64,000 nucleotides of DNA from Malaciobacter molluscorum LMG 25693 (GTDB lineage: Bacteria > Campylobacterota > Campylobacteria > Campylobacterales > Arcobacteraceae), in contig NZ_CP032098.1 in NCBI RefSeq assembly GCF_003544935.1, positions 434,001 through 498,000 of the forward strand, in the 5' to 3' direction. The position numbers and the translations under genes are program-made. Shown here in pieces: positions 1 through 64,000 of the stretch. Each line of letters opens with the position of its first letter. Within the stretch, counting starts at the first letter, position 1. The notes under the pieces were generated by a model. The model saw only the letters and a program-made list of their open reading frames with translations, was not told where the DNA came from and searched no databases.

Positions 1-2
1 AA

Positions 3-737
3 GTAAAACACCAAACAAGTTTATCTATACCAGAATGGAATTCAAAAATTGCAAAGTTTTCAAATAGTAATGGTGGTATTCTATATCAAAGTGCAAAAAC
101 AGACCCAAGTGCAGCAACAAAGATAGGATACTCATACTCAGAAGAATTAAAAGATTATGATAAAGCTATCAAATGGTATAAATACTCAAACTCGATGAAA
201 TCAACAGGAGTAAATTCAAATTATATGTGTTATGCATATCAAATGAAAAAAGATTATGATGAAGCAATAAAATGGTGTAAAAATGCAATTGATTTATCTA
301 ATAATGATGCTTTATATAGAATTGGTTACTTATATTCTAAAATAAAAAATTATGAAGAAGCAATTAAGTACTATGAGATATCATATGAAAAAACAAAAGA
401 TAAAATGTCTGCAAATAATATAGGATTTATATATCAAGAAAAAATAAAAGATTATGAAAGTGCAAAAAAATGGTATTTAATAGGGGTAAAAGAAAATAAC
501 ATGTCTTCTTTTCATAACTTATCTATGTTATATCATCACAATTTAAATGATGATTTAAGAGCAAGTGCCTACTCTATTGCCTTGATTAACAATAAGTTTA
601 CAAAAAGTTCAGTATTAAATACTTTACAAAAAACATGGAAAATACCAAACAATATAATCCAAAAAGGGTATGAATTACAACTAAATTCAGATGAATTTCC
701 AATAAAATATAAAGGAAAGTTAGATTTAGATGAATAG
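3..737 (+). CDS. TPR/Sel1-like repeat protein, 5' end outside window
   Basis: The reading frame is open from base 3 with no start codon that explains it, so this is the 3' part of a gene beginning before the window; the internal ATG at 195 is not the true start. The protein is made of 30-40 residue helical repeats with the pattern YDEAIKWCKNAI and YEEAIKYYEISY, typical of TPR/Sel1 solenoids that mediate protein contacts. It is a close paralogue of the next gene: the stretch from KTDPSAATKIGY onwards and the last 30 residues, ending KGKLDLDE, are nearly identical, while the middle repeats differ. Its stop overlaps the next start by 8 bp. By analogy with the neighbour it is probably an exported lipoprotein, but its N-terminus is not visible. 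Function unknown. Confidence 0.85.
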   Translation, partial: VKHQTSLSIPEWNSKIAKFSNSNGGILYQSAKTDPSAATKIGYSYSEELKDYDKAIKWYKYSNSMKSTGVNSNYMCYAYQMKKDYDEAIKWCKNAIDLSNNDALYRIGYLYSKIKNYEEAIKYYEISYEKTKDKMSANNIGFIYQEKIKDYESAKKWYLIGVKENNMSSFHNLSMLYHHNLNDDLRASAYSIALINNKFTKSSVLNTLQKTWKIPNNIIQKGYELQLNSDEFPIKYKGKLDLDE

Positions 738-1563
738 TGTGAAAATAGTAATAAATATATTAATAATAGCAATAATAAGTCTAAACTTAACTGCCTGTGA
801 AGATAATAAAAGTTCAAATAATAAAAAAGAAGAGAAAGAAGTTAAAATTACTCCTTCTTTGTCTATGCCCAATGTTAAAGATGAATATATAAATAAATAT
901 ATCAAACTAAGTCAATTATATGCTGCAAAAACAGACCCAAGCGCAGCAACAAAGATAGGATATGCATACTCAGAAGAATTAAAAGATTATGATAAAGCAA
1001 TCAAATGGTATAAATACTCAAACTCTATGAAACCAACAGAAGTAAATTCAAATTATATGTGTTATGCATATCAAATGAAAAAAAATTATGATGAAGCAAT
1101 AAATTGGTGTAAAAATGCAATTGATTTAGGTAGTAAAGAAGCCTTACTACTTTTAGGGAATGCATATGCAGACTCAAAAAATTATGAAGAATCTATTAAA
1201 TGGATAAAAAAAGCATATGAAAATAATAATCCAGATGCTGCAATTAATTTAGGTTATTCATATTCTAAAATTGGAGATTATAAAAATGCAGAGAAATGGT
1301 ATAAAATTGCAATTAAAAATGATGATTTTGAAGCATATAAAAATTTATCAACACTTTACAATGAAAAATTAAAAGATGATGTAAAAGCAAGTGCATATGC
1401 AATAGCAGTTATTGATACAAAATATACAAAATCTTCTGTTTTACGAGTATTAAAAGATGATATGAAAATCCCAAACAATATAATCCAAAAAGGCTATGAG
1501 TTACAATTAAATTCAGATGAATTTCCAATAAAATATAAAGGAAAATTAGACTTAGATGAATAA
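730..1563 (+). CDS. Sel1/TPR-repeat lipoprotein, tandem paralogue of the gene before it
   Basis: A 277-residue protein. The first 23 residues form a lipoprotein signal peptide with lipobox LTAC at 20-23, followed by a charged linker (EDNKSSNNKKEEKE), so it should be lipid-anchored outside the inner membrane. From about residue 60 it carries 4-5 TPR/Sel1-like helical repeats (YDKAIKWYKYS, YDEAINWCKNA, YEESIKWIKKA, YKNAEKWYKIA). The start ATG lies inside the end of the preceding gene (ATGAATAG overlap), and its own stop overlaps a small downstream ORF in the same way, so the three are translationally coupled. It arose by tandem duplication. Such proteins are often scaffolds or activators of envelope enzymes; no specific partner can be named. 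Confidence 0.85.
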   Translation: MNSVKIVINILIIAIISLNLTACEDNKSSNNKKEEKEVKITPSLSMPNVKDEYINKYIKLSQLYAAKTDPSAATKIGYAYSEELKDYDKAIKWYKYSNSMKPTEVNSNYMCYAYQMKKNYDEAINWCKNAIDLGSKEALLLLGNAYADSKNYEESIKWIKKAYENNNPDAAINLGYSYSKIGDYKNAEKWYKIAIKNDDFEAYKNLSTLYNEKLKDDVKASAYAIAVIDTKYTKSSVLRVLKDDMKIPNNIIQKGYELQLNSDEFPIKYKGKLDLDE

Positions 1564-1705
1564 AACAATTTATATAATAATTATATTAATAGCATTTTTT
1601 TCAACAAGATATATAATTCAGTCAAAACAAACTAATGAACCTGTTAGTTATGAAAGTATGAAATATGATTTGGATAATGTAAAAAATAATAGTAAATACA
1701 GATAG
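1556..1705 (+). CDS. small membrane-anchored ORF (49 aa) coupled to the lipoprotein gene
   Basis: ATG at 1556 overlaps the stop of the lipoprotein gene by 8 bp (ATGAATAA), the same junction that links the two larger paralogues. The peptide has a hydrophobic N-terminus (IYIIIILIAFF, residues 5-15) and a short polar tail ending NNSKYR. It lacks a lipobox cysteine, so it may be a single-pass membrane peptide or the surviving 5' end of a further decayed repeat copy. Its stop lies inside the terminator hairpin. I recognise no family. The conserved overlap makes translation plausible. Confidence 0.5.
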   Translation: MNKTIYIIIILIAFFSTRYIIQSKQTNEPVSYESMKYDLDNVKNNSKYR

Positions 1706-1742
1706 TAAAAATTTAAGGTTTTAATATAAAATTTTTACTATC
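1701..1742. terminator. bidirectional terminator between convergent genes
   Basis: A perfect 14-bp inverted repeat (1701-1714 with 1729-1742) with a 14-nt AT-rich loop. It spans the stop of the small ORF on the plus strand and the stop of lnt on the minus strand. Runs of T/A inside the stem would give a U-rich end in either direction. Confidence 0.7.
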
Positions 1743-2945
1743 ATTTGTCACATGGTATATGATTATATTATATTTTTTTGCATAATATCTCATAAGTATT
1801 TTTTGTAATGTAGGTTCGATTGATGGTGTAAACCAAGCATTATTTGATATTGCAATCATATATTTTGTGTCATTTAGATTTTCAAATATTTTATCAGTTG
1901 TTGCTTCATAACATATGGCATTTCTAAATTTGAAACCTTTTATGTTAAAATCAGTTGGTTTTTTGGCTTCACTATAATCACTAGCACCATCGTAAAATAT
2001 TTTGTTTATAAAATCTCTTAATATCTTAGGAAGAGGTATTTTCTCTCCAAATGGAACAAGAACTACTTTATTTGCAATTTGAACTTTGTCTTTTGAAAAA
2101 TAATATGAAGAATTGTAGTAATTATTTTTAGTATATGACATAGAACCAACTATAATATCAATTTTTTTAGCTCTTCTTTTTAGATAATTTAATAGAAATT
2201 CATCTTTATTAAGTAGTATTGGAAGAGAAGTTTCTGGTAATATTATTAAGTCATATTTCTCTTGTATTGCATAATCTATTTCATCCAAATTTTTATTTAT
2301 GATGTTTAATCTATTTTTTTTATTCCATTTTGTATCTTGATTTATGTGCATATTTGCCATATATATTTTTAAATCTGGCTCTTTAATTTTTATAGGTTTG
2401 CTATAGTTAAAAGCAAATATCAATGGAATTATAAATAAAGCTTTATATTTATTTTTTCTTGTTAGAAAAAACATAGAAACAAGTATTAAAAAGAAAGCTA
2501 ATTTTGAAGTTTGAAAATAAGAACTTTCAAATAATAATTCAAGTTTAAACCAGTTGAATCCAAATGGTTCTATAAAACTCAATGCAAATAATGCAAATAC
2601 TCTAAAAATTGGTTTTTTAATAAAATCTAATAGAAAAAAGAAAAAAGCAACAATAAGTCCAATTCCTATAATTGCTATTGGAATTAAATAACCAATATGA
2701 TAATAAACAAAGCTAAAAGGTATCCAATAAAACCATAAAATCCCAGTAAAAAAACCTGCTATTACTAAAGATAGCCTAGGAATAGAAAGAAGAAAGTATA
2801 TACCTGTTAATCCAATTATACTATTAAGGATTTTATAATTTATATCAAAATTTTGTAAGTAAATAAAACTGCTAAGCAATATTGCAGTTATCAAGCCTTT
2901 TATTATAATAGTTTTGTTAAAATTAATCTGTTTTACTAAAAACAT
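1713..2945 (-). CDS. lnt: apolipoprotein N-acyltransferase Lnt
   Basis: Adds the third acyl chain to the N-terminal cysteine of lipoproteins in the inner membrane, the last step of lipoprotein maturation. The 410-residue protein has several hydrophobic segments over residues 12-180 and then a nitrilase-like domain from about 190. The catalytic triad is visible: E238 in LPETSLP, K293 in ANKVVLVPFGEK, and C345 in NAICYEA. At 410 residues it is shorter than the enterobacterial enzyme (about 510) but near what I remember for Campylobacterota. It is divergent from yajC with only 28 bp between the start codons, so their promoters must reach into neighbouring coding sequence. Lipoprotein substrates in this window include LptE and the tandem TPR proteins. 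Confidence 0.93.
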   Translation of the reverse strand: MFLVKQINFNKTIIIKGLITAILLSSFIYLQNFDINYKILNSIIGLTGIYFLLSIPRLSLVIAGFFTGILWFYWIPFSFVYYHIGYLIPIAIIGIGLIVAFFFFLLDFIKKPIFRVFALFALSFIEPFGFNWFKLELLFESSYFQTSKLAFFLILVSMFFLTRKNKYKALFIIPLIFAFNYSKPIKIKEPDLKIYMANMHINQDTKWNKKNRLNIINKNLDEIDYAIQEKYDLIILPETSLPILLNKDEFLLNYLKRRAKKIDIIVGSMSYTKNNYYNSSYYFSKDKVQIANKVVLVPFGEKIPLPKILRDFINKIFYDGASDYSEAKKPTDFNIKGFKFRNAICYEATTDKIFENLNDTKYMIAISNNAWFTPSIEPTLQKILMRYYAKKYNIIIYHVTNDSKNFILKP

Positions 2946-2973
2946 AGAAAATACTTCACAAAAAGGAATTTAA

Positions 2974-3243
2974 ATGGCAGGAAATGCTGATTTAATAAGT
3001 TCATTATTACCTCTAGTTGCACTATTTGCAATTTTTTATTTTTTGATTATCAGACCACAGCAAAAACAAGCTAAAGCTCATAAGCAAATGATAACTGAAT
3101 TAAAAAAAGGTGATAAGATTGTAACAAATGGTGGCTTAATGGTAGAAATTATTAAAGTTGAAGAGACTTATTTAGTAGTTAAAAACCATGATAACACTGA
3201 AATGAAATTAATGAAAGATTTTGTTGCAAAACTTTTAGATTAA
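2974..3243 (+). CDS. yajC: Sec translocon accessory subunit YajC
   Basis: An 89-residue protein with a single N-terminal transmembrane helix (about 9-26) followed by the family signature LIIRPQQKQ (RPQQ at 27-30) and a small cytoplasmic domain ending DFVAKLLD. YajC associates with SecDF in the holotranslocon. The ribosome site AAGGAA precedes the ATG. It is the first gene of yajC-secD-secF; a 72-bp gap containing a strong hairpin separates it from secD. Length and position agree with the family. Confidence 0.96.
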   Translation: MAGNADLISSLLPLVALFAIFYFLIIRPQQKQAKAHKQMITELKKGDKIVTNGGLMVEIIKVEETYLVVKNHDNTEMKLMKDFVAKLLD

Positions 3244-3251
3244 TTTATTAT

Positions 3252-3281
3252 TTTAAAACATACAACTTTGTATGTTTTAAA
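3252..3281 (+). terminator. intercistronic hairpin between yajC and secD
   Basis: A perfect 13-bp stem (3252-3264 with 3269-3281) with loop ACTT, followed by TTTT. It has the form of an intrinsic terminator but lies inside what is usually one operon, so it may reduce transcription into secDF, act as an attenuator, or stabilise the yajC mRNA 3' end. Confidence 0.6.
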
Positions 3282-3315
3282 TTTTCTATGTACCTCAAAA
3301 AGCTAAGGAAAATGA

Positions 3316-4881
3316 TTGAAAATCTTAAATTATAGACTAGTTATTTTTATATTAAGTATCATATTTGGAATTGTTTTTTCACTTCCTTCATTTATGCAAA
3401 CAGACACTGGTAAAAAAATCTCTTTAGGATTAGATTTACAAGGTGGACTTCATATGCTATTAGGAGTTCAGACAAATGAAGCTGTAACTTCAAAGATAAA
3501 AAGTATAGCTACATCAATTAAGTATTTTGCAGATGATGAAGATTTATTATTAGAAGATTTAAGTATTGATAACGATACTATTACTTTTTCTATGTTAGAT
3601 AAAGATGAACTTCCAAAGATTGAGAAAAGTTTAGAACAAATAAGTGGATTAAAAATATCTGTTGATGGATTAAATGTAACTGTTAGTTTAACTGACAAAG
3701 AGATAGAAAGAACAAAAGATCTATCTGTATCTCAAGCAGTTGAAACTATTAGAAATAGACTTGATCAATTTGGTCTTGCAGAACCAACTGTTATTCGACA
3801 AGGTAAAACAGATATTGTTGTTCAGCTTCCAGGTATTAAATCTCAAGAAGATGAAAAATCTGCAAGAGAGCTTATTTCTAAACCTGCAAATTTAGAACTT
3901 ATGGCTGTTGATGAAGAAAGAGCCGATAGAGTTTATACGATGAGTGAAGCACAAGCTGCTGAATATGGAGATTTGATATTAGAAGATACAAATGATTCTA
4001 ATAGATTATATCTAGTAAAAGAGATACCTATTTTAAATGGTGAACAAGTAATTGATGCAAAAGTTGCTTTTGATAAATCAAATCAGCCAATTATTAATTT
4101 TACATTAAATTCAAGTGGTGCAAGAATTTTTGGTGACTTTACTGCTAAAAATGTTGGAAAAAGACTTGCTGTTGTACTTGATGGTAAAGTATATTCAGCT
4201 CCTTCAATTAGAGAAAGAATAGGTGGAGGAAGTGGTCAAATTTCTGGTGGATTTACAGTTCAAGAAGCTGGGAATGTAGCAATTGCTTTAAGAAGTGGTG
4301 CTTTACCTGCATCTGTTAAACTTCTAGAAAAAAGAAGTGTAGGACCAAGTTTAGGAGCTGATTCTATTGAAGCTTCAATGATGGCACTTATTTTAGGATT
4401 TGCTTTAGTTGTAGTATTTATGGTTGTTTACTATAGAAGAGCAGGTGTTATTGCTAATATTGCTTTAGTTACAAATATTTTTATTATTGTTGCAGTAATG
4501 GCAATGTTTGGTGCAACTTTAACACTTCCAGGTATGGCTGGTATCGTTCTTACAGTTGGTATGGCAGTTGATGCTAACGTAATTATTACTGAAAGAATTA
4601 GAGAGTTATTAAAACAGGGAATGTCTATTCCTAAAGCAGTTGAAGATGGTTATTCAAATGCAATGAGAGCAATCTTAGATGCAAATATTACTACTATTTT
4701 AGCAGCTGTGATTTTATATGCATATGGTACTGGTCCAATCAAAGGATTTGCAGTAACAATTTCTATTGGTATTTTAGCTTCTATGCTAACAGCAATTTTG
4801 GGTACGCATGGTATATATGATGCTCTTATGCCAAAAATATCAAAAGATAAAAATACTAAAAAATGGTTTGGAGTTAATTAA
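3316..4881 (+). CDS. secD: protein translocase subunit SecD
   Basis: A membrane subunit that, with SecF, uses proton motive force to complete protein export. In the 521-residue protein the first helix (about 7-25) is followed by the conserved LGLDLQGG (37-44), a large periplasmic P1 domain, and a block of five C-terminal helices (about 350-510) with the RND-like motif GMAVDANVIITERIRE. The start is a TTG at 3316 behind AAGGAA with good spacing; the nearby ATG at 3312 is out of frame and stops after seven codons. The stop overlaps the secF start by one base, giving translational coupling. Confidence 0.97.
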   Translation: MKILNYRLVIFILSIIFGIVFSLPSFMQTDTGKKISLGLDLQGGLHMLLGVQTNEAVTSKIKSIATSIKYFADDEDLLLEDLSIDNDTITFSMLDKDELPKIEKSLEQISGLKISVDGLNVTVSLTDKEIERTKDLSVSQAVETIRNRLDQFGLAEPTVIRQGKTDIVVQLPGIKSQEDEKSARELISKPANLELMAVDEERADRVYTMSEAQAAEYGDLILEDTNDSNRLYLVKEIPILNGEQVIDAKVAFDKSNQPIINFTLNSSGARIFGDFTAKNVGKRLAVVLDGKVYSAPSIRERIGGGSGQISGGFTVQEAGNVAIALRSGALPASVKLLEKRSVGPSLGADSIEASMMALILGFALVVVFMVVYYRRAGVIANIALVTNIFIIVAVMAMFGATLTLPGMAGIVLTVGMAVDANVIITERIRELLKQGMSIPKAVEDGYSNAMRAILDANITTILAAVILYAYGTGPIKGFAVTISIGILASMLTAILGTHGIYDALMPKISKDKNTKKWFGVN

Positions 4882-5852
4882 TGGAAATTTTTAAATCAAC
4901 TAAAATATATAACTTCATGGGAAGCAGACTTCCTTTTTTAGGTTTATCTTCAATTTTATTTATTGCATCAATAGTATTATTAGTTACTAAGGGATTAAAC
5001 TTTGGTATTGATTTTGCTGGTGGTACAATTGTACAGGTAAAATATGAACAAAAAGCTCCTATTTCAGATATTAGAGAAGTATTAAAGAAAAAACCAGCAT
5101 ATTCAAATGCAATTATTTCAAAATTTGGAAGTGATGAAGAGGTAGTTATTAGATTATCAGGTTCTTCATCTGATTTATCAACAGATATTAGTGATAAAAT
5201 TACTAAAGTATTAGCTCCTACTGGTAAGTTTGAGATAAGAAGAGTTGATATAGTTGGACCAAAAGTTGGTGGAGAATTGAGAGAAAAGGGTATTATGGCG
5301 CTTACTCTTTCAATTCTTGTAATTTTAGTGTATGTAAGTTTTAGATTTGAGTGGAGATTTGCAATTGCATCTATTTTAGCACTTATTCATGATATTACAA
5401 TTGCAATGGGTGCAATATCTTTATTTTCTGTAGAAGTAAATTTAGATATTTTAGCTGCATTATTGACATTGCTTGGATATTCATTAAATGATACAATTAT
5501 TGTATTTGATAGAATTAGAGAAGGTATTCAAACATCTAAAGAGACTCTTATTGAAAAAATTGTTAATGAATCAGTAACTAAAACATTATCAAGAACAACT
5601 TTAACTTCATTGACAACATTCTTTGTTGTTGTGACTCTGTTTGCATTTGGTGGTGAAATTATTCACGGATTTGCATTTACATTGGTTGTAGGTATTATTG
5701 TAGGTACTTATTCATCAATATTTATTGCTGCATCTTTCTTAGTTCAATTAAAATTCTCAATTACTTCTTTTAGAGCAAAAGAAGCAGAGAAAGTTAAAAG
5801 ACAAAAAGAAAAAGAGAGAATGAGAGCTATGTATGAGAAAGGAACAGTTTAG
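4881..5852 (+). CDS. secF: protein translocase subunit SecF
   Basis: The partner of SecD in the export motor. In the 323-residue protein helix 1 (about 20-38) is followed by FGIDFAGGT (41-49), a short periplasmic P4 domain, then five helices with the signature GYSLNDTIIVFDRIRE (199-214). It ends in a charged cytoplasmic tail rich in K/R/E. The start ATG shares one base with the secD stop (TAATG). A weak terminator follows and then a 400-bp non-coding stretch. Confidence 0.97.
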   Translation: MEIFKSTKIYNFMGSRLPFLGLSSILFIASIVLLVTKGLNFGIDFAGGTIVQVKYEQKAPISDIREVLKKKPAYSNAIISKFGSDEEVVIRLSGSSSDLSTDISDKITKVLAPTGKFEIRRVDIVGPKVGGELREKGIMALTLSILVILVYVSFRFEWRFAIASILALIHDITIAMGAISLFSVEVNLDILAALLTLLGYSLNDTIIVFDRIREGIQTSKETLIEKIVNESVTKTLSRTTLTSLTTFFVVVTLFAFGGEIIHGFAFTLVVGIIVGTYSSIFIAASFLVQLKFSITSFRAKEAEKVKRQKEKERMRAMYEKGTV

Positions 5853-5882
5853 GAGCGATAGCTTCTAAACAGCCCTTTTTTA
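5851..5882 (+). terminator. weak terminator after secF
   Basis: A 6-bp stem (AGGAGC/GCTTCT, one G-U pair) with loop GATA begins at the secF stop codon and is followed, after nine bases, by six Ts. It is short, so termination may be partial. Confidence 0.4.
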
Positions 5883-6021
5883 AATAATTCTACTTCATAA
5901 CAAAAAAATCACTCAGTCATTTACTAAAGTAAACTCCTTCATAATTTTTTTATTCTTCATTGACTAATTTTAAAAATTTAAATTTATAAGCTATCTCTCA
6001 AGACTTTGGAGAAATAGAAAA

Positions 6022-6201
6022 GTTTTTTGAAAAGGTATCGATTTATATTTTTAGGACAAAGATTTTATAAATAAAAAGCGTTAAAAATTGTAACTGTTTG
6101 AGACGAAGTCGAGTTTTACAATTTTAGCTTTGCGTGAATAAAATTCCAAAAAATATAATATTCGATACGATTTTTTATTTTACTTTTTATAAAAAAAGTA
6201 A
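6022..6201. repeat. nested long inverted-repeat element in the secF downstream gap
   Basis: The 407-bp gap between secF and the next gene holds no supported gene but contains a long imperfect palindrome. The outer arms are GTATCGA (6035-6041) with TCGATAC (6162-6168). They continue as TTATATTTTT (6043-6052) pairing with AAAAATATAA (about 6150-6159), then ATTTTAT (6062-6068) with ATAAAAT (6138-6144), AAAGC (6075-6079) with GCTTT (6127-6131), and AAAATTGTAA (6084-6093) with TTACAATTTT (6116-6125). The apex carries GAC-GAA-GTC. A second hairpin (TTACTTTTT/AAAAAGTAA) lies at 6180-6201. This could be a MITE-like element or a structured RNA; no transposase is near. Confidence 0.6.
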
Positions 6202-6259
6202 TAAAAGAATCAAAGGATGAAAAGAATATAATAAATAAAATGATTTATTTAGGAAATAG

Positions 6260-7450
6260 ATGCAATATAAACTTAATCAATGTAAAGAATTTTATAATAA
6301 TAAAAATATAAAAATAAAAAATATAGAACTCTATGAAGATAATGATAAAAGTATAGAGATTAATACGTTACCTGATTATAAATTTTTTAATGAAAGTCAA
6401 ATACTTTTTGAATTTTGTATTTTTAAAAATACCTTTAATATTGAAAATGGAGTGCATTTTTCATTAGGAATAAAAAAACAAAGAATAGAAATATTGTTTT
6501 TTAAAAATTGTATTTTTGAGAATAATATTAGATTGTTTAATGAATTAATTGAGTATGAACTAATATTTGAAAATTGTATATTCTTAGAAGAAGTGAATTT
6601 AGAAAAATCAATTTTTGAAAAGCACTGTGGTTTTTCTAATTCCATCTTTTTCAATGGTATTAATTTAAAAGATACTAGTTTTGATAGTAGAGTAAGTTTT
6701 CGTAATATAACTTTAAATACTAAAAATGAATTTAATCTCGAAGAAACATATATCAATAATAAAGTCGAATTTATAAGAATTTGTTCAAAAGATTTAGTCC
6801 AAGGAGAATATCTTGATTATAATTCTTTTTATAAGAGTATAGAAGAAAAAAAAGAAGAAAAATATTTAAATGTTAAAAACCGTGAAACTGCAAGAATTAT
6901 AAAAGACTCTTTTGAACAGCAAAACAACATAATAGAAGCAAATAAATATTATGCCTTAGAAATGAAAAAAAGAGAAGAAGAAGAATTAACAAAAGATTTA
7001 AAAGAAGGAAAAAACTTTTTTGAATGGCTAGTATTTAAAGTACACGGAATAAGTTCCAATCATTCACAAGATTGGCTATTAGCACTATTTTGGATTATCA
7101 GTTTTTCATTTTCAATAGGAACAATAACAAATGATTTTGAAGAATATCATATTAGTTTTCTAAATTTAATACCAGCTTTTTTTATATTTATAATGTCATT
7201 AATAATATCTAGTCTTGAAATAGAATTTAAAAATATTCTTCTCATAATATTTGGTTTTATCTCATATGGTTTGTATTCTATAATTAGTTATGATTTTAAT
7301 TTATATAATGTCGCAAATCATATTAATCCTTTTTCTGTGATGAATAGTTGGGATAATATCACTTTTTCTGAGTTAATATTTAAAGTTATTATCGCATACT
7401 TAATTTACCAATTCATCATATCTATTAGACAAAATACAAGAAGAAAATAA
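6260..7450 (+). CDS. pentapeptide-repeat-like membrane protein
   Basis: A 396-residue protein of unknown function. Residues about 45-170 contain degenerate pentapeptide-type repeats with F, C and N at regular spacing (LFEFCIFKN, LFFKNCIFEN, LIFENCIFLEE, GFSNSIFFNG), which predict a right-handed beta helix. A charged helical segment (about 205-245, containing IIEANKYYALEMKKREEEEL) connects to a C-terminal membrane domain with about four helices (270-390) that starts at ISSNHSQDWLLALFWI and ends IIAYLIYQFIISIRQ. That membrane domain is also encoded alone by the next gene. The ATG follows AGGAAATAG. I recall this architecture as common in Campylobacterota, with no established role. Confidence 0.75.
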   Translation: MQYKLNQCKEFYNNKNIKIKNIELYEDNDKSIEINTLPDYKFFNESQILFEFCIFKNTFNIENGVHFSLGIKKQRIEILFFKNCIFENNIRLFNELIEYELIFENCIFLEEVNLEKSIFEKHCGFSNSIFFNGINLKDTSFDSRVSFRNITLNTKNEFNLEETYINNKVEFIRICSKDLVQGEYLDYNSFYKSIEEKKEEKYLNVKNRETARIIKDSFEQQNNIIEANKYYALEMKKREEEELTKDLKEGKNFFEWLVFKVHGISSNHSQDWLLALFWIISFSFSIGTITNDFEEYHISFLNLIPAFFIFIMSLIISSLEIEFKNILLIIFGFISYGLYSIISYDFNLYNVANHINPFSVMNSWDNITFSELIFKVIIAYLIYQFIISIRQNTRRK

Positions 7451-7479
7451 TACATTTAAATTTTATTTAATCTAAAATC

Positions 7480-7488
7480 GTGATATAA
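7480..7488 (+). promoter_or_regulatory. extended -10 promoter for the stand-alone membrane-domain gene
   Basis: TGATATAAT (TGn extension plus the perfect -10 TATAAT at 7483-7488) lies 46 bp before the ATG at 7534. No good -35 box is visible, which fits an extended -10 promoter. Confidence 0.5.
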
Positions 7489-7533
7489 TAGAAAATAATA
7501 AAAAACCTAATAATATAACTTAGGAAAAAAACA

Positions 7534-8004
7534 ATGAACAAAGAAAAACTAATAAAATTCAAATACAACTTTGATAAAATATCTTCCAATCATGCAAAAG
7601 ATTGGCAATTAGCACTATTTTGGATAGTCTTGTTTGAACTTTTTTCTTCAATCTTTGAGTACGAGTTTGTAAATAAATCACATGAATATATCGATTTTAT
7701 ACCTAATGGATTTTATAAAGAGATTTTAATAGCAGGATTAGTTTTGCCTTTTATTTGGCTTTGTGTTTATAATCTTGTGTATATGAATAAAACGAATTTG
7801 ATTTATCTTGCTTTATATGGAACTGTTGGATTATATTTAATAATCACAGAAGATGTAACTTTTAATCTTTTACTTCATAATCTAAATCCATTTGAATTAA
7901 ATATTGGTGGAACAATATATTTCACAGTGCAACTATTTTTTAAATTGATAATTGCATATTTAATCTACAAATTAGTAGTTGCTTTTAGGCATAAAAATCT
8001 TTAA
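7534..8004 (+). CDS. membrane protein matching the C-terminal domain of the pentapeptide protein
   Basis: A 156-residue protein with about four hydrophobic helices. It begins with a short basic segment and the motif ISSNHAKDWQLALFWI, and ends with HNLNPFELN and LIIAYLIYKLVVAFRHK. All three elements are shared with the C-terminal domain of the preceding gene (ISSNHSQDW, HINPFSVMN, VIIAYLIYQFIISIRQ). It has no pentapeptide region, so it is a stand-alone version of the membrane module, either a product of domain duplication or a partner that assembles with the full-length protein. It appears to have its own promoter (TATAAT at 7483). Function unknown. Confidence 0.8.
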   Translation: MNKEKLIKFKYNFDKISSNHAKDWQLALFWIVLFELFSSIFEYEFVNKSHEYIDFIPNGFYKEILIAGLVLPFIWLCVYNLVYMNKTNLIYLALYGTVGLYLIITEDVTFNLLLHNLNPFELNIGGTIYFTVQLFFKLIIAYLIYKLVVAFRHKNL

Positions 8005-8075
8005 GGTTTAAAAGCAATACTTTAGTATATTTTGGCTATTATATATCCTTATTTATAAATCTCAAAAGGAATAAT

Positions 8076-8420
8076 ATGGATTGGGGTAAGGTTACTTATA
8101 TATTTTTCTCACTCATGTCTCTTACAACAACAGCAGGGTTTATCTACGAACCAAATGCAGTGGCACTATTTTTAGCTGCTGGGGTAAATGTAATTTCTAC
8201 AATTTTGAAAATTGGTGTAAAAAATCTATTAGCAGCAGAACTTCTTGCTAGTTCTTTAGTTGCAGACCTACACTTAATTCCTGCGTTTATGGTATTAACA
8301 TTTATTGGTGATGAGAGAATGGCAACTGCTTTAGCAATTGGTGCAGTTGTTGCAAATGCTTTTTCAATAGCATTAGCATTAATAGAGAGTGCAAAAAGTC
8401 AAGATAAGGATATTTATTAA
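8076..8420 (+). CDS. small conserved integral membrane protein (DUF6394-like)
   Basis: A 114-residue protein with four predicted hydrophobic helices and few charges apart from the C-terminal KSQDKDIY. It sits directly before leuS and its stop shares a base with the leuS start (TAATG). I recall a protein of this size at the same place between secF and leuS in Helicobacter, and believe it belongs to DUF6394, but I could not check. No catalytic residues stand out. Coupling to leuS suggests co-expression, not a shared function. Confidence 0.8.
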
Positions 8421-10882
8421 TGGAATATAGTCCAAAACAAATAGAGCAAAAATGGCAAACTTTTTGGAGTGAAAATAAAAGTTTTGAGCCAGAAGATAAT
8501 ACAAAAAAAGAAAAAAAATATATTTTAAGTATGTTTCCCTATCCAAGTGGTAGAATTCATATGGGACACGTAAGAAATTATTGTTTAGGTGATGCTTTTG
8601 CTAGATATTTTAGAAAAGCTGATTTTAATGTATTACATCCAATTGGATGGGATAGTTTTGGTATGCCAGCAGAAAATGCAGCAATAAAACATAAACTTCA
8701 TCCAAAAAAATGGACTTATGAAAATATTGATTATATGAGAGATGAATTAAGAGCACTTGGTTTATCTTTTAGTGAAGAAAGAGAGTTTGCTACTTCAGAT
8801 GAATTATATACAAAATGGGAACAAGAATTCATTATTAAGATGTATGAAGCAGGACTTTTATATAAAAAATCTACAACAGTAAACTGGTGTGAACCTTGTC
8901 ATACAGTTCTTGCAAATGAACAAGTAGAAGAGGGGTGTTGTTGGAGATGTAATACACCTGTTGAACAAAAAGAGATGCCAGGTTATTATATAGCAATTAC
9001 TAAATATGCTCAAGAGTTACTTGATGATTTAAAAATATTAGAAGGTTCATGGCCAAGTCAAGTTCTTACTATGCAAGAAAACTGGATAGGAAGAAGTGAA
9101 GGTTTAGAGTTTTCATTAGAGTTATCTAAAGATTCTAGATTTAAATTAGATAAACAATTTAGCACTTTTGATGTATTTACTACAAGACCTGATACAATAT
9201 ATGGAATGTCATATTCAGCTTTAGCTCCTGAACATCCAATCGTAAAATATATAGTTGAAAATAATCTTTTACCTGAAGAGAAAATTTTAGCAATTAAAGC
9301 AATGCAAAAAGTAAGTGAAAGAGATAGAGCAACACAAGATAAAGAAGGGCTTTCTTTAGAAATTGATGTTATTCATCCTTTAACTGGTGAATTAATTCCT
9401 GTATGGGTTGCTAACTTTGTATTAGTATCTTATGGTGGTGGTGCAGTAATGGCTGTTCCTGCACATGATGAAAGAGATTTTGAATTTGCTAAAAAATATG
9501 ATTTACCAATAAAACAAGTTATTGTTGGAAAAGATGGTATTTTAGAAAATCAAACAGAAGCTTATACACAAGAAGGCGAGTTAATTAATTCTGAAAGTTT
9601 TACAGGACTTAAAAATACAAAAGCAAAAAAAGCGATGATTTATCACTTTGAACAAAACTCTCTTGGAAAAAAACAAATTAATTATAAATTAAGAGATTGG
9701 GGAGTTTCTAGACAAAGATATTGGGGTGCACCAATTCCTTTTGTTCATTGTGATGATTGTGGATTAGTTCCTGAGAAAATAGAAAATTTACCAATTGCTT
9801 TACCTGAAGATGTAGAAATCACAGGAAAAGGAAATCCTTTAGATACACATGAGTGGAGAAAATGTGCTTGTCCAAAGTGTGGTAAAGAAGCTACAAGAGA
9901 AACAGATACATTAGATACTTTTGTACAATCTTCTTGGTATTTTTTAAGATATGCAACAAATCCTAAATTATGGCAAAAAGAGGGTATTTCTAAAAAAGAT
10001 AGTGATTATTGGATGAATGTTGACCAATATATTGGTGGAATTGAACATGCAATATTACACCTATTATATTCAAGATTTTTTACAAAAGCATTGAATGATT
10101 TAGGATATACAGATTCAAGAGAACCATTTAAAAAACTTCTTACTCAAGGTATGGTTTTAAAAGATGGTGCTAAGATGTCAAAATCAAAAGGTAATGTAGT
10201 TGATCCAGACTTAATTATAGAAAAATATGGAGCTGACACAGCTAGATTATTTATTTTATTTGCTGCACCACCAACAAAAGAATTAGAGTGGAATGATAGT
10301 GCTGTTGAAGGAGCATTTAAATTTATTAAGAAATTTGTTCAAAGAAGTGAATATGTTACTTCAAAATCAATTGAAGAGTTTAAAAATATTGAACAATCAT
10401 CTTTAAATAAAGAAGAAAAAGAAGCAAGAAGAAAAGTTTATGAAGCATTAAAAAGAGCAGATGATGTATTTAATAAAACATACACTTTTAATACTTTAAT
10501 AGCTGGAGCTATGGAAGCTTTAAATGCTTTACAAACACAAAATAATGAACTGATTTGGGCAGAAGGTTATTATATTCTTACAAATATTTTAGAACCAATT
10601 ATTCCTCATACTTGTTGGGAATTAGCTGATAAGTTATTTAATAGAAGTAACTTTAATTCAAAAATTCAAGTGAAAGAAGAAGTTTTTGAATTAGATTCTA
10701 TTACAATTGCTGTTACAATTAATGGTAAAAAAAGATGTGAAGTTGAAGTTGCACCTGATACTTCAAAAGATGAAATATTAGCTTTAGCAAAAGAGTCTGC
10801 TAATAAATGGTTAGATGGTAAAGAGATAATCAAAGAGATTGTTGTACCAAATAAATTAGTAAATTTAGTTATAAAAGGTTAA
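8420..10882 (+). CDS. leuS: leucyl-tRNA synthetase
   Basis: Charges tRNA-Leu with leucine in the cytoplasm. The 820-residue protein is a class I synthetase with the HIGH signature as [12 protein letters not shown] (39-50) and the KMSKS loop as AKMSKSKGN (about 584-592). Between them is the connective-peptide editing domain with TTRPDTIYG and AVPAHDERD. Two cysteine pairs (CEPC and CWRC, about 160-180) form the zinc knuckle, and a further Cys cluster lies near 485-495. The C-terminal anticodon-binding region is normal in length. It is coupled to the small membrane gene upstream and sits 2 bp from lptE downstream. Confidence 0.98.
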
Positions 10883-10884
10883 AA

Positions 10885-11400
10885 ATGAAGAAGAGTCTTT
10901 TTACTCTGTTTGCTTTAGTAATTATGTTATTTTCAGGTTGTGGTTATAAACCAGCAAGTACTTATGCAAAAGAGCAAATTCAAGGTGATGTTTTTGTTGA
11001 TTTATTTGTAAATTTAAAAGATCCAAAAAATGCTGTTTTAATAAAAGATGCAATGAATGAGATTTTAGTACATAGATTAGGTTCAAAATTGGTTTATGAT
11101 AAAAAACAAGCAGATACAATTATTGATTTAAGACTTGGAAATGTTTCAATGTCTGAACTTCAATATGATGATAATGGTTTTACAAAACTTTATAAAGCAA
11201 CTGTTAATATTAATGTGGGATATGAAAATAAAGATTATAAAAATAAATTTTATGTAACTGGAACACATGAATTCTCAATTGATGATGGATCGATAATTAC
11301 AGATACAAAAAGATTTGAAGCTATTAGAACAGCGGCTTCAAAAGCTTTAGAAGAAGTAATATCTAAAATAGCAATTCAATCTTTTAAAAAAAATAAGTAG
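10885..11400 (+). CDS. lptE: LPS-assembly lipoprotein LptE
   Basis: A 171-residue lipoprotein with signal peptide MKKSLFTLFALVIMLFSGC and lipidation at C19 (lipobox FSGC), followed by GYKPAS, the usual start of mature LptE-family proteins. The mature part alternates beta strands and ends in a long helix (ALEEVISKIAIQSF). LptE plugs the LptD barrel and helps insert LPS into the outer membrane. The sequence itself is weakly conserved; the call rests on lipobox, length, fold pattern and its place between leuS and folC, which I remember from Campylobacter and Helicobacter. Confidence 0.82.
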   Translation: MKKSLFTLFALVIMLFSGCGYKPASTYAKEQIQGDVFVDLFVNLKDPKNAVLIKDAMNEILVHRLGSKLVYDKKQADTIIDLRLGNVSMSELQYDDNGFTKLYKATVNINVGYENKDYKNKFYVTGTHEFSIDDGSIITDTKRFEAIRTAASKALEEVISKIAIQSFKKNK

Positions 11401-11410
11401 TATTTAAAAG

Positions 11411-12571
11411 ATGCAAGATCTAAAAGTAGTTGATTTAAAAGAGTTTTTAAATTACAAAACTCTTTACTATGATAAGATAGATTTCTCAATAGTTCAAAAC
11501 TCTTGGGAAATCTTAAAAAATCATATAAATTTACCGTATGTTATTCATATAGTAGGAACAAATGGTAAAGGAAGTACTGGAAGATTTCTTTCTACTTATT
11601 TATATAGAAAAAATTACAAAGTTTTACACTATAGTTCTCCTCATATTATTAAATTCAATGAAAGAATATGGCTTAATGGTACTGATGTTTGCGATGAAGA
11701 TTTGCAATTGGCACATAAAAAAATACAATCACTTTTAGATATAAAGCTATTAGAAAAGCTTACTTATTTTGAATATACAACCCTAATTGCTTTATATTTA
11801 AGTAGTGATTTTGATTATATTGTTTTAGAAGCTGGTCTTGGTGGAGAATTTGATGCAACAAATGTTGTAAAAAATGATTTAAGTTTAATTACTACAATAG
11901 ATTTAGATCATCAAGCTTTTTTAGGAAATAGTGTAGAGCAAATTGCCCAAACAAAGATGCGTGCTTGTGATAATCATATGATTGTAGGGTGTCAAATCCA
12001 TGAAGTTGTAGCACAAATGGCATATGAAGTAAAAGAACAACTAAAACAAAAAAGAGAAATATCTATTAAGGTAGTAGATAAGTTTGAAGAATATGATATA
12101 AAAACAAATTATGCTTCTTATTTGAAAAAAAATTTACAGTTAGTTATTGAAGCTTTAAAATATTTAAATATAGACATAGATATTTCTTTGTTTGAAAACA
12201 TTAAATTGAAAGGAAGATGTGAAAAAATTGCATCAAATATAACAATAGATGTAGGTCATAATCCTTTAGCTGCAAGAGTTTTACAAAAAGAGTTTGAAAA
12301 TAAAAAAATAACTCTTATTTATAACTCATATAAAGATAAAGATTATGAAAGTGTTTTAAAAATTTTAAAACCTATAATAAAACAAATAATTATTATAGAT
12401 GTTAAAGATAAAAGAATAGTTGATAAAAATAATTTATTTGAAATTTGTAAAAAATACAATATAATGACTAAATCTAAACTTGAAATCAATGAAAATGAAG
12501 AGTATTTAGTATTTGGTTCTTTTTTAGTTGTAGAAAGTTTTTTAGAGTTTTTAGGTGTTGATGAAAAATAG
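11411..12571 (+). CDS. folC: folylpolyglutamate / dihydrofolate synthase FolC
   Basis: Adds glutamate to dihydropteroate and to folates. It is a 386-residue Mur-ligase-type protein with P-loop VGTNGKGS (48-55), the folate-loop sequence YSSPHIIKFNERI, the conserved LEAGLGGEFDATN, and a C-terminal ligase domain with DVGHNPLA. It is somewhat shorter than the E. coli enzyme (about 420), with the C-terminal domain compact. It ends inside the start of the M23 peptidase gene (11-bp overlap from the preferred ATG). Position after lptE agrees with other Campylobacterota. Confidence 0.93.
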   Translation: MQDLKVVDLKEFLNYKTLYYDKIDFSIVQNSWEILKNHINLPYVIHIVGTNGKGSTGRFLSTYLYRKNYKVLHYSSPHIIKFNERIWLNGTDVCDEDLQLAHKKIQSLLDIKLLEKLTYFEYTTLIALYLSSDFDYIVLEAGLGGEFDATNVVKNDLSLITTIDLDHQAFLGNSVEQIAQTKMRACDNHMIVGCQIHEVVAQMAYEVKEQLKQKREISIKVVDKFEEYDIKTNYASYLKKNLQLVIEALKYLNIDIDISLFENIKLKGRCEKIASNITIDVGHNPLAARVLQKEFENKKITLIYNSYKDKDYESVLKILKPIIKQIIIIDVKDKRIVDKNNLFEICKKYNIMTKSKLEINENEEYLVFGSFLVVESFLEFLGVDEK

Positions 12572-13466
12572 ATTGATAATTACTGTATCAGATGTCAAAG
12601 GAACAAAGTCTTATAATATTCACCAGTTTGTTCGAAAATTTATAGTAATATTTTCGATAATTGCATTATTTGTACTAGGTGGTAGTTTTTGGTTGATTAC
12701 TTATTTAAATGGTGAAGTTTCTCATTTAAAAGAATCAAAAGAGAAAGAGATCTCAATTCTTGAAAAAAAAGAGAAAGAACTTTTATCTCAAAATAGTAAA
12801 TATTCACAACAAATAAAAAATAAAGTTGATGATTTAGAAGAGTTAAGTTCAAAGTTAGATCATCTTGAAGAAATAATTGGTATAAAAAAAGAAGATGAAG
12901 ACTTAAGTCCAATAAAAAGAGCTACTTTAGCTACAATGACGACAGTTCAAAAAGCTTTTATTTTAAAAACAATACCAAATGGAAGTCCTTTAGAAAAAAC
13001 TGTAATTACTTCATCTTATGGTTATAGAGTTCATCCTCTAACAAAAAAGAAGAAGTTTCATAAAGGAATTGACCTAAGAGCAAGAATGCGAACTAAAGTT
13101 TATGCAACAGCAGATGGAATAGTTAGTTATGTTCAATCTCAAGATATTGGTGGTTTTGGTCGTGTTGTAAAAATTATGCATGGGTATGGATTTCAATCTA
13201 TATATGCACATTTAAATAGAACAAAGGTAAAATTAGGTCAAGTAATAAGAAAAGGTGATCTTTTAGGATTAAGTGGAAACAGTGGAAGAAGTGCAGCACC
13301 TCATTTACATTATGAAATTAGATATGGTGTAAAAATTATAAACCCTTATAATTTCTTGTACTGGAATATGAAAAATTATGAAGACATTTTCAAAAAACAA
13401 AGGAGAATTCCGTGGGAATCTTTGGTAAAACTGATAAGCGAACACAACAAAATAGTGCAACAGTAA
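12561..13466 (+). CDS. M23 family peptidoglycan endopeptidase, Csd1/Csd2-like
   Basis: A membrane-anchored peptidoglycan hydrolase. I prefer ATG 12561 to the GTG at 12555 because AGG lies at the right distance; this gives 301 residues. There is one transmembrane helix (27-47), a periplasmic coiled coil (50-108) and a LytM/M23 domain (145-260). The zinc ligands are H167 and D171 in FHKGIDL and the PHLH motif (247-250), with H217 in YAHL, so the enzyme should be active. The bactofilin gene starts inside its 3' end. In Helicobacter, M23 peptidases Csd1 and Csd2 next to the bactofilin CcmA relax peptidoglycan crosslinks to give helical shape; the same pairing is inferred here. Confidence 0.9.
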   Translation: MKNRLIITVSDVKGTKSYNIHQFVRKFIVIFSIIALFVLGGSFWLITYLNGEVSHLKESKEKEISILEKKEKELLSQNSKYSQQIKNKVDDLEELSSKLDHLEEIIGIKKEDEDLSPIKRATLATMTTVQKAFILKTIPNGSPLEKTVITSSYGYRVHPLTKKKKFHKGIDLRARMRTKVYATADGIVSYVQSQDIGGFGRVVKIMHGYGFQSIYAHLNRTKVKLGQVIRKGDLLGLSGNSGRSAAPHLHYEIRYGVKIINPYNFLYWNMKNYEDIFKKQRRIPWESLVKLISEHNKIVQQ

Positions 13467-13849
13467 TAGCAGCGGGAACTTGTATTATTGGTGGTATTAG
13501 TACTCCAGGTACTGTTCATATAGATGGTAAATTTGAAGGTGTTATTTTAGAAGCTGATATAATTACAATTGGTCAAACAGGTGAAGTTATTGGAGATATT
13601 AAAGCGAATAATTTAATAGTAAATGGACTTTTTGATGGTAAAATTGATTGTAATGAAGTTCATGTTTTATCTTCAGGAAAAGTAATTGGTGAAATAAGAT
13701 ACAATGAACTTGTAATTGAAGAAGATGGTAAATTTGAAGGACAAGGTATTAGAAAAAGTTCAAATCTAAAAAGTAGATATTCAGAAATTGAACAAAAAAT
13801 TAATAATATTATTGTTTCTCCAGCACCTTTAAGACATGGCAACAATTAA
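13412..13849 (+). CDS. ccmA: bactofilin, CcmA-like polymer-forming cytoskeletal protein
   Basis: A 145-residue protein with a short polar N-tail, then a beta-helical bactofilin core (about 22-110) of regularly spaced G/I/V turns (GTCIIGGISTPGTVHIDGKF, GDIKANNLIVNGLFDGKI), and a charged C-terminal tail. Bactofilins polymerise without nucleotides and localise peptidoglycan enzymes. The GTG start at 13412 follows AAGGAG and lies 55 bp inside the M23 peptidase gene, an unusually deep overlap that should tie their expression together. The helicase gene begins 14 bp before its end. Confidence 0.93.
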   Translation: MGIFGKTDKRTQQNSATVIAAGTCIIGGISTPGTVHIDGKFEGVILEADIITIGQTGEVIGDIKANNLIVNGLFDGKIDCNEVHVLSSGKVIGEIRYNELVIEEDGKFEGQGIRKSSNLKSRYSEIEQKINNIIVSPAPLRHGNN

Positions 13850-15950
13850 AGAGAAATTAAATTATCTTTACAAACAAAAACATCAAATAGAAGAAGAGAT
13901 AAAAGCTTTAGAAGCTTCTCTTAGTAAACAAACTTCAAAAATAGATTTTTCAAAAGATGAAAAAATTAATATATTCAAATCTTTATTTATAAATAGATTT
14001 GATATTTATGCAAAAAAAAGTATTAGTAAAGATAAATCAAAACAAAACTTTTTTCCAGTTACTCAAACTTTTAGAGGTGAAGATTATTTACCATTAACTA
14101 ATCAAGAAATAGAGTTGCATTTAAGAGGATTAATGCATCTGGCATCTTATGTAATTGATTATAAAAATAGTTGTAAATTTGTAGTAATTGAGATTTTAGA
14201 TGAAGATAAATTCAAACTTCAAATTGCATTAAATTCACTTAATATTAGAGCATATTTTGAACAAAGTTATATTTCTACTTTAAGAGCATGGATCTTTTTT
14301 CAAAATAGTGTTAGTGCAAAAAAAGCCAATATTTTTGCAAATGAAATCATAAAAAAAGCCAATATAAGTGCAAAAATATTTCCAAAAGAACAGTTTGCTA
14401 CAAAAGCAAACCTAGGATCAAAAATACAATTGCCTTTACATTTATCATATAGAAAAGAGAATAAAACAGTTTTTGTTGATATAAATACTTCAAAAATATA
14501 TGAAGATCAATGGAGTATATTAAACAACGTTCAAAAAACAAATATAAATAAAATAGAACAATTATGTAAAAATGAAGATATAAAAGTATTTGATTCTTCT
14601 ACTTTTGAAACTATAAATTTTCCAAGTTTTAAATTGAAATTAATTATATACGATTTTTTATATATTCCAACAAAGGATTTATCTAAAACATTTATTAATA
14701 AATTAAAAAGTTTTGCAAGTTTTGAAAATCCTCAAATAAAAGTTTTATTGAGTCTTAGAAAACCTTTATATAATACTCCAAGAGTAATTAAAAACTTTGA
14801 AGAAGATGAAAAATATTTAAAATTACCAAGAGGACTAATATATCAAACACTAAATTTTTTAGATCAAAATAGTGTTGATTATATATTAGATGATAAAAAG
14901 TTTTTTGAGAAAATTGAGACTAAAAAAGTAAGCTTTACTTTAAGAGAAGAACAAGATGAAGCTATAAAAAATATTTTAAAAACAGATTTTTCTATTTGTG
15001 TTGCACCTCCTGGATTTGGAAAAACATTAATTGGTGCAAAGATGACAGAAATTAGATCTTGTAGTACTTTAATAGTTGTAAATAAAAATATGTTACTTAA
15101 TCAGTGGATACAAAGATTTGTTGATTATTTTGGTTATACAAAAAAAGATATAGGATACTTAGGAAAAGGGAATAATAAATTAACAGGTATTATTGATATA
15201 GCTACAATGCAAAGTTTAAAAAATGATCCTGATATAATAAATAATTACTCTTTTGTTATTGTAGATGAGTGTCATCATATTCCAGCTGTTACTTTCGAAC
15301 AAATTATAAAACAATTTCATGGAAAATATGTTTTAGGTCTTAGTGCAACTCCAAAAAGAAAAGATGGATTAGATCCAATTTTATTTCAACAATTAGGAGA
15401 TATTGCATATGAGTATAAAAAGAAAAAAACTATAACTAATAAATTGAAAATTATTAGAACAGACTTTGAAAGTAATGCTGATAATTATGCAACTTTAATA
15501 AATGAACTTTGTGCTAATCAAGCTAGGAATTTATTAATTTTAAATGAAATAAAAAATAATATAAAAAGAAAGATTTTAGTTTTAAGTGATAGAATAGAAC
15601 ATTTAAATCTTTTAGAAGAGATGCTAAAAAAAGAGGGGATTGATTTTATTTGTATTCATGGAAGTATGAATAAAAAAGAACAAAATGAAAATATGAAACA
15701 AGTTCAAACAAAAAGTTTGATACTTGCTACAACATCATATTTTGGAGAAGGAATTGATTTTCCACATTTAAATACAATACTTTTTGCAACTCCTATTTCT
15801 TATTATGGAAGACTTATTCAATACTTAGGAAGAGTAGGACGAGATGGACAAGAGTGCCTTGCAATTGATTTTTTAGATTCAAGAAATGCGATGTTAAATT
15901 CTGCTTATAAAAAAAGAATGGAAGGTTATAAGCAGATGCATTATAAATAA
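13836..15950 (+). CDS. SF2 helicase fused to a degenerate TOTE-type primase domain
   Basis: A 704-residue protein. Residues 1-35 form a coiled coil. Residues about 45-245 match the archaeo-eukaryotic primase domain of TOTE conflict systems as I remember it: a FxxRFDIYAKK segment, LPLTNQEIELHLRG, then VVIEILDED (117-124), RAWIFFQ (150-156), LGSKIQLPL and VFVDINT...YEDQW. The residues expected for catalysis are missing: the metal-binding DFD is EIL (119-121), and the RSGNGxH segment is SYISTLR (144-150). The C-terminal half is an intact superfamily 2 helicase with Walker A APPGFGKT (390-397), DECH (477-480), GLSATPKR and QYLGRVGRDG. The gene is coupled to bactofilin by a 14-bp overlap. A role in DNA repair or defence is possible; none is demonstrated. 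Confidence 0.85.
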   Translation: MATIKEKLNYLYKQKHQIEEEIKALEASLSKQTSKIDFSKDEKINIFKSLFINRFDIYAKKSISKDKSKQNFFPVTQTFRGEDYLPLTNQEIELHLRGLMHLASYVIDYKNSCKFVVIEILDEDKFKLQIALNSLNIRAYFEQSYISTLRAWIFFQNSVSAKKANIFANEIIKKANISAKIFPKEQFATKANLGSKIQLPLHLSYRKENKTVFVDINTSKIYEDQWSILNNVQKTNINKIEQLCKNEDIKVFDSSTFETINFPSFKLKLIIYDFLYIPTKDLSKTFINKLKSFASFENPQIKVLLSLRKPLYNTPRVIKNFEEDEKYLKLPRGLIYQTLNFLDQNSVDYILDDKKFFEKIETKKVSFTLREEQDEAIKNILKTDFSICVAPPGFGKTLIGAKMTEIRSCSTLIVVNKNMLLNQWIQRFVDYFGYTKKDIGYLGKGNNKLTGIIDIATMQSLKNDPDIINNYSFVIVDECHHIPAVTFEQIIKQFHGKYVLGLSATPKRKDGLDPILFQQLGDIAYEYKKKKTITNKLKIIRTDFESNADNYATLINELCANQARNLLILNEIKNNIKRKILVLSDRIEHLNLLEEMLKKEGIDFICIHGSMNKKEQNENMKQVQTKSLILATTSYFGEGIDFPHLNTILFATPISYYGRLIQYLGRVGRDGQECLAIDFLDSRNAMLNSAYKKRMEGYKQMHYK

Positions 15951-15967
15951 ACTATATAGGATGATAA

Positions 15968-17605
15968 ATGTTAGGAATTATTGTTTGGACTATACTTATT
16001 GCTGTTGTAGTAAACTTAATTTTAAAAAAAGTTCATTTACCAACAATTATCGGTTATATTATTACAGGTACCATAATTGCATATGTTTTTGATTTACACA
16101 ATGCCGTAAATAATCATGATTTAAAAGAGATTGGTGAATTTGGTGTTGTTTTTCTTATGTTTACTATAGGACTTGAGTTCTCAATTCAACATCTAAATAA
16201 GATGAAAAGAGAAGTTTTATTTACTGGTAGTTTGCAAATAATAGTAACAACAATTTTTGTAGTTTTAATTTGTATGTTTATTTTAAAGTTTGATTATAAA
16301 ACTTCGCTAATTATAGGTGCAGCACTATCTTTATCTTCAACAGCTATTGTTCTAAAAATATATAATGAAAATGGTGAAATAAAAAAACCTTATGGTAGAA
16401 GAGTTTTAGGTATATTAATTATGCAAGATATAGCTGTTATACCTATTTTACTTATGATATCTATTTTTAGTACGGGTGATGAAAAATCAATTTTTGATAT
16501 AATTGTTCATACTACTATTGCAGCAGCAATTTTAATACTATTACTTTATGTAGCTGGAAAGTATTTATTAGAACCTTTTTTTGAATATGTAAGTGAATCT
16601 AAATCTGAAGAGTTATTTGTAGGATCTGTTTTACTTATTGCTATTGGTGCTTCATACCTTGCTCATTATTTTGGTTTTTCTTACTCTTTAGGAGCATTTA
16701 TTGCAGGAATGATGATTAGTGAGACTAAATTTAAACATCAAGTTGAAGCTGATTTGATTCCATTTAGAAATCTACTTTTAGGAGTATTTTTTATAACTGT
16801 TGGTATGCAAATTAATTTTGATGTAATTGCAAATAATATTGTAACTATATTAATTTTATTACCTGTTTTATTATCTTTAAAATATGTAATTATATATTTA
16901 TTAGTAAGAGTTGATGATACAAAAAGAGTTGCATTTAAAACAGCTTTATCTTTAGTTCAAATAGGTGAATTCTCTCTTGCTGTTTTAGAATTAGCAAGAA
17001 GTAACTCTTTGATAAATCCAACATATTCTCAAGTATTAATTATTACTATTGTTATTTCAATGATATTAACACCAATTGTTCTTAAAAATTTATCTTCTCT
17101 TGCATCAAAATTAGTTCCAGAAGATACATTACAAATTGTTGATTCATTACAAATAGATAAAGATACTCAAGGACATATTGTCGTGATTGGTTTTGGACAT
17201 TTAGGACAAGAAATAGTGGAAAAACTTAAACTTGAAGGTAGAAAATATTATATTATTGAACATAATATGAAATATTTTAAAATAGGAAAAGATAATAATG
17301 AACCAATAATTTTTGGAAATGCGGCAAGTAAAACAATTTTAAATTCTGTTAATATTACAAAATCTGCTGCAACTATTGTAGCAATTGATAATCCTGAAAA
17401 ATTAACATTGATTTGTGAAGTTATAAATGATTTAACACATAATAGTAAAACTATTGTAAAAGTAGGAAGAAACAGTGAAGCAAGACAACTTGAAAAATTA
17501 CATTTAGAACATATAATTGTAGAGGATGAGGTTTTATCTCAAGCAATTGTAGAGGAGACAAGAAGTTGTTCCTTACCTAATTATAGTTTTAAAAGTAAAA
17601 AGTGA
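15968..17605 (+). CDS. KefB-like cation/proton antiporter with RCK domain
   Basis: A 545-residue inner-membrane protein with about 12 helices of the CPA2 (Na+/H+ exchanger) fold. It shows FMLFTIGLEF-type helix motifs and the substrate-helix sequence SLSSTAIVLK, followed by a cytoplasmic TrkA-N/RCK domain from about residue 400 with the nucleotide-binding motif VVIGFGHLGQE. KefB/KefC proteins release potassium under electrophile stress; some family members move Na+ or are general monovalent cation antiporters. No KefF/KefG partner lies nearby, so the ion and trigger cannot be assigned. The RCK domain is short (TrkA-N only). Its stop codon lies in a strong terminator. Confidence 0.88.
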   Translation: MLGIIVWTILIAVVVNLILKKVHLPTIIGYIITGTIIAYVFDLHNAVNNHDLKEIGEFGVVFLMFTIGLEFSIQHLNKMKREVLFTGSLQIIVTTIFVVLICMFILKFDYKTSLIIGAALSLSSTAIVLKIYNENGEIKKPYGRRVLGILIMQDIAVIPILLMISIFSTGDEKSIFDIIVHTTIAAAILILLLYVAGKYLLEPFFEYVSESKSEELFVGSVLLIAIGASYLAHYFGFSYSLGAFIAGMMISETKFKHQVEADLIPFRNLLLGVFFITVGMQINFDVIANNIVTILILLPVLLSLKYVIIYLLVRVDDTKRVAFKTALSLVQIGEFSLAVLELARSNSLINPTYSQVLIITIVISMILTPIVLKNLSSLASKLVPEDTLQIVDSLQIDKDTQGHIVVIGFGHLGQEIVEKLKLEGRKYYIIEHNMKYFKIGKDNNEPIIFGNAASKTILNSVNITKSAATIVAIDNPEKLTLICEVINDLTHNSKTIVKVGRNSEARQLEKLHLEHIIVEDEVLSQAIVEETRSCSLPNYSFKSKK

Positions 17606-17622
17606 TACTTTTTACTTTTAAA
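17588..17622. terminator. bidirectional terminator between antiporter and TonB receptor
   Basis: A perfect 16-bp inverted repeat (17588-17603 with 17607-17622) with a 3-nt loop GAT. It contains the antiporter stop codon and ends 9 bp before the end of the convergent receptor gene. The arms are AT-rich and give a U-rich tail both ways. Confidence 0.8.
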
Positions 17623-17630
17623 TATTTGTA

Positions 17631-19643
17631 CTAAAATTTTATATTCATAGCAAAGCTATATCTTCTTCCATCTAAAACCATATCATAATCATCAGTTGTA
17701 ACTTTTTCATTTGCAATGTTATAAATACCAAATTTTAATTTTATATCTTTATTTACATCATAAACTAATCCTGCATCTGCAAAAGTATAAGAAGGATTTT
17801 TTTGTAAAGAGTCTGCTCCTTTTGGAATACTTCCTGCTGATTTGCTTCTATAATTAACTTGAGTCCATAATAAAAGTTTTGATGTAGCTTCCCAATCAAG
17901 ACCTGCATTAAACATATGTTTTGAAATATCATTTAATGGATCACCTTTATTTATTCCAGATTTTTTTTCAGAATCTGTATATGTATAACTTTGTCTATAT
18001 GATAAAGTAGGTGTAATTTGATAATCAGTTGTAAATTCTATTCCTTTAATTTGTGCTTCATCTATATTCTCATAAGCTGTATATCCATATGGATGGGCTT
18101 CATAAGTATTACCTTTATATACGCAAGGTTGATTAGGAACACAAAATCTATTTGTTCTATTGATTGCATCTTTAAAATCAGTTTGAAAAACAGTTAAACT
18201 AGATTTTAATGTATTATTTGAATTATTATATGCTATTGAAGTTTCATAATTTATTGTTTTTTCTGGTTCTAAATCAGGATTACCTAACATTACTCCACCT
18301 CTTGAAATACCAGCAAAATCAGTTGCAGATTGTCTTAAAGAGGGTGCTTTATAACCACTTGTAACTCCACCTTTTAAAGTCCAATTATCTGTAAGATGAT
18401 AAACTAAATAGGCTTTTGGACTAAAATGACTTCCAAAATCTTCATTATAATCATATCTACCACTTAAAGTTAAAAATAGATCATCTGTTAGTGTTATTTC
18501 ATCTTCAAGAAATAGCGAGTATTGGTATCTATCCATCTTAGTAATAGTATTATTAAGACCATTTGTAGCACCGTCTTCTAATTTTTCTTTTTTATAATTA
18601 GCACCTATTGATAATGCATTTGATTCAAAAAAATATGTACCTTGTGTATTTAAAGTTAATGTTTCAAACTTTATGCCATTACCTGTATCTGAATTTGTTC
18701 TTGTTGGATTTTTTGCTTTATCATAATTAATATACGAATTCATAACAAAATTATCAAATTTTAAATCATGGGCTAAAGAGTAATTATATTTTATTGATTT
18801 TTGATATGTATCTTCTTCACCTTTTGCAATACTTTTACCTTCACTCCAAGTTCTTTCTTGTTTGGAATACATATATCCTAAAGTAAATTTATTATTTTCA
18901 TCTGGTGTTAATATAAACTTAGTGTTTAAATTCTTTCTTTTATATTCTGGGTCACTTCCTGCACTTTTTGTGTCATTTGCCTTAAAGTCACTTTCATCTT
19001 GATTTAAAAAAGAGCCAGTTAAAGAAAAAGATAATAATTTATCAATTAATGGTGTTCTAATATATAAATTTGTTTGAACAGAATCGTTATTTACTTCATT
19101 TTTTGAATCTGCCATAATATATTCACTTGATATTTTTGCAGTAAATTTATCTACATTTCTTTTAGTTATTATATTAATAACCCCACCCATAGCATCAGAA
19201 CCATATCTTGATGATGCAGGACCTCTAATAATCTCTATTCTTTCAATCTCATCAATTGAAGGTAAAAAGTTCATTTGGGCACCTTTTAATTGACCGTTTA
19301 ATTCAAATGCATCTCCTCCTTGCATTGGACGACCATCAACTAAGTATAATGTATATCCTGAACTCATTCCTCTAATCATAATAGATTGATTTGAACCACC
19401 ACCTGATACAAAAACCCCTGGAACATTTTTTAATGCATCACTTATATCTGTATAAGATTTCTTTTCTAATTCAGCAGCTGTAATTACAGAAATACTTGCA
19501 GGAGCGTCAGTTATATTTTGATCAAAACCTGATGCACTTACTACTGTTACATCTCCTATAGATTTTTCATTTGATGCATTTGCAAATGTTAATGTACTAA
19601 ATATTGATAAAGAAGCGACTAAATGTCTTTTTAAATTCATCAA
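17631..19643 (-). CDS. TonB-dependent outer-membrane siderophore receptor
   Basis: A 670-residue receptor. The signal peptide covers about residues 1-23 (cleavage after TFANA). The plug domain (about 40-160) begins VTVVSASGFDQNITDAPASI and contains IMIRGMSSGYTLYLVDGRP and the plug motif IIRGPASSRYGSDAMGGVIN. The 22-strand barrel closes with a C-terminal phenylalanine (YSFAMNIKF), as required for BAM insertion. The closest class I recall is the catecholate/ferric-enterobactin type (CirA, FepA, Campylobacter CfrA). It imports a ferric siderophore into the periplasm using TonB energy. The PepSY reductase-like operon lies directly upstream on the same strand. A Fur-like box precedes it. Confidence 0.93.
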   Translation of the reverse strand: MMNLKRHLVASLSIFSTLTFANASNEKSIGDVTVVSASGFDQNITDAPASISVITAAELEKKSYTDISDALKNVPGVFVSGGGSNQSIMIRGMSSGYTLYLVDGRPMQGGDAFELNGQLKGAQMNFLPSIDEIERIEIIRGPASSRYGSDAMGGVINIITKRNVDKFTAKISSEYIMADSKNEVNNDSVQTNLYIRTPLIDKLLSFSLTGSFLNQDESDFKANDTKSAGSDPEYKRKNLNTKFILTPDENNKFTLGYMYSKQERTWSEGKSIAKGEEDTYQKSIKYNYSLAHDLKFDNFVMNSYINYDKAKNPTRTNSDTGNGIKFETLTLNTQGTYFFESNALSIGANYKKEKLEDGATNGLNNTITKMDRYQYSLFLEDEITLTDDLFLTLSGRYDYNEDFGSHFSPKAYLVYHLTDNWTLKGGVTSGYKAPSLRQSATDFAGISRGGVMLGNPDLEPEKTINYETSIAYNNSNNTLKSSLTVFQTDFKDAINRTNRFCVPNQPCVYKGNTYEAHPYGYTAYENIDEAQIKGIEFTTDYQITPTLSYRQSYTYTDSEKKSGINKGDPLNDISKHMFNAGLDWEATSKLLLWTQVNYRSKSAGSIPKGADSLQKNPSYTFADAGLVYDVNKDIKLKFGIYNIANEKVTTDDYDMVLDGRRYSFAMNIKF

Positions 19644-19704
19644 TTCTCCTTGTGTTTTGTTAATGATATTTTAATATTGAAAAATGTTAAAAAAATGATA
19701 TTTT

Positions 19705-19723
19705 GATAGTCATAATTAAAATC
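19705..19723 (-). promoter_or_regulatory. candidate Fur box upstream of the TonB receptor
   Basis: The 19-mer at 19705-19723 matches the classical Fur consensus GATAATGATAATCATTATC at 14 of 19 positions and lies 62-80 bp before the receptor start. In such AT-rich DNA, chance matches are frequent, so this rests also on the iron-uptake context. Confidence 0.4.
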
Positions 19724-19741
19724 ATTAAATAAATTAGATGA

Positions 19742-19774
19742 AAGCATCAATAATATTGAATTTTATTAATGCTT
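19742..19774 (-). terminator. hairpin after the DUF3325/PepSY operon
   Basis: An imperfect stem, AAGCAT/ATGCTT plus AATAA/TTATT with one mismatch, and a 9-nt loop, located just past the end of the DUF3325 gene on the minus strand. The T tail is weak, so the operon may read through into the TonB receptor. Confidence 0.4.
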
Positions 19775-19780
19775 ACATTT

Positions 19781-20101
19781 TTAATATATTGTAAAAAAAG
19801 TAGAAATTAAAAATAAAACTAGTGTATATTTAATTATATATTTAGATTGATAGGTAAATAAAATAGAAATAAATATTATTAAAGGAGCTATTATTCCTAT
19901 AAAATATGTGATCCCCAAAGATATACCTTTTATATGAATAAAAATAGCTAAAGTTATTACTAAAGTTGCATAACCAATAGTTCTAAAAATGATCATTGTT
20001 TTTTTATTTATGCTTTTATCAAATAGTGATTTATAGTGTTTATTTAGGCTAATTGAAAGTAAAAGCAGTGATATATAAGTTAAAAAAATATTTAAGCTCA
20101 T
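19781..20101 (-). CDS. DUF3325-like small membrane protein of siderophore operon
   Basis: A 106-residue protein with four hydrophobic helices (about 3-17, 36-58, 66-83, 88-104) and a basic loop KHYKSLFDKS. It starts four bases inside the PepSY gene (ATGA overlap) and is the last gene of the DUF3649-PepSY-DUF3325 cassette. I recall this triad next to TonB siderophore receptors in many Proteobacteria. The pyoverdine FpvGHJK proteins may be analogous: there the PepSY protein reduces ferric siderophore and small membrane partners assist. The DUF number is from memory. Confidence 0.7.
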   Translation of the reverse strand: MSLNIFLTYISLLLLSISLNKHYKSLFDKSINKKTMIIFRTIGYATLVITLAIFIHIKGISLGITYFIGIIAPLIIFISILFTYQSKYIIKYTLVLFLISTFFTIY

Positions 20102-21636
20102 TTTGCTTCTCCTTTTTTATATCTTTTTCTTAAAAAGTATGCTCCAACTGCAAAAACAAAAGATAAAATAATAAAAGATATATCAAAATAAGTGTATATA
20201 GTATCTCTTTGTAATATATTATTTTTATAAATAGATAGATTTATAATTGGTATAAAAAGATATAATAATGAAGCAATAGCAAATTGTTCAATCCATGCTT
20301 TTTTACTATTTCTAAAAAAAGCATAAATATATGATAATAACCATGCAATAAAAAATGAATTTATCTCTAAGTTTTGTCTATTTTCAATATCAAATCCTAT
20401 AACTCTGTTTGAAATAAAATAAACAGCAATTGCAATAAAAAGACCAGCAATTGTTCCTATATTTAATTTATCAACAATAAAAAAACCATAAGATTTCTTC
20501 TTTGTATATTTCTTCTTTCTTTTTTCTACCCAAAGAATCAATCCTGTTCCTGCTAAAACTATACCAGTTACTCCACATACAAAAAGTATAAATCTCATAA
20601 ATGAATCTGCAAATCTTGCTCTATGTAAAGTCTCCATACTTGCAAAAGTTTTTGAAGTAATACTATCTCCTGCTGGTGTTTTACTTTGATATATTAAGTT
20701 TGTAGTTTTTCCATCATAAATGGCATAACTTCTATCAAATCTTAAAGAAAAAATAGAATCTTTCTCTTTTGGACTAACTTCAACTATAAGTTTTTTTTCA
20801 TTATTTATTACAAATGAACCTATATTATTAGGCCAAATTTTATTTGCTTTTTCTAAAATCAAATCTAAATTCTTTTTAGATAAAACATCATGAGAAATAT
20901 CTTTTGAAGGTTTTTGAATATAAGTTTGTTTTAATTTTGTAAAATCTTTCAAAAATGAGTTGAAATCTTTGTCATAAACAGCAGTTATCCCCCAAGGCAT
21001 CATCAATCTAATAAATAATAATAATCCTGAATATGTAATCATAATATGAAAAGGTAGTGCCGCAACAGCAGGAAGAATGTGAGCATCCATCCATCCTCTT
21101 GTATTTGCTTTATTTCTAAAAGTAAAAATATCTTTGAATATTCTTGTATGAATTATAATACCAGTAATTATAGCAACAAGCATAGACATTGTTGCAATTC
21201 CTACAATCCATCTTCCAATATATCTTGGCATACTATAAAGTTCAAAGTGAAATCTATATAAAAAATCACCTCCTTTTGTTTGTCTAGTATGAATCTCTTC
21301 TCCTGTTGAAGCATCATAATATTTCATAACTCTTTTTGGTCTTTTTGATGTTTTTTCTTTTTCAAACCATTTAATAGAGATATAATTTGAACGACTATTT
21401 GGTAAATCTACAAATAATTCTGATTTATTTTGTAATTCTAATGCTTTTTGTTTTGCAATATTTATACTATTTATACTCTGTTTTGAGTATTGAAGTTCTG
21501 GTTTCATCCATGTATTGATTTCATTTCTATAATAAGATGTAGTACCTGTTACAAAAACTGCAAATAAAAGCCAACCTAAAATTAAACCACTATATGTATG
21601 TAACCATAGCATTGATTGTTTAAAACTTTTTTCCAT
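20098..21636 (-). CDS. PepSY-associated TM protein, probable ferric-siderophore reductase component
   Basis: A 512-residue inner-membrane protein of the PepSY_TM family. It has an N-terminal helix with histidine (LWLHTYSGLILGW), a periplasmic segment with PepSY-like modules (about 40-130 and 240-330), internal helices with conserved histidines (HILPAVAALPFHIMITYSG; TLHRARF), and several C-terminal helices. The histidines could ligate heme. In Pseudomonas a relative (FpvG) reduces ferric pyoverdine in the periplasm to free iron. It lies between DUF3649 (2 bp away) and DUF3325 (4-bp overlap) and behind a Fur-like box, so a role in iron release from the siderophore is inferred. Confidence 0.85.
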   Translation of the reverse strand: MEKSFKQSMLWLHTYSGLILGWLLFAVFVTGTTSYYRNEINTWMKPELQYSKQSINSINIAKQKALELQNKSELFVDLPNSRSNYISIKWFEKEKTSKRPKRVMKYYDASTGEEIHTRQTKGGDFLYRFHFELYSMPRYIGRWIVGIATMSMLVAIITGIIIHTRIFKDIFTFRNKANTRGWMDAHILPAVAALPFHIMITYSGLLLFIRLMMPWGITAVYDKDFNSFLKDFTKLKQTYIQKPSKDISHDVLSKKNLDLILEKANKIWPNNIGSFVINNEKKLIVEVSPKEKDSIFSLRFDRSYAIYDGKTTNLIYQSKTPAGDSITSKTFASMETLHRARFADSFMRFILFVCGVTGIVLAGTGLILWVEKRKKKYTKKKSYGFFIVDKLNIGTIAGLFIAIAVYFISNRVIGFDIENRQNLEINSFFIAWLLSYIYAFFRNSKKAWIEQFAIASLLYLFIPIINLSIYKNNILQRDTIYTYFDISFIILSFVFAVGAYFLRKRYKKGEAK

Positions 21637-21638
21637 AA

Positions 21639-21902
21639 TTAACCTTTTATTCCAAACACATAATTATTTAAAACAAATAAAATAAAACAAATAGTTATTA
21701 ATATAAGAAAAAGTTTTTTTATATTCTGTGTACTATAAGAGTATAAAATTACTACTAACCAAATAATAAAACTTAACATTGAAGCTAATAAAATAGATTC
21801 TGTTTTATTTGAAAAAGGAAGAGTTAAACTTAAAGTAACTGTACTAAGTGCTGAGATTAAGTAACCAATAAATACGGCATTTACAAATCTAAGTATATTC
21901 AT
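21639..21902 (-). CDS. DUF3649-like small membrane protein, first gene of siderophore operon
   Basis: An 87-residue protein with three hydrophobic helices (about 8-28, 36-53, 60-80). It leads the three-gene membrane cassette and is followed 2 bp later by the PepSY gene. Its N-terminus (RFVNAVFIGYLISALSTVTLSL) fits the DUF3649/iron-uptake small proteins I remember at this position. No enzymatic residues are evident. A Fur-like palindrome lies 64-78 bp upstream. Confidence 0.7.
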   Translation of the reverse strand: MNILRFVNAVFIGYLISALSTVTLSLTLPFSNKTESILLASMLSFIIWLVVILYSYSTQNIKKLFLILITICFILFVLNNYVFGIKG

Positions 21903-21965
21903 ATATTATCCATAAATTAAGATTTTAAATAATTATAATATTTAAAACGACTATATCATAAATTT

Positions 21966-21980
21966 TAATAATCACTATCA
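21966..21980 (-). promoter_or_regulatory. candidate Fur 7-1-7 box upstream of the PepSY operon
   Basis: Read on the minus strand this is TGATAGTGATTATTA, which differs from the Fur 7-1-7 palindrome TGATAATnATTATCA at two positions. It lies in the 203-bp divergent region between the iron operon and a two-component system, so it could affect both. Confidence 0.5.
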
Positions 21981-22105
21981 TAATTATAATTTGACGCAGA
22001 TTGTATCTATTTCTTTATAAAATAATGCTAATAAAAACTCTTTTAAATTATTTTTTATACAATATTGAGTATGATTATCAAAAATAAAATAAACAAGGTG
22101 AATAT

Positions 22106-22840
22106 TTGTCAAGTAATTTAATTGCAAATAGAGATTTTAATATAATGATTGTTGAAGATGAACCTATTTTAGCAATGGCAATGGAATTAAACTTGAAAAA
22201 AATGGGTTTAAAAGTAAGTGGAATTGCAACTACTGCAAATAATGCAATAGTTCATGCTCAAAATAATTACCCAGATATTGCAATAATTGATATAAATTTA
22301 AATTCAAAAAAAACTGGTATTGATGTTGCTAATTATCTTTGGAAAAGTTTTAATATTCCTATAATCTTTTTAACATCTTATTATAATGATAATATTTTAA
22401 ATCAAGCAATGGAATCAGAACCTTATGCATATTTAATAAAGCCTTGTAGAAATGAAGAATTAAAAGCAGCAATTAATACAGCTTTGCACAAACATCAATA
22501 TTTTTTTAAAAATAAAAAAATTTTAAATCCTAAAGATAATGATTTTGTATATTTAGAAAATAATATAAAATATAATAAAGTTTTATGTGAACTTTATCTT
22601 AATGATACGATTTTCAAATTAACTAAAAATGAAAAAAAACTATTTGAGATACTTACTAAAGACGCAGGTAAGGTAATAGGTTTTGATACAATTTTCAATT
22701 TTATATGGAGAGAGAATGTCTATGATTTATCAAAATTAAGATCTTTAATTTATAGATTAAAAAACAAATTAGGTTGTAATCCTTTTGAAAATTATTATGA
22801 AGAAGGATATAAAGTAAAAGTAATACAAAAAAATGAGTAA
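22106..22840 (+). CDS. response regulator, REC plus winged-helix DNA-binding domain
   Basis: A 244-residue cytoplasmic transcription regulator. The REC domain (about 11-130) has the acidic pair E17/D18, phosphoacceptor D62 in AIIDINL and K112 in LIKPC. The C-terminal domain (about 155-240) is an OmpR-like winged helix with KLRSLIYRLKNKLG as recognition region and YYEEGYKVKV as wing. The start is a TTG at 22106 behind AAGGTG. It overlaps the kinase gene by 8 bp. The REC part resembles those that work with HisKA_2 kinases (the phrase INLNSKKTGIDVA). Divergence from the iron operon hints at an iron- or envelope-related signal, but this is only context. Confidence 0.9.
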   Translation: MSSNLIANRDFNIMIVEDEPILAMAMELNLKKMGLKVSGIATTANNAIVHAQNNYPDIAIIDINLNSKKTGIDVANYLWKSFNIPIIFLTSYYNDNILNQAMESEPYAYLIKPCRNEELKAAINTALHKHQYFFKNKKILNPKDNDFVYLENNIKYNKVLCELYLNDTIFKLTKNEKKLFEILTKDAGKVIGFDTIFNFIWRENVYDLSKLRSLIYRLKNKLGCNPFENYYEEGYKVKVIQKNE

Positions 22841-24653
22841 TGTATTTAGATTAAAAAATTATTCTTTTACTACTAAGGTTATTTTTTCATTTTTATTTAT
22901 TATAATGATTTTCTTAGCTACTAGAACAGTTCTTACTATACCAAAAGTACAAGAAGAAAACCAAAAACAAATAATAAATAATATAACAAAAAATTTAGGA
23001 TTAATAAAAAAGCAGTTTAACATAATAGGTAAATCTATTAAGATGCAATCAGATTTGGAAATTAGTTTATATAAAGAAAAAATAGTAAATGAAATAAAAA
23101 ATATTGAATTTAAATATAAAAATAAAAAAGAATTAATTGAATTAATAGGAAAAAATAGATTAATAAATCTATGCTCTTATCAAATTAATTCAAATATTAA
23201 AAAAATAAAAGAACAAGATTATTTTATTTACAATGATAGATACAATTTTGATATATGGAAAAATAAAAAGATTGATAAGGCTACTTCATTTTATAGAAAA
23301 AAGATTATATTTTTTTATAATCATAAATTTAAAAACAATATAATATTATCTTTATCCTGTACAAAAAAACAATTAAATTTAAATCATAATAGTTTTGAAA
23401 AAAGTTTAAAAAGTAATATTTATACAAATCTTTTAGATGATGAAAGTTTAAAAAGTGAAAAAATTGCTATATTTTGGTTGAATCCAAAAGCTTTAGAAAA
23501 TAGAAATGAAGTGCTTTATAGTATAAAAAAAGATAATTATATTCTTAGTAAATTATCAAATGTAAAAAATATACCAACTGGTAAATTAACAATAAATGAA
23601 CTTATAAAAGCAGATGAAAAATCTGTAATTTTGAATAAAGTAAATAATAAAAATGTTTTTACTTGGGTTATAAAATTAAGTGAACGAAAAAATAGATACA
23701 TTTTTCTTATTTATACAGTAAATAAAGATGAAATTGATGCTATGAGCGATGCTGGGTTATCTTTTTTATTGAAAGAGACATTAATTGCTATATCAATAAG
23801 TATTTTTATAATTTTACTTTTTTTTAGAAAAGCACTATTAAATATAAATACTATTACAAAAGTAGCAATAAAAGTAAATCAAGGTCATAAGAACATAAGA
23901 AGTGGTGTAAAAGGTGAGGATGATATTGGAAATTTAGGTAAAGCCTTTGATTCAATGTTAGATTTTTTTGAAAATAGTATAAAAACTTTAGATATAAAAG
24001 TAAAAGAGAAAACAAAAAAAATAAGTGAATCTTTACAAGAGAAAGATATACTCTTAAAAGAGATACATCATCGTGTTAAAAATAATTTAGCTTTAACTAT
24101 TGGATTAATAGAACTGCAAGAAGAAGAGCTTAAAGATATAAAAACAAAAAAAGCATTGGTTGATATAAAAGAGAGAATCTTTACTATGGAGTTATTACAT
24201 AGAAAACTTTATGAATCTAAAAATATTAGTTTTATTTCATTGAAAAATTATGTAGAGGATTTAGTTAGTGTAATTTCACGATCATATTGTAATAATTTTG
24301 ATAGTGTAGATATAAATTTAGAAGTTGAAGATATAAATTTAAATATTGAAAAAGCTATGCCATATGCAATAGTGCTAAATGAATTAATAACAAATTCTTT
24401 TAAATATGCATTTAAAGATAATAAAAATCCAAAGCTTAATATAAAAATATCAAAAAATGAAACAACTCTTACTATGATTGTAAAAGATAATGGAAAAGGT
24501 TTAAAAGATAATTTTGAGAAGATTTCAGATGAAACTTTAGGATTAAAACTTATAAATACAATCGTAAAATTTCAACTTTTTGGAGAGATAAAGTATTTTT
24601 ATGAGGATGGTGCAAAATTTTTTATTACATCAACTTTAGAAAATAATACATAG
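22833..24653 (+). CDS. sensor histidine kinase, HisKA_2 type
   Basis: A 606-residue membrane kinase. TM1 is at about 14-32, followed by a large lysine/asparagine-rich periplasmic sensor region (about 35-305) with no family that I recognise, TM2 at about 309-331, and a HAMP-like linker (about 335-390). The dimerisation/phosphoacceptor domain is of the HisKA_2 kind: LLKEIHHRVKNNLALTIGL, with the acceptor H near 411. The ATPase domain has LNELITNSFKYAF (N box) and DNGKGL (G box). HisKA_2 kinases usually pair with REC domains having other outputs; pairing with a winged-helix regulator is common in Arcobacter relatives as I recall. The 8-bp overlap with the regulator gene confirms the pair. Confidence 0.9.
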   Translation: MSNVFRLKNYSFTTKVIFSFLFIIMIFLATRTVLTIPKVQEENQKQIINNITKNLGLIKKQFNIIGKSIKMQSDLEISLYKEKIVNEIKNIEFKYKNKKELIELIGKNRLINLCSYQINSNIKKIKEQDYFIYNDRYNFDIWKNKKIDKATSFYRKKIIFFYNHKFKNNIILSLSCTKKQLNLNHNSFEKSLKSNIYTNLLDDESLKSEKIAIFWLNPKALENRNEVLYSIKKDNYILSKLSNVKNIPTGKLTINELIKADEKSVILNKVNNKNVFTWVIKLSERKNRYIFLIYTVNKDEIDAMSDAGLSFLLKETLIAISISIFIILLFFRKALLNINTITKVAIKVNQGHKNIRSGVKGEDDIGNLGKAFDSMLDFFENSIKTLDIKVKEKTKKISESLQEKDILLKEIHHRVKNNLALTIGLIELQEEELKDIKTKKALVDIKERIFTMELLHRKLYESKNISFISLKNYVEDLVSVISRSYCNNFDSVDINLEVEDINLNIEKAMPYAIVLNELITNSFKYAFKDNKNPKLNIKISKNETTLTMIVKDNGKGLKDNFEKISDETLGLKLINTIVKFQLFGEIKYFYEDGAKFFITSTLENNT

Positions 24654-24678
24654 TTAAAATTAATTTTAACCTATGTAT
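24646..24678. terminator. bidirectional terminator between kinase and olsF-like gene
   Basis: The arms ATACATAG (24646-24653) and CTATGTAT (24671-24678) flank the self-complementary TTAAAATTAATTTTAA, with one bulged C, giving a 16-bp stem. On the plus strand TCTTTTTCTTT follows. It spans the stop codons of both convergent genes. Confidence 0.65.
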
Positions 24679-26369
24679 CTTTTTCTTTGATTTTCTTTTA
24701 ATTTATCGATTTTTACTAAAATAAATCCATCTACGCAATCACTAAAATCTGGGTCAATATTAAATCCTAAAAACTCAACTCCACCTTCTTCACAAATTTC
24801 AGCATATTGTTTAAATAAAGTAGGAACTGCAACACCCATTGCATTCAATGAAGATTTTAAAATTTTAAAATCCTTTTTTCTATCATTCATATAAAATATA
24901 TCTCTTAAATCTTGTATATTTGAAGAGTATTGATAAGGAATTCTAGCTTCAATTATATCTTCACCTAAGAAATAGTGAGAATAATAAAAAATAAGCATAT
25001 CTTTTGCAACTTTGGGGAAAGATGCAGATATTGATACTGGACCAAACATATACTTTACATGAGGATTTTGTCTTAAATAAGCTCCTATTCCATACCATAA
25101 ATAATCAAGTGCTCTTGTACCCCAATATTTTGGTTGAACAAAACTTCTTCCCAATTCAATAGAGTTTTTTAGATATGGTGAAAAGTCATTATGATATTTA
25201 AATAAAGTATTTGAATAAAATCCTTTTACTCCAATATTTTTATTTATAAAATCTCCATCGCCAATTCTATATGCACCTACTATCTCAAGATCATTTTCAT
25301 CCCATAAAATTATATGTCTGTAATATATATCATATTTATCTGTATCTCTTTTTTTATTTATACCTTCTCCTACTTTTCTAAAGCTAAGTTCTCTTAATCT
25401 TCCTAACTCTTTTAAAACAGTTGAATCTTCATGATAATCATATAAATAGATTTTTTTTCCATCTTTTGTTTCTCCTATTTGTTTAGAGTTTTTAAGTTCA
25501 CTTATTAAATCTTTTCTATTTTGTGGATGTGCAATAGCTTTTTGTGTTATGAAGTATGATTTTTTACCTCTTTTTAAAGAGTAAAGATGTTTTTTATATA
25601 AATTTACAAGAAATTTTTTATTTATTCCTTTTGGTTTAATATGCTCATTTGAAATAATCTCACCAATTTTTATATTTATATTCTTAGATTTATTTTTAAA
25701 CATCTCATGTGATAAAAGTAAAGTTGAAAAAGTTTTATTTATTACTGACATAGTATAAAATATTTTTGAGTTTTTACCATCGATAAAAATGGGTAGAATT
25801 GGAGCATTTGAATTTATTGCAAAATTTAAAAAGCCTTTATTCCATATGGGATCTTTTATTCCTTTCGCACTTGCTCTACTTACTTCACCAGCTGGGAAAA
25901 TTATGATTGCTTCTTCATTATTTAAAGCTTCATATACAGCTTTTATATCATTTTTTGATTGTCTCATTTTATAGTTATCTATAGGAATCATCAATGGTTT
26001 AAGTGCCTCAATACCAACTAAAAAGTCATTTGCTACAATTTTTACATCTTGCCTAATGTTTCCAATAAGTTTTAATAAACAAAGTGCATCTAAGCCTCCA
26101 AGAGGATGATTTGCAATGATTACTACTTTTCCAATTGTGGGTATATTCTGAATATTATTACTAGAAACAGTATAATCAAAATCAAAATAATCTAACACTG
26201 CATCAACAAACTCAAATCCCTTCAAATGAGAGTTCTTAGTTAAAAAATCATTTATGTGATCTTCGTGTACGATTTTTTTTGCAATTGTTAAAATTGATTT
26301 ATTTAAAAAATTCCCATTTTGGTTGATTTTAGGAAATTTCTTTATTATTTCTTCTTCTACATTTATCAT
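24666..26369 (-). CDS. bifunctional aminolipid acyltransferase, OlsF-like (PlsC domain plus OlsB-like N-acyltransferase)
   Basis: The 567-residue protein has two parts. Residues about 75-270 form a lysophospholipid-acyltransferase domain with the catalytic NHPLGGLD (H88, D94) and FPAGEVSR. Residues about 290-500 resemble the OlsB/GNAT-like acyltransferase domain, with ELGRSFVQPKYWG and LWYGIGAYL, and a C-terminal VEFLGFNIDPDFSDCVDGF segment. This order matches OlsF as I remember it from Serratia and Flavobacterium, where one protein makes ornithine lipids by N-acylating ornithine and then O-acylating the product. The amino-acid substrate cannot be read from sequence. It stands alone, convergent with the kinase gene. 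Ornithine lipids would replace phospholipids under phosphate limitation. Confidence 0.75.
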   Translation of the reverse strand: MINVEEEIIKKFPKINQNGNFLNKSILTIAKKIVHEDHINDFLTKNSHLKGFEFVDAVLDYFDFDYTVSSNNIQNIPTIGKVVIIANHPLGGLDALCLLKLIGNIRQDVKIVANDFLVGIEALKPLMIPIDNYKMRQSKNDIKAVYEALNNEEAIIIFPAGEVSRASAKGIKDPIWNKGFLNFAINSNAPILPIFIDGKNSKIFYTMSVINKTFSTLLLSHEMFKNKSKNINIKIGEIISNEHIKPKGINKKFLVNLYKKHLYSLKRGKKSYFITQKAIAHPQNRKDLISELKNSKQIGETKDGKKIYLYDYHEDSTVLKELGRLRELSFRKVGEGINKKRDTDKYDIYYRHIILWDENDLEIVGAYRIGDGDFINKNIGVKGFYSNTLFKYHNDFSPYLKNSIELGRSFVQPKYWGTRALDYLWYGIGAYLRQNPHVKYMFGPVSISASFPKVAKDMLIFYYSHYFLGEDIIEARIPYQYSSNIQDLRDIFYMNDRKKDFKILKSSLNAMGVAVPTLFKQYAEICEEGGVEFLGFNIDPDFSDCVDGFILVKIDKLKENQRKRYIG

Positions 26370-26487
26370 TAAAATCCTTTGCAGAAAGTTTAATTAATCA
26401 CAGTTACATTTAAGTTACAAAAGGTTACTTTTGTTTTTTTTGATAAAAAATATGGTAAAATCACACAAAATATAAGAAAGGGAATAA

Positions 26488-27198
26488 ATGAATAAATCAT
26501 TCATTTCAAATTTTTTAGCTTTTTTACTGATTATTGTAGGTTATTTTTTAGATAATAATCTCTTATTAATGATTGGCCTATTTGCTTTTAGTGGAGCAAT
26601 AACAAACGCTATTGCTGTGCATATGTTATTTGAAAAGGTACCTTTTTTATATGGAAGTGGTGTTGTTGAAAGCAGATTTGAAGATTTTAAATCTGCTATA
26701 CATTCACTTATGATGAATGAGTTTTTTACAAAAGAGAATTTAAATAAATTCTTTGAAGATGAAATTAGTGGTGATAACTCAAAATTTGATTTATCAATAG
26801 TATTAGAAAAAACTGATTTTACTCCTGCCTTTGATTCTTTAAAAGAAGCAGTAATGAACTCTTCTTTTGGTGGGATGTTAGGAATGTTCGGTGGAGAACA
26901 AGCTTTAGATCCTTTGAAAGAACCTTTTGTAGAAAAACTTAAAGGTGCAATTGTAAATATCTCAAAAAATGAAACTTTTCAAAATGCGTTACATCAAAGT
27001 TTAAAAAACAAAGATGTAACTGATGATATTTATGAAAAAGTAAGTAATATAGTTAATAAACGATTAGACGAATTAACTCCTAAAATGGTAAAACATATTG
27101 TTCAAAATATGATAAAAGAACATTTGGGTTGGTTAGTAGTTTGGGGCGCTGTTTTTGGTGGCCTTATTGGATTTATTACGACTATTTTAGTAGGATAG
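26488..27198 (+). CDS. DUF445 family membrane protein
   Basis: A 236-residue protein with hydrophobic helices at the N-terminus (about 6-46) and one C-terminal helix (about 213-234), enclosing a helical domain. The sequence AFSGAITNAIAVHMLFEKVPFLYGSGVV is typical of DUF445 (YheB/YjiN type). AAGG precedes the ATG. A 118-bp gap separates it from the divergent acyltransferase gene. The family is widespread and its role is not known; it is sometimes linked to membrane contact or envelope maintenance. Confidence 0.85.
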   Translation: MNKSFISNFLAFLLIIVGYFLDNNLLLMIGLFAFSGAITNAIAVHMLFEKVPFLYGSGVVESRFEDFKSAIHSLMMNEFFTKENLNKFFEDEISGDNSKFDLSIVLEKTDFTPAFDSLKEAVMNSSFGGMLGMFGGEQALDPLKEPFVEKLKGAIVNISKNETFQNALHQSLKNKDVTDDIYEKVSNIVNKRLDELTPKMVKHIVQNMIKEHLGWLVVWGAVFGGLIGFITTILVG

Positions 27199-27204
27199 AA
27201 TATA

Positions 27205-27510
27205 ATGGAAGAACAAGAAGAATTAGAAGTATTAGTAGTATTAGAGCTTGAAGGTTTAAAAGACCAAGAAGTTTTTGAAAAGCATGTAACTAAAGAGGGT
27301 TTTAAAATCGTTGAAGGTGAAAAATATGCGTATTCAGGGAAAAGTACAACTGGTACATTTGGTACGAAAGCATTTATTTTAGAAATTTTTAAAAAAGGGC
27401 TTTTAAAATCAGGTTTTGATGATTGTGGTATGATTTTTCAAATTGGAGATTTACCATGGCAAGCTTATAAATTTGATAAAAATACAAATGACTTTGAAAA
27501 AGCACAATAA
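27205..27510 (+). CDS. conserved hypothetical protein, 101 aa, upstream of mfd
   Basis: A small acidic soluble protein beginning with a run of glutamates (MEEQEELEVLVVLELEGL). It is predicted as alternating strands and helices, with a GKSTTGTFGTKAFILEIF central segment. The GKST here is not in a Walker context (no preceding GxxxxG). It is 6 bp from DUF445 and 3 bp from mfd, so it is probably co-transcribed with both. I do not recognise the family. Confidence 0.75.
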   Translation: MEEQEELEVLVVLELEGLKDQEVFEKHVTKEGFKIVEGEKYAYSGKSTTGTFGTKAFILEIFKKGLLKSGFDDCGMIFQIGDLPWQAYKFDKNTNDFEKAQ

Positions 27511-27513
27511 TTA

Positions 27514-30483
27514 ATGAAAGATATCTTCGATTTTTTTTCAAAAAAGAATGACTGCCAATTAATAATCGTAAATGATGATAAACAAGCACAAGTAGCTTCA
27601 GACATAGTATCTTACTATGGATATGAAGCTTTTGTGCTAGCAGATTTCAGAGCCAATTTTGGAGATGACTTATTATCTTTTAGTGAAGAGATCCAATCAA
27701 TTACAAAAGAATTAAATGGTTTTTATAACTATAAAAAACAGAAAAAAATACTTATTTCACCAATAAGAACTATTTCATATGCAATGCCAAAACAGAAATG
27801 TTTTGATACATTTACTATAAATTTTGCAGATACTATAAATATAGAAGAATTTAAATCAAAACTTTACAACTGGGGATATTACTTTGTAGATATTGTCACT
27901 TCTCAATCAGAAGTTTCATTTAGAGGTGATATTGTTGATATTTGTCCTTTAGGAAGTGATATAGGATATAGAATTTCACTTTTTGATGATGAAGTTGAAA
28001 GTATCAGGAAATTTGATATAGAAGATCAAAAATCTTTTAAAGAAGAGATTGAAAGTTTTGATATAAGTCCTGCTTTTTTAGCACTTGATGAAACTACATT
28101 TGAAGAGTTAAATGATGAAGTTCAACAAGTAGAATCTGATGCATTTGTAAAAGATATACACTCTTTAGGATTTTGGTATTTAAATGATTTAGGTGAATAT
28201 TTACCAACTGTGATGAATAGTTATATAACTTATGAAGCTTTAGATGAACTAGATGAAGTTTATGTATTTGAAGAAAAAAGAATTGCAAAAGAGAAATTTT
28301 TACAAACACCAATAGTTCCAAAGTCAAAAGATTATAAAGAAGTAGATGTTGCTAATATAAATGATTTTTTAACTTTTCATGAAGATAAACAAATTACAAT
28401 TATCTCATCAAGTGAAGCAAAAATCAAAGGTTTTGATTTAGATTTAACTAATAGTAAAATTAATTATATTATAAAACCTTATATTATAAATGTAGTTAGT
28501 AATGATGAAGTAATAATATCTTTAAATAAAGAGATAAAAAAAAGAAGAAAGAAAAGAGTAAAACTAGTTCTTGATGAATTACAAGAGGGTGATTTTGTTG
28601 TTCATGAAAAACATGGTATTGGTAAATATAATGGAATAGAACCTGTTACTGTAATGGGTGCAAAAAGAGATTTTGTAATTGTTTTATATGCAGGTGATGA
28701 TAAGTTACTAATACCTGTTGAAAATCTTGATTTAATTGATAGATATGTTGCTGATGGAAGTTCTTATGCTGTTGTTGATAAACTAGGAAAAGGAAGTTTT
28801 GCTAAATTAAAACAAAAAGTAAAAGATAGACTTTTTGCAATTGCTAATGATATTATTAAAATAGCAGCTGCAAGAGAGCTTGTAAATGGTATTAAAATAA
28901 ATACAGATAAACAACTTTTAATAGATTTTCAAAAAAGTGCAGGGTTTGAATACACAAAAGATCAAGTCAGAAGTATAACAGAAATATTTGAAGATTTAAG
29001 TAGTGGTAAAGTAATGGATAGATTACTTTCTGGTGATGTTGGATTTGGTAAAACTGAGGTTGCAATGAATGCAATTTTAGCAATATTATTAGATGGTTAC
29101 CAAGCTATTTTTGTATGTCCTACTACACTTCTTGCAACACAACATTATCAAGGAATGGCTAAAAGATTTAAAGAGTATGGAATTACTATGGCTAAGCTTG
29201 ATGGGAAATCTACAACAAAAGAGAAAAACCACATAAAAAAAGGTTTAGAAAGTGGTGAAATCCAGTTTGTAGTAGGAACTCACTCTTTACTTGATGTAAA
29301 AACAAAAGATTTAGCATTAGTTGTAATTGATGAAGAACATAAATTTGGAGTAAAACAAAAAGAGAAGTTAAAAGCATTAAGAGAGGATGTTCATATTTTT
29401 TCAATGAGTGCAACACCAATTCCTAGGACTTTAAATTTAGCACTTAGTAAATTAAAAGGAATGAGTAGTTTATTAACTCCTCCTCATGAAAGGCTTGGTG
29501 TTAGAACTTATGTTAAAGAGTATAGTGAAAAACTTATAAAAGAGATTATTTTAAGAGAAAAAAGAAGAGGTGGGCAGCTTTTTTATGTTCATAATAATAT
29601 TGCATCAATTGAGGCTAAAAGAAGTGATATTGAGCAAATAGTTCCAAATATCAAAGTAGAAGTAATTCATTCAAAAATAAAACCTGCTGATGCAGAAAAG
29701 ATAATTGATGCTTTTGAAAATAAGCAGTTTGATATTTTGCTTGCTACTTCTATTGTAGAATCAGGACTTCATTTACCAAATGCAAACTCAATTATTATTG
29801 ATGGTGCAGATAGATTTGGTATTGCAGATTTACATCAATTAAGAGGAAGAGTTGGTAGAAGTGATAAAGAAGGTTTTTGTTACTATATAGTTGAAGATAA
29901 AAAAACAATTACAAGTGATGCTATAAAAAGATTAATTGCTTTAGAATCAAACTCTTATTTAGGAAGTGGTACAGCTCTTGCTCATCAAGATTTAGAAATT
30001 AGAGGTGGTGGAAATATAATTGGTGAAGCTCAAAGTGGACATATTAAACAAATTGGGTATGGATTATATTTAAAAATGTTAGAAGATGCATTAGCTACTT
30101 TAAGTGGTGAAATAAAAGAACAAAATAAATCTGTTGATATAAAATTAGCAATTAGTGCATTTATTTCAAGTGATTATATAGTTGAAGATAGAGTAAGACT
30201 AGAACTTTATAGAAGATTAAGTAAAGCAACTACAAAAGAAGAAGTTTATGCAATTGAAGAAGAGATGGAAGATAGATTTGGTAAACCAGATATTCCTACA
30301 AAACAGTTTTTAGAACTTATTTTGATTAAAATATTTGCAATAAATAAAAATATTAAACAGATCAGTTCATATGAGATGAATATAACTTTTATTAAAAATG
30401 ATGATACAAAAGATAATATAAAATCACCAAGTAAAGATGATGACGATATAATAGCAACAACATTGAAATATTTAAGAAAATAG
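27514..30483 (+). CDS. mfd: transcription-repair coupling factor Mfd
   Basis: An ATP-driven translocase that removes RNA polymerase stalled at DNA lesions and recruits UvrA. The 989-residue protein has an N-terminal UvrB-like module, an RNA-polymerase-interaction (CarD-like) domain starting near EGDFVVHEKHGIGKY (about 357), then RecG-like helicase lobes with Walker A GDVGFGKT (508-515), DEEH (606-609), SATPIPRTLN and QLRGRVGRS, and the C-terminal TRCF domain (about 870-960). It is shorter than the E. coli protein (1148) but close to what I recall for Campylobacter. In Campylobacter and Helicobacter it lies directly beside the bactofilin gene; here 13.7 kb separates them. Confidence 0.97.
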   Translation: MKDIFDFFSKKNDCQLIIVNDDKQAQVASDIVSYYGYEAFVLADFRANFGDDLLSFSEEIQSITKELNGFYNYKKQKKILISPIRTISYAMPKQKCFDTFTINFADTINIEEFKSKLYNWGYYFVDIVTSQSEVSFRGDIVDICPLGSDIGYRISLFDDEVESIRKFDIEDQKSFKEEIESFDISPAFLALDETTFEELNDEVQQVESDAFVKDIHSLGFWYLNDLGEYLPTVMNSYITYEALDELDEVYVFEEKRIAKEKFLQTPIVPKSKDYKEVDVANINDFLTFHEDKQITIISSSEAKIKGFDLDLTNSKINYIIKPYIINVVSNDEVIISLNKEIKKRRKKRVKLVLDELQEGDFVVHEKHGIGKYNGIEPVTVMGAKRDFVIVLYAGDDKLLIPVENLDLIDRYVADGSSYAVVDKLGKGSFAKLKQKVKDRLFAIANDIIKIAAARELVNGIKINTDKQLLIDFQKSAGFEYTKDQVRSITEIFEDLSSGKVMDRLLSGDVGFGKTEVAMNAILAILLDGYQAIFVCPTTLLATQHYQGMAKRFKEYGITMAKLDGKSTTKEKNHIKKGLESGEIQFVVGTHSLLDVKTKDLALVVIDEEHKFGVKQKEKLKALREDVHIFSMSATPIPRTLNLALSKLKGMSSLLTPPHERLGVRTYVKEYSEKLIKEIILREKRRGGQLFYVHNNIASIEAKRSDIEQIVPNIKVEVIHSKIKPADAEKIIDAFENKQFDILLATSIVESGLHLPNANSIIIDGADRFGIADLHQLRGRVGRSDKEGFCYYIVEDKKTITSDAIKRLIALESNSYLGSGTALAHQDLEIRGGGNIIGEAQSGHIKQIGYGLYLKMLEDALATLSGEIKEQNKSVDIKLAISAFISSDYIVEDRVRLELYRRLSKATTKEEVYAIEEEMEDRFGKPDIPTKQFLELILIKIFAINKNIKQISSYEMNITFIKNDDTKDNIKSPSKDDDDIIATTLKYLRK

Positions 30484-30496
30484 TTGGGAAATAAAA

Positions 30497-30524
30497 AAAG
30501 AGAAAGTGGGAGAACTTTCTCTTT
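30497..30524 (+). terminator. terminator after mfd
   Basis: A perfect 11-bp stem (30497-30507 with 30514-30524) with loop GGGAGA, 14 bp past the mfd stop. The T tail is part of the 3' arm (CTCTTT). The following 95 bp up to the convergent gene hold nothing I recognise. Confidence 0.65.
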
Positions 30525-30618
30525 AAAGGAAGAAAACATTGAGTCCTAATATGTTTTTTCGAATGTAATTATAAAAAATGCAAGTGTATAAAAAGTGGGT
30601 TTTAATACTCTTTATCAA

Positions 30619-31908
30619 TTAAATTTCTAAAATATCATTAATAAGTCCAAAATACCAACCTTTTGCAGCATCTGCAACATCATGTGAAATTTCAGATATT
30701 TCATAACTTGGAATAAAAGTATCTTTGTATTTAAAATTATGTGTAATACTAACAGCTTTATTTTTTGTAATCATTGAATAACATACATTTCCTGGCATAT
30801 TATTTTTATAATCAAAACTTTTGTTTTTTATTCTACTTACTATCTCTTCACTTACAATATATGCACACGAATTTGCCATTTGTGCAGATTTTGCAAAAGA
30901 ATATTCTCCTTGTGAATCTCCTAAAATATAAATATCTTCAGAACTAGTTGATCTAAATGTTGGTTTTTTTAATTTTGCCCAACCCATTTCATCAACTTCT
31001 AAATTTGATTTTTTTATTAAAGAATTTGCTTGGTTTGGTGGAATAATATTTGCTTCTTCAAAATCTATTTTTTTATTTATATATTCAATTTGATTTTCAT
31101 CAAAATTTTTATATGTAATTTTTTTCTTTATAAAATCAACATCTTTAAACTGGCTATATGGTTTGTAAATAATGTAATTTTTGTAATATTTTTTGAAAGC
31201 TTCTAAAAATTTATAAGGTTTTGCAGCTGGTTTATCTCTTGGATCAAGTATAACAACTTTTCCTTTTATATTATTTTCTTTAAAATAGTTTGCAATTATA
31301 CATGCTCTTTCATATGGAGCAGGAGGGCACTTATAAGCACCATTTGGAATAGATATAATAAAGTTTCCACTTTTAAAGTTTTTTATCATTCTTTTTAAAG
31401 CAAGATGTTCACTTCCTGGTTTAAGTGCAGCCGGTGCTTTTATCTTACACTCTTGAATTTTTTTCTTATTTTTGAAAATCTTTTCATAATTATAATCAAT
31501 TCCTAAAGTTAAAATAAGGTATTCATATTCAATAATATTTTTTGTTGTATAAACTAGTTTTTTATTTTTGTCTATTTTTATAATCTCTTCATTTATAAAA
31601 TTAAAGTTGTTTTTTTCTATTGTTTTATAGTAGTCATAATTTAAATCTTCATATGAAATATTTCCAACATCACCTAACCATAAATTAGAAAAAGGGCAAG
31701 AAGAAAAATTATTATTTTTTTCAATTAATGTAACATTAATATTATTTAATTGTTTTAAGTTTTTTGCACAAGTAAGTCCTGCAAATCCTGCACCACAAAT
31801 AACTATTTTACTTTTTCTATTTTTATTTGGAATAGAAGCGATTGCACTATTTGTTGTAAGTAGTGCTGCTGTAAAAATTGAATATTTAAAAAAATCTCTT
31901 CGTATCAT
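30619..31908 (-). CDS. Tat-exported FAD oxidoreductase of the flavocytochrome c sulfide dehydrogenase type
   Basis: A 429-residue periplasmic flavoprotein. The N-terminus has a twin-arginine signal (RRDFFKYSIFTAALL) cleaved near SAIA. The FAD-binding motif VICGAGFAGL follows at about 33-42. The active-site type cysteine is in SSCPFSNLWLG, and a second cysteine is in GNVCYSMI of the C-terminal domain; together they match the redox-active pair of FccB/SoxF flavoproteins. LDPRDKPAAKPYKF and the C-terminal AAKGWYFGLI segment also fit. It would oxidise sulfide to polysulfide or sulfur. The cytochrome c partner is not adjacent, so it may be encoded elsewhere or the protein may work alone. It is divergent from the Spy-like operon. 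Confidence 0.85.
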   Translation of the reverse strand: MIRRDFFKYSIFTAALLTTNSAIASIPNKNRKSKIVICGAGFAGLTCAKNLKQLNNINVTLIEKNNNFSSCPFSNLWLGDVGNISYEDLNYDYYKTIEKNNFNFINEEIIKIDKNKKLVYTTKNIIEYEYLILTLGIDYNYEKIFKNKKKIQECKIKAPAALKPGSEHLALKRMIKNFKSGNFIISIPNGAYKCPPAPYERACIIANYFKENNIKGKVVILDPRDKPAAKPYKFLEAFKKYYKNYIIYKPYSQFKDVDFIKKKITYKNFDENQIEYINKKIDFEEANIIPPNQANSLIKKSNLEVDEMGWAKLKKPTFRSTSSEDIYILGDSQGEYSFAKSAQMANSCAYIVSEEIVSRIKNKSFDYKNNMPGNVCYSMITKNKAVSITHNFKYKDTFIPSYEISEISHDVADAAKGWYFGLINDILEI

Positions 31909-31978
31909 ATTTACTCCAAAAGCTTTTTATTATTTTAACTAAAAATTATATTTATAATAATAAAAAGTTATTTAATAG

Positions 31979-32036
31979 TTGTTATATTTTGTTAATAATC
32001 ATTAATATTTGTTAATAAAGAGTTTATAAGTTGTTA
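31979..32036. promoter_or_regulatory. phased TTGTTA repeat array, probable response-regulator operator
   Basis: TTGTTA occurs four times, beginning at 31979, 31989, 32009 and 32031, spaced 10, 20 and 22 bp, that is on one face of the helix. Two of the copies share the longer core TTTGTTAATAA exactly 20 bp apart. The array ends about 45 bp before the Spy-like gene and lies in the 172-bp divergent region to the sulfide flavoprotein. OmpR-family regulators bind such direct repeats, and one is encoded two genes downstream. Confidence 0.6.
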
Positions 32037-32080
32037 AAAACAATATTTTATAATTTTCTTATCAAAAAATAGGAGATAAA

Positions 32081-32518
32081 ATGAAAAGAAAAATTTTAGC
32101 AGCAACTTTAGCTACAACAATATTAACAACAGGATTATTTGCATACCAAAATAATGGTAAACAAGGTTGTGAATATATGAATAATAAAAATTCAATGTAT
32201 ATGAATAAAAAAGGGTCTTATTATAAACATCATGGTGTTATGGGAGTTGTTCAACAGTTGAATTTATCAGCAGAACAAAAGATTAAAATTGCGGATATTA
32301 TGAAATCAAATAGAGGTAAAATGCAAACAATAAATGATGCTTTTACTAAAACTGAATTTGATAAAAATAAGTTTATTAAAATTCTTTCTACTAAAAGAGA
32401 GAATATGATAAAATTAAAAGCACAAATGATTTCAGATATTTATGATATCTTAACAAAAGAACAAAAAGAACAATTTAAAGTATTGTTAGATTTAAAAACT
32501 AGTAGATTTAAAGGATAA
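32081..32518 (+). CDS. Spy/CpxP-like periplasmic stress protein
   Basis: A 145-residue protein with a signal peptide (about 1-21, ending LFA) and a small helical mature part. It carries an LTxxQ-like motif near LNLSAEQKIKIADIM and a second at ILTKEQKEQF, which define the Spy/CpxP family. Family members act as ATP-independent chaperones or as sensors that restrain a CpxA-type kinase when no misfolded protein is present. The tyrosine/methionine-rich linker (MNNKNSMYMNKKGSYYKHHG) might bind metal. It is the first gene of an operon with a response regulator (3-bp gap) and a kinase, so it probably modulates that system. Confidence 0.85.
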   Translation: MKRKILAATLATTILTTGLFAYQNNGKQGCEYMNNKNSMYMNKKGSYYKHHGVMGVVQQLNLSAEQKIKIADIMKSNRGKMQTINDAFTKTEFDKNKFIKILSTKRENMIKLKAQMISDIYDILTKEQKEQFKVLLDLKTSRFKG

Positions 32519-32521
32519 TTT

Positions 32522-33202
32522 TTGATAAAAATTGCAATGGTTGAAGATGATATTCAACTAGCTGAGTTATTAACTCAATATCTTAAAAAGTTCAATATAG
32601 AAGTTACAAATTTCGAAGAGCCTTTTTTGGCTCTTTCTAGTTTGAGAATACATAAATTTGATTTATTGATATTAGATTTGACTCTTCCTGGTATGGATGG
32701 ACTTGATGTATGTAAAGAAGTAGTTGAAAAATATAATATTCCAATAATAATTTCAAGTGCAAGAAGTGATATAACAGATAAAGTTACAGCTTTACAAATT
32801 GGAGCAGATGATTATTTACCTAAACCTTATGATCCAAGAGAATTAGAAGTAAGAATAAAAACAATTTTAAGAAGATATAATAAAAATGCAGAAGATATAG
32901 AAGATATAAAGAAAAAAATATTTGTTTTGAATTTAGAAAAACGTGAAATTACTAAAAAAGGACAATATATTAAATTAACTGCTGCTGAGTATGAAGTTTT
33001 ATCTTTATTAATAAAAAGAGAAGGTTTTATTGTAACAAGAGAAGAAATTTTTGATAATTCAGATTTATTAAATCATGATTACGAAAATTCAGGATCATTA
33101 GCTGTTATAATAAATAGAATTAGACAAAAAATAGAAGATAATTCAAAAGAGCCAAAGTATCTTCAAACTATAAGAGGAATGGGGTATAAATTTTTACAAT
33201 GA
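32522..33202 (+). CDS. OmpR-family response regulator (CpxR-like)
   Basis: A 226-residue two-domain regulator. In the REC domain the acidic pair is at D9/D10, the phosphoacceptor is D52 in LILDLTLPGMDG, and the lysine is K101 in YLPKPYDP. In the C-terminal winged helix, LTAAEYEVLSLLI and SLAVIINRIRQKIE are the typical transactivation and recognition helices, and TIRGMGYKF is the wing. The TTG start at 32522 lies 3 bp after the Spy-like gene. It overlaps the kinase by 4 bp (ATGA). The phased TTGTTA array upstream of the operon is the likely binding site, giving autoregulation. Confidence 0.93.
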   Translation: MIKIAMVEDDIQLAELLTQYLKKFNIEVTNFEEPFLALSSLRIHKFDLLILDLTLPGMDGLDVCKEVVEKYNIPIIISSARSDITDKVTALQIGADDYLPKPYDPRELEVRIKTILRRYNKNAEDIEDIKKKIFVLNLEKREITKKGQYIKLTAAEYEVLSLLIKREGFIVTREEIFDNSDLLNHDYENSGSLAVIINRIRQKIEDNSKEPKYLQTIRGMGYKFLQ

Positions 33203-34449
33203 ATAGACAATCAATTTTCTTTACAATTACAGTAAGTTTTATAATATCTATAGTTTTAGTAATTACAAGTTTTACTATATTAATGACTCATAATTATAAA
33301 AATGTTGAAGAGCAATTAATAGAAAAATATTTTCCAATTATTAAAATGGTAATAAGACAACATCATAGAGGTGGAATGAATAGTGATTTTTTTAAAACAT
33401 TAGAAGAAATAAATTATAGTATAGTTCCTCCAAAAAAGATAAATCAAGTAACATATAATCCTAAAACAGTAGTATTAGTTGAAAGAAAAGATCCTTCAGG
33501 AAGAAATATATTAAGAATCTTAAAACTTGATGGGAAAAATTATATTTATATGAAGAAAAAGCATGAAACCTTACTTGTAAAAGATGAAGCAACCCATAAT
33601 AATTTTACTCATATATATATAATTTTGGTGTTTGTAATTGTAATAATAACTGCTATCTTAATGTATTTAATAACACTTAGAAAATTGATGCCACTTAAAA
33701 TTTTAAAAGATAAAGTAAAAACATTAGGTGATGAAAACTTTGATTTTGAATGTTGCGATACTAATAGGAAAGATGAAGTCTCATTGCTTGCTTTAGAGTT
33801 TAAAAATACAGCAAAGAAACTTAAAAATATAAAAGAAGCAAGAAATGTTTTTATTAGAAATATAATGCATGAATTAAAAACACCAATAACAAAAGGAAAG
33901 TTTTTAGTAGAGATTGAGAATAGTGAACAAAATGATGAAAAATTAAGAGAAGTGTTTAATAGATTAGAGTCTTTAATAAATGAATTTGCTTCAATCGAAG
34001 AGTTGATTTCTTCTAGTAAAAATATAGAAAAAAATTATTATTATATTGACGATATTATTGATAATGCAAAAGATATTCTGATGATTGAAGAAGATAAAGT
34101 TCAACATAAATATGAAAATAAAAAACTTTATATAAATTATAAATTATTTAGTGTTGCTGTTAAAAATCTGATTGATAATGCAATTAAATATTCAAATGAT
34201 AAAAAAGTTATTGTAAAATCTGAAAATGAAGATATAATTTTTCAAAATAGAGGAGAAAAGCTTAAATATGATTTAACTTCATACTATGAACCTTTTTTTG
34301 CTTCAGAAGATAAATCTTCTAATTCTTTTGGACTAGGATTATATATAATACATAATATTTTAAAAGCAAATAATTATACTTTAGAATATTCATATAAAGA
34401 TGGAATAAATACATTTAGATGTAAAAAGGAAGAACCATCTACGAAATAG
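33199..34449 (+). CDS. sensor histidine kinase (HisKA type), partner of the CpxR-like regulator
   Basis: A 416-residue kinase with TM1 (about 9-28), a short periplasmic domain (about 30-130) containing a basic RQHHRGG segment, TM2 (about 134-155), a HAMP domain, the phosphoacceptor H224 in IMHELKTPITKGKF, the N box VKNLIDNAIKYS and the late motif SFGLGLYIIHNIL. The G1 box between them is unusual (FQNRGEKL), as in the ArsS-type kinases of Helicobacter/Campylobacter I remember. The order chaperone-regulator-kinase resembles CpxP-CpxR-CpxA. Its 3' end overlaps the next gene by 13 bp if the ATC start proposed there is right. Confidence 0.92.
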   Translation: MNRQSIFFTITVSFIISIVLVITSFTILMTHNYKNVEEQLIEKYFPIIKMVIRQHHRGGMNSDFFKTLEEINYSIVPPKKINQVTYNPKTVVLVERKDPSGRNILRILKLDGKNYIYMKKKHETLLVKDEATHNNFTHIYIILVFVIVIITAILMYLITLRKLMPLKILKDKVKTLGDENFDFECCDTNRKDEVSLLALEFKNTAKKLKNIKEARNVFIRNIMHELKTPITKGKFLVEIENSEQNDEKLREVFNRLESLINEFASIEELISSSKNIEKNYYYIDDIIDNAKDILMIEEDKVQHKYENKKLYINYKLFSVAVKNLIDNAIKYSNDKKVIVKSENEDIIFQNRGEKLKYDLTSYYEPFFASEDKSSNSFGLGLYIIHNILKANNYTLEYSYKDGINTFRCKKEEPSTK

Positions 34450-35570
34450 CAATAGTAGGAGCAGGAGCTAGTGGACTTATGCTAGCTAGCCAATTAAAAA
34501 AACACAATATTTGTTTAATAGAAACAAATGAAAAAATAGGTCAAAAAATAAAAGTAAGTGGTGGAGCAAAATGTAATATTACTAATAATTTAGTAAGTTG
34601 TGATAATTACTTAGGAGATAAAAAATTTGTAAAAGAGGTATTGAAAAATTTTACAAATGAAGATTTATTAACTTTTTTGAATAAAAATGGGGTTAATCCA
34701 AAAATAAATCCTAAACTTATAAAAGGAACATATTTTTGTAAAACTTCTGCTGAAGTAATTGATATGTTTACAAGATTAACAACACATGTAAAAAAATATA
34801 TGAATACAAAAGTTATTGATGTAAATTATGTTGATGAGGTATTTACTATAATCACAAATAAAAATCAGATAAAAACAAAAAAACTTGTAATTGCTTCTGG
34901 AGGATTATCTTATACAACACTAGGTGCAAGTTCAATTGGTTTTGATATTGCTTCAAAATTTGGACATAACATAAATACTTTAAATCCTGCTCTTGTTGGG
35001 TTTACTGTACAAAAAGAACAATTCTGGTTTAAAAATTTAAGTGGATTATCTATTATGGCAAAAGTAAAAGTTGAGAATAAATCTTTTTATGGTTCATTAC
35101 TATTTGCTCATAAAGGATGTTCTGGTCCTATTATTTTAAATAGTTCTTTATATTGGAAAAAAGGTAAGATGAGTTTTGATTTTTTACCAGATAAAAAGAT
35201 TAAGAAATTATTAATTGGAAATGCTTTGATTAGTTCAAGACTTCCTTTACCTAAAAGATTTGTTCAAGAGTTTTTAACTTCAATTGAACTTGAAGATAAG
35301 CCTTGTAATAAATTAAATGAACAAGAGATAAAAAAACTTGAAATAATTCATAATTATGAATTCTCACCTGCGGGAAATTTTGGATATACAAAAGCAGAAG
35401 TTACTAAAGGTGGTATTTGTACAGATGAAATTGATGTAAAATCAATGCAAAGTTTGAAACAAAAAGATCTATATTTTTTAGGTGAATGTTTAGATGTAAC
35501 GGGAGAACTTGGAGGATATAATTTTCAGTTTGCTTTTTCTAGTGCAATTTCTTGTGCAAGAAATATTTAA
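34437..35570 (+). CDS. HI0933/BaiN-family FAD oxidoreductase with apparent ATC start codon
   Basis: A flavoprotein of the family often called aminoacetone oxidase-like or YhiN/BaiN. The first ATG (34479) would remove the FAD-binding motif, yet the frame continues upstream as YEIAIVGAGASGLML and is closed by a stop at 34422. Between that stop and the motif there is no ATG, GTG or TTG; the only sensible initiator is ATC at 34437, six bases after the ribosome site AAGGA, giving a 377-residue protein starting I/M-YEIAIVGAGASGL. Family motifs downstream are GQKIKVSGGAKCNITN, LVIASGGLSYTTLG, AHKGCSGPIIL, EVTKGGI and the C-terminal GGYNFQFAFSSA. The natural role of the family is unclear. Confidence 0.85.
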   Translation: MYEIAIVGAGASGLMLASQLKKHNICLIETNEKIGQKIKVSGGAKCNITNNLVSCDNYLGDKKFVKEVLKNFTNEDLLTFLNKNGVNPKINPKLIKGTYFCKTSAEVIDMFTRLTTHVKKYMNTKVIDVNYVDEVFTIITNKNQIKTKKLVIASGGLSYTTLGASSIGFDIASKFGHNINTLNPALVGFTVQKEQFWFKNLSGLSIMAKVKVENKSFYGSLLFAHKGCSGPIILNSSLYWKKGKMSFDFLPDKKIKKLLIGNALISSRLPLPKRFVQEFLTSIELEDKPCNKLNEQEIKKLEIIHNYEFSPAGNFGYTKAEVTKGGICTDEIDVKSMQSLKQKDLYFLGECLDVTGELGGYNFQFAFSSAISCARNI

Positions 35571-35575
35571 TGTAA

Positions 35576-35605
35576 TTAAGTTAGTAACAAATGTTACTAA
35601 CTTAA
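35576..35605. terminator. bidirectional terminator between flavoprotein and BCCT genes
   Basis: A perfect 13-bp stem (35576-35588 with 35593-35605) with loop AAAT. It lies 6 bp past the flavoprotein stop and covers the stop codon of the convergent BCCT gene. Confidence 0.75.
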
Positions 35606-37573
35606 TAGATGAATAAAGTGCATATGTTTTTGGTAATGATCAACAATATCATTTCTAATTCCATCTTTTGACCAACCCATAATATCATAATCTTGACCAC
35701 CTTCAATTAAGTGAACAACTGCACAATAATATAACTCATCTTCTGTTCTTTCATCTTCTGCTTTTTCATCAACAGCGAAACTAGGTTTTACTCTAGCTAC
35801 TATTTTTACTTTATAAATAAAGTTTTTATTTTCACCAAAGTTACTCTCTTCTCCTAAATAAACTGTAAGAGATACTCCTTCATTTGTTTCTGTAATTGCA
35901 ACATCAAGTTCATGTTTTTTTAACTCTTCTGCAACATCAGTTAATGCAGGTTTTGCAACTTTATTAATAAAATTCTTTACATTATCTTTTGAAGGATAAT
36001 TAATAATATTACTAAGCCTTGTATCCCAATCTGTACTATTATTTGTTGTGGTTATTTGAGTTGTATTATATTGTAAACTCTCTTTTTTTGCTATATCCAC
36101 ACGCAGTGCTTTAATTAATCCATAACAAGCAATTAATAATACAATAGCAAATGGTAAGGCACTAGCAATAGTCATTGTTTGTAAAGCACTAAGCCCTCCA
36201 GCTAAAATTAAAATTGAAGCAACTACTCCTTCTCCAACTGCCCAATAAACTCTTTGCCATATTGGAGTATTATCGTTACCATTTGAACAAAGCATATCAA
36301 TTACCATTGAACCTGAGTCTGAAGATGTAACAAAAAATACAATTACCATAACAGTTGCAATAATTGAAGTTAAACCACTAAAACTAAAATGTTCTAAAAA
36401 TGCAAATATTGCAATTGGTACATTACTTTTAACAATTTCTCCAAATGAAGTTAATCCATCATTTAGTATTAGACTAATTGCAGAGTTACCAAAAAAAGTC
36501 ATCCACATTAAAGTAAAACCTGTTGGTACAAGTAATACACCTAATGTAAATTCTCTAATTGTTCTACCTCTACTAATTCTTGCAATAAAAAGACCAACGA
36601 AAGGAGACCAAGAAATCCACCAAGCCCAATAAAGAATAGTCCATCCACCAAGCCAATCGGTTTTTTGATAAGCAAATAGATTAAATGTACTTTTTAATAA
36701 ATTAGAAGCATAATCTCCAATGTTTTGAACATAAGCTTGAAGTAAAAAAATAGTATGACCTGCAACTAAAACAAATAGTAAAAGTAATACTGCTAAAACA
36801 AGATTAATTTCAGATAATATTTTGATTCCTTTATCAAGACCTGTTGTAACAGAAAGAGTTGCAAGTGCTGTAATACTTATAATTAAAATTACTTGAGATA
36901 TTGAATTTACAGGAACTCCCCATAAGTAATTTAATCCCGTATTTACTTGTAAAACACCATAACCAAGAGATGTTGCAATACCAAATAGTGTTCCAATTAC
37001 TGCAAAAATATCAACTGCATGACCAATTGGTCCATAAATTTTATCTCCAATTAATGGATATAAAGCTGATCTTAGTGTTAAAGGTAGATTGTGTCTATAA
37101 CTAAAAAATGCAAGTATAATTGCAACAATTGCATAAATTGCCCATGCGTGTAAACCCCAGTGAAAAAATGTAATTCTTAGTGCTTCTTTTGCAGATTCTA
37201 TAGTGCTTCCATCACCAACTGGTGGATTTAAGAAGTGCATTACAGGTTCAGCTACACCAAAAAACATAAGTCCAATACCCATTCCCGCTGAAAACAGCAT
37301 GGCAAACCATGACATATAAGAATAATCAGCAGTTGAGTGGTCTGGACCTAGTTTTATATCCCCATATTTTGATAAAGCAAGATAAAAAACTGTAATTAAA
37401 ATAATAGCTACTGTTAATACATAAAACCAACTACCATTTTGTACAATTACATCTTGTAAACTTTTAAAAAATTTATCAGCAACTTTTGGAAATATTGAAG
37501 CAAATATTGACAATGCTGCAATTAGTGCTGAGGAGATAAAAAAAACATGTTTATTTAGTTTTGAACTCATCAA
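35597..37573 (-). CDS. BCCT-family betaine/choline/carnitine transporter
   Basis: A 658-residue inner-membrane symporter of the betaine-choline-carnitine family with 12 helices in residues about 10-485. Signatures are GMGIGLMFFGVAEPVMHF on helix 3 and the aromatic box-like WAWWISWSPFVGLFIARISRGRTIREF on helix 8. A long cytoplasmic C-terminal domain (about 490-658) is similar in size to that of E. coli BetT, where it tunes activity to osmotic strength. Glycine betaine or choline is the likely substrate, imported with H+ or Na+, for osmoprotection; no choline-oxidation genes are adjacent, so the exact substrate is open. It is divergent from ymdB. Confidence 0.92.
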   Translation of the reverse strand: MMSSKLNKHVFFISSALIAALSIFASIFPKVADKFFKSLQDVIVQNGSWFYVLTVAIILITVFYLALSKYGDIKLGPDHSTADYSYMSWFAMLFSAGMGIGLMFFGVAEPVMHFLNPPVGDGSTIESAKEALRITFFHWGLHAWAIYAIVAIILAFFSYRHNLPLTLRSALYPLIGDKIYGPIGHAVDIFAVIGTLFGIATSLGYGVLQVNTGLNYLWGVPVNSISQVILIISITALATLSVTTGLDKGIKILSEINLVLAVLLLLFVLVAGHTIFLLQAYVQNIGDYASNLLKSTFNLFAYQKTDWLGGWTILYWAWWISWSPFVGLFIARISRGRTIREFTLGVLLVPTGFTLMWMTFFGNSAISLILNDGLTSFGEIVKSNVPIAIFAFLEHFSFSGLTSIIATVMVIVFFVTSSDSGSMVIDMLCSNGNDNTPIWQRVYWAVGEGVVASILILAGGLSALQTMTIASALPFAIVLLIACYGLIKALRVDIAKKESLQYNTTQITTTNNSTDWDTRLSNIINYPSKDNVKNFINKVAKPALTDVAEELKKHELDVAITETNEGVSLTVYLGEESNFGENKNFIYKVKIVARVKPSFAVDEKAEDERTEDELYYCAVVHLIEGGQDYDIMGWSKDGIRNDIVDHYQKHMHFIHLLS

Positions 37574-37733
37574 AATCCTTTATATAGTTTTTTTCATTAT
37601 ACATAATGTAAAATGCTTGTATTATTAATTTTACAATTTTTTCCTTAATCTTACTCTTGAGTTAAAAAAATAGAACTAATATAATATAAAAGATAATTAC
37701 AATACAATTTCAGAAAAAATATAAAGAATTATT

Positions 37734-38546
37734 ATGAGAATAGCTTTTATTGGTGATATTGTAGGCAGGCCAGGACGTAAAATAATTAAAGAAAATCTAA
37801 AAAAGATAATCGAAGAATACTCTTTAGATTTTGTAATAGCAAATGCAGAAAATGCATCACATGGATTTGGTCTTACTATAAAAAACTGTGATGAACTTTT
37901 AAAAAGTGGAATAGATATTATTACAGGAGGTAATCATTCATTTGATAAAAAAAAGGAGATGATAACCTTACTTGAAACAAAACCTGTATTAAGACCTGAT
38001 AATTATCCTGAAGGCTTAGTTGGAACGGGTATAAAAATTGTAAATGTAAATAATGAAAAATTAGCAATTATTAACTTAATGGGACAATTTGCAATGCCAA
38101 CAGTTGAAAATCCTTTTAATTGGGCAAAAAAGCTTGTTTTTTCTTTGCATGAGCAGGGTGTAAAAAATATTTTTATAGATTTTCATGGTGAAGCAACTAG
38201 TGAGAAAAGAGTTATTTTTATGATGTTAAAAAATCAAGTAAGTGCAATTTGTGGTACACATACTCATGTTGGAACAGATGATTTACAAATTATGGATAAT
38301 ACTGCTTATTTAACTGATATTGGATTAACAGGTTGCAGAGATAATGTAATTGGAATGGATAGCAAAGTTCCAATTGAAAAAGCTACTACTGGTTTAGGTG
38401 GACATTTTCAAGTACCAAATAGTTGTAAAAGTATATTGCAAATGATGGTAATTGATATTGAAGATGGAAAAGCAATTAATGCATTTAAAATAAAAAAATT
38501 TTGTGATATAAAAGAGCTGATAATTACTAATGCAATCTTTAACTAA
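37734..38546 (+). CDS. YmdB-family metallophosphoesterase
   Basis: A 270-residue cytoplasmic phosphodiesterase (TIGR00282/YmdB). Metal-binding motifs are GDIVGRPG (D8), NAENASHG (N40), TGGNHSFDKK (N67, H68), DFHGEATSEK and GTHTHVGTDD. In Bacillus YmdB hydrolyses cyclic nucleotide phosphodiesters (2',3'- and 3',5'-cNMP) and influences biofilm and motility decisions. The length is usual for the family. It overlaps the magIII gene by 17 bp. A 160-bp AT-rich gap upstream, shared with the BCCT gene, should hold both promoters. Confidence 0.92.
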   Translation: MRIAFIGDIVGRPGRKIIKENLKKIIEEYSLDFVIANAENASHGFGLTIKNCDELLKSGIDIITGGNHSFDKKKEMITLLETKPVLRPDNYPEGLVGTGIKIVNVNNEKLAIINLMGQFAMPTVENPFNWAKKLVFSLHEQGVKNIFIDFHGEATSEKRVIFMMLKNQVSAICGTHTHVGTDDLQIMDNTAYLTDIGLTGCRDNVIGMDSKVPIEKATTGLGGHFQVPNSCKSILQMMVIDIEDGKAINAFKIKKFCDIKELIITNAIFN

Positions 38547-39171
38547 TTCTTATGATCTTTTAAAGTTCTTAAAAGAACAAAATTTTATTAAAAAAAAGCC
38601 AACTTATTGGTGGCCAAGTTCAAATGATTTTGAAATATTAGTAGGTGCGATATTAACGCAAAATACAAAATGGATTAATGTAGAAAAATCTCTTGAGAAT
38701 TTAAAAAAACTTAATTATTTAACTTTAGAAAATTTAGCTAATAGTGATATTATTATATTAACAAATGCAATTGCTCCAAGTGGTTTTAAAAATCAAAAAG
38801 CAAAACGTTTAAAACTTTTATGTAAAAATATTATTCATGAATTTGGAAGTTTTGAATATTTTCAAAAAAGTGTTTCTTCTTCATGGCTTCTTGCACAAAA
38901 AGGAATAGGACAAGAAACAAAAGATGCAATTATGTGTTATGCTTGTCATCAAGATTATATGGTAGTTGATAAATATACAGCTAGACTTTTAAAAAGATTT
39001 AATTACGAATTTGACACATATGATGATATACAGACATGGCTAGTATATGGAATTAATGAAAATTTCGATAAAATAAAAAAGCTTTATGGTTATGAAATCT
39101 CATTAAATGAAGTTTATTGTAGATTTCATGGCAAAATTGTCGAATTTATGAAACGAAATCCAAAGGATTAA
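38530..39171 (+). CDS. magIII: 3-methyladenine DNA glycosylase, MagIII type
   Basis: A 213-residue helix-hairpin-helix DNA glycosylase of the endonuclease III superfamily that lacks the iron-sulfur cysteines. It matches Helicobacter MagIII as I remember it: WWPSSNDFEILVGAILTQNTKW near the N-terminus, SGFKNQKAKRLKLLC, the HhH segment LLAQKGIGQETKDAIMCYAC, VVDKYTARLLKRF (with the catalytic aspartate and a lysine known to be carbamylated in the Helicobacter enzyme), and RFHGKIVEF at the C-terminus. It removes N3-methyladenine from DNA, starting base-excision repair. The ATG at 38530 lies inside ymdB. Confidence 0.88.
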   Translation: MQSLTNSYDLLKFLKEQNFIKKKPTYWWPSSNDFEILVGAILTQNTKWINVEKSLENLKKLNYLTLENLANSDIIILTNAIAPSGFKNQKAKRLKLLCKNIIHEFGSFEYFQKSVSSSWLLAQKGIGQETKDAIMCYACHQDYMVVDKYTARLLKRFNYEFDTYDDIQTWLVYGINENFDKIKKLYGYEISLNEVYCRFHGKIVEFMKRNPKD

Positions 39172-39174
39172 TTG

Positions 39175-39966
39175 ATGATTATAATTCCACAAACTAAAGG
39201 TGGAGTAGGTAAATCTACTGTTGCAATGCAAGTAATTGCTCCTTACCTTTACAAAAAACATGGTAAAAAAATCAGATATATTGAAATAGATGATGAGAAT
39301 AATGATAGTAGGTCTTTTACAAGAACAGAAATAGTTGATAAGCAAATGTTAGGTACAAATAAATTATCAGATTTAGATGAACTTATGCTTATGGATGACA
39401 ATCATGAAATAATTGTTGATGTAGGTGGAAATAAAACATCTTCATTAGTTTTAGAAGAGATCAAAAAAGTAGGTTCTTTTGGAAATGTAAAATGGATTAT
39501 TCCTTTAGGTGATGGTGAACTTGATGGAAAAAATGCAATTGCAACAATGAAAAAAATTAGAAAAATTGAAGAAAATCCAGAAAAAAATATGATATTTGCT
39601 TTAAATAGAGCTATATCTATGGAACCTGATTATATAGAAGAACAATTTATTAATTTTTTTGGACATAAATATTTAGATAGTAATTCTGCACTATATGATT
39701 TTGTAAAAAGTCCAAAATACTTTCCTGTTAAAAATGATAAAATTATCACAATGAGTAGATATTTGGGAAGTACAGTTTGGGAAATGGCTTATAATAATAC
39801 TGATTTTGGAACAAAAGCAGTACAAGCAAAAGAGTTGGGTGATGTGGAAAGTGCTAGAAAATATCTATTTTTTAGAAGAATACAAACTGAAGCAAAAGAT
39901 TATGTTTTAGGAACATTAAATAGAATCTTTCATGATTTAGATAGATGGATTGAAATTAAAAAATGA
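39175..39966 (+). CDS. ParA/MinD-like P-loop ATPase
   Basis: A 263-residue ATPase with the deviant Walker A motif KGGVGKS (8-14) of the ParA/MinD/MipZ superfamily, preceded by a strand (MIIIPQT). Segments that follow the fold are YIEIDDENND, IIVDVGGNKTSSL (Walker B-like) and WIIPLGDGELDG. I prefer ATG 39175 to TTG 39172 because of the spacing to AAGGA. No HTH or MTS is obvious. It overlaps the next gene, a small coiled-coil membrane protein, by 4 bp, which suggests a two-component positioning module. Relatives include plasmid TraL-type ATPases and chromosomal ParA-like proteins that place chemoreceptors or secretion machines; this one has no parB or conjugation genes around it. Confidence 0.8.
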   Translation: MIIIPQTKGGVGKSTVAMQVIAPYLYKKHGKKIRYIEIDDENNDSRSFTRTEIVDKQMLGTNKLSDLDELMLMDDNHEIIVDVGGNKTSSLVLEEIKKVGSFGNVKWIIPLGDGELDGKNAIATMKKIRKIEENPEKNMIFALNRAISMEPDYIEEQFINFFGHKYLDSNSALYDFVKSPKYFPVKNDKIITMSRYLGSTVWEMAYNNTDFGTKAVQAKELGDVESARKYLFFRRIQTEAKDYVLGTLNRIFHDLDRWIEIKK

Positions 39967-40232
39967 GTGAAATGAGCTTTAAACAAGCCAAAGAAATAGT
40001 TGAAAGGCTTGAGTTTTCAGAACTAGCACTTCGAAAATCATTTAAAGATATTAATACATCAACAAAAGCATTAAAAGACTCTTCAACCGTATTTGAAAAG
40101 TCTTTAGAAAAGCAAAAAATCATAATATCTCAAATACCAAAAATGAATAAAAAAATAAGTATTTTAAGATCATTAATAATGATAAATATTGGTTTTATTT
40201 TGGGATTATTTGTGGGAAAATTTTTATTATAA
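39963..40232 (+). CDS. small coiled-coil protein with C-terminal membrane anchor, partner of the ParA-like ATPase
   Basis: An 89-residue protein. Residues 4-60 are strongly helical with heptad-like spacing (RLEFSELALRKSFKDI, LKDSSTVFEKSLEKQ). Residues 68-88 form a hydrophobic anchor (RSLIMINIGFILGLFVGKFLL), so the N-terminal part should face the cytoplasm. It starts 4 bp inside the ATPase gene (ATGA) and is 13 bp from ubiE. I know no family for it. Tail-anchored coiled coils can serve as membrane receptors for ParA-type ATPases, and this is the inferred role. Confidence 0.7.
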   Translation: MSEMSFKQAKEIVERLEFSELALRKSFKDINTSTKALKDSSTVFEKSLEKQKIIISQIPKMNKKISILRSLIMINIGFILGLFVGKFLL

Positions 40233-40245
40233 TTTAGGAAAATGA

Positions 40246-40956
40246 ATGGGTAAACAAGAAAAAATTGTATCAATGTTTAATGATATTTCAGGTAAGTATG
40301 ATATAGCAAATAGAGTAATTAGTATGGGAATTGATAAAAGTTGGAGAAATAAAGCTTGTAAGTTAGCATTTGATTTTTATAATCAAAAAACAGTTGAAAA
40401 GATTGTTGATGTTGCTTGTGGTACAGGTGATATGATAACTTTTTGGCAAAAAGTTGCAAAAGAGAATAATATACAATTACAAAATATAATTGGAGTTGAT
40501 CCAAGTGTGGGAATGATGGATGTTGCAAAGAAAAAACTTCCAGAAGTTGAATTTATTGAAGCAGGTGCAGCTAGCATGCCTTTAGAAAACTCAAGTGCTG
40601 ATATTATTTCTATTTCATATGGAATTAGAAATGTTGTTCAAAGACAAGAAGCATTTCATGAGTTTGCAAGAGTTTTAAAACAAAATGGATTAGTTGTAAT
40701 TAGTGAATTTACGAAAAATGAAAAAAATTCACCAATAGATTATTTAACTGATTTTTATATTAATAAAATCTTACCAACACTAGGTGGAATTATTACAAAA
40801 AATAAAGAAGCTTATACTTATTTACCAAATTCAATTGATGAATTTTTAACAACTACAAACTTATGTAAAGAGTTAAAAGAAGCTGGACTAGAGCCAATCT
40901 ATACAAAAGCTTTTTCTATGAATATTTCTACTTTAATAATAGCAAGAAAAATTTAA
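40246..40956 (+). CDS. ubiE: demethylmenaquinone / ubiquinone methyltransferase UbiE (MenG)
   Basis: A 236-residue SAM-dependent methyltransferase. Motif I is VDVACGTGDM (about 53-62), motif II contains IGVDPSVGMMDVAKKKLP, and ISYGIRNV and the C-terminal ISTLIIARKI are UbiE/COQ5 signatures. In menaquinone-using Campylobacterota it would methylate demethylmenaquinone, the last step of menaquinone synthesis. The ATG at 40246 follows TTAGGA. A terminator-like hairpin follows before xseA, the usual neighbour in Campylobacter as I recall. Confidence 0.95.
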   Translation: MGKQEKIVSMFNDISGKYDIANRVISMGIDKSWRNKACKLAFDFYNQKTVEKIVDVACGTGDMITFWQKVAKENNIQLQNIIGVDPSVGMMDVAKKKLPEVEFIEAGAASMPLENSSADIISISYGIRNVVQRQEAFHEFARVLKQNGLVVISEFTKNEKNSPIDYLTDFYINKILPTLGGIITKNKEAYTYLPNSIDEFLTTTNLCKELKEAGLEPIYTKAFSMNISTLIIARKI

Positions 40957-40960
40957 ATAT

Positions 40961-40980
40961 AAAGGAGTTTTTCTCCTTTT
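40961..40980 (+). terminator. hairpin between ubiE and xseA
   Basis: AAAGGAG (40961-40967) pairs with CTCCTTT (40973-40979) around a TTTTT loop, followed by T. It is a short intrinsic terminator; it also resembles a ribosome site sequestered in a stem, but the xseA ATG is 13 bp further on. Confidence 0.5.
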
Positions 40981-40992
40981 AAAGAAGGCCTT

Positions 40993-42180
40993 ATGAACGC
41001 ACCAATTACAGTTACTTCTCTTAGTACACAAATAAAATCTTTATTAGAAACTACATTTATGGATGTTTATGTTGAAGGTGAAATCTCAAACTTAACATAT
41101 CATAGTTCAGGACATATTTATTTCTCTATAAAAGATGATAAATCTACAATGTCTTGTGTGATGTTTAGAGGAAATACAAAATATTTAAAATTTAAATTAG
41201 AAGTTGGATTAAAAATAAATATTAGAGGTAGTTTAACTGTATATACTCCAAGAGGTAGTTATCAATTAATTTGTAATAGAATCGAGCCTTCAGGTCAAGG
41301 TGCATTGGCTTTAGCATATGAGCAGTTAAAAGAGAAATTAAAACAAAAAGGTTATTTTGACCCTTCAATTAAAAAAAATTTGCCAAAATATCCTAAAAAA
41401 ATTGCATTAGTAACATCGCCTACTGGTGCAGCTATTCAAGACATGTTAAAAGTAGCAAATCATAGATGGAATTTAGTTGAGTTTATTTTAGTTCCAACTT
41501 TAGTTCAAGGCGAAACAGCAAAAGATGATATAGCAAAATCGATAAAATATGCAGATACTCTTAATTGTGATATTATTATTGTTGGAAGAGGTGGTGGAAG
41601 TATTGAGGATTTATGGGCTTTTAATGAAGAAATAGTTGCAAATGCAATATATGAAGCACAAACTGTAATAATTTCAGCAGTTGGACATGAAGTTGATTTT
41701 TTGATTTCTGATTTTGTTGCAGATGTTAGAGCTGCAACTCCTTCTAATGCAATAGAAATAGCACTTCCCGATACTAATGAACATAGAATATATATAGATA
41801 CTTTAACACAAGATTTTGAAAATAGATTAAAAAATATATTATATTCAAAAGAGCAAAATATAATTCATTTAAAAAGAATGTATGAACAAAACTCTATTGA
41901 AACAAAATTTAATTTAATATCTTCAGAAATTAAAATGTTAAAATTAAGTTTTGATAATAGATTTTCTAATATTTTAAATAGTTGTCAAAATAGTATAAGT
42001 TTATTAAAAAATTCTTTTGAACATAATAGCCCAGAAAAAAAACATAAAAAAGGTTTTGTTCAAATAAGTAAAGACAATAAAATAATTGAATTAGAAAATA
42101 TAAATATTGGTGACAATATATCTTTACAAACCCCTACACATATAGCAAACGCAAAAATTGAAAATATAAAAAAACAATAA
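40993..42180 (+). CDS. xseA: exodeoxyribonuclease VII large subunit
   Basis: A 395-residue nuclease subunit. The N-terminal OB fold (about 1-100) contains VEGEISNLTYHSSGHIYFSIKD, and the catalytic domain has ALVTSPTGAAIQDML and IIVGRGGGSIEDLWAFNEE, followed by SAVGHEVDF. A coiled-coil region (about 265-340) is shorter than in E. coli (456 residues), as in other Campylobacterota. It ends with a small C-terminal strand region, KKGFVQISKDNKIIELENI. With XseB it degrades single-stranded DNA in both directions. No xseB is visible next to it in this window. Confidence 0.94.
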   Translation: MNAPITVTSLSTQIKSLLETTFMDVYVEGEISNLTYHSSGHIYFSIKDDKSTMSCVMFRGNTKYLKFKLEVGLKINIRGSLTVYTPRGSYQLICNRIEPSGQGALALAYEQLKEKLKQKGYFDPSIKKNLPKYPKKIALVTSPTGAAIQDMLKVANHRWNLVEFILVPTLVQGETAKDDIAKSIKYADTLNCDIIIVGRGGGSIEDLWAFNEEIVANAIYEAQTVIISAVGHEVDFLISDFVADVRAATPSNAIEIALPDTNEHRIYIDTLTQDFENRLKNILYSKEQNIIHLKRMYEQNSIETKFNLISSEIKMLKLSFDNRFSNILNSCQNSISLLKNSFEHNSPEKKHKKGFVQISKDNKIIELENINIGDNISLQTPTHIANAKIENIKKQ

Positions 42181-42232
42181 AATATTAAGTTTATTATAGA
42201 TAAAATATAAAAAACTTCTAAAAAGGTGCTTT

Positions 42233-42340
42233 ATGTTTTGTTTTATGATAAAAAAAGACTCTGTTTTTATCTACAATATAAAGCCAACAATTCTCAATTT
42301 AAAAATCAGTTTTAAAGATAAATTTTGTAAAATAAATTAA
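42233..42340 (+). CDS. possible small ORF (35 aa) between xseA and cheW
   Basis: ATG at 42233 is preceded by AAAAAGGTGCTTT, a fair ribosome site, and the frame runs 35 codons (MFCFMIKKDSVFIYNIKPTI, ending CKIN). It occupies the only open part of the 185-bp gap. Nothing like it is known to me, and in DNA this AT-rich an ORF of this size arises easily by chance. Confidence 0.25.
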   Translation: MFCFMIKKDSVFIYNIKPTILNLKISFKDKFCKIN

Positions 42341-42365
42341 GTGTAAAGAAAAGGAGAACCACCTT

Positions 42366-42860
42366 ATGGAAAAAAATTTAAATAATGATGAGCAAGATGT
42401 AATTGATTACGCAAATAGTAGTGAGTATATGACATTTGAACTTGGGGCAATGAAGTATGCAATTGAATTACCAAAAATTAGGGAAATTTTAACTTATCCC
42501 GATATTATTACTCATTTACCAAACACAGAAGATTGGGTAAAAGGGCTTATTAATTTAAGAGGTGAAGTTGTTCCTATTTTAGATATTAGAATTAAATTTA
42601 ATACAGGTGAACCAATTTATGATTCAAATACTGCTGTAATTGCAGTTATTACTGAAGATAAAAGAATGATTGGTATTATTGTAGATAAAGTTGATGATGT
42701 TCAAAGATTAGATACTTCTGCTTTGGCACCAGTTTCTGATATGGGTTCTGCAATTCCATCTAAATATTTAAAAGGTTTTGTAAGATTAGAAAATAATCAG
42801 ATGCTTGTAATTATGGATATTGAATCAGTTGTACATAAAGATGAATTAAAAGATACATAA
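42366..42860 (+). CDS. cheW: chemotaxis adaptor CheW
   Basis: A 164-residue single CheW/SH3-like domain that links chemoreceptors to the kinase CheA. Conserved stretches are YAIELPKIREIL, the GLINLRGEVVPILDIR segment that contacts receptors, and GIIVDKVDDVQRL. A short acidic N-terminal extension (about 1-18) precedes the domain. The ribosome site AAGGAG precedes the ATG. It is followed, with 1-bp and 14-bp overlaps, by two REC-domain proteins, so the three form a chemotaxis-related operon without cheA. Confidence 0.95.
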   Translation: MEKNLNNDEQDVIDYANSSEYMTFELGAMKYAIELPKIREILTYPDIITHLPNTEDWVKGLINLRGEVVPILDIRIKFNTGEPIYDSNTAVIAVITEDKRMIGIIVDKVDDVQRLDTSALAPVSDMGSAIPSKYLKGFVRLENNQMLVIMDIESVVHKDELKDT

Positions 42861-43264
42861 TGCAAAAAAAAATAGAGAAACTTAGAAAGTTGAAGCTTCT
42901 TTTTGTTGAAGATGAAAAAGATTTAATTGAAATTATATCTGATACGTTAAGAAAATTAGAAGCTAACTTTTTAACTGCTCATAATGGTAAAGAAGCACTT
43001 GATTTAGTAGAACAAAATGATGATATAGATGCAATAATTACTGATATTAATATGCCAATATTAAATGGAATAGAGATGATAAAAATTCTAAAAGATAAAA
43101 AACCATATCTTCCAGTGATTATTATGTCTGCTCATACAGAGAATGAATATAGACAAAAAGCTAATGAATATGGTGTTAAAGACTATTTATTAAAACCTTT
43201 TGATTTTATTAAATTTATTGATCTAATAACTTCAATGAAATTAGGTAAAAATGGCAATAAATAA
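42860..43264 (+). CDS. stand-alone REC response regulator in chemotaxis operon
   Basis: A 134-residue single receiver domain. The acidic pocket is E17/D18/E19, the phosphoacceptor is D62 in IITDINMPILNG, and the conserved lysine is K112 in YLLKPFDF. There is no output domain. The first residues (MQKKIEKLRKLK) extend the fold. It starts on the last base of cheW, so its expression is tied to CheW. It may act like CheY or as a phosphate sink; the INMP/LLKPF pattern resembles hybrid-type REC domains more than classical CheY. Confidence 0.9.
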   Translation: MQKKIEKLRKLKLLFVEDEKDLIEIISDTLRKLEANFLTAHNGKEALDLVEQNDDIDAIITDINMPILNGIEMIKILKDKKPYLPVIIMSAHTENEYRQKANEYGVKDYLLKPFDFIKFIDLITSMKLGKNGNK

Positions 43265-44627
43265 AGAAGTATTGAAAAGACTTAAAGCTTTATATATTGA
43301 AGATGATGATACCATAAGAAAAGAATTATCTGCACTATTATCTAACTTTTTTGGCAAAATATATATTGCCAAAGATGGAAAAGATGGATTAGAACAATAT
43401 TTAAAAAATAGTGATGATATTGATGTAATTATATCTGATATTAATATGCCATATTTAACTGGTATAGAAATGGTAAAAAAAATAAGAGAAATAAATAAAA
43501 AAGTACCTGTAATTTTTACTACTGCATATTCAGATAATCAATTTTTAGCTGATGCAATAAAATTAAAAGTTTATGAATATATTATAAAACCAATAGATAT
43601 TAGAAATTTATTAGTTGTGTTAAATGAACTTGCAACTATTTTATATCAAGAAGAATTGATAAATAAACAAACATTAGAATTAGAAAAATTTAAAGATGTA
43701 ATTGATACTAATAATATTGTAATTAAAACTGATGAAAATATGAATATAGTTTATGTAAATGAACTTTTTTGTAAAACTACAGAATTTTTAAAAGAAGAAT
43801 TAATAGGGAAAGAACTATCTTTTTTAAGGCATAATGATACAGATATAAAAATATATAAAGATATTTATGAAAGTGTAGAAGTTAATAAACAGTGGAAAGG
43901 TAGAATAAAAAATATTACAAAAGAGGGTGGATATTATGTAAGTGATACTTATATAATTACTACAACAAATGATAATAATCAAGTTACAGGTTCAATTTGT
44001 GTTCAAAATGATATAACAGATGAATTGAATAAAAAAAGAGAAATACAAAAAGCACTGATTAAAGATAAAGGTGATATTTTTATTAAAAGTAAAGCAGGTA
44101 GTGCTGAACAAACTGTAACTATTAATAATTTGAGATATGACATAGAAGAATTAAAAACTACAGTAAAAAAATTAAAAGCAGAAAGAGATAAATCTTTATA
44201 TAAAATAGATAATCTAAACAAAGAGAATAAAAAATTAAGAAGTGAATTAGGTTATCAAAAAAGTATAGAACAAAAAAATAAATTAGATAATGCATTTACT
44301 TTAAAAGCTAGTAAAGAAAATGTTGATCTCAAAATTCAAGTAAAAAAACTTAATGCAAAGATAGAAGATACGGTTGAGTTTTATGAAAAAAAATGTAAAC
44401 AGCTTGAAGTAAATGCACAAATGGAAATAGAAGATTTAGAACAAGAATTACATGATATAAAAACAAAACTTGGAAAAATTGATAATGCTGAGATGATGAC
44501 TCAAAAAATTGAGTATTGGAAAGAAAAAGCAAAAAGTGAATCAAAAAGAGCTGAAAAAATGGAAAAAGAGATTATGAAAAGTTCTGACAAGAGTCTAATG
44601 GATAAAATATTTTCTCTTACTAAATAA
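43251..44627 (+). CDS. REC-PAS-coiled-coil protein in chemotaxis operon
   Basis: A 458-residue cytoplasmic protein. The N-terminal REC domain (8-125) has D63 in IISDINMPYLTG and K112 in YIIKPIDI. A PAS domain follows (about 150-255; NIVIKTDENMNIVYVNELFC and GSICVQNDITDE). Residues about 260-445 are a long coiled coil (LRYDIEELKTTVKKLKAERD and similar). There is no kinase, GGDEF, EAL or DNA-binding domain, so the output would be through protein contacts. It overlaps the upstream REC gene by 14 bp. It could be a phosphorylation-controlled scaffold for the chemotaxis array or for polar structures. Confidence 0.88.
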   Translation: MAINKEVLKRLKALYIEDDDTIRKELSALLSNFFGKIYIAKDGKDGLEQYLKNSDDIDVIISDINMPYLTGIEMVKKIREINKKVPVIFTTAYSDNQFLADAIKLKVYEYIIKPIDIRNLLVVLNELATILYQEELINKQTLELEKFKDVIDTNNIVIKTDENMNIVYVNELFCKTTEFLKEELIGKELSFLRHNDTDIKIYKDIYESVEVNKQWKGRIKNITKEGGYYVSDTYIITTTNDNNQVTGSICVQNDITDELNKKREIQKALIKDKGDIFIKSKAGSAEQTVTINNLRYDIEELKTTVKKLKAERDKSLYKIDNLNKENKKLRSELGYQKSIEQKNKLDNAFTLKASKENVDLKIQVKKLNAKIEDTVEFYEKKCKQLEVNAQMEIEDLEQELHDIKTKLGKIDNAEMMTQKIEYWKEKAKSESKRAEKMEKEIMKSSDKSLMDKIFSLTK

Positions 44628-44650
44628 ATAGAGTAAAACTCTATTTATTT
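44622..44650. terminator. bidirectional terminator after the chemotaxis operon
   Basis: A perfect 13-bp stem (44622-44634 with 44638-44650) with loop AAA. It overlaps the end of the REC-PAS gene on the plus strand and the end of the cyclophilin gene on the minus strand. Confidence 0.75.
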
Positions 44651-45175
44651 AATTGTGATACTTATTATTTTTTGTTCAATTAAAGGTTTATTGCCTTGAT
44701 ATTTCCCTGATGTTGGTACATTTTCAATTTTTCTAACTACATCCATTCCTTTTTTTACATATCCAAAAATAGTGTGTTTCCCATTTAGCCAATATGTTGG
44801 TGCTGTTGTTATAAAAAATTGACTTCCATTTGTATTTGGTCCTTTATTTGCCATTGCTAAAATTCCTGCTTTATCAAATACAGCATTTGATGCGAATTCA
44901 TCTTTAAATGGTTTTTTCCAAATAGATTCACCACCTGCACCTGTTCCAGTTGGATCACCACCTTGAATCATAAAATTTTTTATAACTCTATGAAAAATAG
45001 TATTATTATAATAACCATTCTTAGCATGTGTAATAAAATTTTCAACGGCTTTAGGAGCTAAATCTTTTCTTAGCTCAACATCAATTTCTCCTTTTGATGT
45101 TTTAAGAACTGCAATAGGATTTGCAGCTTGTAACATAATTACTATAGAAGAAATAAGAATAAAAATCCTAAACAT
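44645..45175 (-). CDS. periplasmic cyclophilin-type peptidyl-prolyl isomerase
   Basis: A 176-residue protein with an N-terminal signal peptide (about 1-18, ending LQAA) and a complete cyclophilin domain. The catalytic-core motifs are IFHRVIKNFMIQGGDPTGTG (with the arginine of FHR), GSQFFITTAP and the WLNGKHTIFG loop. It catalyses cis-trans isomerisation of prolyl bonds, here probably in the periplasm during folding of exported proteins. It is a single gene, divergent from the ferredoxin gene by 130 bp. Confidence 0.93.
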   Translation of the reverse strand: MFRIFILISSIVIMLQAANPIAVLKTSKGEIDVELRKDLAPKAVENFITHAKNGYYNNTIFHRVIKNFMIQGGDPTGTGAGGESIWKKPFKDEFASNAVFDKAGILAMANKGPNTNGSQFFITTAPTYWLNGKHTIFGYVKKGMDVVRKIENVPTSGKYQGNKPLIEQKIISITIK

Positions 45176-45305
45176 AAAATTCCTTTTAATTTATTTTCAA
45201 AAATAGTATAATATTTATGATTTTAATTTATTATTAAAAATAAACATTTATAAGAATTTAATAAATGTTTGTTAAAATTCAAATTATAAAGTTATAAGGA
45301 TTTTT

Positions 45306-45668
45306 ATGGAAACTGCCACTATACCACAGCCTACATTTTATCTATTTAAATGTGAACAAAGTGCACCTTCTGGAATGTCTAAACCTGCATGTGTAAATGA
45401 ACAAACACAAGATTTGTATAATTATTTAACACAAGGTTTGATGCAAAAAGGTATAATGGGTCCAGTTCAAGCAATAAGAACTGCTTGTTTAGGAAGATGC
45501 CAGTTTGGACCAGTTATGTTGGTAGAACCAGGTCATTATATGTATTGCCATTTATCTAAGGAAAAAATAGATAAAATAATTGATAATCATATATTAAATA
45601 AAGAGCCTGTAATTGAGTATTTAATACCAGAACAATTTTGGGCAGAACCAATAAGTTTGGGAAAATAA
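45306..45668 (+). CDS. thioredoxin-like [2Fe-2S] ferredoxin
   Basis: A 120-residue protein with cysteines at 16 (LFKCEQ), 29 (PACVN), 61 and 65 (TACLGRC) and 81 (YMYCHL). The spacing C-x12-C ... C-x3-C is that of thioredoxin-fold [2Fe-2S] ferredoxins related to the NuoE-type cluster domain; the fifth cysteine is extra. GRCQFGPVMLVEPGHYMY is the usual second half of the fold. It would carry electrons in the cytoplasm; its partner is unknown. It is 12 bp upstream of panD, which does not need iron-sulfur chemistry, so the link is probably only transcriptional. Confidence 0.85.
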   Translation: METATIPQPTFYLFKCEQSAPSGMSKPACVNEQTQDLYNYLTQGLMQKGIMGPVQAIRTACLGRCQFGPVMLVEPGHYMYCHLSKEKIDKIIDNHILNKEPVIEYLIPEQFWAEPISLGK

Positions 45669-45680
45669 AGGGTTGAAAAA

Positions 45681-46064
45681 ATGACATTTGATATGTTGTA
45701 TAGTAAAATTCATAGAGCTACTGTTACTGATGCTAATTTGAACTATGTTGGTTCAATTACAATAGATGAAGAACTTATGGATGCAGCTAAGATTAGAGTT
45801 GGACAAAAAGTTGATATTGTAAATATTAATAATGGTGAAAGATTTGCTACTTATGTTATAAAAGGTAAAGCAGGTAGTAAAGATATGTGTCTAAATGGTG
45901 CGGCAGCTAGAAAAGTTGAAATTGGGGATAAAATTATTGTTATTTCATATGCTTCTTACAGTGAAGAAGAATTAAAAAACTATAAACCAACTGTTGTTCT
46001 TGTTGATGATAAGAATAATGTAGAAACAATTACTAATGAACTTGTAGGAAGTGATTATGTTTGA
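45681..46064 (+). CDS. panD: aspartate 1-decarboxylase PanD
   Basis: A 127-residue proenzyme that makes beta-alanine from aspartate for pantothenate and coenzyme A. The self-cleavage site is G24-S25 in NYVGSITID; cleavage generates the pyruvoyl group at S25. Other conserved parts are [15 protein letters not shown] at the N-terminus, the [11 protein letters not shown] strand and [14 protein letters not shown]. Length is normal. It overlaps ybaB by 8 bp. Confidence 0.96.
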
Positions 46065-46380
46065 TGGAATTGATTTAAGTAAATTAAATTTAAATGAAAT
46101 GATGAGCCAAGTACAAGAGATGGCTGAAAAAGCAAAAGAGGAAAACTCATCTAAAATCTTCACTGCAAAAGCAGGTGGAGGTATGGTTGAAATCTCTATA
46201 AATGGAAATAGTGAAGTTGTTGATTTACAAATAGATGATTCTTTAATGGATGATAAAGATTCATTACAAATTCTTCTAATCTCTTGCATGAATGATGTAA
46301 TAAAACAATCTGATGAAAATAAAAAAATGATGGCCATGAATATGATGGGTGGTATGGGCTCTTTTGGGCAAAAATCATAA
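46057..46380 (+). CDS. YbaB/EbfC-family nucleoid-associated protein
   Basis: The preferred ATG at 46057 ([12 protein letters not shown]) has GGAAG at the right distance; a GTG two codons upstream is possible. The 107-residue product has an N-terminal helix ([15 protein letters not shown]), the beta core [21 protein letters not shown], and a C-terminal helix, as in YbaB/EbfC dimers that bind DNA and shape the nucleoid. The C-terminus is methionine/glycine-rich. It overlaps panD by 8 bp and ispA by 1 bp. Confidence 0.9.
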
Positions 46381-47243
46381 TGACAAATTTATTAATAGAT
46401 TTTGAAGATTATTTATTTAATAATCTTCCCTCTTCAAAAACTTTTCACCCATATTTTGAATCTGCATTAAAAGATATGTTAAAAGCTGGAGGAAAAAGAT
46501 TTAGACCAATGCTTTTATTATCTGTAGTAAAATCAAAAAATAGACTTTTACTTCAAAACTCAATGCAAGTGGCATTAGGAATTGAATATTTGCATACATA
46601 TTCGTTAATTCATGATGATTTACCTGCAATGGATAATGCTAATTTAAGAAGAGGTTTTCAAACACTGCATAAAAAGTATGATGAAGTAACTGCAATTTTA
46701 GTTGGAGATGCTTTAAATACTCATAGTTTTAATTTAATTGCTAATTCATCTTTAAGTAGTGATATTAAAGTACAATTAATTAAAACATTGTCAAATGATG
46801 GTGGGATAGATGGAATGATTATTGGTCAAGCAATTGATTGTTATTTTGAAAATCAATTATTAAAATTAGATCAATTAGAATTTTTGCATATTCATAAAAC
46901 TGCAAAATTAATTGCTGCATCTTTAAAAATGGGAGCAATTATAGCTCAATATGATATTGAACTTCAAGATAAATTATATAATTTTGGAATTGATATTGGT
47001 TTATTATTTCAAATCCAAGATGATATTATTGATGAGACTCAAAGTGAAGAAGAAGCAGGAAAAACTACTCATAATGATGAGACTAAAAACTCATTTGTAA
47101 ACTTACTTGGATTACAAGGTGCTATTGATTCAGCTGATAAATTGGCAAAGAAATGCGAAGAAGAATTGAACATATTTAATAATTCTTTAAAACAATCATT
47201 AGAAGAATTACTTTTAAAATATTTACACAGACATAAAAAATAA
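46380..47243 (+). CDS. ispA: polyprenyl (farnesyl/geranyl) diphosphate synthase
   Basis: A 287-residue trans-prenyltransferase. The first aspartate-rich motif is DDLPAMD (D79, D80, D85), with the inserted residues typical of bacterial farnesyl diphosphate synthases, followed by LRRGFQTLHKKYDE. The second is DDIID in IQDDIIDETQSEEEAGK. LKAGGKRFRPMLLL is the substrate-binding start. It condenses IPP with DMAPP/GPP to make C15 (possibly C10-C20) precursors of undecaprenyl phosphate and quinones. The start overlaps the ybaB stop by one base. Confidence 0.92.
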   Translation: MTNLLIDFEDYLFNNLPSSKTFHPYFESALKDMLKAGGKRFRPMLLLSVVKSKNRLLLQNSMQVALGIEYLHTYSLIHDDLPAMDNANLRRGFQTLHKKYDEVTAILVGDALNTHSFNLIANSSLSSDIKVQLIKTLSNDGGIDGMIIGQAIDCYFENQLLKLDQLEFLHIHKTAKLIAASLKMGAIIAQYDIELQDKLYNFGIDIGLLFQIQDDIIDETQSEEEAGKTTHNDETKNSFVNLLGLQGAIDSADKLAKKCEEELNIFNNSLKQSLEELLLKYLHRHKK

Positions 47244-47274
47244 TAAAACTTTTAGTCAAATTAACTCAAAGTAC

Positions 47275-47303
47275 TTGACAAAAAATAAAAAATTTTATAA
47301 AAT
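47275..47303 (+). promoter_or_regulatory. sigma-70 promoter of groESL
   Basis: A perfect -35 TTGACA (47275-47280) is separated by 17 bp from TAAAAT (47298-47303), one mismatch from TATAAT. This is the strongest consensus promoter in the window. Transcription would start inside the CIRCE element just downstream. Confidence 0.85.
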
Positions 47304-47330
47304 TTAGCACTCAAAAAATTAGAGTGCTAA
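47304..47330 (+). promoter_or_regulatory. CIRCE operator (HrcA binding site) of groESL
   Basis: TTAGCACTC (47304-47312), nine bases, GAGTGCTAA (47322-47330): an exact match to the CIRCE inverted repeat bound by the heat-shock repressor HrcA. It begins directly after the -10 box, so bound HrcA would block initiation. Confidence 0.96.
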
Positions 47331-47362
47331 TTTAATTTTTAAACTTGATAGGAGATACTATA

Positions 47363-47620
47363 ATGAATTTTAAACCACTAGGAGAAAGAGTTCTAGTAAA
47401 AAGAACTGAAGTTGAAAATAAAACTGCAAGTGGAATTTATATTCCTGACAATGCAAAAGAGAAACCACACACTGCAATAGTTAAAGCAGTAGGTTCAAAA
47501 GTTGAAGAGATAAAAGTGGGTGATACTGTAGTATTCGAACAATTCAGAGGAACAGAATTTAATTTAGAAGGTGAAGAATACTTAGTTTTAAATGTTGAAA
47601 ATATTATTGGAGTTATGTAA
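47363..47620 (+). CDS. groS: co-chaperonin GroES
   Basis: An 85-residue co-chaperonin lid protein. The ATG at 47363 after GGAG gives the standard MNFKPLGERVLVKR start; an in-frame TTG six codons earlier (47345) is not needed. The mobile loop is EVENKTASGIYIPDN, and VKVGDTV-type and EYLVLNVENIIGVM segments complete the fold. It is under a perfect CIRCE operator and sigma-70 promoter and is followed after 58 bp by groEL. Confidence 0.98.
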   Translation: MNFKPLGERVLVKRTEVENKTASGIYIPDNAKEKPHTAIVKAVGSKVEEIKVGDTVVFEQFRGTEFNLEGEEYLVLNVENIIGVM

Positions 47621-47678
47621 TATTGGTTAATTCAATATTATTAACACTTTTTAAATAAAAAATAAAAAAGGAAAATAG

Positions 47679-49313
<1,635 letters not shown>

Positions 49314-49340
49314 CAAATTTAATTTGTTTAATTATATTTT

Positions 49341-49361
49341 CGTACTCCTTTTTGGAGTACG
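49341..49361 (+). terminator. intrinsic terminator of groESL
   Basis: An 8-bp GC-containing stem CGTACTCC/GGAGTACG around five Ts, followed by ATTTTT, 27 bp after the groEL stop. Confidence 0.85.
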
Positions 49362-49686
49362 ATTTTTACTTAACTATATTTTTATAAAAATATAATAATT
49401 TATAGTTGGTCTATACTCATCTAAACAACTTATATTTATTAAATAATTTAAACTTCTAACTTTTTGAGACATAACTAATAAAAAAATGAAATATTATGTC
49501 AAATTAATATTTATTTGTACAAATTTACTACAAAAAAAATATAAATATATTAATACTTAATTATTATTTAATAGTGTTAAACTATTATCTTATGTCTTAA
49601 ATATATTTGTGTAAATATTATTAAATTTAAAAAAAAACTATAATTTAGTTTAATATATATAAAAAACTCATATTTTTCTGCTAAAC

Positions 49687-49692
49687 TATAAT
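49687..49692 (+). promoter_or_regulatory. -10 box before the chemoreceptor gene
   Basis: TATAAT lies 30 bp before the mcp ATG, preceded by a T-rich stretch as in Campylobacterota promoters. The remaining gap 49362-49686 is over 80% A+T and holds only a small palindrome (AAACTA/TAGTTT at 49635-49651); I see no gene in it. Confidence 0.5.
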
Positions 49693-49716
49693 AGATATAT
49701 TTAAGGGGAGTTTATT

Positions 49717-51804
49717 ATGAGTATTAAGAATAAAATAATTGGATCATTTTCTATATTGATTGTTGTTTTGATTTTATCTAATATTTATGTTGGATACAAC
49801 ATTGATAGCATTAAAACAAATGTTACTAATTTGGTTCACAAAGATTTTAAAGGAATAGATTCTTTACTTGAAGGGGATAGAGATTCATATCAATCAAGTG
49901 TTGCTTTATCACAAATGATAAATTATGGACTTACTTTTTTACTTGAAGCGGATAGAGATTCAATTCAATCAAATGTATATGTTTCAATAATAATTAATAA
50001 AAAAGATGAACAAGAAATGGATAAGCTTATTAAAAGTGCTACCTCTAATCTACAACAAGTAAAAGATAGATTTGATAAATTTAAAAAACTTCTTTTCCCT
50101 GAAATGCAAGATAAAAAAGAGAAATTTGATAACTTCTATAAGTTATATTCAAAAATAAAAAGTGATACAGAGAATCTTTTAGGTATGATAGAAGAAAAGA
50201 AATTTAAAGAAGCTAAAAAGTATTATTTCGAACATTATTTAAATGATTATAATGTAATGCGGGGAGTTCTAGATTCTTTTACAGAGGATACATATAAAGT
50301 AATAGCAAAAAATCAAATTAATACAGATAGCGCAATAGCTTCATCTCTTACTACTTTTATTATAGTATCAGTTTTTAGTATTTTAGTTGCAATATTTTTC
50401 TCTTTTTATTTAAGTAGAGTAATTAAAGTTAGAATAAGTGATTTTAATAAAGGATTATTAGGCTTTTTCTCATATTTAAATAATGAAACTTCAGATGTTA
50501 AACTATTGAGTACAAAAGAAAATGATGAAATAGCAAAATTATCAGAAATTGTAAATGAAAATATAGAAAATACTAAAACTCTACTAGAAAAAGATACAGC
50601 TATAATAAATGATGTTAAGCGTGTAGTTGAAGAAGTAAAAAGTGGTAATTTAGATAATAAAGTAAACCTATCAACTCATAATAAAGGTTTAGAAGAATTA
50701 AAAACTAGTTTAAATGAGATGTTAGATTCAATGTCAAAAGCAATATCAAATGATTTAAATAAAATAAAAATTGCATTAGAAGAGTTCCAAAAATTAAATT
50801 TTACTCATAGAATAGAAAATGCAACAGGTGGGACTGTTGATGGATTAAATGATCTTGCAAATATTATTAATGATATGCTTGTAAATAATAAGACAAATGG
50901 TATAACTTTACAAAATAGCGCTACAACTTTACTTGAAAATGTAGATATATTAAGTAAATCATCAAATGAAGCAGCAGCAAGTTTAGAAGAAACTGCAGCA
51001 GCTATTGAACAAATCACTTCAAATATTAGACATAATACTGAGAATGTTGTAAAAATGGCAAGTAATGCAAATGAACTTAAATCTTCTGCAAATGAAGGTG
51101 AAAACTTAGCTACACAAACTACAAAAGCTATGGATGCAATAAATGAACAAACACAAGCCATTGCAGAAGCAATAACAGTAATTGATCAAATAGCATTCCA
51201 AACAAATATTTTAAGTTTAAATGCAGCAGTAGAAGCAGCAACAGCTGGTGAAGCAGGAAAAGGATTTGCTGTAGTTGCACAAGAAGTAAGAAACCTAGCT
51301 TCAAGAAGTGCAGAAGCAGCAAAAGAGATTAAAGATCTTGTAGAAAATGCAACATCAAAAGCAAATGATGGTAAAAATATATCAGATAAAATGATAACTG
51401 GCTACTCTAGTTTAAATAAAAATATATCTTTAACTTTAGATTTAATTGGTGATGTTGAAACTGCAAGTAAAGAGCAGCAAACAGGAATTAGTCAAATTAA
51501 TGATACAGTTAATATGTTAGATAGACAAACACAACAAAATGCATCAGTAGCAAGTGAGACAAAAACAATCGCAGATGAAACTTCAAAAATAGCAAATGAT
51601 ATTGTAAAAGATGCAAATGAGAAAAACTTTATTGGAAAAGATGATATAGATAAAAATAAAAGAAAAATTCAATCATCTTCTGTAAGTAAAAGTAAACCTT
51701 CTTTGAATACAAAACAAAGTGAACCTATAAAATCACAAAAAGTAGATACAAAATCAAAAACAATTAAAGATACTTCAAGTGATGATGAATGGGAGAGTTT
51801 TTAA
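49717..51804 (+). CDS. methyl-accepting chemotaxis protein with C-terminal WESF tether
   Basis: A 695-residue transmembrane chemoreceptor. TM1 is at about 8-27, a helical periplasmic sensor at about 28-205, TM2 at about 206-228, followed by HAMP and linker regions and a signalling domain with the hairpin tip [20 protein letters not shown] and [19 protein letters not shown]. In the sensor the motif [11 protein letters not shown] (about 49-59) is repeated as [11 protein letters not shown] about 26 residues later. The C-terminus is a flexible Ser/Lys-rich linker ending DEWESF, similar to the NWETF/NWESF pentapeptide that docks CheR and CheB. The ligand is unknown. A strong AGGGGAG ribosome site precedes the ATG. 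It is a single gene. Confidence 0.94.
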
Positions 51805-51808
51805 GAAA

Positions 51809-51983
51809 TAAAAAAAGGTGAAGATTTCAAACCTTCACCTTTTCTAATGTTAGAAATAAAATAATTTTATTCCCCAAGTCTTTACTATTGACTTATGTTA
51901 TTTTTTGTTTGTAACAGTGCTAAGATATTCTTTTAAATTATCTATTTAAAACTCCTATTTTTAAAACCTCCGTTACATTGGAT
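51809..51983 (-). ncRNA. candidate small RNA, about 175 nt
   Basis: In the 259-bp gap after mcp, the minus strand shows -35 TTTACA (52014-52019), 18 bp, -10 TATACT (51990-51995), and about 170 bp later a perfect 11-bp terminator stem followed by seven Ts. Between them are a TGTAAC/GTTACA closing stem, an AAGTC/GACTT hairpin and three GGA-type motifs (CGGAGG, TAGGAG, GGGGAA). No ORF with a ribosome site fits. It could instead be the long 3' UTR of the minus-strand gene upstream. It matches no RNA family that I can recognise. Confidence 0.35.
51813..51843. terminator. bidirectional terminator after mcp
   Basis: An 11-bp perfect stem (51813-51823 with 51833-51843) with a 9-nt loop, 8 bp past the mcp stop. 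On the minus strand it is followed by TTTTTTT, making that direction the stronger terminator; on the plus strand the tail is only the Ts of the stem. Confidence 0.8.
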
Positions 51984-52063
51984 AAGATAAGTATAGCACT
52001 TTATCAACTTAAATGTAAATTAAATTTGTAATATAAAATAATAAATTTATAAAATAAAAATAA

Positions 52064-52675
52064 TTAAATATTGTAATAAGTATCTATATTTTTAAGTGAT
52101 TTTATTTGAAGCTCTATATAGTAGTCATTTAGGTTGTTTTTGAAACTATAAAATTGAACATTATTTAGAAAAATAATAGGTTTCAGATTATTTTTTTTAT
52201 TAAATTTATCAAAATAAAAATGCATTTTTATATATTTTTCCTGATAATTGTGAAAATCATAATTATTAAAATTGTTTTTAATTTGTCCATCTTCTACAAT
52301 TTTTAAGCCATTATTTGAATTAAGAGCTGGGCAAGATTTATCAATATAAATAGAATTGTCTAAGTGTGCACTTAATGGGTAGTTTTTACAAATTGATGGT
52401 CTTTTTTCATAAATTGTACATTTAAAATCTTTATTATATTTACAAAGGGATTTTCCATTTGTTAATAATATTACAGGTTTTAAAAAATTCAATTCTCCAT
52501 AAATAAATAGAATTGGAAAGATTTCATAAACTTTTTCAAAATCTTCTAAAGTTATTTGCGCAAATAAAGATCCGAATCTCCCATCACAACATTTTGCTTC
52601 ACATCCTTCACAAGAATTAAAATAAAAAGTATCAGATTTTATCTTTTCAAAAGTTTTCATATAAAGTTTTATCAT
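52064..52675 (-). CDS. YkgJ-family cysteine-cluster protein
   Basis: A 203-residue protein with cysteines at 22, 25, 29 and 30 (SCEGCEAKCC) and 78, 86 and 96 (SLCKY, FKCTIY, SICKNYP), the zinc/iron-chelating pattern of the YkgJ (UPF0153) family. RPSICKNYPLSAH is the usual third motif. The C-terminal 90 residues are aromatic- and asparagine-rich and less conserved. The biochemical role of the family is not established. It is divergent from suhB by 60 bp. Confidence 0.85.
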   Translation of the reverse strand: MIKLYMKTFEKIKSDTFYFNSCEGCEAKCCDGRFGSLFAQITLEDFEKVYEIFPILFIYGELNFLKPVILLTNGKSLCKYNKDFKCTIYEKRPSICKNYPLSAHLDNSIYIDKSCPALNSNNGLKIVEDGQIKNNFNNYDFHNYQEKYIKMHFYFDKFNKKNNLKPIIFLNNVQFYSFKNNLNDYYIELQIKSLKNIDTYYNI

Positions 52676-52735
52676 AATTTGTTTTATTTTTTTATAAATT
52701 ATCTTCGATAAAATATAAAAAAATTAGGAAATTTA

Positions 52736-53509
52736 ATGAAAAAAAGATTAATTAAAATTATAAAAGAAGCTTCTAAAATATTAGTTAAGGGATATCACAA
52801 AGATAAAGAAGTTCAATTTAAAGCAAAAAAAGACCTTGTAACCAAATATGATGTTGCAGTTGAAAACTATTTAAAAAAAGAGTTTTCTAAATATTTTAAA
52901 GAGTTTAATATTATTGCAGAAGAATCAGATAATAAAGATTTAATATTTGAAAATTCAATTATCATTGATCCAATTGATGGAACTACAAATTTTGTAAATG
53001 GTGTTCCTCATACTGCAATTTCTGTAGGAGTTTATAAAAATAAAAAACCTTTTATTGGTATTGTTTACAATCCAATTTTAGATGAATTGTATTATGCAAA
53101 AGTTAATAAAGGTGCATATTTAAATGGTAAAAGAATATCTGTTTCTAAAGAAAAAGATTTTCAAAAGTCTTTAATTGCTACTGGTTTTCCTTATTCAAAT
53201 GGGAGTTGCCAAGATGATCTAAATATAGTAATAAAACAGATGAAAAATATATTACCAAATTGTCAAGATATAAGAAGATTAGGTTCTGCTGCACTTGATT
53301 TATGCTATATTGCAAGAGGAACTTATGAAGGTTATTATGAAATGAATTTAAAAGCATGGGATGTAAGTGCTGGAATTATTATCTTAAGTGAGGCTGGTGG
53401 AAAGGTAACAAATGAAAAAGGTAATAAATATAAACTATTTGAAGATAAATATATAATAGCTTCTAATAAAAAAATACATAAATTTTTTATTGAACAGTTA
53501 AATAAGTAG
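52736..53509 (+). CDS. suhB: inositol monophosphatase family protein SuhB-like
   Basis: A 257-residue Mg-dependent phosphatase. Metal ligands are E62/E63 in IAEESD, D78 and D81 in IDPIDGTTNFVNG, and the later AWDVSAG (about 208-214). It can hydrolyse inositol phosphates or related sugar phosphates; E. coli SuhB also assists rRNA transcription. As I remember, it lies near accD in C. jejuni; here glmS and metK come between. AGGAA precedes the ATG. Confidence 0.9.
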   Translation: MKKRLIKIIKEASKILVKGYHKDKEVQFKAKKDLVTKYDVAVENYLKKEFSKYFKEFNIIAEESDNKDLIFENSIIIDPIDGTTNFVNGVPHTAISVGVYKNKKPFIGIVYNPILDELYYAKVNKGAYLNGKRISVSKEKDFQKSLIATGFPYSNGSCQDDLNIVIKQMKNILPNCQDIRRLGSAALDLCYIARGTYEGYYEMNLKAWDVSAGIIILSEAGGKVTNEKGNKYKLFEDKYIIASNKKIHKFFIEQLNK

Positions 53510-53577
53510 TAAAAGAAGTTTTTTAACATAATTTGAGTAAAATATCAGCTTCAATCTAAAAATAAGGTCAATAATTA

Positions 53578-55380
53578 ATGTGTGGAATTGTAGGTTATAT
53601 TGGTAATAAAAACACAACAAAAATTTTACTAGATGGTTTAAAAGAGCTTGAATATAGAGGATATGATTCAGCTGGATTAGCTTTAGTAAATGAGAATGAT
53701 ATAGAAATATATAAAGCCTTAGGAAAATTAGAAAACTTAAAAGAAAAAACTAAAAATATTTTAGATGAAAACTTTGAGTTAGGAATTGGACATACTAGAT
53801 GGGCAACTCATGGTAAACCTACAGAATTAAATGCACACCCACACTGTGGACAATATTCATATATTGTACATAATGGAATTATTGAAAACTATAAAGAGAT
53901 AAAAGATTATTTAATTTCTCAAGGTGATAAATTTATCTCGCAAACTGATACAGAAGTAATAGTTCACTTATTTGAAAATATTAATAATAAAATTAATGAT
54001 ACAAAACAAGCTTTTAAAGATACAATATCGCAACTAAAAGGTGCTTTTTCTATACTTTTAGTTACAAAAGCAGATCCAGGAAAAATATTTTTCTTTAAAC
54101 ATGGAAGTCCTTTAATACTTGCAAAAGGTAATGAACCACAGGAGATTCTGTTTGGTTCTTCTGATGCTGCATTAATTGGATTAGCACAAGATGCTATTTA
54201 TTTAGAAGATGGTGTTGGTGGTGTTGTAAGTAAAGATGAAATAGATATTTTTAGTGATAATTATATTTGGAGTAAACTTCCAAGTTCAAAACAATTTGCT
54301 CAAAAAAATGGATATAGATTTTTTATGGAAAAAGAGATTTATGAGCAAAGTGATGTTGTAAGTGATTGTATGCTTGGTAGAGTAAAAAATAACTCTATAA
54401 ATTTTGATGAAATTGATGAGTCTATATTAGATGGTATTAATGAAATTAAAATATGTGCATGTGGTACAAGTTATCACGCAAGTATGGCAGCCACTTATTT
54501 GTTTGAAAGATTAAGTAAAGTTAAATGTAATGTAGAAGTTGCAAGTGAATTTAGATATAAAGAGCCATTACTGACAAATGATACTCTTTTTATAGTTGTA
54601 TCACAAAGTGGTGAAACAGCAGATACACTAGAAGCTTTAAAGATGGCAAAAAATGCTGGACTTAAAACTTTAGTAATTTGTAATGTTGATAATTCATCTA
54701 TGACAAGAGTTGCAGATGCAACAATTCTAACAAGAGCTGGAATAGAAAAGGGTGTTGCATCAACAAAAGCTTTTTCTACACAAGCAATTGTGTTATGGAT
54801 GTTATCTTTATATTTCGCAAAAATAAAAAATAGTATTTCTCATGATTTAATAAAAAAAGAGATAAATGCTATTATTCAAGTTCCTAAAGTATTGATTGTA
54901 GAAAATAAACTACATGAAAAAACAAGAAGATTATCTAAAAGGTATCTTCATGGACATGGTTTCTTTTTTATTGGAAGAGATGTATTTTATCCACTTGCAA
55001 TTGAAGGTGCTTTAAAACTTAAAGAGATTTCATATTTACATGCTGAAGGTTATCCTGCAGGTGAAATGAAACATGGACCAATTGCTTTAGCAGACCCAGA
55101 GTTGTTTACTATTGCATTGATGCCAAAAAATACTCTTTATGATAAAGTTAAATCAAATGTTGAAGAATTAAGTGCTAGAGATAGCACTATTTGCTCTATT
55201 TCACCACTTGAATTTGAATTAAGTGATGATTTTATTAAAACAAATGATAGAGATCATTATATGCTTGAATTTTTTGAAATGTTAGTTGTTTTACAACTTT
55301 TATCTATGGAAATTTCTATAAGATTAGGAAATGATGTAGATATGCCAAGAAATTTAGCTAAGTCTGTAACTGTAGAGTAG
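53578..55380 (+). CDS. glmS: glutamine-fructose-6-phosphate aminotransferase GlmS
   Basis: Makes glucosamine-6-phosphate, the entry to peptidoglycan and LPS amino sugars. The 600-residue protein has the N-terminal glutaminase with catalytic C2 (MCGIVGYIG), GHTRWATHG and VHNGIIENY, and two SIS domains with ACGTSYHAS, VVSQSGETADT and the C-terminal NLAKSVTVE signature. The length is typical. No glmS ribozyme is expected or seen in the 68-bp leader. It follows suhB on the same strand. Confidence 0.98.
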   Translation: MCGIVGYIGNKNTTKILLDGLKELEYRGYDSAGLALVNENDIEIYKALGKLENLKEKTKNILDENFELGIGHTRWATHGKPTELNAHPHCGQYSYIVHNGIIENYKEIKDYLISQGDKFISQTDTEVIVHLFENINNKINDTKQAFKDTISQLKGAFSILLVTKADPGKIFFFKHGSPLILAKGNEPQEILFGSSDAALIGLAQDAIYLEDGVGGVVSKDEIDIFSDNYIWSKLPSSKQFAQKNGYRFFMEKEIYEQSDVVSDCMLGRVKNNSINFDEIDESILDGINEIKICACGTSYHASMAATYLFERLSKVKCNVEVASEFRYKEPLLTNDTLFIVVSQSGETADTLEALKMAKNAGLKTLVICNVDNSSMTRVADATILTRAGIEKGVASTKAFSTQAIVLWMLSLYFAKIKNSISHDLIKKEINAIIQVPKVLIVENKLHEKTRRLSKRYLHGHGFFFIGRDVFYPLAIEGALKLKEISYLHAEGYPAGEMKHGPIALADPELFTIALMPKNTLYDKVKSNVEELSARDSTICSISPLEFELSDDFIKTNDRDHYMLEFFEMLVVLQLLSMEISIRLGNDVDMPRNLAKSVTVE

Positions 55381-55478
55381 ATTTCAACTTGCTGTGCTAT
55401 TTGTTATTTTTTATGCAGCAATAACAATAATTAAAAATAATGGAAAACAAAAATGGAAAACCTGAGAGGAAAACAAAG

Positions 55479-56693
55479 ATGGAAAACAAAAAACAATATT
55501 TATTTACTTCAGAAGTAGTAAGTCCTGGACATCCAGATAAGTGTGCAGATATAATTGCAGATACTATTGTTGATAAATTAATAATTGCAGATAAAAATAG
55601 TAGAGTTGCATCTGAAGTATTTGTTGCTGGAAAAAATGTTGTAATTGGTGGAGAAGTAAAATCTACTTGCAACTTAACAAATGAAGATTATGAAAAATTA
55701 GTAAAAGATGCTCTTGCAAAAATTGGTTATGATGGAAAATCATCTTTTACAAAAGAACAATGTTTACATCCTGATGATGTAAATGTTCAAGTTTTATTAA
55801 ACCAACAAAGCCCTGATATTTCTCAAGGAGTTGATCAAGCAACTGGAGATATTGGAGCAGGTGATCAAGGAATTATGTTTGGTTTTGCCTCAACTGAAAC
55901 AGCTGATTTAATGCCTGCAGCGATTACTTATGCAAGAATGTTATGTGATAAAGTATATAATTATGCATTAAATCATAAACATAAGCTTGGTGTTGATATT
56001 AAAACACAAGTTACGGTTGATTATGGAACAAAAGAGAATTTTGAAAATTGTAAACCACAAAAGATTCATACGATAGTTGTAAGTGCACCTTCTGTTGAGG
56101 GTATGTCAATACAAGAAGTTAGAACATTAATTCAAGGTTTAATTGATGATACTGGTTTACCAACAAGTGTTTATGATAAAGATAATACAATTATTCATAT
56201 AAATCCAACTGGAAGATATGTGTCTCATTCATCTTTACATGATAGTGGATTAACAGGAAGAAAATTGATTGTTGATTCGTTTGGTGGATATGCACCTATT
56301 GGTGGAGGAGCTCAAAGTTCTAAAGATTATACAAAAGTTGATAGAAGTGGACTTTATGCAGGAAGATGGTTAGCAAAACAAATTGTTGGTGCTGGACTTG
56401 CTAAAAAAGCAGTAGTTCAAATCTCTTATGCAATTGGTGTTGCTAGACCTACTTCTGTATCTGTTGATACAATGGGTACATATACAAGTGTAGATGATGA
56501 TACTTTATCTCAATTTGTAATGGATAATTATCCATTAACTCCAAGATGGATTACTGAAAAATTTGGACTTGACAAACCTTCTGATAAGACTTTTCTTTAT
56601 GCAGATGTTGCAAGTAGAGGACAAGTTGGACAAAGTGATTACCCTTGGGAAAAACTTGATGAAATAGAAAAATTTAAAAGTATAAAAAAATAA
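55479..56693 (+). CDS. metK: S-adenosylmethionine synthetase MetK
   Basis: Makes SAM from methionine and ATP. From ATG 55479 the protein has 404 residues and starts MENKKQYLFTSEVVS, next to the family motif EVVSPGHPDKCAD; the ribosome site GAGAGGA is 8 bp upstream. An in-frame ATG at 55440 would add 13 residues that repeat the start (MENKNGKPERKTK), made by a short direct repeat of ATGGAAAAC. Other motifs are GAGDQGIMFGFA, the methionine/ATP loop, GGGAQSSKDYTKVDR and ISYAIGVARP. Confidence 0.97.
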   Translation: MENKKQYLFTSEVVSPGHPDKCADIIADTIVDKLIIADKNSRVASEVFVAGKNVVIGGEVKSTCNLTNEDYEKLVKDALAKIGYDGKSSFTKEQCLHPDDVNVQVLLNQQSPDISQGVDQATGDIGAGDQGIMFGFASTETADLMPAAITYARMLCDKVYNYALNHKHKLGVDIKTQVTVDYGTKENFENCKPQKIHTIVVSAPSVEGMSIQEVRTLIQGLIDDTGLPTSVYDKDNTIIHINPTGRYVSHSSLHDSGLTGRKLIVDSFGGYAPIGGGAQSSKDYTKVDRSGLYAGRWLAKQIVGAGLAKKAVVQISYAIGVARPTSVSVDTMGTYTSVDDDTLSQFVMDNYPLTPRWITEKFGLDKPSDKTFLYADVASRGQVGQSDYPWEKLDEIEKFKSIKK

Positions 56694-56725
56694 ATTATTA
56701 GTATAGATATAAAAGGATTATAAAA

Positions 56726-57595
56726 ATGGATTTAAAAAACTTATTTAGCAAAATATCATTTGACAGAAAAAAAGAGCAACCAACTACAAAAGATGCTCCA
56801 TCACACTGGATAAAGTGTCCTGAATGTCATGCTTTAATGTTTTTTAAAGAGGTAGAGAATCAAGATAATATTTGCCCTAAATGTAATTTTCATATGAGAA
56901 TAGGTGCAAAAAGAAGGTTGGAAATATTAACAGATAAAGACTCTTTTGTTGAATATGATGCTGATTTAAAACCAGTAGATCCATTAAATTTTGTTGATAA
57001 AAAATCTTATAAAAAAAGAATTGAAGAAGGTAAAAATAAAACAGGAAGAACTTCTTCTGTTGTAAGTGGTGAATGTACTATAAATTCTAAACCAGTTCAA
57101 ATTGTAGTATTTGATTTTGCTTTTATGGGTGGAAGTTTAGGTTCTGTTGAAGGTGAAAAAATTGTAAGAGCTGTAAATAGAGCAATTGAAAAACAACAGG
57201 GTATTATAATTATTTCTGCTTCGGGTGGAGCAAGAATGCAAGAATCAACATTTTCTTTAATGCAAATGGCAAAAACTTCTGCTGCTCTTAAAAAGTTAGA
57301 TTCGCATGGTTTACCTTATATTTCTGTTTTAACTGATCCAACACTAGGTGGAGTTTCTGCATCATTTGCATTTTTAGGTGATGTAATTATTGCAGAACCA
57401 GGAGCATTAATTGGCTTTGCAGGACAAAGAGTTATTAAACAAACAATTGGTGCAGATTTACCAGAAGGATTTCAAAGAGCAGAATTTTTACTTGAAAAAG
57501 GTTCGATTGATATGGTTGTAAATAGATCAAATATGAAAAAAACATTAAGTGATTTATTGACAATGTTTTATAAAGATACAAATCAAGCTAGCTAA
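56726..57595 (+). CDS. accD: acetyl-CoA carboxylase carboxyltransferase subunit beta
   Basis: With AccA it transfers the carboxyl group from biotin to acetyl-CoA, the first step of fatty-acid synthesis. The 289-residue protein has an N-terminal C4 zinc ribbon (C31, C34, C50, C53: KCPECHALMF and ICPKCNFHMR), then the crotonase-like domain with FMGGSLGSVEGEK, SASGGARMQES and PTLGGVSASFAFLGD and the acetyl-CoA-binding GFAGQRVIKQT. It shares one base with thiE. Confidence 0.98.
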   Translation: MDLKNLFSKISFDRKKEQPTTKDAPSHWIKCPECHALMFFKEVENQDNICPKCNFHMRIGAKRRLEILTDKDSFVEYDADLKPVDPLNFVDKKSYKKRIEEGKNKTGRTSSVVSGECTINSKPVQIVVFDFAFMGGSLGSVEGEKIVRAVNRAIEKQQGIIIISASGGARMQESTFSLMQMAKTSAALKKLDSHGLPYISVLTDPTLGGVSASFAFLGDVIIAEPGALIGFAGQRVIKQTIGADLPEGFQRAEFLLEKGSIDMVVNRSNMKKTLSDLLTMFYKDTNQAS

Positions 57596-58209
57596 TGAAT
57601 AAAACGAAATTAGAGAGTCTTTTAAATTTAAATTTGAAAGATTCTTTTAATAATTTATATGTACTTTGTGATTACGAAACTCTTCAAAAAAAAGAAATAT
57701 CTTTAGAAAAATTTGTATTTTTATGTAAACAAAAAGATGTAAAATTAGTTCAATATAGAGATAAAATAAATTCTAACTCAACTCAAATATTAAATTTAGA
57801 ATATTTAAAAGAAAACCTAGATATACCAATTATTATTAATGATAAAATAGAATTAATAGATAATGCAGATGGTTTACACTTAGGTCAAGAAGATATTTAC
57901 AAATATCATAAAGATAAAAAGATTGCAGTTAAACTAATAAGAGCAAAAATAAAAAATAAACTACTTGGACTATCAACTCATAATGAAATTGAAATTTTAC
58001 AAGCAAATGAACTTGATCTTGATATGATAGGGTTGGGAGCATATAAAGCTACAAAAACAAAAAATGTACCATGCTTATTAGGTGATAATATTATATATTT
58101 ATCAAAAATATCAAAACACCCAGTTTGTGCAATTGGTGGAGTAAAAATTGAAGATAAGATACCAAATGTCCAATTTAATGTGGTAGGAAGTGCTTTTTAT
58201 GAAAATTAA
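57595..58209 (+). CDS. thiE: thiamine-phosphate synthase-like protein ThiE
   Basis: A 204-residue TIM-barrel protein. Family motifs are VQYRDK, IPIIINDKIELIDNADGLHLGQED and the phosphate-binding HPVCAIGGVKIED near the C-terminus. The middle is more divergent: the usual GxSxHxxxE motif is LGLSTHNEIE, and GPxFxTxTK is GLGAYKATKTKN. It would join HMP-PP and THZ-P into thiamine phosphate. It has 1-bp and 11-bp overlaps with accD and rlmH. It may be a related enzyme with altered specificity, but the core is intact. Confidence 0.82.
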   Translation: MNKTKLESLLNLNLKDSFNNLYVLCDYETLQKKEISLEKFVFLCKQKDVKLVQYRDKINSNSTQILNLEYLKENLDIPIIINDKIELIDNADGLHLGQEDIYKYHKDKKIAVKLIRAKIKNKLLGLSTHNEIEILQANELDLDMIGLGAYKATKTKNVPCLLGDNIIYLSKISKHPVCAIGGVKIEDKIPNVQFNVVGSAFYEN

Positions 58210-58660
58210 TGTTTATGCAATTATGAAGCCATCAAATGATGAATTTGAGAAGTTAATAAAAGAGTTTATAAAAATGAGTTCAAAATATGCAAAAGTAGAA
58301 GCACATTATATTTTTAATAAAAAAATTTCAAAATCTCAAACAATAAATGAAGATGATGCAAAAAGATCATATAGTGAAGTTTATGAACCATTATTAAAAA
58401 GTTCAAGTTTAAATATTGCTTTGGATGTATTAGGCAAAAAAGTTGATAGTTTTAAATTTGCTAATTTTTTTCATGAAAATTCAGAAATTAATTTTTTTAT
58501 AGGTGGAGCATACGGTTTTGAAAGGCAGTTTTTAACTAAATGTGATAAAATAATAAGTCTAAGTGAATTAACTATGGCTCATAAGGTTGCGCATTTAGTT
58601 TTGATGGAACAAATATTTAGAGGTTTGTGCATAAAAAACAATCATCCTTATCATAAATAA
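58199..58660 (+). CDS. rlmH: 23S rRNA pseudouridine-1915 N3-methyltransferase RlmH
   Basis: A 153-residue SPOUT methyltransferase. ATG 58199 behind GTAGGAAG gives the normal MKINVYAIMK start (a TTG-type extension at 58190 is not needed). The SAM-binding knot has FFIGGAYGFE and the C-terminal QIFRGLCIKNNHPYHK is the family ending. It methylates pseudouridine 1915 in helix 69 of 23S rRNA on assembled ribosomes. It overlaps the thiE stop by 11 bp. Confidence 0.95.
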   Translation: MKINVYAIMKPSNDEFEKLIKEFIKMSSKYAKVEAHYIFNKKISKSQTINEDDAKRSYSEVYEPLLKSSSLNIALDVLGKKVDSFKFANFFHENSEINFFIGGAYGFERQFLTKCDKIISLSELTMAHKVAHLVLMEQIFRGLCIKNNHPYHK

Positions 58661-58676
58661 TTTATAAAAATTTTTG

Positions 58677-58682
58677 TATAAT
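58677..58682 (+). promoter_or_regulatory. -10 box before dksA
   Basis: TATAAT preceded by TTTTTG, 28 bp before the GTG start of dksA and inside the 50-bp gap after rlmH. The T-rich upstream stretch resembles Campylobacter sigma-70 promoters. Confidence 0.5.
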
Positions 58683-58710
58683 ACGCAAATTTTTATAAAG
58701 GGATGAGAGA

Positions 58711-59067
58711 GTGGCAAATACAAAACAAATTGATGAGCTGAGGCAAGCTTTATTAAGTAGGCAAGAGTTGATTATTAAGAATATTGAAGGTAGTCGAAAT
58801 AGTATTAATTCAATGAGAGATGTTGAATGTAATGATGATTACGATTATGCGGAGATTTCAAGTGATAGTTTTAAAGAGGGAATTATTGCAAATCAACAAT
58901 TAAAAGAGTTAGAAGAGATAGAAGACGCTTTAAAAAGAATTAAAGATGGCACTTATGGAATTTGTGAAATGTGCGATGAGGCAATTGCAATTGGAAGATT
59001 AAGAGCAAAACCTTTTGCAAAATTTTGTACACCTTGTAGAGAAATATATGAGGTAGAGCGACAATAA
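58711..59067 (+). CDS. dksA: RNA polymerase-binding regulator DksA
   Basis: A 118-residue coiled-coil protein with a C4 zinc finger (C85, C88, C106, C109 in GICEMCDEAIAIGRL and FCTPCREIYE). The coiled-coil tip has the acidic DYAEISSD in place of the enterobacterial DxxDxA. DksA enters the secondary channel of RNA polymerase and, with ppGpp, controls stable-RNA promoters. It starts with GTG (58711) behind GGATGAGAG. It is slightly shorter than E. coli DksA (151), as in Campylobacter. It is followed by a membrane-protein gene 10 bp on. Confidence 0.94.
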   Translation: MANTKQIDELRQALLSRQELIIKNIEGSRNSINSMRDVECNDDYDYAEISSDSFKEGIIANQQLKELEEIEDALKRIKDGTYGICEMCDEAIAIGRLRAKPFAKFCTPCREIYEVERQ

Positions 59068-59077
59068 AGGAAAAGTT

Positions 59078-60097
59078 GTGGGACTTAAAAAATATATAGT
59101 ATTTTCAATTTTATTAATAGTTTTAGTTTTTGGATATGTTTTTAGCATAGAACCAGGTGAATATAAAGTTACTGTTCTTGATTTTTCTTCTTTAACATTG
59201 CCAATTGCTATTTGGGTTATTTTACCAGTAGTAATACTTTTTATTGGTAGTGTTGCACACATGATGTTCTATGGATTTAAAAGTTATTTGAAATATAGAT
59301 CTATTGCAAAAGATGAAGAAAATATTAATGAGAGTATTAAGGCTTTTTTATTACAAAAACCTGATAAATCATCATATAAAACTAAGTCTTTTAAAAATAT
59401 AACAAATATACTTTCTCAAATTGATTTTGAAGTTAAAGATGCAAGCTTTACAACATCAAATGAAGAGATTAATAAAATAGTATCTTTGATCAAAGAGATT
59501 AAAGCAGGTAAGTATATTCAAGATAAAACTTTAAAATTAGAACCAACTTCAAAATTAGCACATCAAAATTTATTAAATAAAGTAAATGCAGAGATTGATT
59601 TTTGTGTTGAAATTCTTAAAAAACCAATGAATTATAGTTCTGATGTTATAAAACAAGCATTTTTAAATGTAGTAGAAGAAAAAAGTATGACTACAGTTAA
59701 AAAACTTTATGAAAATGTAACTTTAGATAAAGAAATGAGTGAAAAACTATTTAAAAAATGTGCTAAAAATCCAGAATTCACACTTTCAAATGAAGAAGTA
59801 ATTAAGATAACTAAGAATTTAGATTATGATAAAAATGATTTTATAAAATTGGCAAAAGTGTTAAAAGAGTCTTATCAACCTGATGAATTAATATCACTGT
59901 TTGAAGAACTATCAAAACAGATTGATTGCAGTACAGAAGCTTATGTTTATGTATTGTTTGAATTTGAAATGATAGATGTAATTAGAGAGGTTCTTTCTTC
60001 ACATCCTGATGCTGATTTAATGGCATTTAGGGCACTTATTGATTTAAAAGATGCTGGAAAACAATACTCACTAGAAAGTCTTTGTTACAAAAGCTAA
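59078..60097 (+). CDS. conserved membrane protein between dksA and dus
   Basis: A 339-residue protein with two N-terminal transmembrane helices (about 5-24 and 41-66) and a large helical cytoplasmic domain (about 70-335) with many conserved-looking E/K/L segments (KVNAEIDFCVEILKKPM, ISLFEELSKQIDC). It starts with GTG behind AAGGAAAAG. As I recall, a membrane protein of similar size lies between dksA and dus in C. jejuni, so it is conserved in the phylum. I know no function. It shares a base with dus. Confidence 0.85.
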   Translation: MGLKKYIVFSILLIVLVFGYVFSIEPGEYKVTVLDFSSLTLPIAIWVILPVVILFIGSVAHMMFYGFKSYLKYRSIAKDEENINESIKAFLLQKPDKSSYKTKSFKNITNILSQIDFEVKDASFTTSNEEINKIVSLIKEIKAGKYIQDKTLKLEPTSKLAHQNLLNKVNAEIDFCVEILKKPMNYSSDVIKQAFLNVVEEKSMTTVKKLYENVTLDKEMSEKLFKKCAKNPEFTLSNEEVIKITKNLDYDKNDFIKLAKVLKESYQPDELISLFEELSKQIDCSTEAYVYVLFEFEMIDVIREVLSSHPDADLMAFRALIDLKDAGKQYSLESLCYKS

Positions 60098-61029
60098 TGA
60101 AAAAGAAATTAGATTTTAGCCAACCCTTAATGGTGTTGGCTCCACTTGCAGGTTACACAGATTTACCTTTTAGAACAGTTGTTAAAAAATTTGGTGCAGA
60201 TTTAACAATTTCAGAAATGATATCTTCAAATGCTTTAGTTTATAAATCAGAAAAAACTTTAAAGATGATAGAAAAATCTCCTAGCGAAGATCCATATTTT
60301 GTACAAATTGCAGGAAATAAACCTGAACTTGTTAGAGATGCGGTATTACTTTTAAATGATATTGAAGGAATTGATGGAATTGATTTAAACTGCGGTTGTC
60401 CTGCACCAAAAGTTTTTAATCATGGTTCTGGTTCAAATCTTTTAGGTGATTTAAATAAATTAGAAGAGATACTTTCAACTGTTAAAAAGTATTCTAAAAA
60501 ACAATATACAAGTGCAAAAGTAAGACTTGGTGTAAATGAAAAAATTCCTGTTGAAATAGGAAAAGCAGTAGAAGCATGTGGTGTTGATTTTGTGTCTGTT
60601 CATGGAAGAACTAGAGCTGGTAAATATAAAGCCCCAGTTGATTATGATGCAATTAAAACTATGAAAGAAGCTGTATCAATTCCTGTTATTGCAAATGGTG
60701 ATATAAAAGATTTTGCAAAAGCAAAAGAAGTTTTAGAATATACAAAAGCAAATGGTGTAATGATTGGTAGAGGTGCAATTGGAAAACCATGGGTTTTTTA
60801 TCAACTAAAACATGGAATAGAAGATATTTCAGATGAAAAGAAAAAAGAGATAATACTTGAGCATTATGATGCAGTAATTAAATTTCATGGTGAACATGGT
60901 GCTATAATGTTCAGAAAACTACTACATTCTTACTCTAAAGGTTACCAAGGTGCTAACGAATTTAGAGATATAATTAATCGTATTTCTGATATTAAAATTA
61001 TGAGAGATATGATAGAAAACTTTTTTTAA
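60097..61029 (+). CDS. dusB: tRNA-dihydrouridine synthase
   Basis: A flavin-dependent enzyme that reduces uridines in the tRNA D-loop. ATG 60097 (TAATGA overlap with the previous gene) is preferred to TTG 60082 and gives 310 residues. APLAGYTDLPFR (15-26), the catalytic cysteine C101 in DLNCGCPAPKV, VHGRTRAGKY and the FMN-phosphate site IPVIANGDI...VMIGRGAIGKPW are all present. It resembles the NifR3/DusB branch, but the exact Dus subgroup cannot be fixed by eye. Confidence 0.93.
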   Translation: MKKKLDFSQPLMVLAPLAGYTDLPFRTVVKKFGADLTISEMISSNALVYKSEKTLKMIEKSPSEDPYFVQIAGNKPELVRDAVLLLNDIEGIDGIDLNCGCPAPKVFNHGSGSNLLGDLNKLEEILSTVKKYSKKQYTSAKVRLGVNEKIPVEIGKAVEACGVDFVSVHGRTRAGKYKAPVDYDAIKTMKEAVSIPVIANGDIKDFAKAKEVLEYTKANGVMIGRGAIGKPWVFYQLKHGIEDISDEKKKEIILEHYDAVIKFHGEHGAIMFRKLLHSYSKGYQGANEFRDIINRISDIKIMRDMIENFF

Positions 61030-61086
61030 TGGATTTTAAACAGATATTTAGATAAAATAATTTACTTTTCAATAAAAAGGAAATAT

Positions 61087-61893
61087 TTGTCTGAATATTA
61101 TTATGAATTAACTATAAAACCAAAATCACATTATGAACAATTTTTAGATTTATTAGAAGTTCTAACAAATAATGCAATAGAAGAATTAGATGGAACACTT
61201 ATTGCTAGAAGTGAAGATGATTTAACAAATGTTGAGTTTGGAATAAATGAATTTGCAAAAAGACTAGATACTTCTTGTGAAACATCTTGTGTAAAAAAAG
61301 AGAATCAAGATTGGATTAAAAATTATCAACAAAGCGTAAAATCAGCAGAAATTGGAAAATTTTATATTAGACCTTCTTGGGAAGAAAAAAAAGATGGAAG
61401 TATTGATATAATAATAGATCCAGCCTTATCTTTTGGTTCTGGTCATCATGAAACTACTGCTTCTTGTATTTTAGCTATTGAGCAATTTGTAAAAGAAAAA
61501 TCTACAGTTTTAGATGTTGGATGTGGAAGTGGTATTTTATCAATTGCAGCTGCAAAATTAGGTTGTGCAGTTGATATTTGTGATACAGATGATGTTTGTA
61601 TAAAAGACACTAAAGATAATTTTAAATTAAACAGTGTAAACTTCAATGATAGTTGGATTGGTTCAGCTAATAATGCAAAGAAAAAATATGATGTAGTAAT
61701 TGCAAATATTGTTGCAGATGTATTAGTAATGATCCATAAAGATTTAAAAAAATGCTTAAATGATGATGGTATATTAATTGTATCAGGTATCTTAGATAAA
61801 CATCTAGATAGGGTTTTAAGAAAATTTGAAGATTTAAATAAATTAGAAGTTATTCATAAAAATGAATGGGTAACAATAGTATTTTCTAAATAA
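61087..61893 (+). CDS. prmA: ribosomal protein L11 methyltransferase PrmA
   Basis: A 268-residue SAM-dependent methyltransferase that trimethylates ribosomal protein L11. The N-terminal L11-binding domain (about 1-90) is followed by ALSFGSGHHETT, the SAM motif VLDVGCGSGILSIAAAKLG and the active NIVADVL. The start is TTG at 61087 after AAAGGAAA. It lies 18 bp upstream of ftsH, the arrangement I remember from Campylobacter. Confidence 0.94.
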   Translation: MSEYYYELTIKPKSHYEQFLDLLEVLTNNAIEELDGTLIARSEDDLTNVEFGINEFAKRLDTSCETSCVKKENQDWIKNYQQSVKSAEIGKFYIRPSWEEKKDGSIDIIIDPALSFGSGHHETTASCILAIEQFVKEKSTVLDVGCGSGILSIAAAKLGCAVDICDTDDVCIKDTKDNFKLNSVNFNDSWIGSANNAKKKYDVVIANIVADVLVMIHKDLKKCLNDDGILIVSGILDKHLDRVLRKFEDLNKLEVIHKNEWVTIVFSK

Positions 61894-61911
61894 ATAAAGG
61901 AGTTTTATTTT

Positions 61912-63981
61912 ATGGCTAATAAACCAGAAAACAATAATGATAATGGCAAAGGGAATAATTTTTTTAATAATAATCCATTATTAGTATTTGTTCTTTTTTC
62001 TATTGTGACAATATTTGCTTTTAAAGCATTATTTCCTGAAAGTGAGTTATCAAATACAGGTAATGCAAATATTGCGTCTTATGGGAAAACAAAACATAAA
62101 ACAATCCCATATTCTGAACTAAAGGGATTAATTTCTAATGGTAAAGTAGAATATGTAGGAATTGGAAATACACAAATCAAAGCAGTATCAAAACAGAATT
62201 CTTCTGATGGTGTTACTACATATACAGCAAGAAGAGTAATCCCTGATAATACTTTGATTCCAACATTAGAAAAAAATAAAATTGAATATGGTGGAATTAA
62301 TGAAGAAAATCTACTAGCTGATATATTATTTGGATGGGTTTTACCAATATTTATTTTCTTTGCAATTTGGATGTTCCTAGCAAGAAGAATGTCTAAATCA
62401 ATGGGTGGAGGTTCAGGAGGAATTCTTGGAATAGGAAGCTCTAAAAAGATGATTAATTCTGAAAAACCAAAAGTAAAATTTGAAGATATGGCAGGAAATA
62501 AAGAGGCTAAAGAAGAAGTTCAAGAAGTAGTTGACTTTTTAAGTAATCCTGACAGATATGTTAAACTTGGTGCACAAATTCCAAAAGGTGTTTTATTAGT
62601 AGGACCTCCAGGTACAGGTAAAACATTATTGGCAAAAGCAGTTGCAGGAGAAGCAGATGTTCAATTCTTATCTGTTTCTGGTTCTGCATTTATTGAAATG
62701 TTTGTTGGTGTTGGTGCAAGTAGAGTAAGAGATCTCTTTGAACAAGCTAAAAAAGTTGCTCCTGCGATTATTTTTATTGATGAAATTGATGCAATTGGTA
62801 AAAGTAGAGCAAGTGGTGGACCAATGGGTGGAAATGATGAAAGAGAACAAACATTAAATCAACTATTAGCAGAAATGGATGGATTTTCAACAGAATCTGC
62901 GCCTGTTATTGTTTTAGCTGCAACAAATAGACCAGAAGTTCTTGATCCAGCGCTATTAAGACCAGGGAGATTTGATAGACAAGTTTTAGTTGACAAACCT
63001 GATTATGAAGGAAGAGTTGAAATTCTTAAAGTTCATATTAAAGGTGTAACACTTGGAAATGATGTTGATTTAGAAGAAGTAGCAAGAATGACTGCTGGAT
63101 TAGCAGGTGCAGATTTAGCAAATATTATTAATGAAGCTGCACTTTTAGCAGGTCGTGCTAATAAAGATGAAGTAACTTATGATGATTTTAAAGAAGCAGT
63201 TGAAAGACAAATTGCTGGACTTGAAAAAAAATCTAGAAGAATATCTCCAAAAGAGAGAAGAATTGTTGCTTATCATGAATCAGGTCATGCACTTATTGCT
63301 GAAATTACAAAAGGTGCTAAAAAAGTAAATAAAGTATCTATTGTTCCAAGAGGACTTGCAGCATTAGGATATACACTTAATACTCCTGAAGAAAACAAAT
63401 ATTTAATGCAAAAACATGAACTTATAGCAGAAGTTGATACTCTTCTTGGTGGTAGAGCAGCAGAAGAAGTATTTATTAATGAAATAAGTACAGGTGCAGG
63501 AAACGATTTGGAAAGAGCTACTGATATTATTAAATCTATGGCTTCTGTTTATGGAATGAGTGATATTGCAGGACTTATGGTTTTAGAAAAAAGACAAAAC
63601 CAGTTTTTAGGTGGGCAAACACAAAAAGATTTTTCTGATGATATGGCTAAAAATCTTGATGATTATATTAAAAATATTTTAAATGAAAGATATGAAATAG
63701 TTAAACAAGAATTAAAAGATAATCGTGATGCAATTGAGCAAATGACTGCTGAATTATTAGAAATAGAAGTTATTTCAGGTCAAAGAGTAAGAGAAATTAT
63801 TATAGAAAATGGTGGAAAAGTATTTGAAGAAGAGGATTTACACTCTGATGCAATAGAAGAGAAAGATAAAACTACTCAAGAGCCAAAAGAACAGGCAGAT
63901 AAATCAAGTGATGAAGAAGATAAAAAATCTAATAAAGATTCTTCTACGGATTTATCTGAAGAAACTGATAAAAAAGAATAA
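61912..63981 (+). CDS. ftsH: ATP-dependent membrane metalloprotease FtsH
   Basis: A 689-residue membrane AAA+ protease that degrades misfolded membrane proteins and some regulators. Two transmembrane helices (about 22-41 and 140-158) flank a periplasmic domain. The AAA+ domain has Walker A GPPGTGKT (231-238), Walker [12 protein letters not shown] and [10 protein letters not shown]. The zinc site is HESGH (455-459). The last 50 residues are an unusually long acidic/lysine tail ([13 protein letters not shown] and so on). It starts with ATG after AAGGAG. Confidence 0.98.
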
Positions 63982-63985
63982 ATAG

Positions 63986-64000
63986 ATGAATTTGATAGAT
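63986..64000 (+). CDS. start of next gene, cut by window end
   Basis: ATG at 63986, five bases after the ftsH stop, opens a frame (MNLID) to the window edge. In Campylobacter a phospholipid-synthesis gene follows ftsH as I recall, but five codons cannot support a call. Confidence 0.3.

Follow-up and report, generated by a model that had tools for sequence, protein, structure and literature searches.

Bacterial enzymes of the archaeo-eukaryotic primase (AEP) superfamily have mostly been described from mobile elements or as accessories to CRISPR systems and NHEJ, and TOTE conflict systems have a mobile or defense-type genomic context and a patchy distribution. The AEP fold, the fusion of an AEP to a helicase, and mobile relatives of such fusions are already known. 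We analyzed a window of 64,000 nucleotides from Malaciobacter molluscorum LMG 25693 (NZ_CP032098.1, positions 434,001 to 498,000; the genome is 2.80 Mb in a single contig), which contains a gene related to these systems. With the CAPP-helicase type of CAPP_A and its non-CRISPR relatives, which are typically in mobile elements (PMC8211822), the window protein shares the order of Prim-Pol and then helicase, the fold (Z 24.4) and sequence homology. It differs from them in lacking all three catalytic motifs, in being inherited vertically at one chromosomal locus, and in having no CRISPR or mobile context. Fusions of a TOTE-type AEP (PF22548) to an SF2 helicase on plasmids (L242-L244) are colinear with it over the full length, matching in coiled coil, AEP, UvsW-N-like domain and helicase; the plasmid forms retain the motifs and have AbiEii genes adjoining or near, whereas the motifs of the window protein are lost. 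XPB/XPBII, T4 UvsW and RadD have in common with it an SF2 core and an N-terminal DNA-recognition-like domain, but they have no AEP domain, and their identity to its helicase core is about 17-24%. We found no earlier description of a family-wide, chromosomally fixed, catalytically dead AEP-helicase in the open-licence literature.

The second-best fold family is DUF1882/HP0184 (2atz, Z 12.6), a stand-alone protein of the Campylobacterales whose AEP nature was noted previously (PMC8065100). It shares the AEP fold and is a core protein of the order, but it is a single domain of a different family. The C-terminal part of one DUF1882 protein (L083:1393-1935) matches AEP-TOTE at 29.6 bits; its motifs retain one Asp and the His, with the second Asp altered (DYN).

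Domain layout and fold

The gene encodes 704 amino acids arranged as a coiled coil, a Prim-Pol fold, a UvsW/XPB-N-like domain and an SF2 core. Its features and upstream neighbors in the window are as follows.

11411..12571, plus strand: gene of the Mur ligase family by Pfam, which we take to be folC from what is known of the family and from its genomic setting; the upstream anchor that stays constant at the locus
12555..13466, plus strand: M23 peptidase gene (PF01551), gained or lost jointly with the bactofilin gene at the locus
13412..13849, plus strand: bactofilin gene (PF04519, E 1e-23), upstream of the helicase ORF and overlapping it by 14 bp
13836..15950, plus strand: pseudo-AEP/SF2 helicase fusion gene, 704 aa, the feature under study
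13836..13955, plus strand: N-terminal coiled coil, residues 1-40, fast evolving, with a helix at 2-32 in the model
13959..14570, plus strand: pseudo-AEP (Prim-Pol/AEP-TOTE) domain, residues 42-245; PF22548 at 148 bits, AlphaFold pLDDT 92.6, Z 24.4 to CAPP 7nqd
14190..14198, plus strand: motif I (hhhDhD) position, EIL at residues 119-121
14265..14285, plus strand: motif II (S-K/R-S-G-x-G-x-H) position, SYISTLR at residues 144-150
14370..14372, plus strand: motif III Asp position, Ala179 (YDRxFPNQD in relatives)
14628..14870, plus strand: UvsW/XPB N-terminal-like domain, residues 265-345, between the AEP and the helicase
14916..15935, plus strand: SF2 helicase core, residues 361-700, XPB/UvsW/RadD-like, motifs intact

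The original prediction identified the N-terminus as a TOTE-type AEP and proposed a profile search and a structural superposition as checks, and both agree with it. In a Pfam profile search, PF22548 (AEP-TOTE) matches residues 42-242 with E 3e-43 and 148.4 bits, spanning positions 1-229 of the 230 in the profile; the gathering cutoff is 27 bits, and such a match is far beyond chance. CAPP Prim-Pol is the PDB sequence match for the N-terminus (E 9e-10). The structure prediction for the first 345 residues has a mean pLDDT of 92.6, and the predicted AEP domain superposes on CAPP Prim-Pol 7nqd with a Z of 24.4 over 195 aligned residues at 2.3 A, with other AEPs found further down the list of fold matches. 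The protein has the fold of the AEP superfamily as well as PF22548 homology. We rejected the idea that a second primase in the genome makes this one redundant, since the PF22548 search of its own genome finds only the 13836..15950 gene.

The helicase half is intact, as had been proposed. All the SF2 motifs are present (Walker A APPGFGKT at 390-397, DECHH at 477-481, SAT at 503-505 and QYLGRVGR at 662-669), and the Walker A, DEXH box, SAT and motif VI Arg residues are near-invariant over 39 orthologues. Pfam finds ResIII at 85 bits and Helicase_C at 64.5 bits, and the PDB sequence match is XPBII 6p4f (E 4e-23). The full-length model aligns with XPB, UvsW and RadD over residues 265-700, the XPB and UvsW alignments beginning at residue 265, and the fold matches of the helicase part have a Z of 25.9 to XPBII, 22.8 to UvsW and 21.4 to RadD. 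Residues 265-345, taken as a domain model, match the T4 UvsW N-terminus with a Z of 5.6. None of the named equivalog models (XPB, RadD, RecQ) reaches its cutoff for the window protein; XPB scores 70.8 bits against a cutoff of 610 and RadD 52.6 against 720. The full-length model has a pTM of 0.54 and leaves the orientation of the AEP relative to the helicase free.

The catalytic motif positions

By the definitions of PMC10345425, a catalytic AEP has motif I as hhhDhD/E, motif II as sxH and motif III as hD/E, and the window protein has none of the three. Where motif-intact relatives have VIDLD, SKSGNGIH and YDRMFPNQD, it has VIEIL, SYISTLR and AKIFPKEQ, with four residues fewer after motif I and nine fewer just before motif III. 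This bears out the substitutions read originally from the sequence, in which the DFD metal site becomes EIL and the RSGNGxH region becomes SYISTLR. We compared 39 Arcobacteraceae orthologues with 75 relatives that have intact motifs. The Asp residues at 119, 121 and 179 are present in 0/39 of the orthologues versus 75/75 of the motif-intact relatives elsewhere, so the loss of the motif I Asp pair is common to all the orthologues. Relatives at the same locus retaining DxD and His had been named as evidence against the prediction; when these were sought, the His of motif II was found in three of the 39 (the window protein is not among them), and the motif I Asp in none. The two motif II glycines are kept in 0/39 and 1/39. 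Residues of the fold, namely H95, L96, G98, W152, P183, P200, F213 and W226, are present in all 39.

In MpCAPP, replacing the two motif I Asp residues by alanine abolishes both polymerase and primase activity (PMC8211822), and PolpTN2 is inactivated by changing DID to LIL (PMC5862659). With all three motifs gone and Asp-pair mutants dead in both of those enzymes, it is close to certain, judging from the sequence, that priming activity has been lost in the window protein. The cysteines of the zinc part are indeed absent, as was first noticed, but we rejected their absence as a sign of inactivation; it is uninformative because the closest motif-intact relatives, L100-L106 in the Campylobacterota, also lack them.

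Chromosomal descent, neighbors and mobile relatives

In a helicase tree, the Arcobacteraceae sequences fall into a single clade (support 100%), and those of the window's own family intermingle with loci named Arcobacter and Aliarcobacter. Helicase distances track those of leuS (Mantel r 0.88, 0/2000 permutations), and the locus leuS-lptE-folC-(M23-bactofilin)-helicase is common to several genera. The catalytic loss is ancestral to this one vertically inherited clade. The full-length form occurs in 36 of the 61 Arcobacteraceae genomes (one cut at a contig end and one with an internal stop), a form with a shortened AEP (about 650 aa) in 4, and in 11 the AEP is missing or the sequence breaks off at that point, two of these being at contig ends and so ambiguous; the orthologue is absent from the remaining 10. 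The fusion is thus in most Arcobacteraceae, versus PF22548 in about 4-9% of the genomes sampled in two other phyla. No defense neighborhood was found at the chromosomal Arcobacteraceae locus, and the fixed leuS-lptE-folC position and leuS-congruent descent are unlike the mobile or defense context and patchy spread of a TOTE conflict system. The locus, the leuS congruence and the homologues on plasmids substantiate the claim of chromosomal fixation while motif-intact relatives are mobile.

The gene had also been described as coupled to bactofilin. The 14-bp overlap is real, but the coupling was rejected, as the locus dissociates in both directions among the Arcobacteraceae genomes. M23 and bactofilin are gone from the locus with the helicase kept in the six genomes of genus g11 and in G046, G004, G021 and G016. 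The g11 genomes have bactofilin elsewhere; none was found anywhere in the genomes of G046, G004 and G021, and the search of G016 gives just weak hits on another contig. At least five lineages have the helicase with no bactofilin beside it, and bactofilin is present without a helicase orthologue in G007, G009 and G003. An overlap of this size is not peculiar to bactofilin, because at L053 it is folC that the helicase start overlaps, again by 14 bp. The adjacency is inherited gene order and is no evidence of partnership. No papers on bactofilin in Arcobacter were found in the open-licence literature. Of the domestication reading as first put forward, the TOTE homology, dead site, intact helicase and chromosomal fixation stand, and the bactofilin coupling falls.

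Homologues of 732 aa (L242-L244), with 42-43% identity to the window protein, are present on plasmids of Aliarcobacter cryaerophilus, A. cibarius and Arcobacter cloacae. They keep DLD, SKSGNGIH and the motif III Asp in YDRM(F/L)PNQD. Dead chromosomal and motif-intact plasmid versions therefore coexist in the Arcobacteraceae at the level of the family. Two of the three plasmids have an AbiEii gene immediately upstream of the homologue, and the third has one a few genes off. A motif-intact AEP-helicase directly follows an AbiEii-type gene and a small partner at L242:5092-8184 and L243:4092-7184, which are Arcobacteraceae plasmids, and at L101:5812-8905 in a third genome. L242 and L101 share 85% identity in their AbiEii proteins, which suggests that AbiEii, the small partner and the AEP-helicase may be a traveling three-gene cassette.

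Elsewhere in the same order, one sample has two genomes with the full-length fusion and another sample has one more, all motif-intact. Among further genomes, PF22548 is in 15/397 of the phylum of L114 (Pseudomonas) and 33/397 of the phylum of L145 (Oceanobacillus). No dead TOTE-AEP fusion was found in these 397 + 397 genomes, the motifs being intact at all loci with a readable domain; the divergent Bacillota loci L229, L230 and L231 and some fragments were set aside. Since the set of 80 relative loci was ordered by how closely they resemble a motif-intact sequence, and some loci went unread, dead fusions may still exist outside the Arcobacteraceae. The PF22548 match of L229 (G872) lies beside or within a long reverse transcriptase-like frame, reminiscent of the CAPP-RT type. 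Phage records match the helicase part only.

Function and fate of the pseudo-primase

We favor, with reasonable though not strong confidence, a reading in which the window protein is a domesticated, catalytically dead chromosomal descendant of mobile Prim-Pol (AEP-TOTE) and SF2 helicase fusions, with a pseudo-primase that is likely a non-priming module. Synteny and the tree show that one copy of the fusion settled beside folC in an ancestor of the Arcobacteraceae. Its active site was then dismantled: the two Asp of motif I, the motif II loop (SGxGxH) and the Asp of motif III were lost along with the loop segments bearing them. The Prim-Pol fold has been held by purifying selection in most lineages, as the substitution rates below indicate. 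The protein would most likely be an ATP-driven XPB/UvsW-like DNA translocase serving general genome maintenance, and the pseudo-primase may hold or position single-stranded DNA, forked DNA or even the helicase, without priming. It is probably a DNA-binding module. Since DNA binding by Prim-Pol is described as metal-independent and occurring via the N-terminal region (PMC10345425), it could persist after the metal site is gone. In the dead clade the AEP region has a mean net charge of +5.0, versus +1.7 in intact relatives, which agrees weakly with DNA binding.

A more specific version, which we offer tentatively, makes the dead Prim-Pol a core DNA-holding subdomain of a family-wide XPB/UvsW-like maintenance helicase, selected for a non-priming function and possibly replacing the role of DUF1882/HP0184. 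DUF1882 is present in 112 of 150 genomes of the order, all from outside the Arcobacteraceae; a search of 61 Arcobacteraceae genomes gave 0. We draw no function from this complementarity because it is a single clade-level event.

The AEP domain evolves under relaxed constraint, weaker than that on the helicase, yet it is under real purifying selection: over 13 close pairs, dN/dS is 0.06-0.21 for the AEP versus 0.04-0.13 for the helicase. The helicase forms the indispensable core, and the pseudo-primase is accessory to it, because some lineages have cleanly removed the AEP, retaining coiled coil and helicase. It is deleted in g7 and part of g12, where forms of 475-477 aa keep those two parts (the coiled coil is kept even in orthologues without the AEP domain), and it is independently cut back in genus g2 to proteins of about 650 aa (L044-L047). 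A second, more divergent AEP-less helicase copy with 48% identity exists in genus g7 (L039, G006:C6:104836-105969) besides L038. In L020 (G019), a single in-frame TAG lies within the pseudo-AEP, and the helicase frame is open.

The relaxed constraint, the AEP deletions and the G019 nonsense codon fit almost as well with the AEP domain being a decaying passenger on its way out, which in most lineages does nothing but fold, so that only the helicase is used. The ratio of AEP to helicase divergence has likewise doubled, at 1.80 in the dead clade versus 0.93 in intact relatives. We nevertheless consider this somewhat unlikely, since dN/dS stays low in 13/13 close pairs, the fold residues are near-invariant family-wide and a complete fold is confidently predicted long after the family ancestor; an unused 200-aa domain would be expected to vanish more often or to evolve near neutrality.

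It is improbable that a chromosomal anti-plasmid or anti-phage conflict function has been kept, for instance by interfering with the intact homologues on plasmids of the same family. The ancestry in mobile fusions and the intact plasmid homologues would suit such a function, and PADLOC gives PrimPol matches that reflect homology only, but vertical inheritance at a fixed housekeeping locus with no defense neighborhood is unlike typical defense genes. It is very improbable that the domain is still a nucleotidyl transferase, or an enzyme that binds nucleotides, whose active site has been rebuilt. The E or K/Q at 119, clade-specific conserved residues such as R97, E93 and K180, and the His at the motif II position in three sequences might hint at this, but positions 121 and 179 have no conserved acidic residue, the loops of motifs II and III have become shorter, and the residues that replace the catalytic ones differ among orthologues, unlike a new catalytic site. 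A functional partnership with bactofilin/M23 in cell-shape control is just as hard to credit, for despite adjacency in most of the Arcobacteraceae the dissociations at the locus, together with the L053 overlap, strongly suggest that the helicase does not act with bactofilin.

On the domestication reading, a mobile primase-helicase was probably captured by the chromosome, lost its priming chemistry in the ancestor of the family, and was retained under selection. The Arcobacteraceae would then offer a natural experiment on how a primase fold serves a helicase once priming is impossible, with motif-intact, dead, shrunken and deleted states of the AEP available as comparators within one family.

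Follow-up and report, generated by a model that had tools for sequence, protein, structure and literature searches.

The window analysed here, a stretch of 64,000 nucleotides from the single 2.80-Mb contig of Malaciobacter molluscorum LMG 25693, carries a pair of overlapping genes on its plus strand. The first (39175..39966) encodes an ATPase of 263 aa, which its reading frame, profile matches and structure comparison place in a StbB/TraL-like lineage of the ParA/MinD superfamily. Its start is the ATG at 39175, with an in-frame TTG at 39172 immediately 5', and its deviant Walker A motif (KGGVGKS, residues K8 to S14, 39196..39216) is invariant in 15 aligned orthologues. The second gene (39963..40232) shares 4 bp (ATGA) with the first and encodes a protein of 89 aa made of a conserved N-terminal helix, a heptad coil and a C-terminal membrane helix, as seen from its reading frame, profile and model. 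Both reading frames and their overlap had been recognised in an earlier note on this DNA and lie where it had put them.

The pair is embedded in a series of closely spaced genes that share one strand. Upstream lie ymdB, which codes for a YmdB-like phosphoesterase and is the conserved flank on this side (37734..38546), and a gene for an HhH-GPD (Nth-like) protein (38530..39171), which ends 3 bp before the ATPase start and is missing in some relatives. Downstream, ubiE (40246..40956), the other conserved flank, begins 13 bp 3' of the small gene and is followed by xseA (40993..42180). A further cluster starts 185 bp past xseA, on the same strand and 2.1-4.4 kb downstream of the pair; it consists of cheW (42366..42860), a gene for a single-domain response regulator (42860..43264) and one for a response regulator with a PAS domain (43251..44627). 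The earlier note had rightly remarked that no parB, min, flagellar or conjugation genes adjoin the pair, and had missed this cheW cluster. Within the neighbourhood, we found none of parB, minE or minC, flhF or other flagellar genes beside it, nor any stbA, oriT, mob gene, relaxase or T4SS; its neighbours are ymdB, nth, ubiE and xseA.

The ATPase and its membrane-anchored partner

The ParA fold together with the deviant Walker A motif makes the ATPase a member of the ParA/MinD superfamily. The AlphaFold model of the protein (pLDDT 88.9) ends in a long helix (residues 224-258) and is closest in structure to ParF (Z 19.6, rmsd 3.0, 197 aligned), followed by FleN, FlhG, MinD and Soj. MinD and FlhG/FleN, at Z 16-17, share its fold, although neither minE nor flhF neighbours the pair; unlike ParAB partition ATPases, it also has no parB-like neighbour. 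No StbB or TraL chains are among the PDB structure matches listed for the model, which excludes nothing, and a PDB sequence search returned nothing significant. Among curated families, StbB (NCBIfam NF041292) matched the ATPase best, over residues 1-242 (34 bits, E 1.9e-8), far under the curated cut-off of 200 bits, and membership of that family was rejected. The TraL profile gave 19.7 bits against 360, Pfam AAA_31 gave 26.2 and 27.1 bits in two scans (cut-off 27), and a PHROGs search gave only a ParA-like partition family (E 4.5e-5). Scanning the window genome with AAA_31 (E<=0.001) yielded six places, which read by sequence as ParA, FlhG, Mrp, a NifH-like protein, the pair's ATPase and an SRP-type GTPase; no MinD was recognised among the six.

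The small protein had been described as a coiled coil ending in a membrane helix, a description that our analysis supports. The heptad signal of the window's copy exceeds that of shuffled sequences (p=0.001) and, over 73 distinct orthologues, reaches a mean of 0.535 compared with a shuffled mean of 0.208 (sd 0.086). The C-terminus is hydrophobic, with a best 19-residue Kyte-Doolittle mean of 2.26 from residue 71, and contains the predicted membrane helix ILRSLIMINIGFILGLFVGKFLL (40161..40229), while AlphaFold models the protein as one helix spanning residues 3-88 (pLDDT 80.9). Most of the 73 orthologues are 82 aa long (n=58), the others 89 aa (n=13) or 83 aa (n=2), so that the two main lengths differ by exactly one heptad. 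Conservation is uneven, with a mean column identity of 87% in the first 20 residues (MSEMSFKQAKEIVERLEFSE; 39963..40022), 47% in the middle and 65% in the tail. The partner is thus a helical protein with heptads that looks tail-anchored and whose N-terminal helix is strongly conserved. By analogy with the partner proteins of other ParA/MinD ATPases, as the available text of PMC10241942 presents them, this N-terminal segment is a candidate for binding the ATPase.

Conservation and loss within Arcobacteraceae

The ATPase was found in 95 of 104 Arcobacteraceae genomes, and these same 95 also have the small protein; the two genes lie no more than 30 bp apart in all 95 carriers. Consequently, the pair is not a chance arrangement, and the co-occurrence of the two genes that had been at issue is strict within the family. 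Identity to the window's copies is 79-98% for intact ATPases and 41-98% for the small proteins. At 20/20 Arcobacteraceae loci examined, the gene order ymdB-nth-pair-ubiE-xseA is the same (nth missing in some), and 14 of these loci have cheW inside the examined stretch. When 398 genomes of the order were searched, the small-protein profile gave strong matches in 43, all of them Arcobacteraceae, and no match below E 1e-4 among the 351 sampled genomes outside the family; matches at E 2e-4 to 7e-3 in nine of the outside genomes were counted as noise. The ATPase profile, on the other hand, matched 78 of the 398 genomes at E<=1e-20, 43 inside Arcobacteraceae and 35 outside. Of the two genes, it is the small one that is confined to the Arcobacteraceae clade, so chemotaxis in other families of the order does without it.

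Nine of the 104 family genomes lack the pair. One of them, G018, is 54% complete, and its contig breaks off just before ubiE. The remaining eight (G037-G040, G045, G048, G071 and G097) are 88-100% complete, and each of them has preserved the ymdB(-nth)-ubiE locus except for the pair; in G097, nth stays between the flanks and cheW is gone from the same locus along with the pair. Domain and profile searches of these eight genomes detected no CheW-domain protein, flagellar rod protein, CheA or FlhA in any of them. The CheW-domain and rod tests covered 25 genomes, namely the nine pair-less ones, G098 and 15 other carriers, and all 15 carriers have both markers (one to eight matches each). Across the family, CheA is absent from 12 and FlhA from 11 of the 104 genomes. 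Neither is present in G098, where the ATPase is in two fragments and cheW is broken, nor in G049, where an internal deletion leaves an ATPase of 232 aa; G075, also without CheA, is 61% complete. A true exception is G053 (97% complete), which has an intact pair, no CheA, an FlhA fragment and one rod match. Since G001 (100% complete, 3.0 Mb) keeps the pair and CheA with three rod matches and no FlhA, flagella cannot be cleanly told apart from chemotaxis. The pattern is not due to genome reduction alone, as G045 lacks the pair at 2.9 Mb yet chemotaxis-bearing genomes of 1.5-1.9 Mb (G052, G070, G101 and G103) retain it.

The association was also assessed on a ubiE+ymdB tree holding 60 of the 104 genomes, 58 of which were scored (G018 and G075 were dropped; 44 lie outside the tree). 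On this tree the gene pair changes five times and CheA six times. In the five independent pairs of the trait test, the changes go in the same direction 4.6 times on average and in the opposite direction 0 times (median p 0.0625, five such pairs allowing no lower value); counting outright absence alone gives 3.2/5 (p 0.25). Independent losses thus number only about five, many genomes are fragmented, and the four g6 genomes represent a single event, possibly in a lineage that never had the pair. The link of the pair to motility is nonetheless well supported; the counts behind it are strong, the number of independent events modest. The two genes form a genuine, conserved module of Arcobacteraceae that is tied either to chemotaxis or to flagellar motility. 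Because it is lost or broken mostly where flagella and chemotaxis are lost, it probably helps place the sensing or swimming machinery, and its cargo plausibly sits at the pole.

The same genomes bear on the identity of the small gene. With xseA two genes downstream and a weak match to PF02609 (17.7 bits), it could be read as xseB, the gene for the exonuclease VII small subunit, with the ATPase as an unrelated neighbour. We regard this as extremely improbable, given that the match lies below the 24-bit cut-off while a real xseB-type match of 38.2 bits is found elsewhere in the genome, that the small protein has a membrane helix, and that it is lost together with the ATPase while xseA stays in four of the eight pair-less genomes (G045, G048, G071 and G097). 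The g6 stretches contain no xseA match.

Relatives in chemotaxis operons and on plasmids

Outside the family, 20 loci drawn from the 35 matching genomes were examined over stretches of 7-10.5 kb, and 12 of them have chemotaxis genes inside the stretch. Some show direct adjacency, in the orders CheR-ATPase-X-CheB or CheD-ATPase-CheB. The ATPase gene of families f9, f12 and f16 follows cheR or cheD and precedes cheB, in some cases with an unknown protein of about 300 aa between. Examples checked with Pfam contain CheR, CheB and CheD and, in f18, a cytoplasmic MCP with a CZB domain; other relatives of the ATPase stand beside chemoreceptors (MCP), CheV and CheW. The chemotaxis-linked relatives include Sulfurimonas, Sulfuricurvum and Nitratiruptor MAGs. 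Chemotaxis genes are likewise present at seven of nine named non-mobile, non-Arcobacter loci, four of the nine being on contigs already counted. No flagellar genes were recognised beside the chemotaxis-type relatives at the loci examined. As for the small gene, whose presence beside homologues of the ATPase the earlier note had made a test of its proposal, it accompanies the ATPase throughout the Arcobacteraceae carriers and is absent beside the relatives in chemotaxis operons.

The protein encoded between the ATPase and CheB genes measures 297-312 aa (L166:5384-6301; also L165, L167, L186, L187 and L090) and has no Pfam match in L166, the copy checked; further genes lie between in L167 and L187. 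It is a candidate partner of the chemotaxis-type ATPase. Relatives of the Thiovulum type (f23; L156, L159, L160, L162 and L163) are chromosomal and occur in varying contexts. The f23 loci have no chemotaxis neighbours and no membrane-helix partner like that of the pair, and provide no functional lead.

These operons help to choose between two cargoes. FlhA and the rod proteins disappear along with the pair just as CheA does, and Arcobacter flagellar genes are described in the available text of PMC9321776 as strongly rearranged compared with other Campylobacterota, as might suit a pair that serves the flagellum and not the array, placing or counting polar flagella alongside FlhF/FlhG. However, relatives of the ATPase are found in CheR/CheD/CheB operons and beside MCP, CheV and CheW with no recognised flagellar genes, G001 retains the pair and CheA without FlhA, and the window genome already has an FlhG-like protein (own_L002; named from its sequence). 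We therefore consider a purely flagellar role unlikely. It is very unlikely, for its part, that the ATPase is a Get3-like chaperone or targeting factor for a tail-anchored partner whose own role lies elsewhere. The P-loop fold is related, the partner looks tail-anchored and Get3 chains do appear in the Foldseek list for the model, but lower than ParF, FleN, FlhG and MinD; StbB and TraL, its nearest described relatives, are proteins of plasmid transfer, and the chemotaxis-operon relatives have no such partner alongside.

The earlier note knew of no description of such a pair. That the pair is without parallel is not supported, since the same layout occurs on plasmids. On R388 (IncW), as in our pair, the ATPase StbB, whose profile covers nearly the whole of the pair's ATPase, comes before StbC (128 aa), which is helical and has a hydrophobic helix at its C-terminus. 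On R751 (IncP), the ParA-like ATPase TraL overlaps TraM, a protein of 146 aa with a C-terminal hydrophobic helix. In both R388 stbC (L171:17602-17988) and R751 traM (L173:1947-2387) this helix comes after a helical, probably coiled region. Judging from these sequences, StbC and TraM may be membrane tethers for StbB and TraL. The available text of PMC3098194 reports that R388 needs StbB both for transfer and for its foci, which lie at the poles close to the membrane, and calls StbC an orphan without phenotype; the word 'transmembrane' does not occur in that paper.

The pair shares with these systems an ATPase gene followed directly by one for a helical protein with a C-terminal membrane helix. 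StbABC and TraKLM, however, are three-gene operons of the leading region, beside oriT and mobilisation genes, a layout that the pair's locus lacks. Unlike R388 StbABC, the pair is chromosomal, without stbA, oriT or mob genes; unlike the pair, R751 TraL-TraM has TraK and TraJ as neighbours. StbC is not detectably homologous to the small protein, and HHalign comparisons of the latter with 10 StbC/TraM-type partner groups gave probabilities of 0.2-11%, i.e., no detectable homology; among 121 control ORFs, three scored 100, 99.9 and 50.3%, the first two looking like unfiltered orthologues, and the next 4.6%. The TraM profile (NF010470) left the small protein unmatched while giving 236 bits with R751 TraM as control, and a search of plasmid records with the small protein returned no match. 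Consequently, only the architecture and the ATPase link the pair to plasmids.

In 72,556 plasmid records, the only match to the ATPase is that of Helicobacter cetorum pHCD (36.5% identity over 97%). As in the pair, its gene is followed, 4 bp later, by one for a coiled coil with a membrane helix; unlike the pair, it lies on a mobilisable plasmid beside mobC, and its partner is longer (164 aa), with residues past the membrane helix. In the ATPase tree, which left out own_L004, own_L005, own_L006 and f1para_L105, the pHCD ATPase is sister (98/91) to the core clade (100/100), on a long branch flagged by the tree program, while the chemotaxis-linked ATPases and the Thiovulum type form another clade (100/98). 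Paralogues within the family were examined at 20 loci, three of them in chemotaxis clusters. At 14 of the 20 the ATPase precedes a coiled coil with a membrane helix (weak in L093, 1.48), and at L106 such a protein is encoded upstream of the ATPase; paralogue loci with this partner are mostly mobile-looking stretches. In L102 and L103, likewise mobile-looking, the coiled-coil/membrane-helix gene is preceded by two ATPase genes in tandem (236-237 and 267 aa).

Such parallels, namely the StbB alignment over residues 1-242, the pHCD sister and the mobile-looking paralogue loci, speak for a domesticated StbBC/TraLM-type mobilisation module still acting on DNA or on a conjugation-like apparatus. We judge this decidedly unlikely in view of the fixed housekeeping locus with no relaxase, oriT-type partner or T4SS beside the pair, of the high identity of intact ATPase copies across the family and of a loss that tracks motility genes; moreover, the pHCD branch is long and the best HHalign probability between the small protein and plasmid partners is 11%. 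The suspicion that the ATPase might be a TraL-type remnant was right as to its StbB/TraL kind and wrong as to its state, the gene being a conserved, syntenic chromosomal core gene.

Literature searches on StbB and chemotaxis found nothing, and those on StbB/StbC, Arcobacter chemotaxis, ParA/MinD-like proteins, TraL/TraM and tail-anchored proteins found no described chromosomal pair in the texts available. The pair was not found mentioned in the accessible part of the A. butzleri genome paper (PMC2147049), and the whole words ParA, ParC, MinD, ATPase, PpfA and StbB are absent from PMC9321776.

A proposed positioning module

On balance, the pair is probably a vertically inherited chromosomal positioning module of Arcobacteraceae, for the chemosensory array or the polar flagellar apparatus. 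The idea that it joins a ParA-type ATPase to a membrane-tethered partner for placing something at the pole or mid-cell, already put forward in the earlier note, agrees with the ParA fold, the tether and a plausibly polar cargo; what we infer is the positioning mechanism itself and that the array is its cargo. The available texts of PMC10241942 and PMC5706961 describe ParC/ParP of Vibrio and PpfA of Rhodobacter as ATPase systems that position chemosensory proteins. Like ParC and PpfA, the pair's ParA-type ATPase is linked to chemotaxis genes, through co-loss and through the operons of its relatives, and the same cargo is proposed. Unlike in ParC/ParP, no ParP or CheW-fused partner lies beside the ATPase; a tail-anchored partner is found instead.

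In the proposed mechanism, the ATPase would dimerise on ATP, and the small partner would dimerise through its coil and use its C-terminal helix as an anchor in the inner membrane. The conserved N-terminal helix of the partner would bind the ATP-bound ATPase dimer and/or stimulate hydrolysis, and the ATPase would recruit its cargo to the membrane or move it along the membrane towards the pole. The chemosensory array would be the most likely cargo, in work resembling that of ParC and PpfA, with the polar flagellar apparatus as second candidate. The whole pair would act as StbB reportedly does for R388, a plasmid that needs StbB for its membrane-near foci at the poles. MinD has its own membrane helix. 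In contrast to MinD and FlhG, membrane attachment of the pair's ATPase is probably supplied by the small partner, the anchor of which would do the job of that helix.

A further scenario, which we put forward tentatively as possible rather than probable, is that a plasmid-type StbBC/TraLM pair of ATPase and membrane tether was taken over by the chromosome to position an acquired chemosensory array. According to the available text of PMC9321776, Arcobacter and Nitratiruptor are the two flagellated Campylobacterota genera without the F3 chemosensory class that is otherwise conserved in the phylum. In f18, the family containing Nitratiruptor, 19 genomes are matched by the ATPase profile. As the ATPase occurs in nearly all Arcobacteraceae and is widespread in the family of Nitratiruptor, lineages that took in a foreign array may also have needed a new positioning ATPase, and we hypothesise that such an ATPase goes with non-F3 arrays. 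In Arcobacteraceae, the tail-anchored partner would then take the place of a polar landmark or of a membrane helix in the ATPase itself.

If the pair is indeed a positioning module, membrane attachment in a positioning system would be entrusted to a separate protein of 82-89 aa, and the plasmid transfer ATPases StbB and TraL would be linked with chemotaxis ATPases, with a hint at the roles of StbC and TraM on plasmids. It would also provide a concrete candidate for how Arcobacter, with its ancestral chemosensory class lost and its flagellar genes rearranged, brings its array or flagellum into place. Its small size makes the pair amenable to reconstitution. G001, possibly a case of recent flagellar loss, is useful for telling the array from the flagellum.
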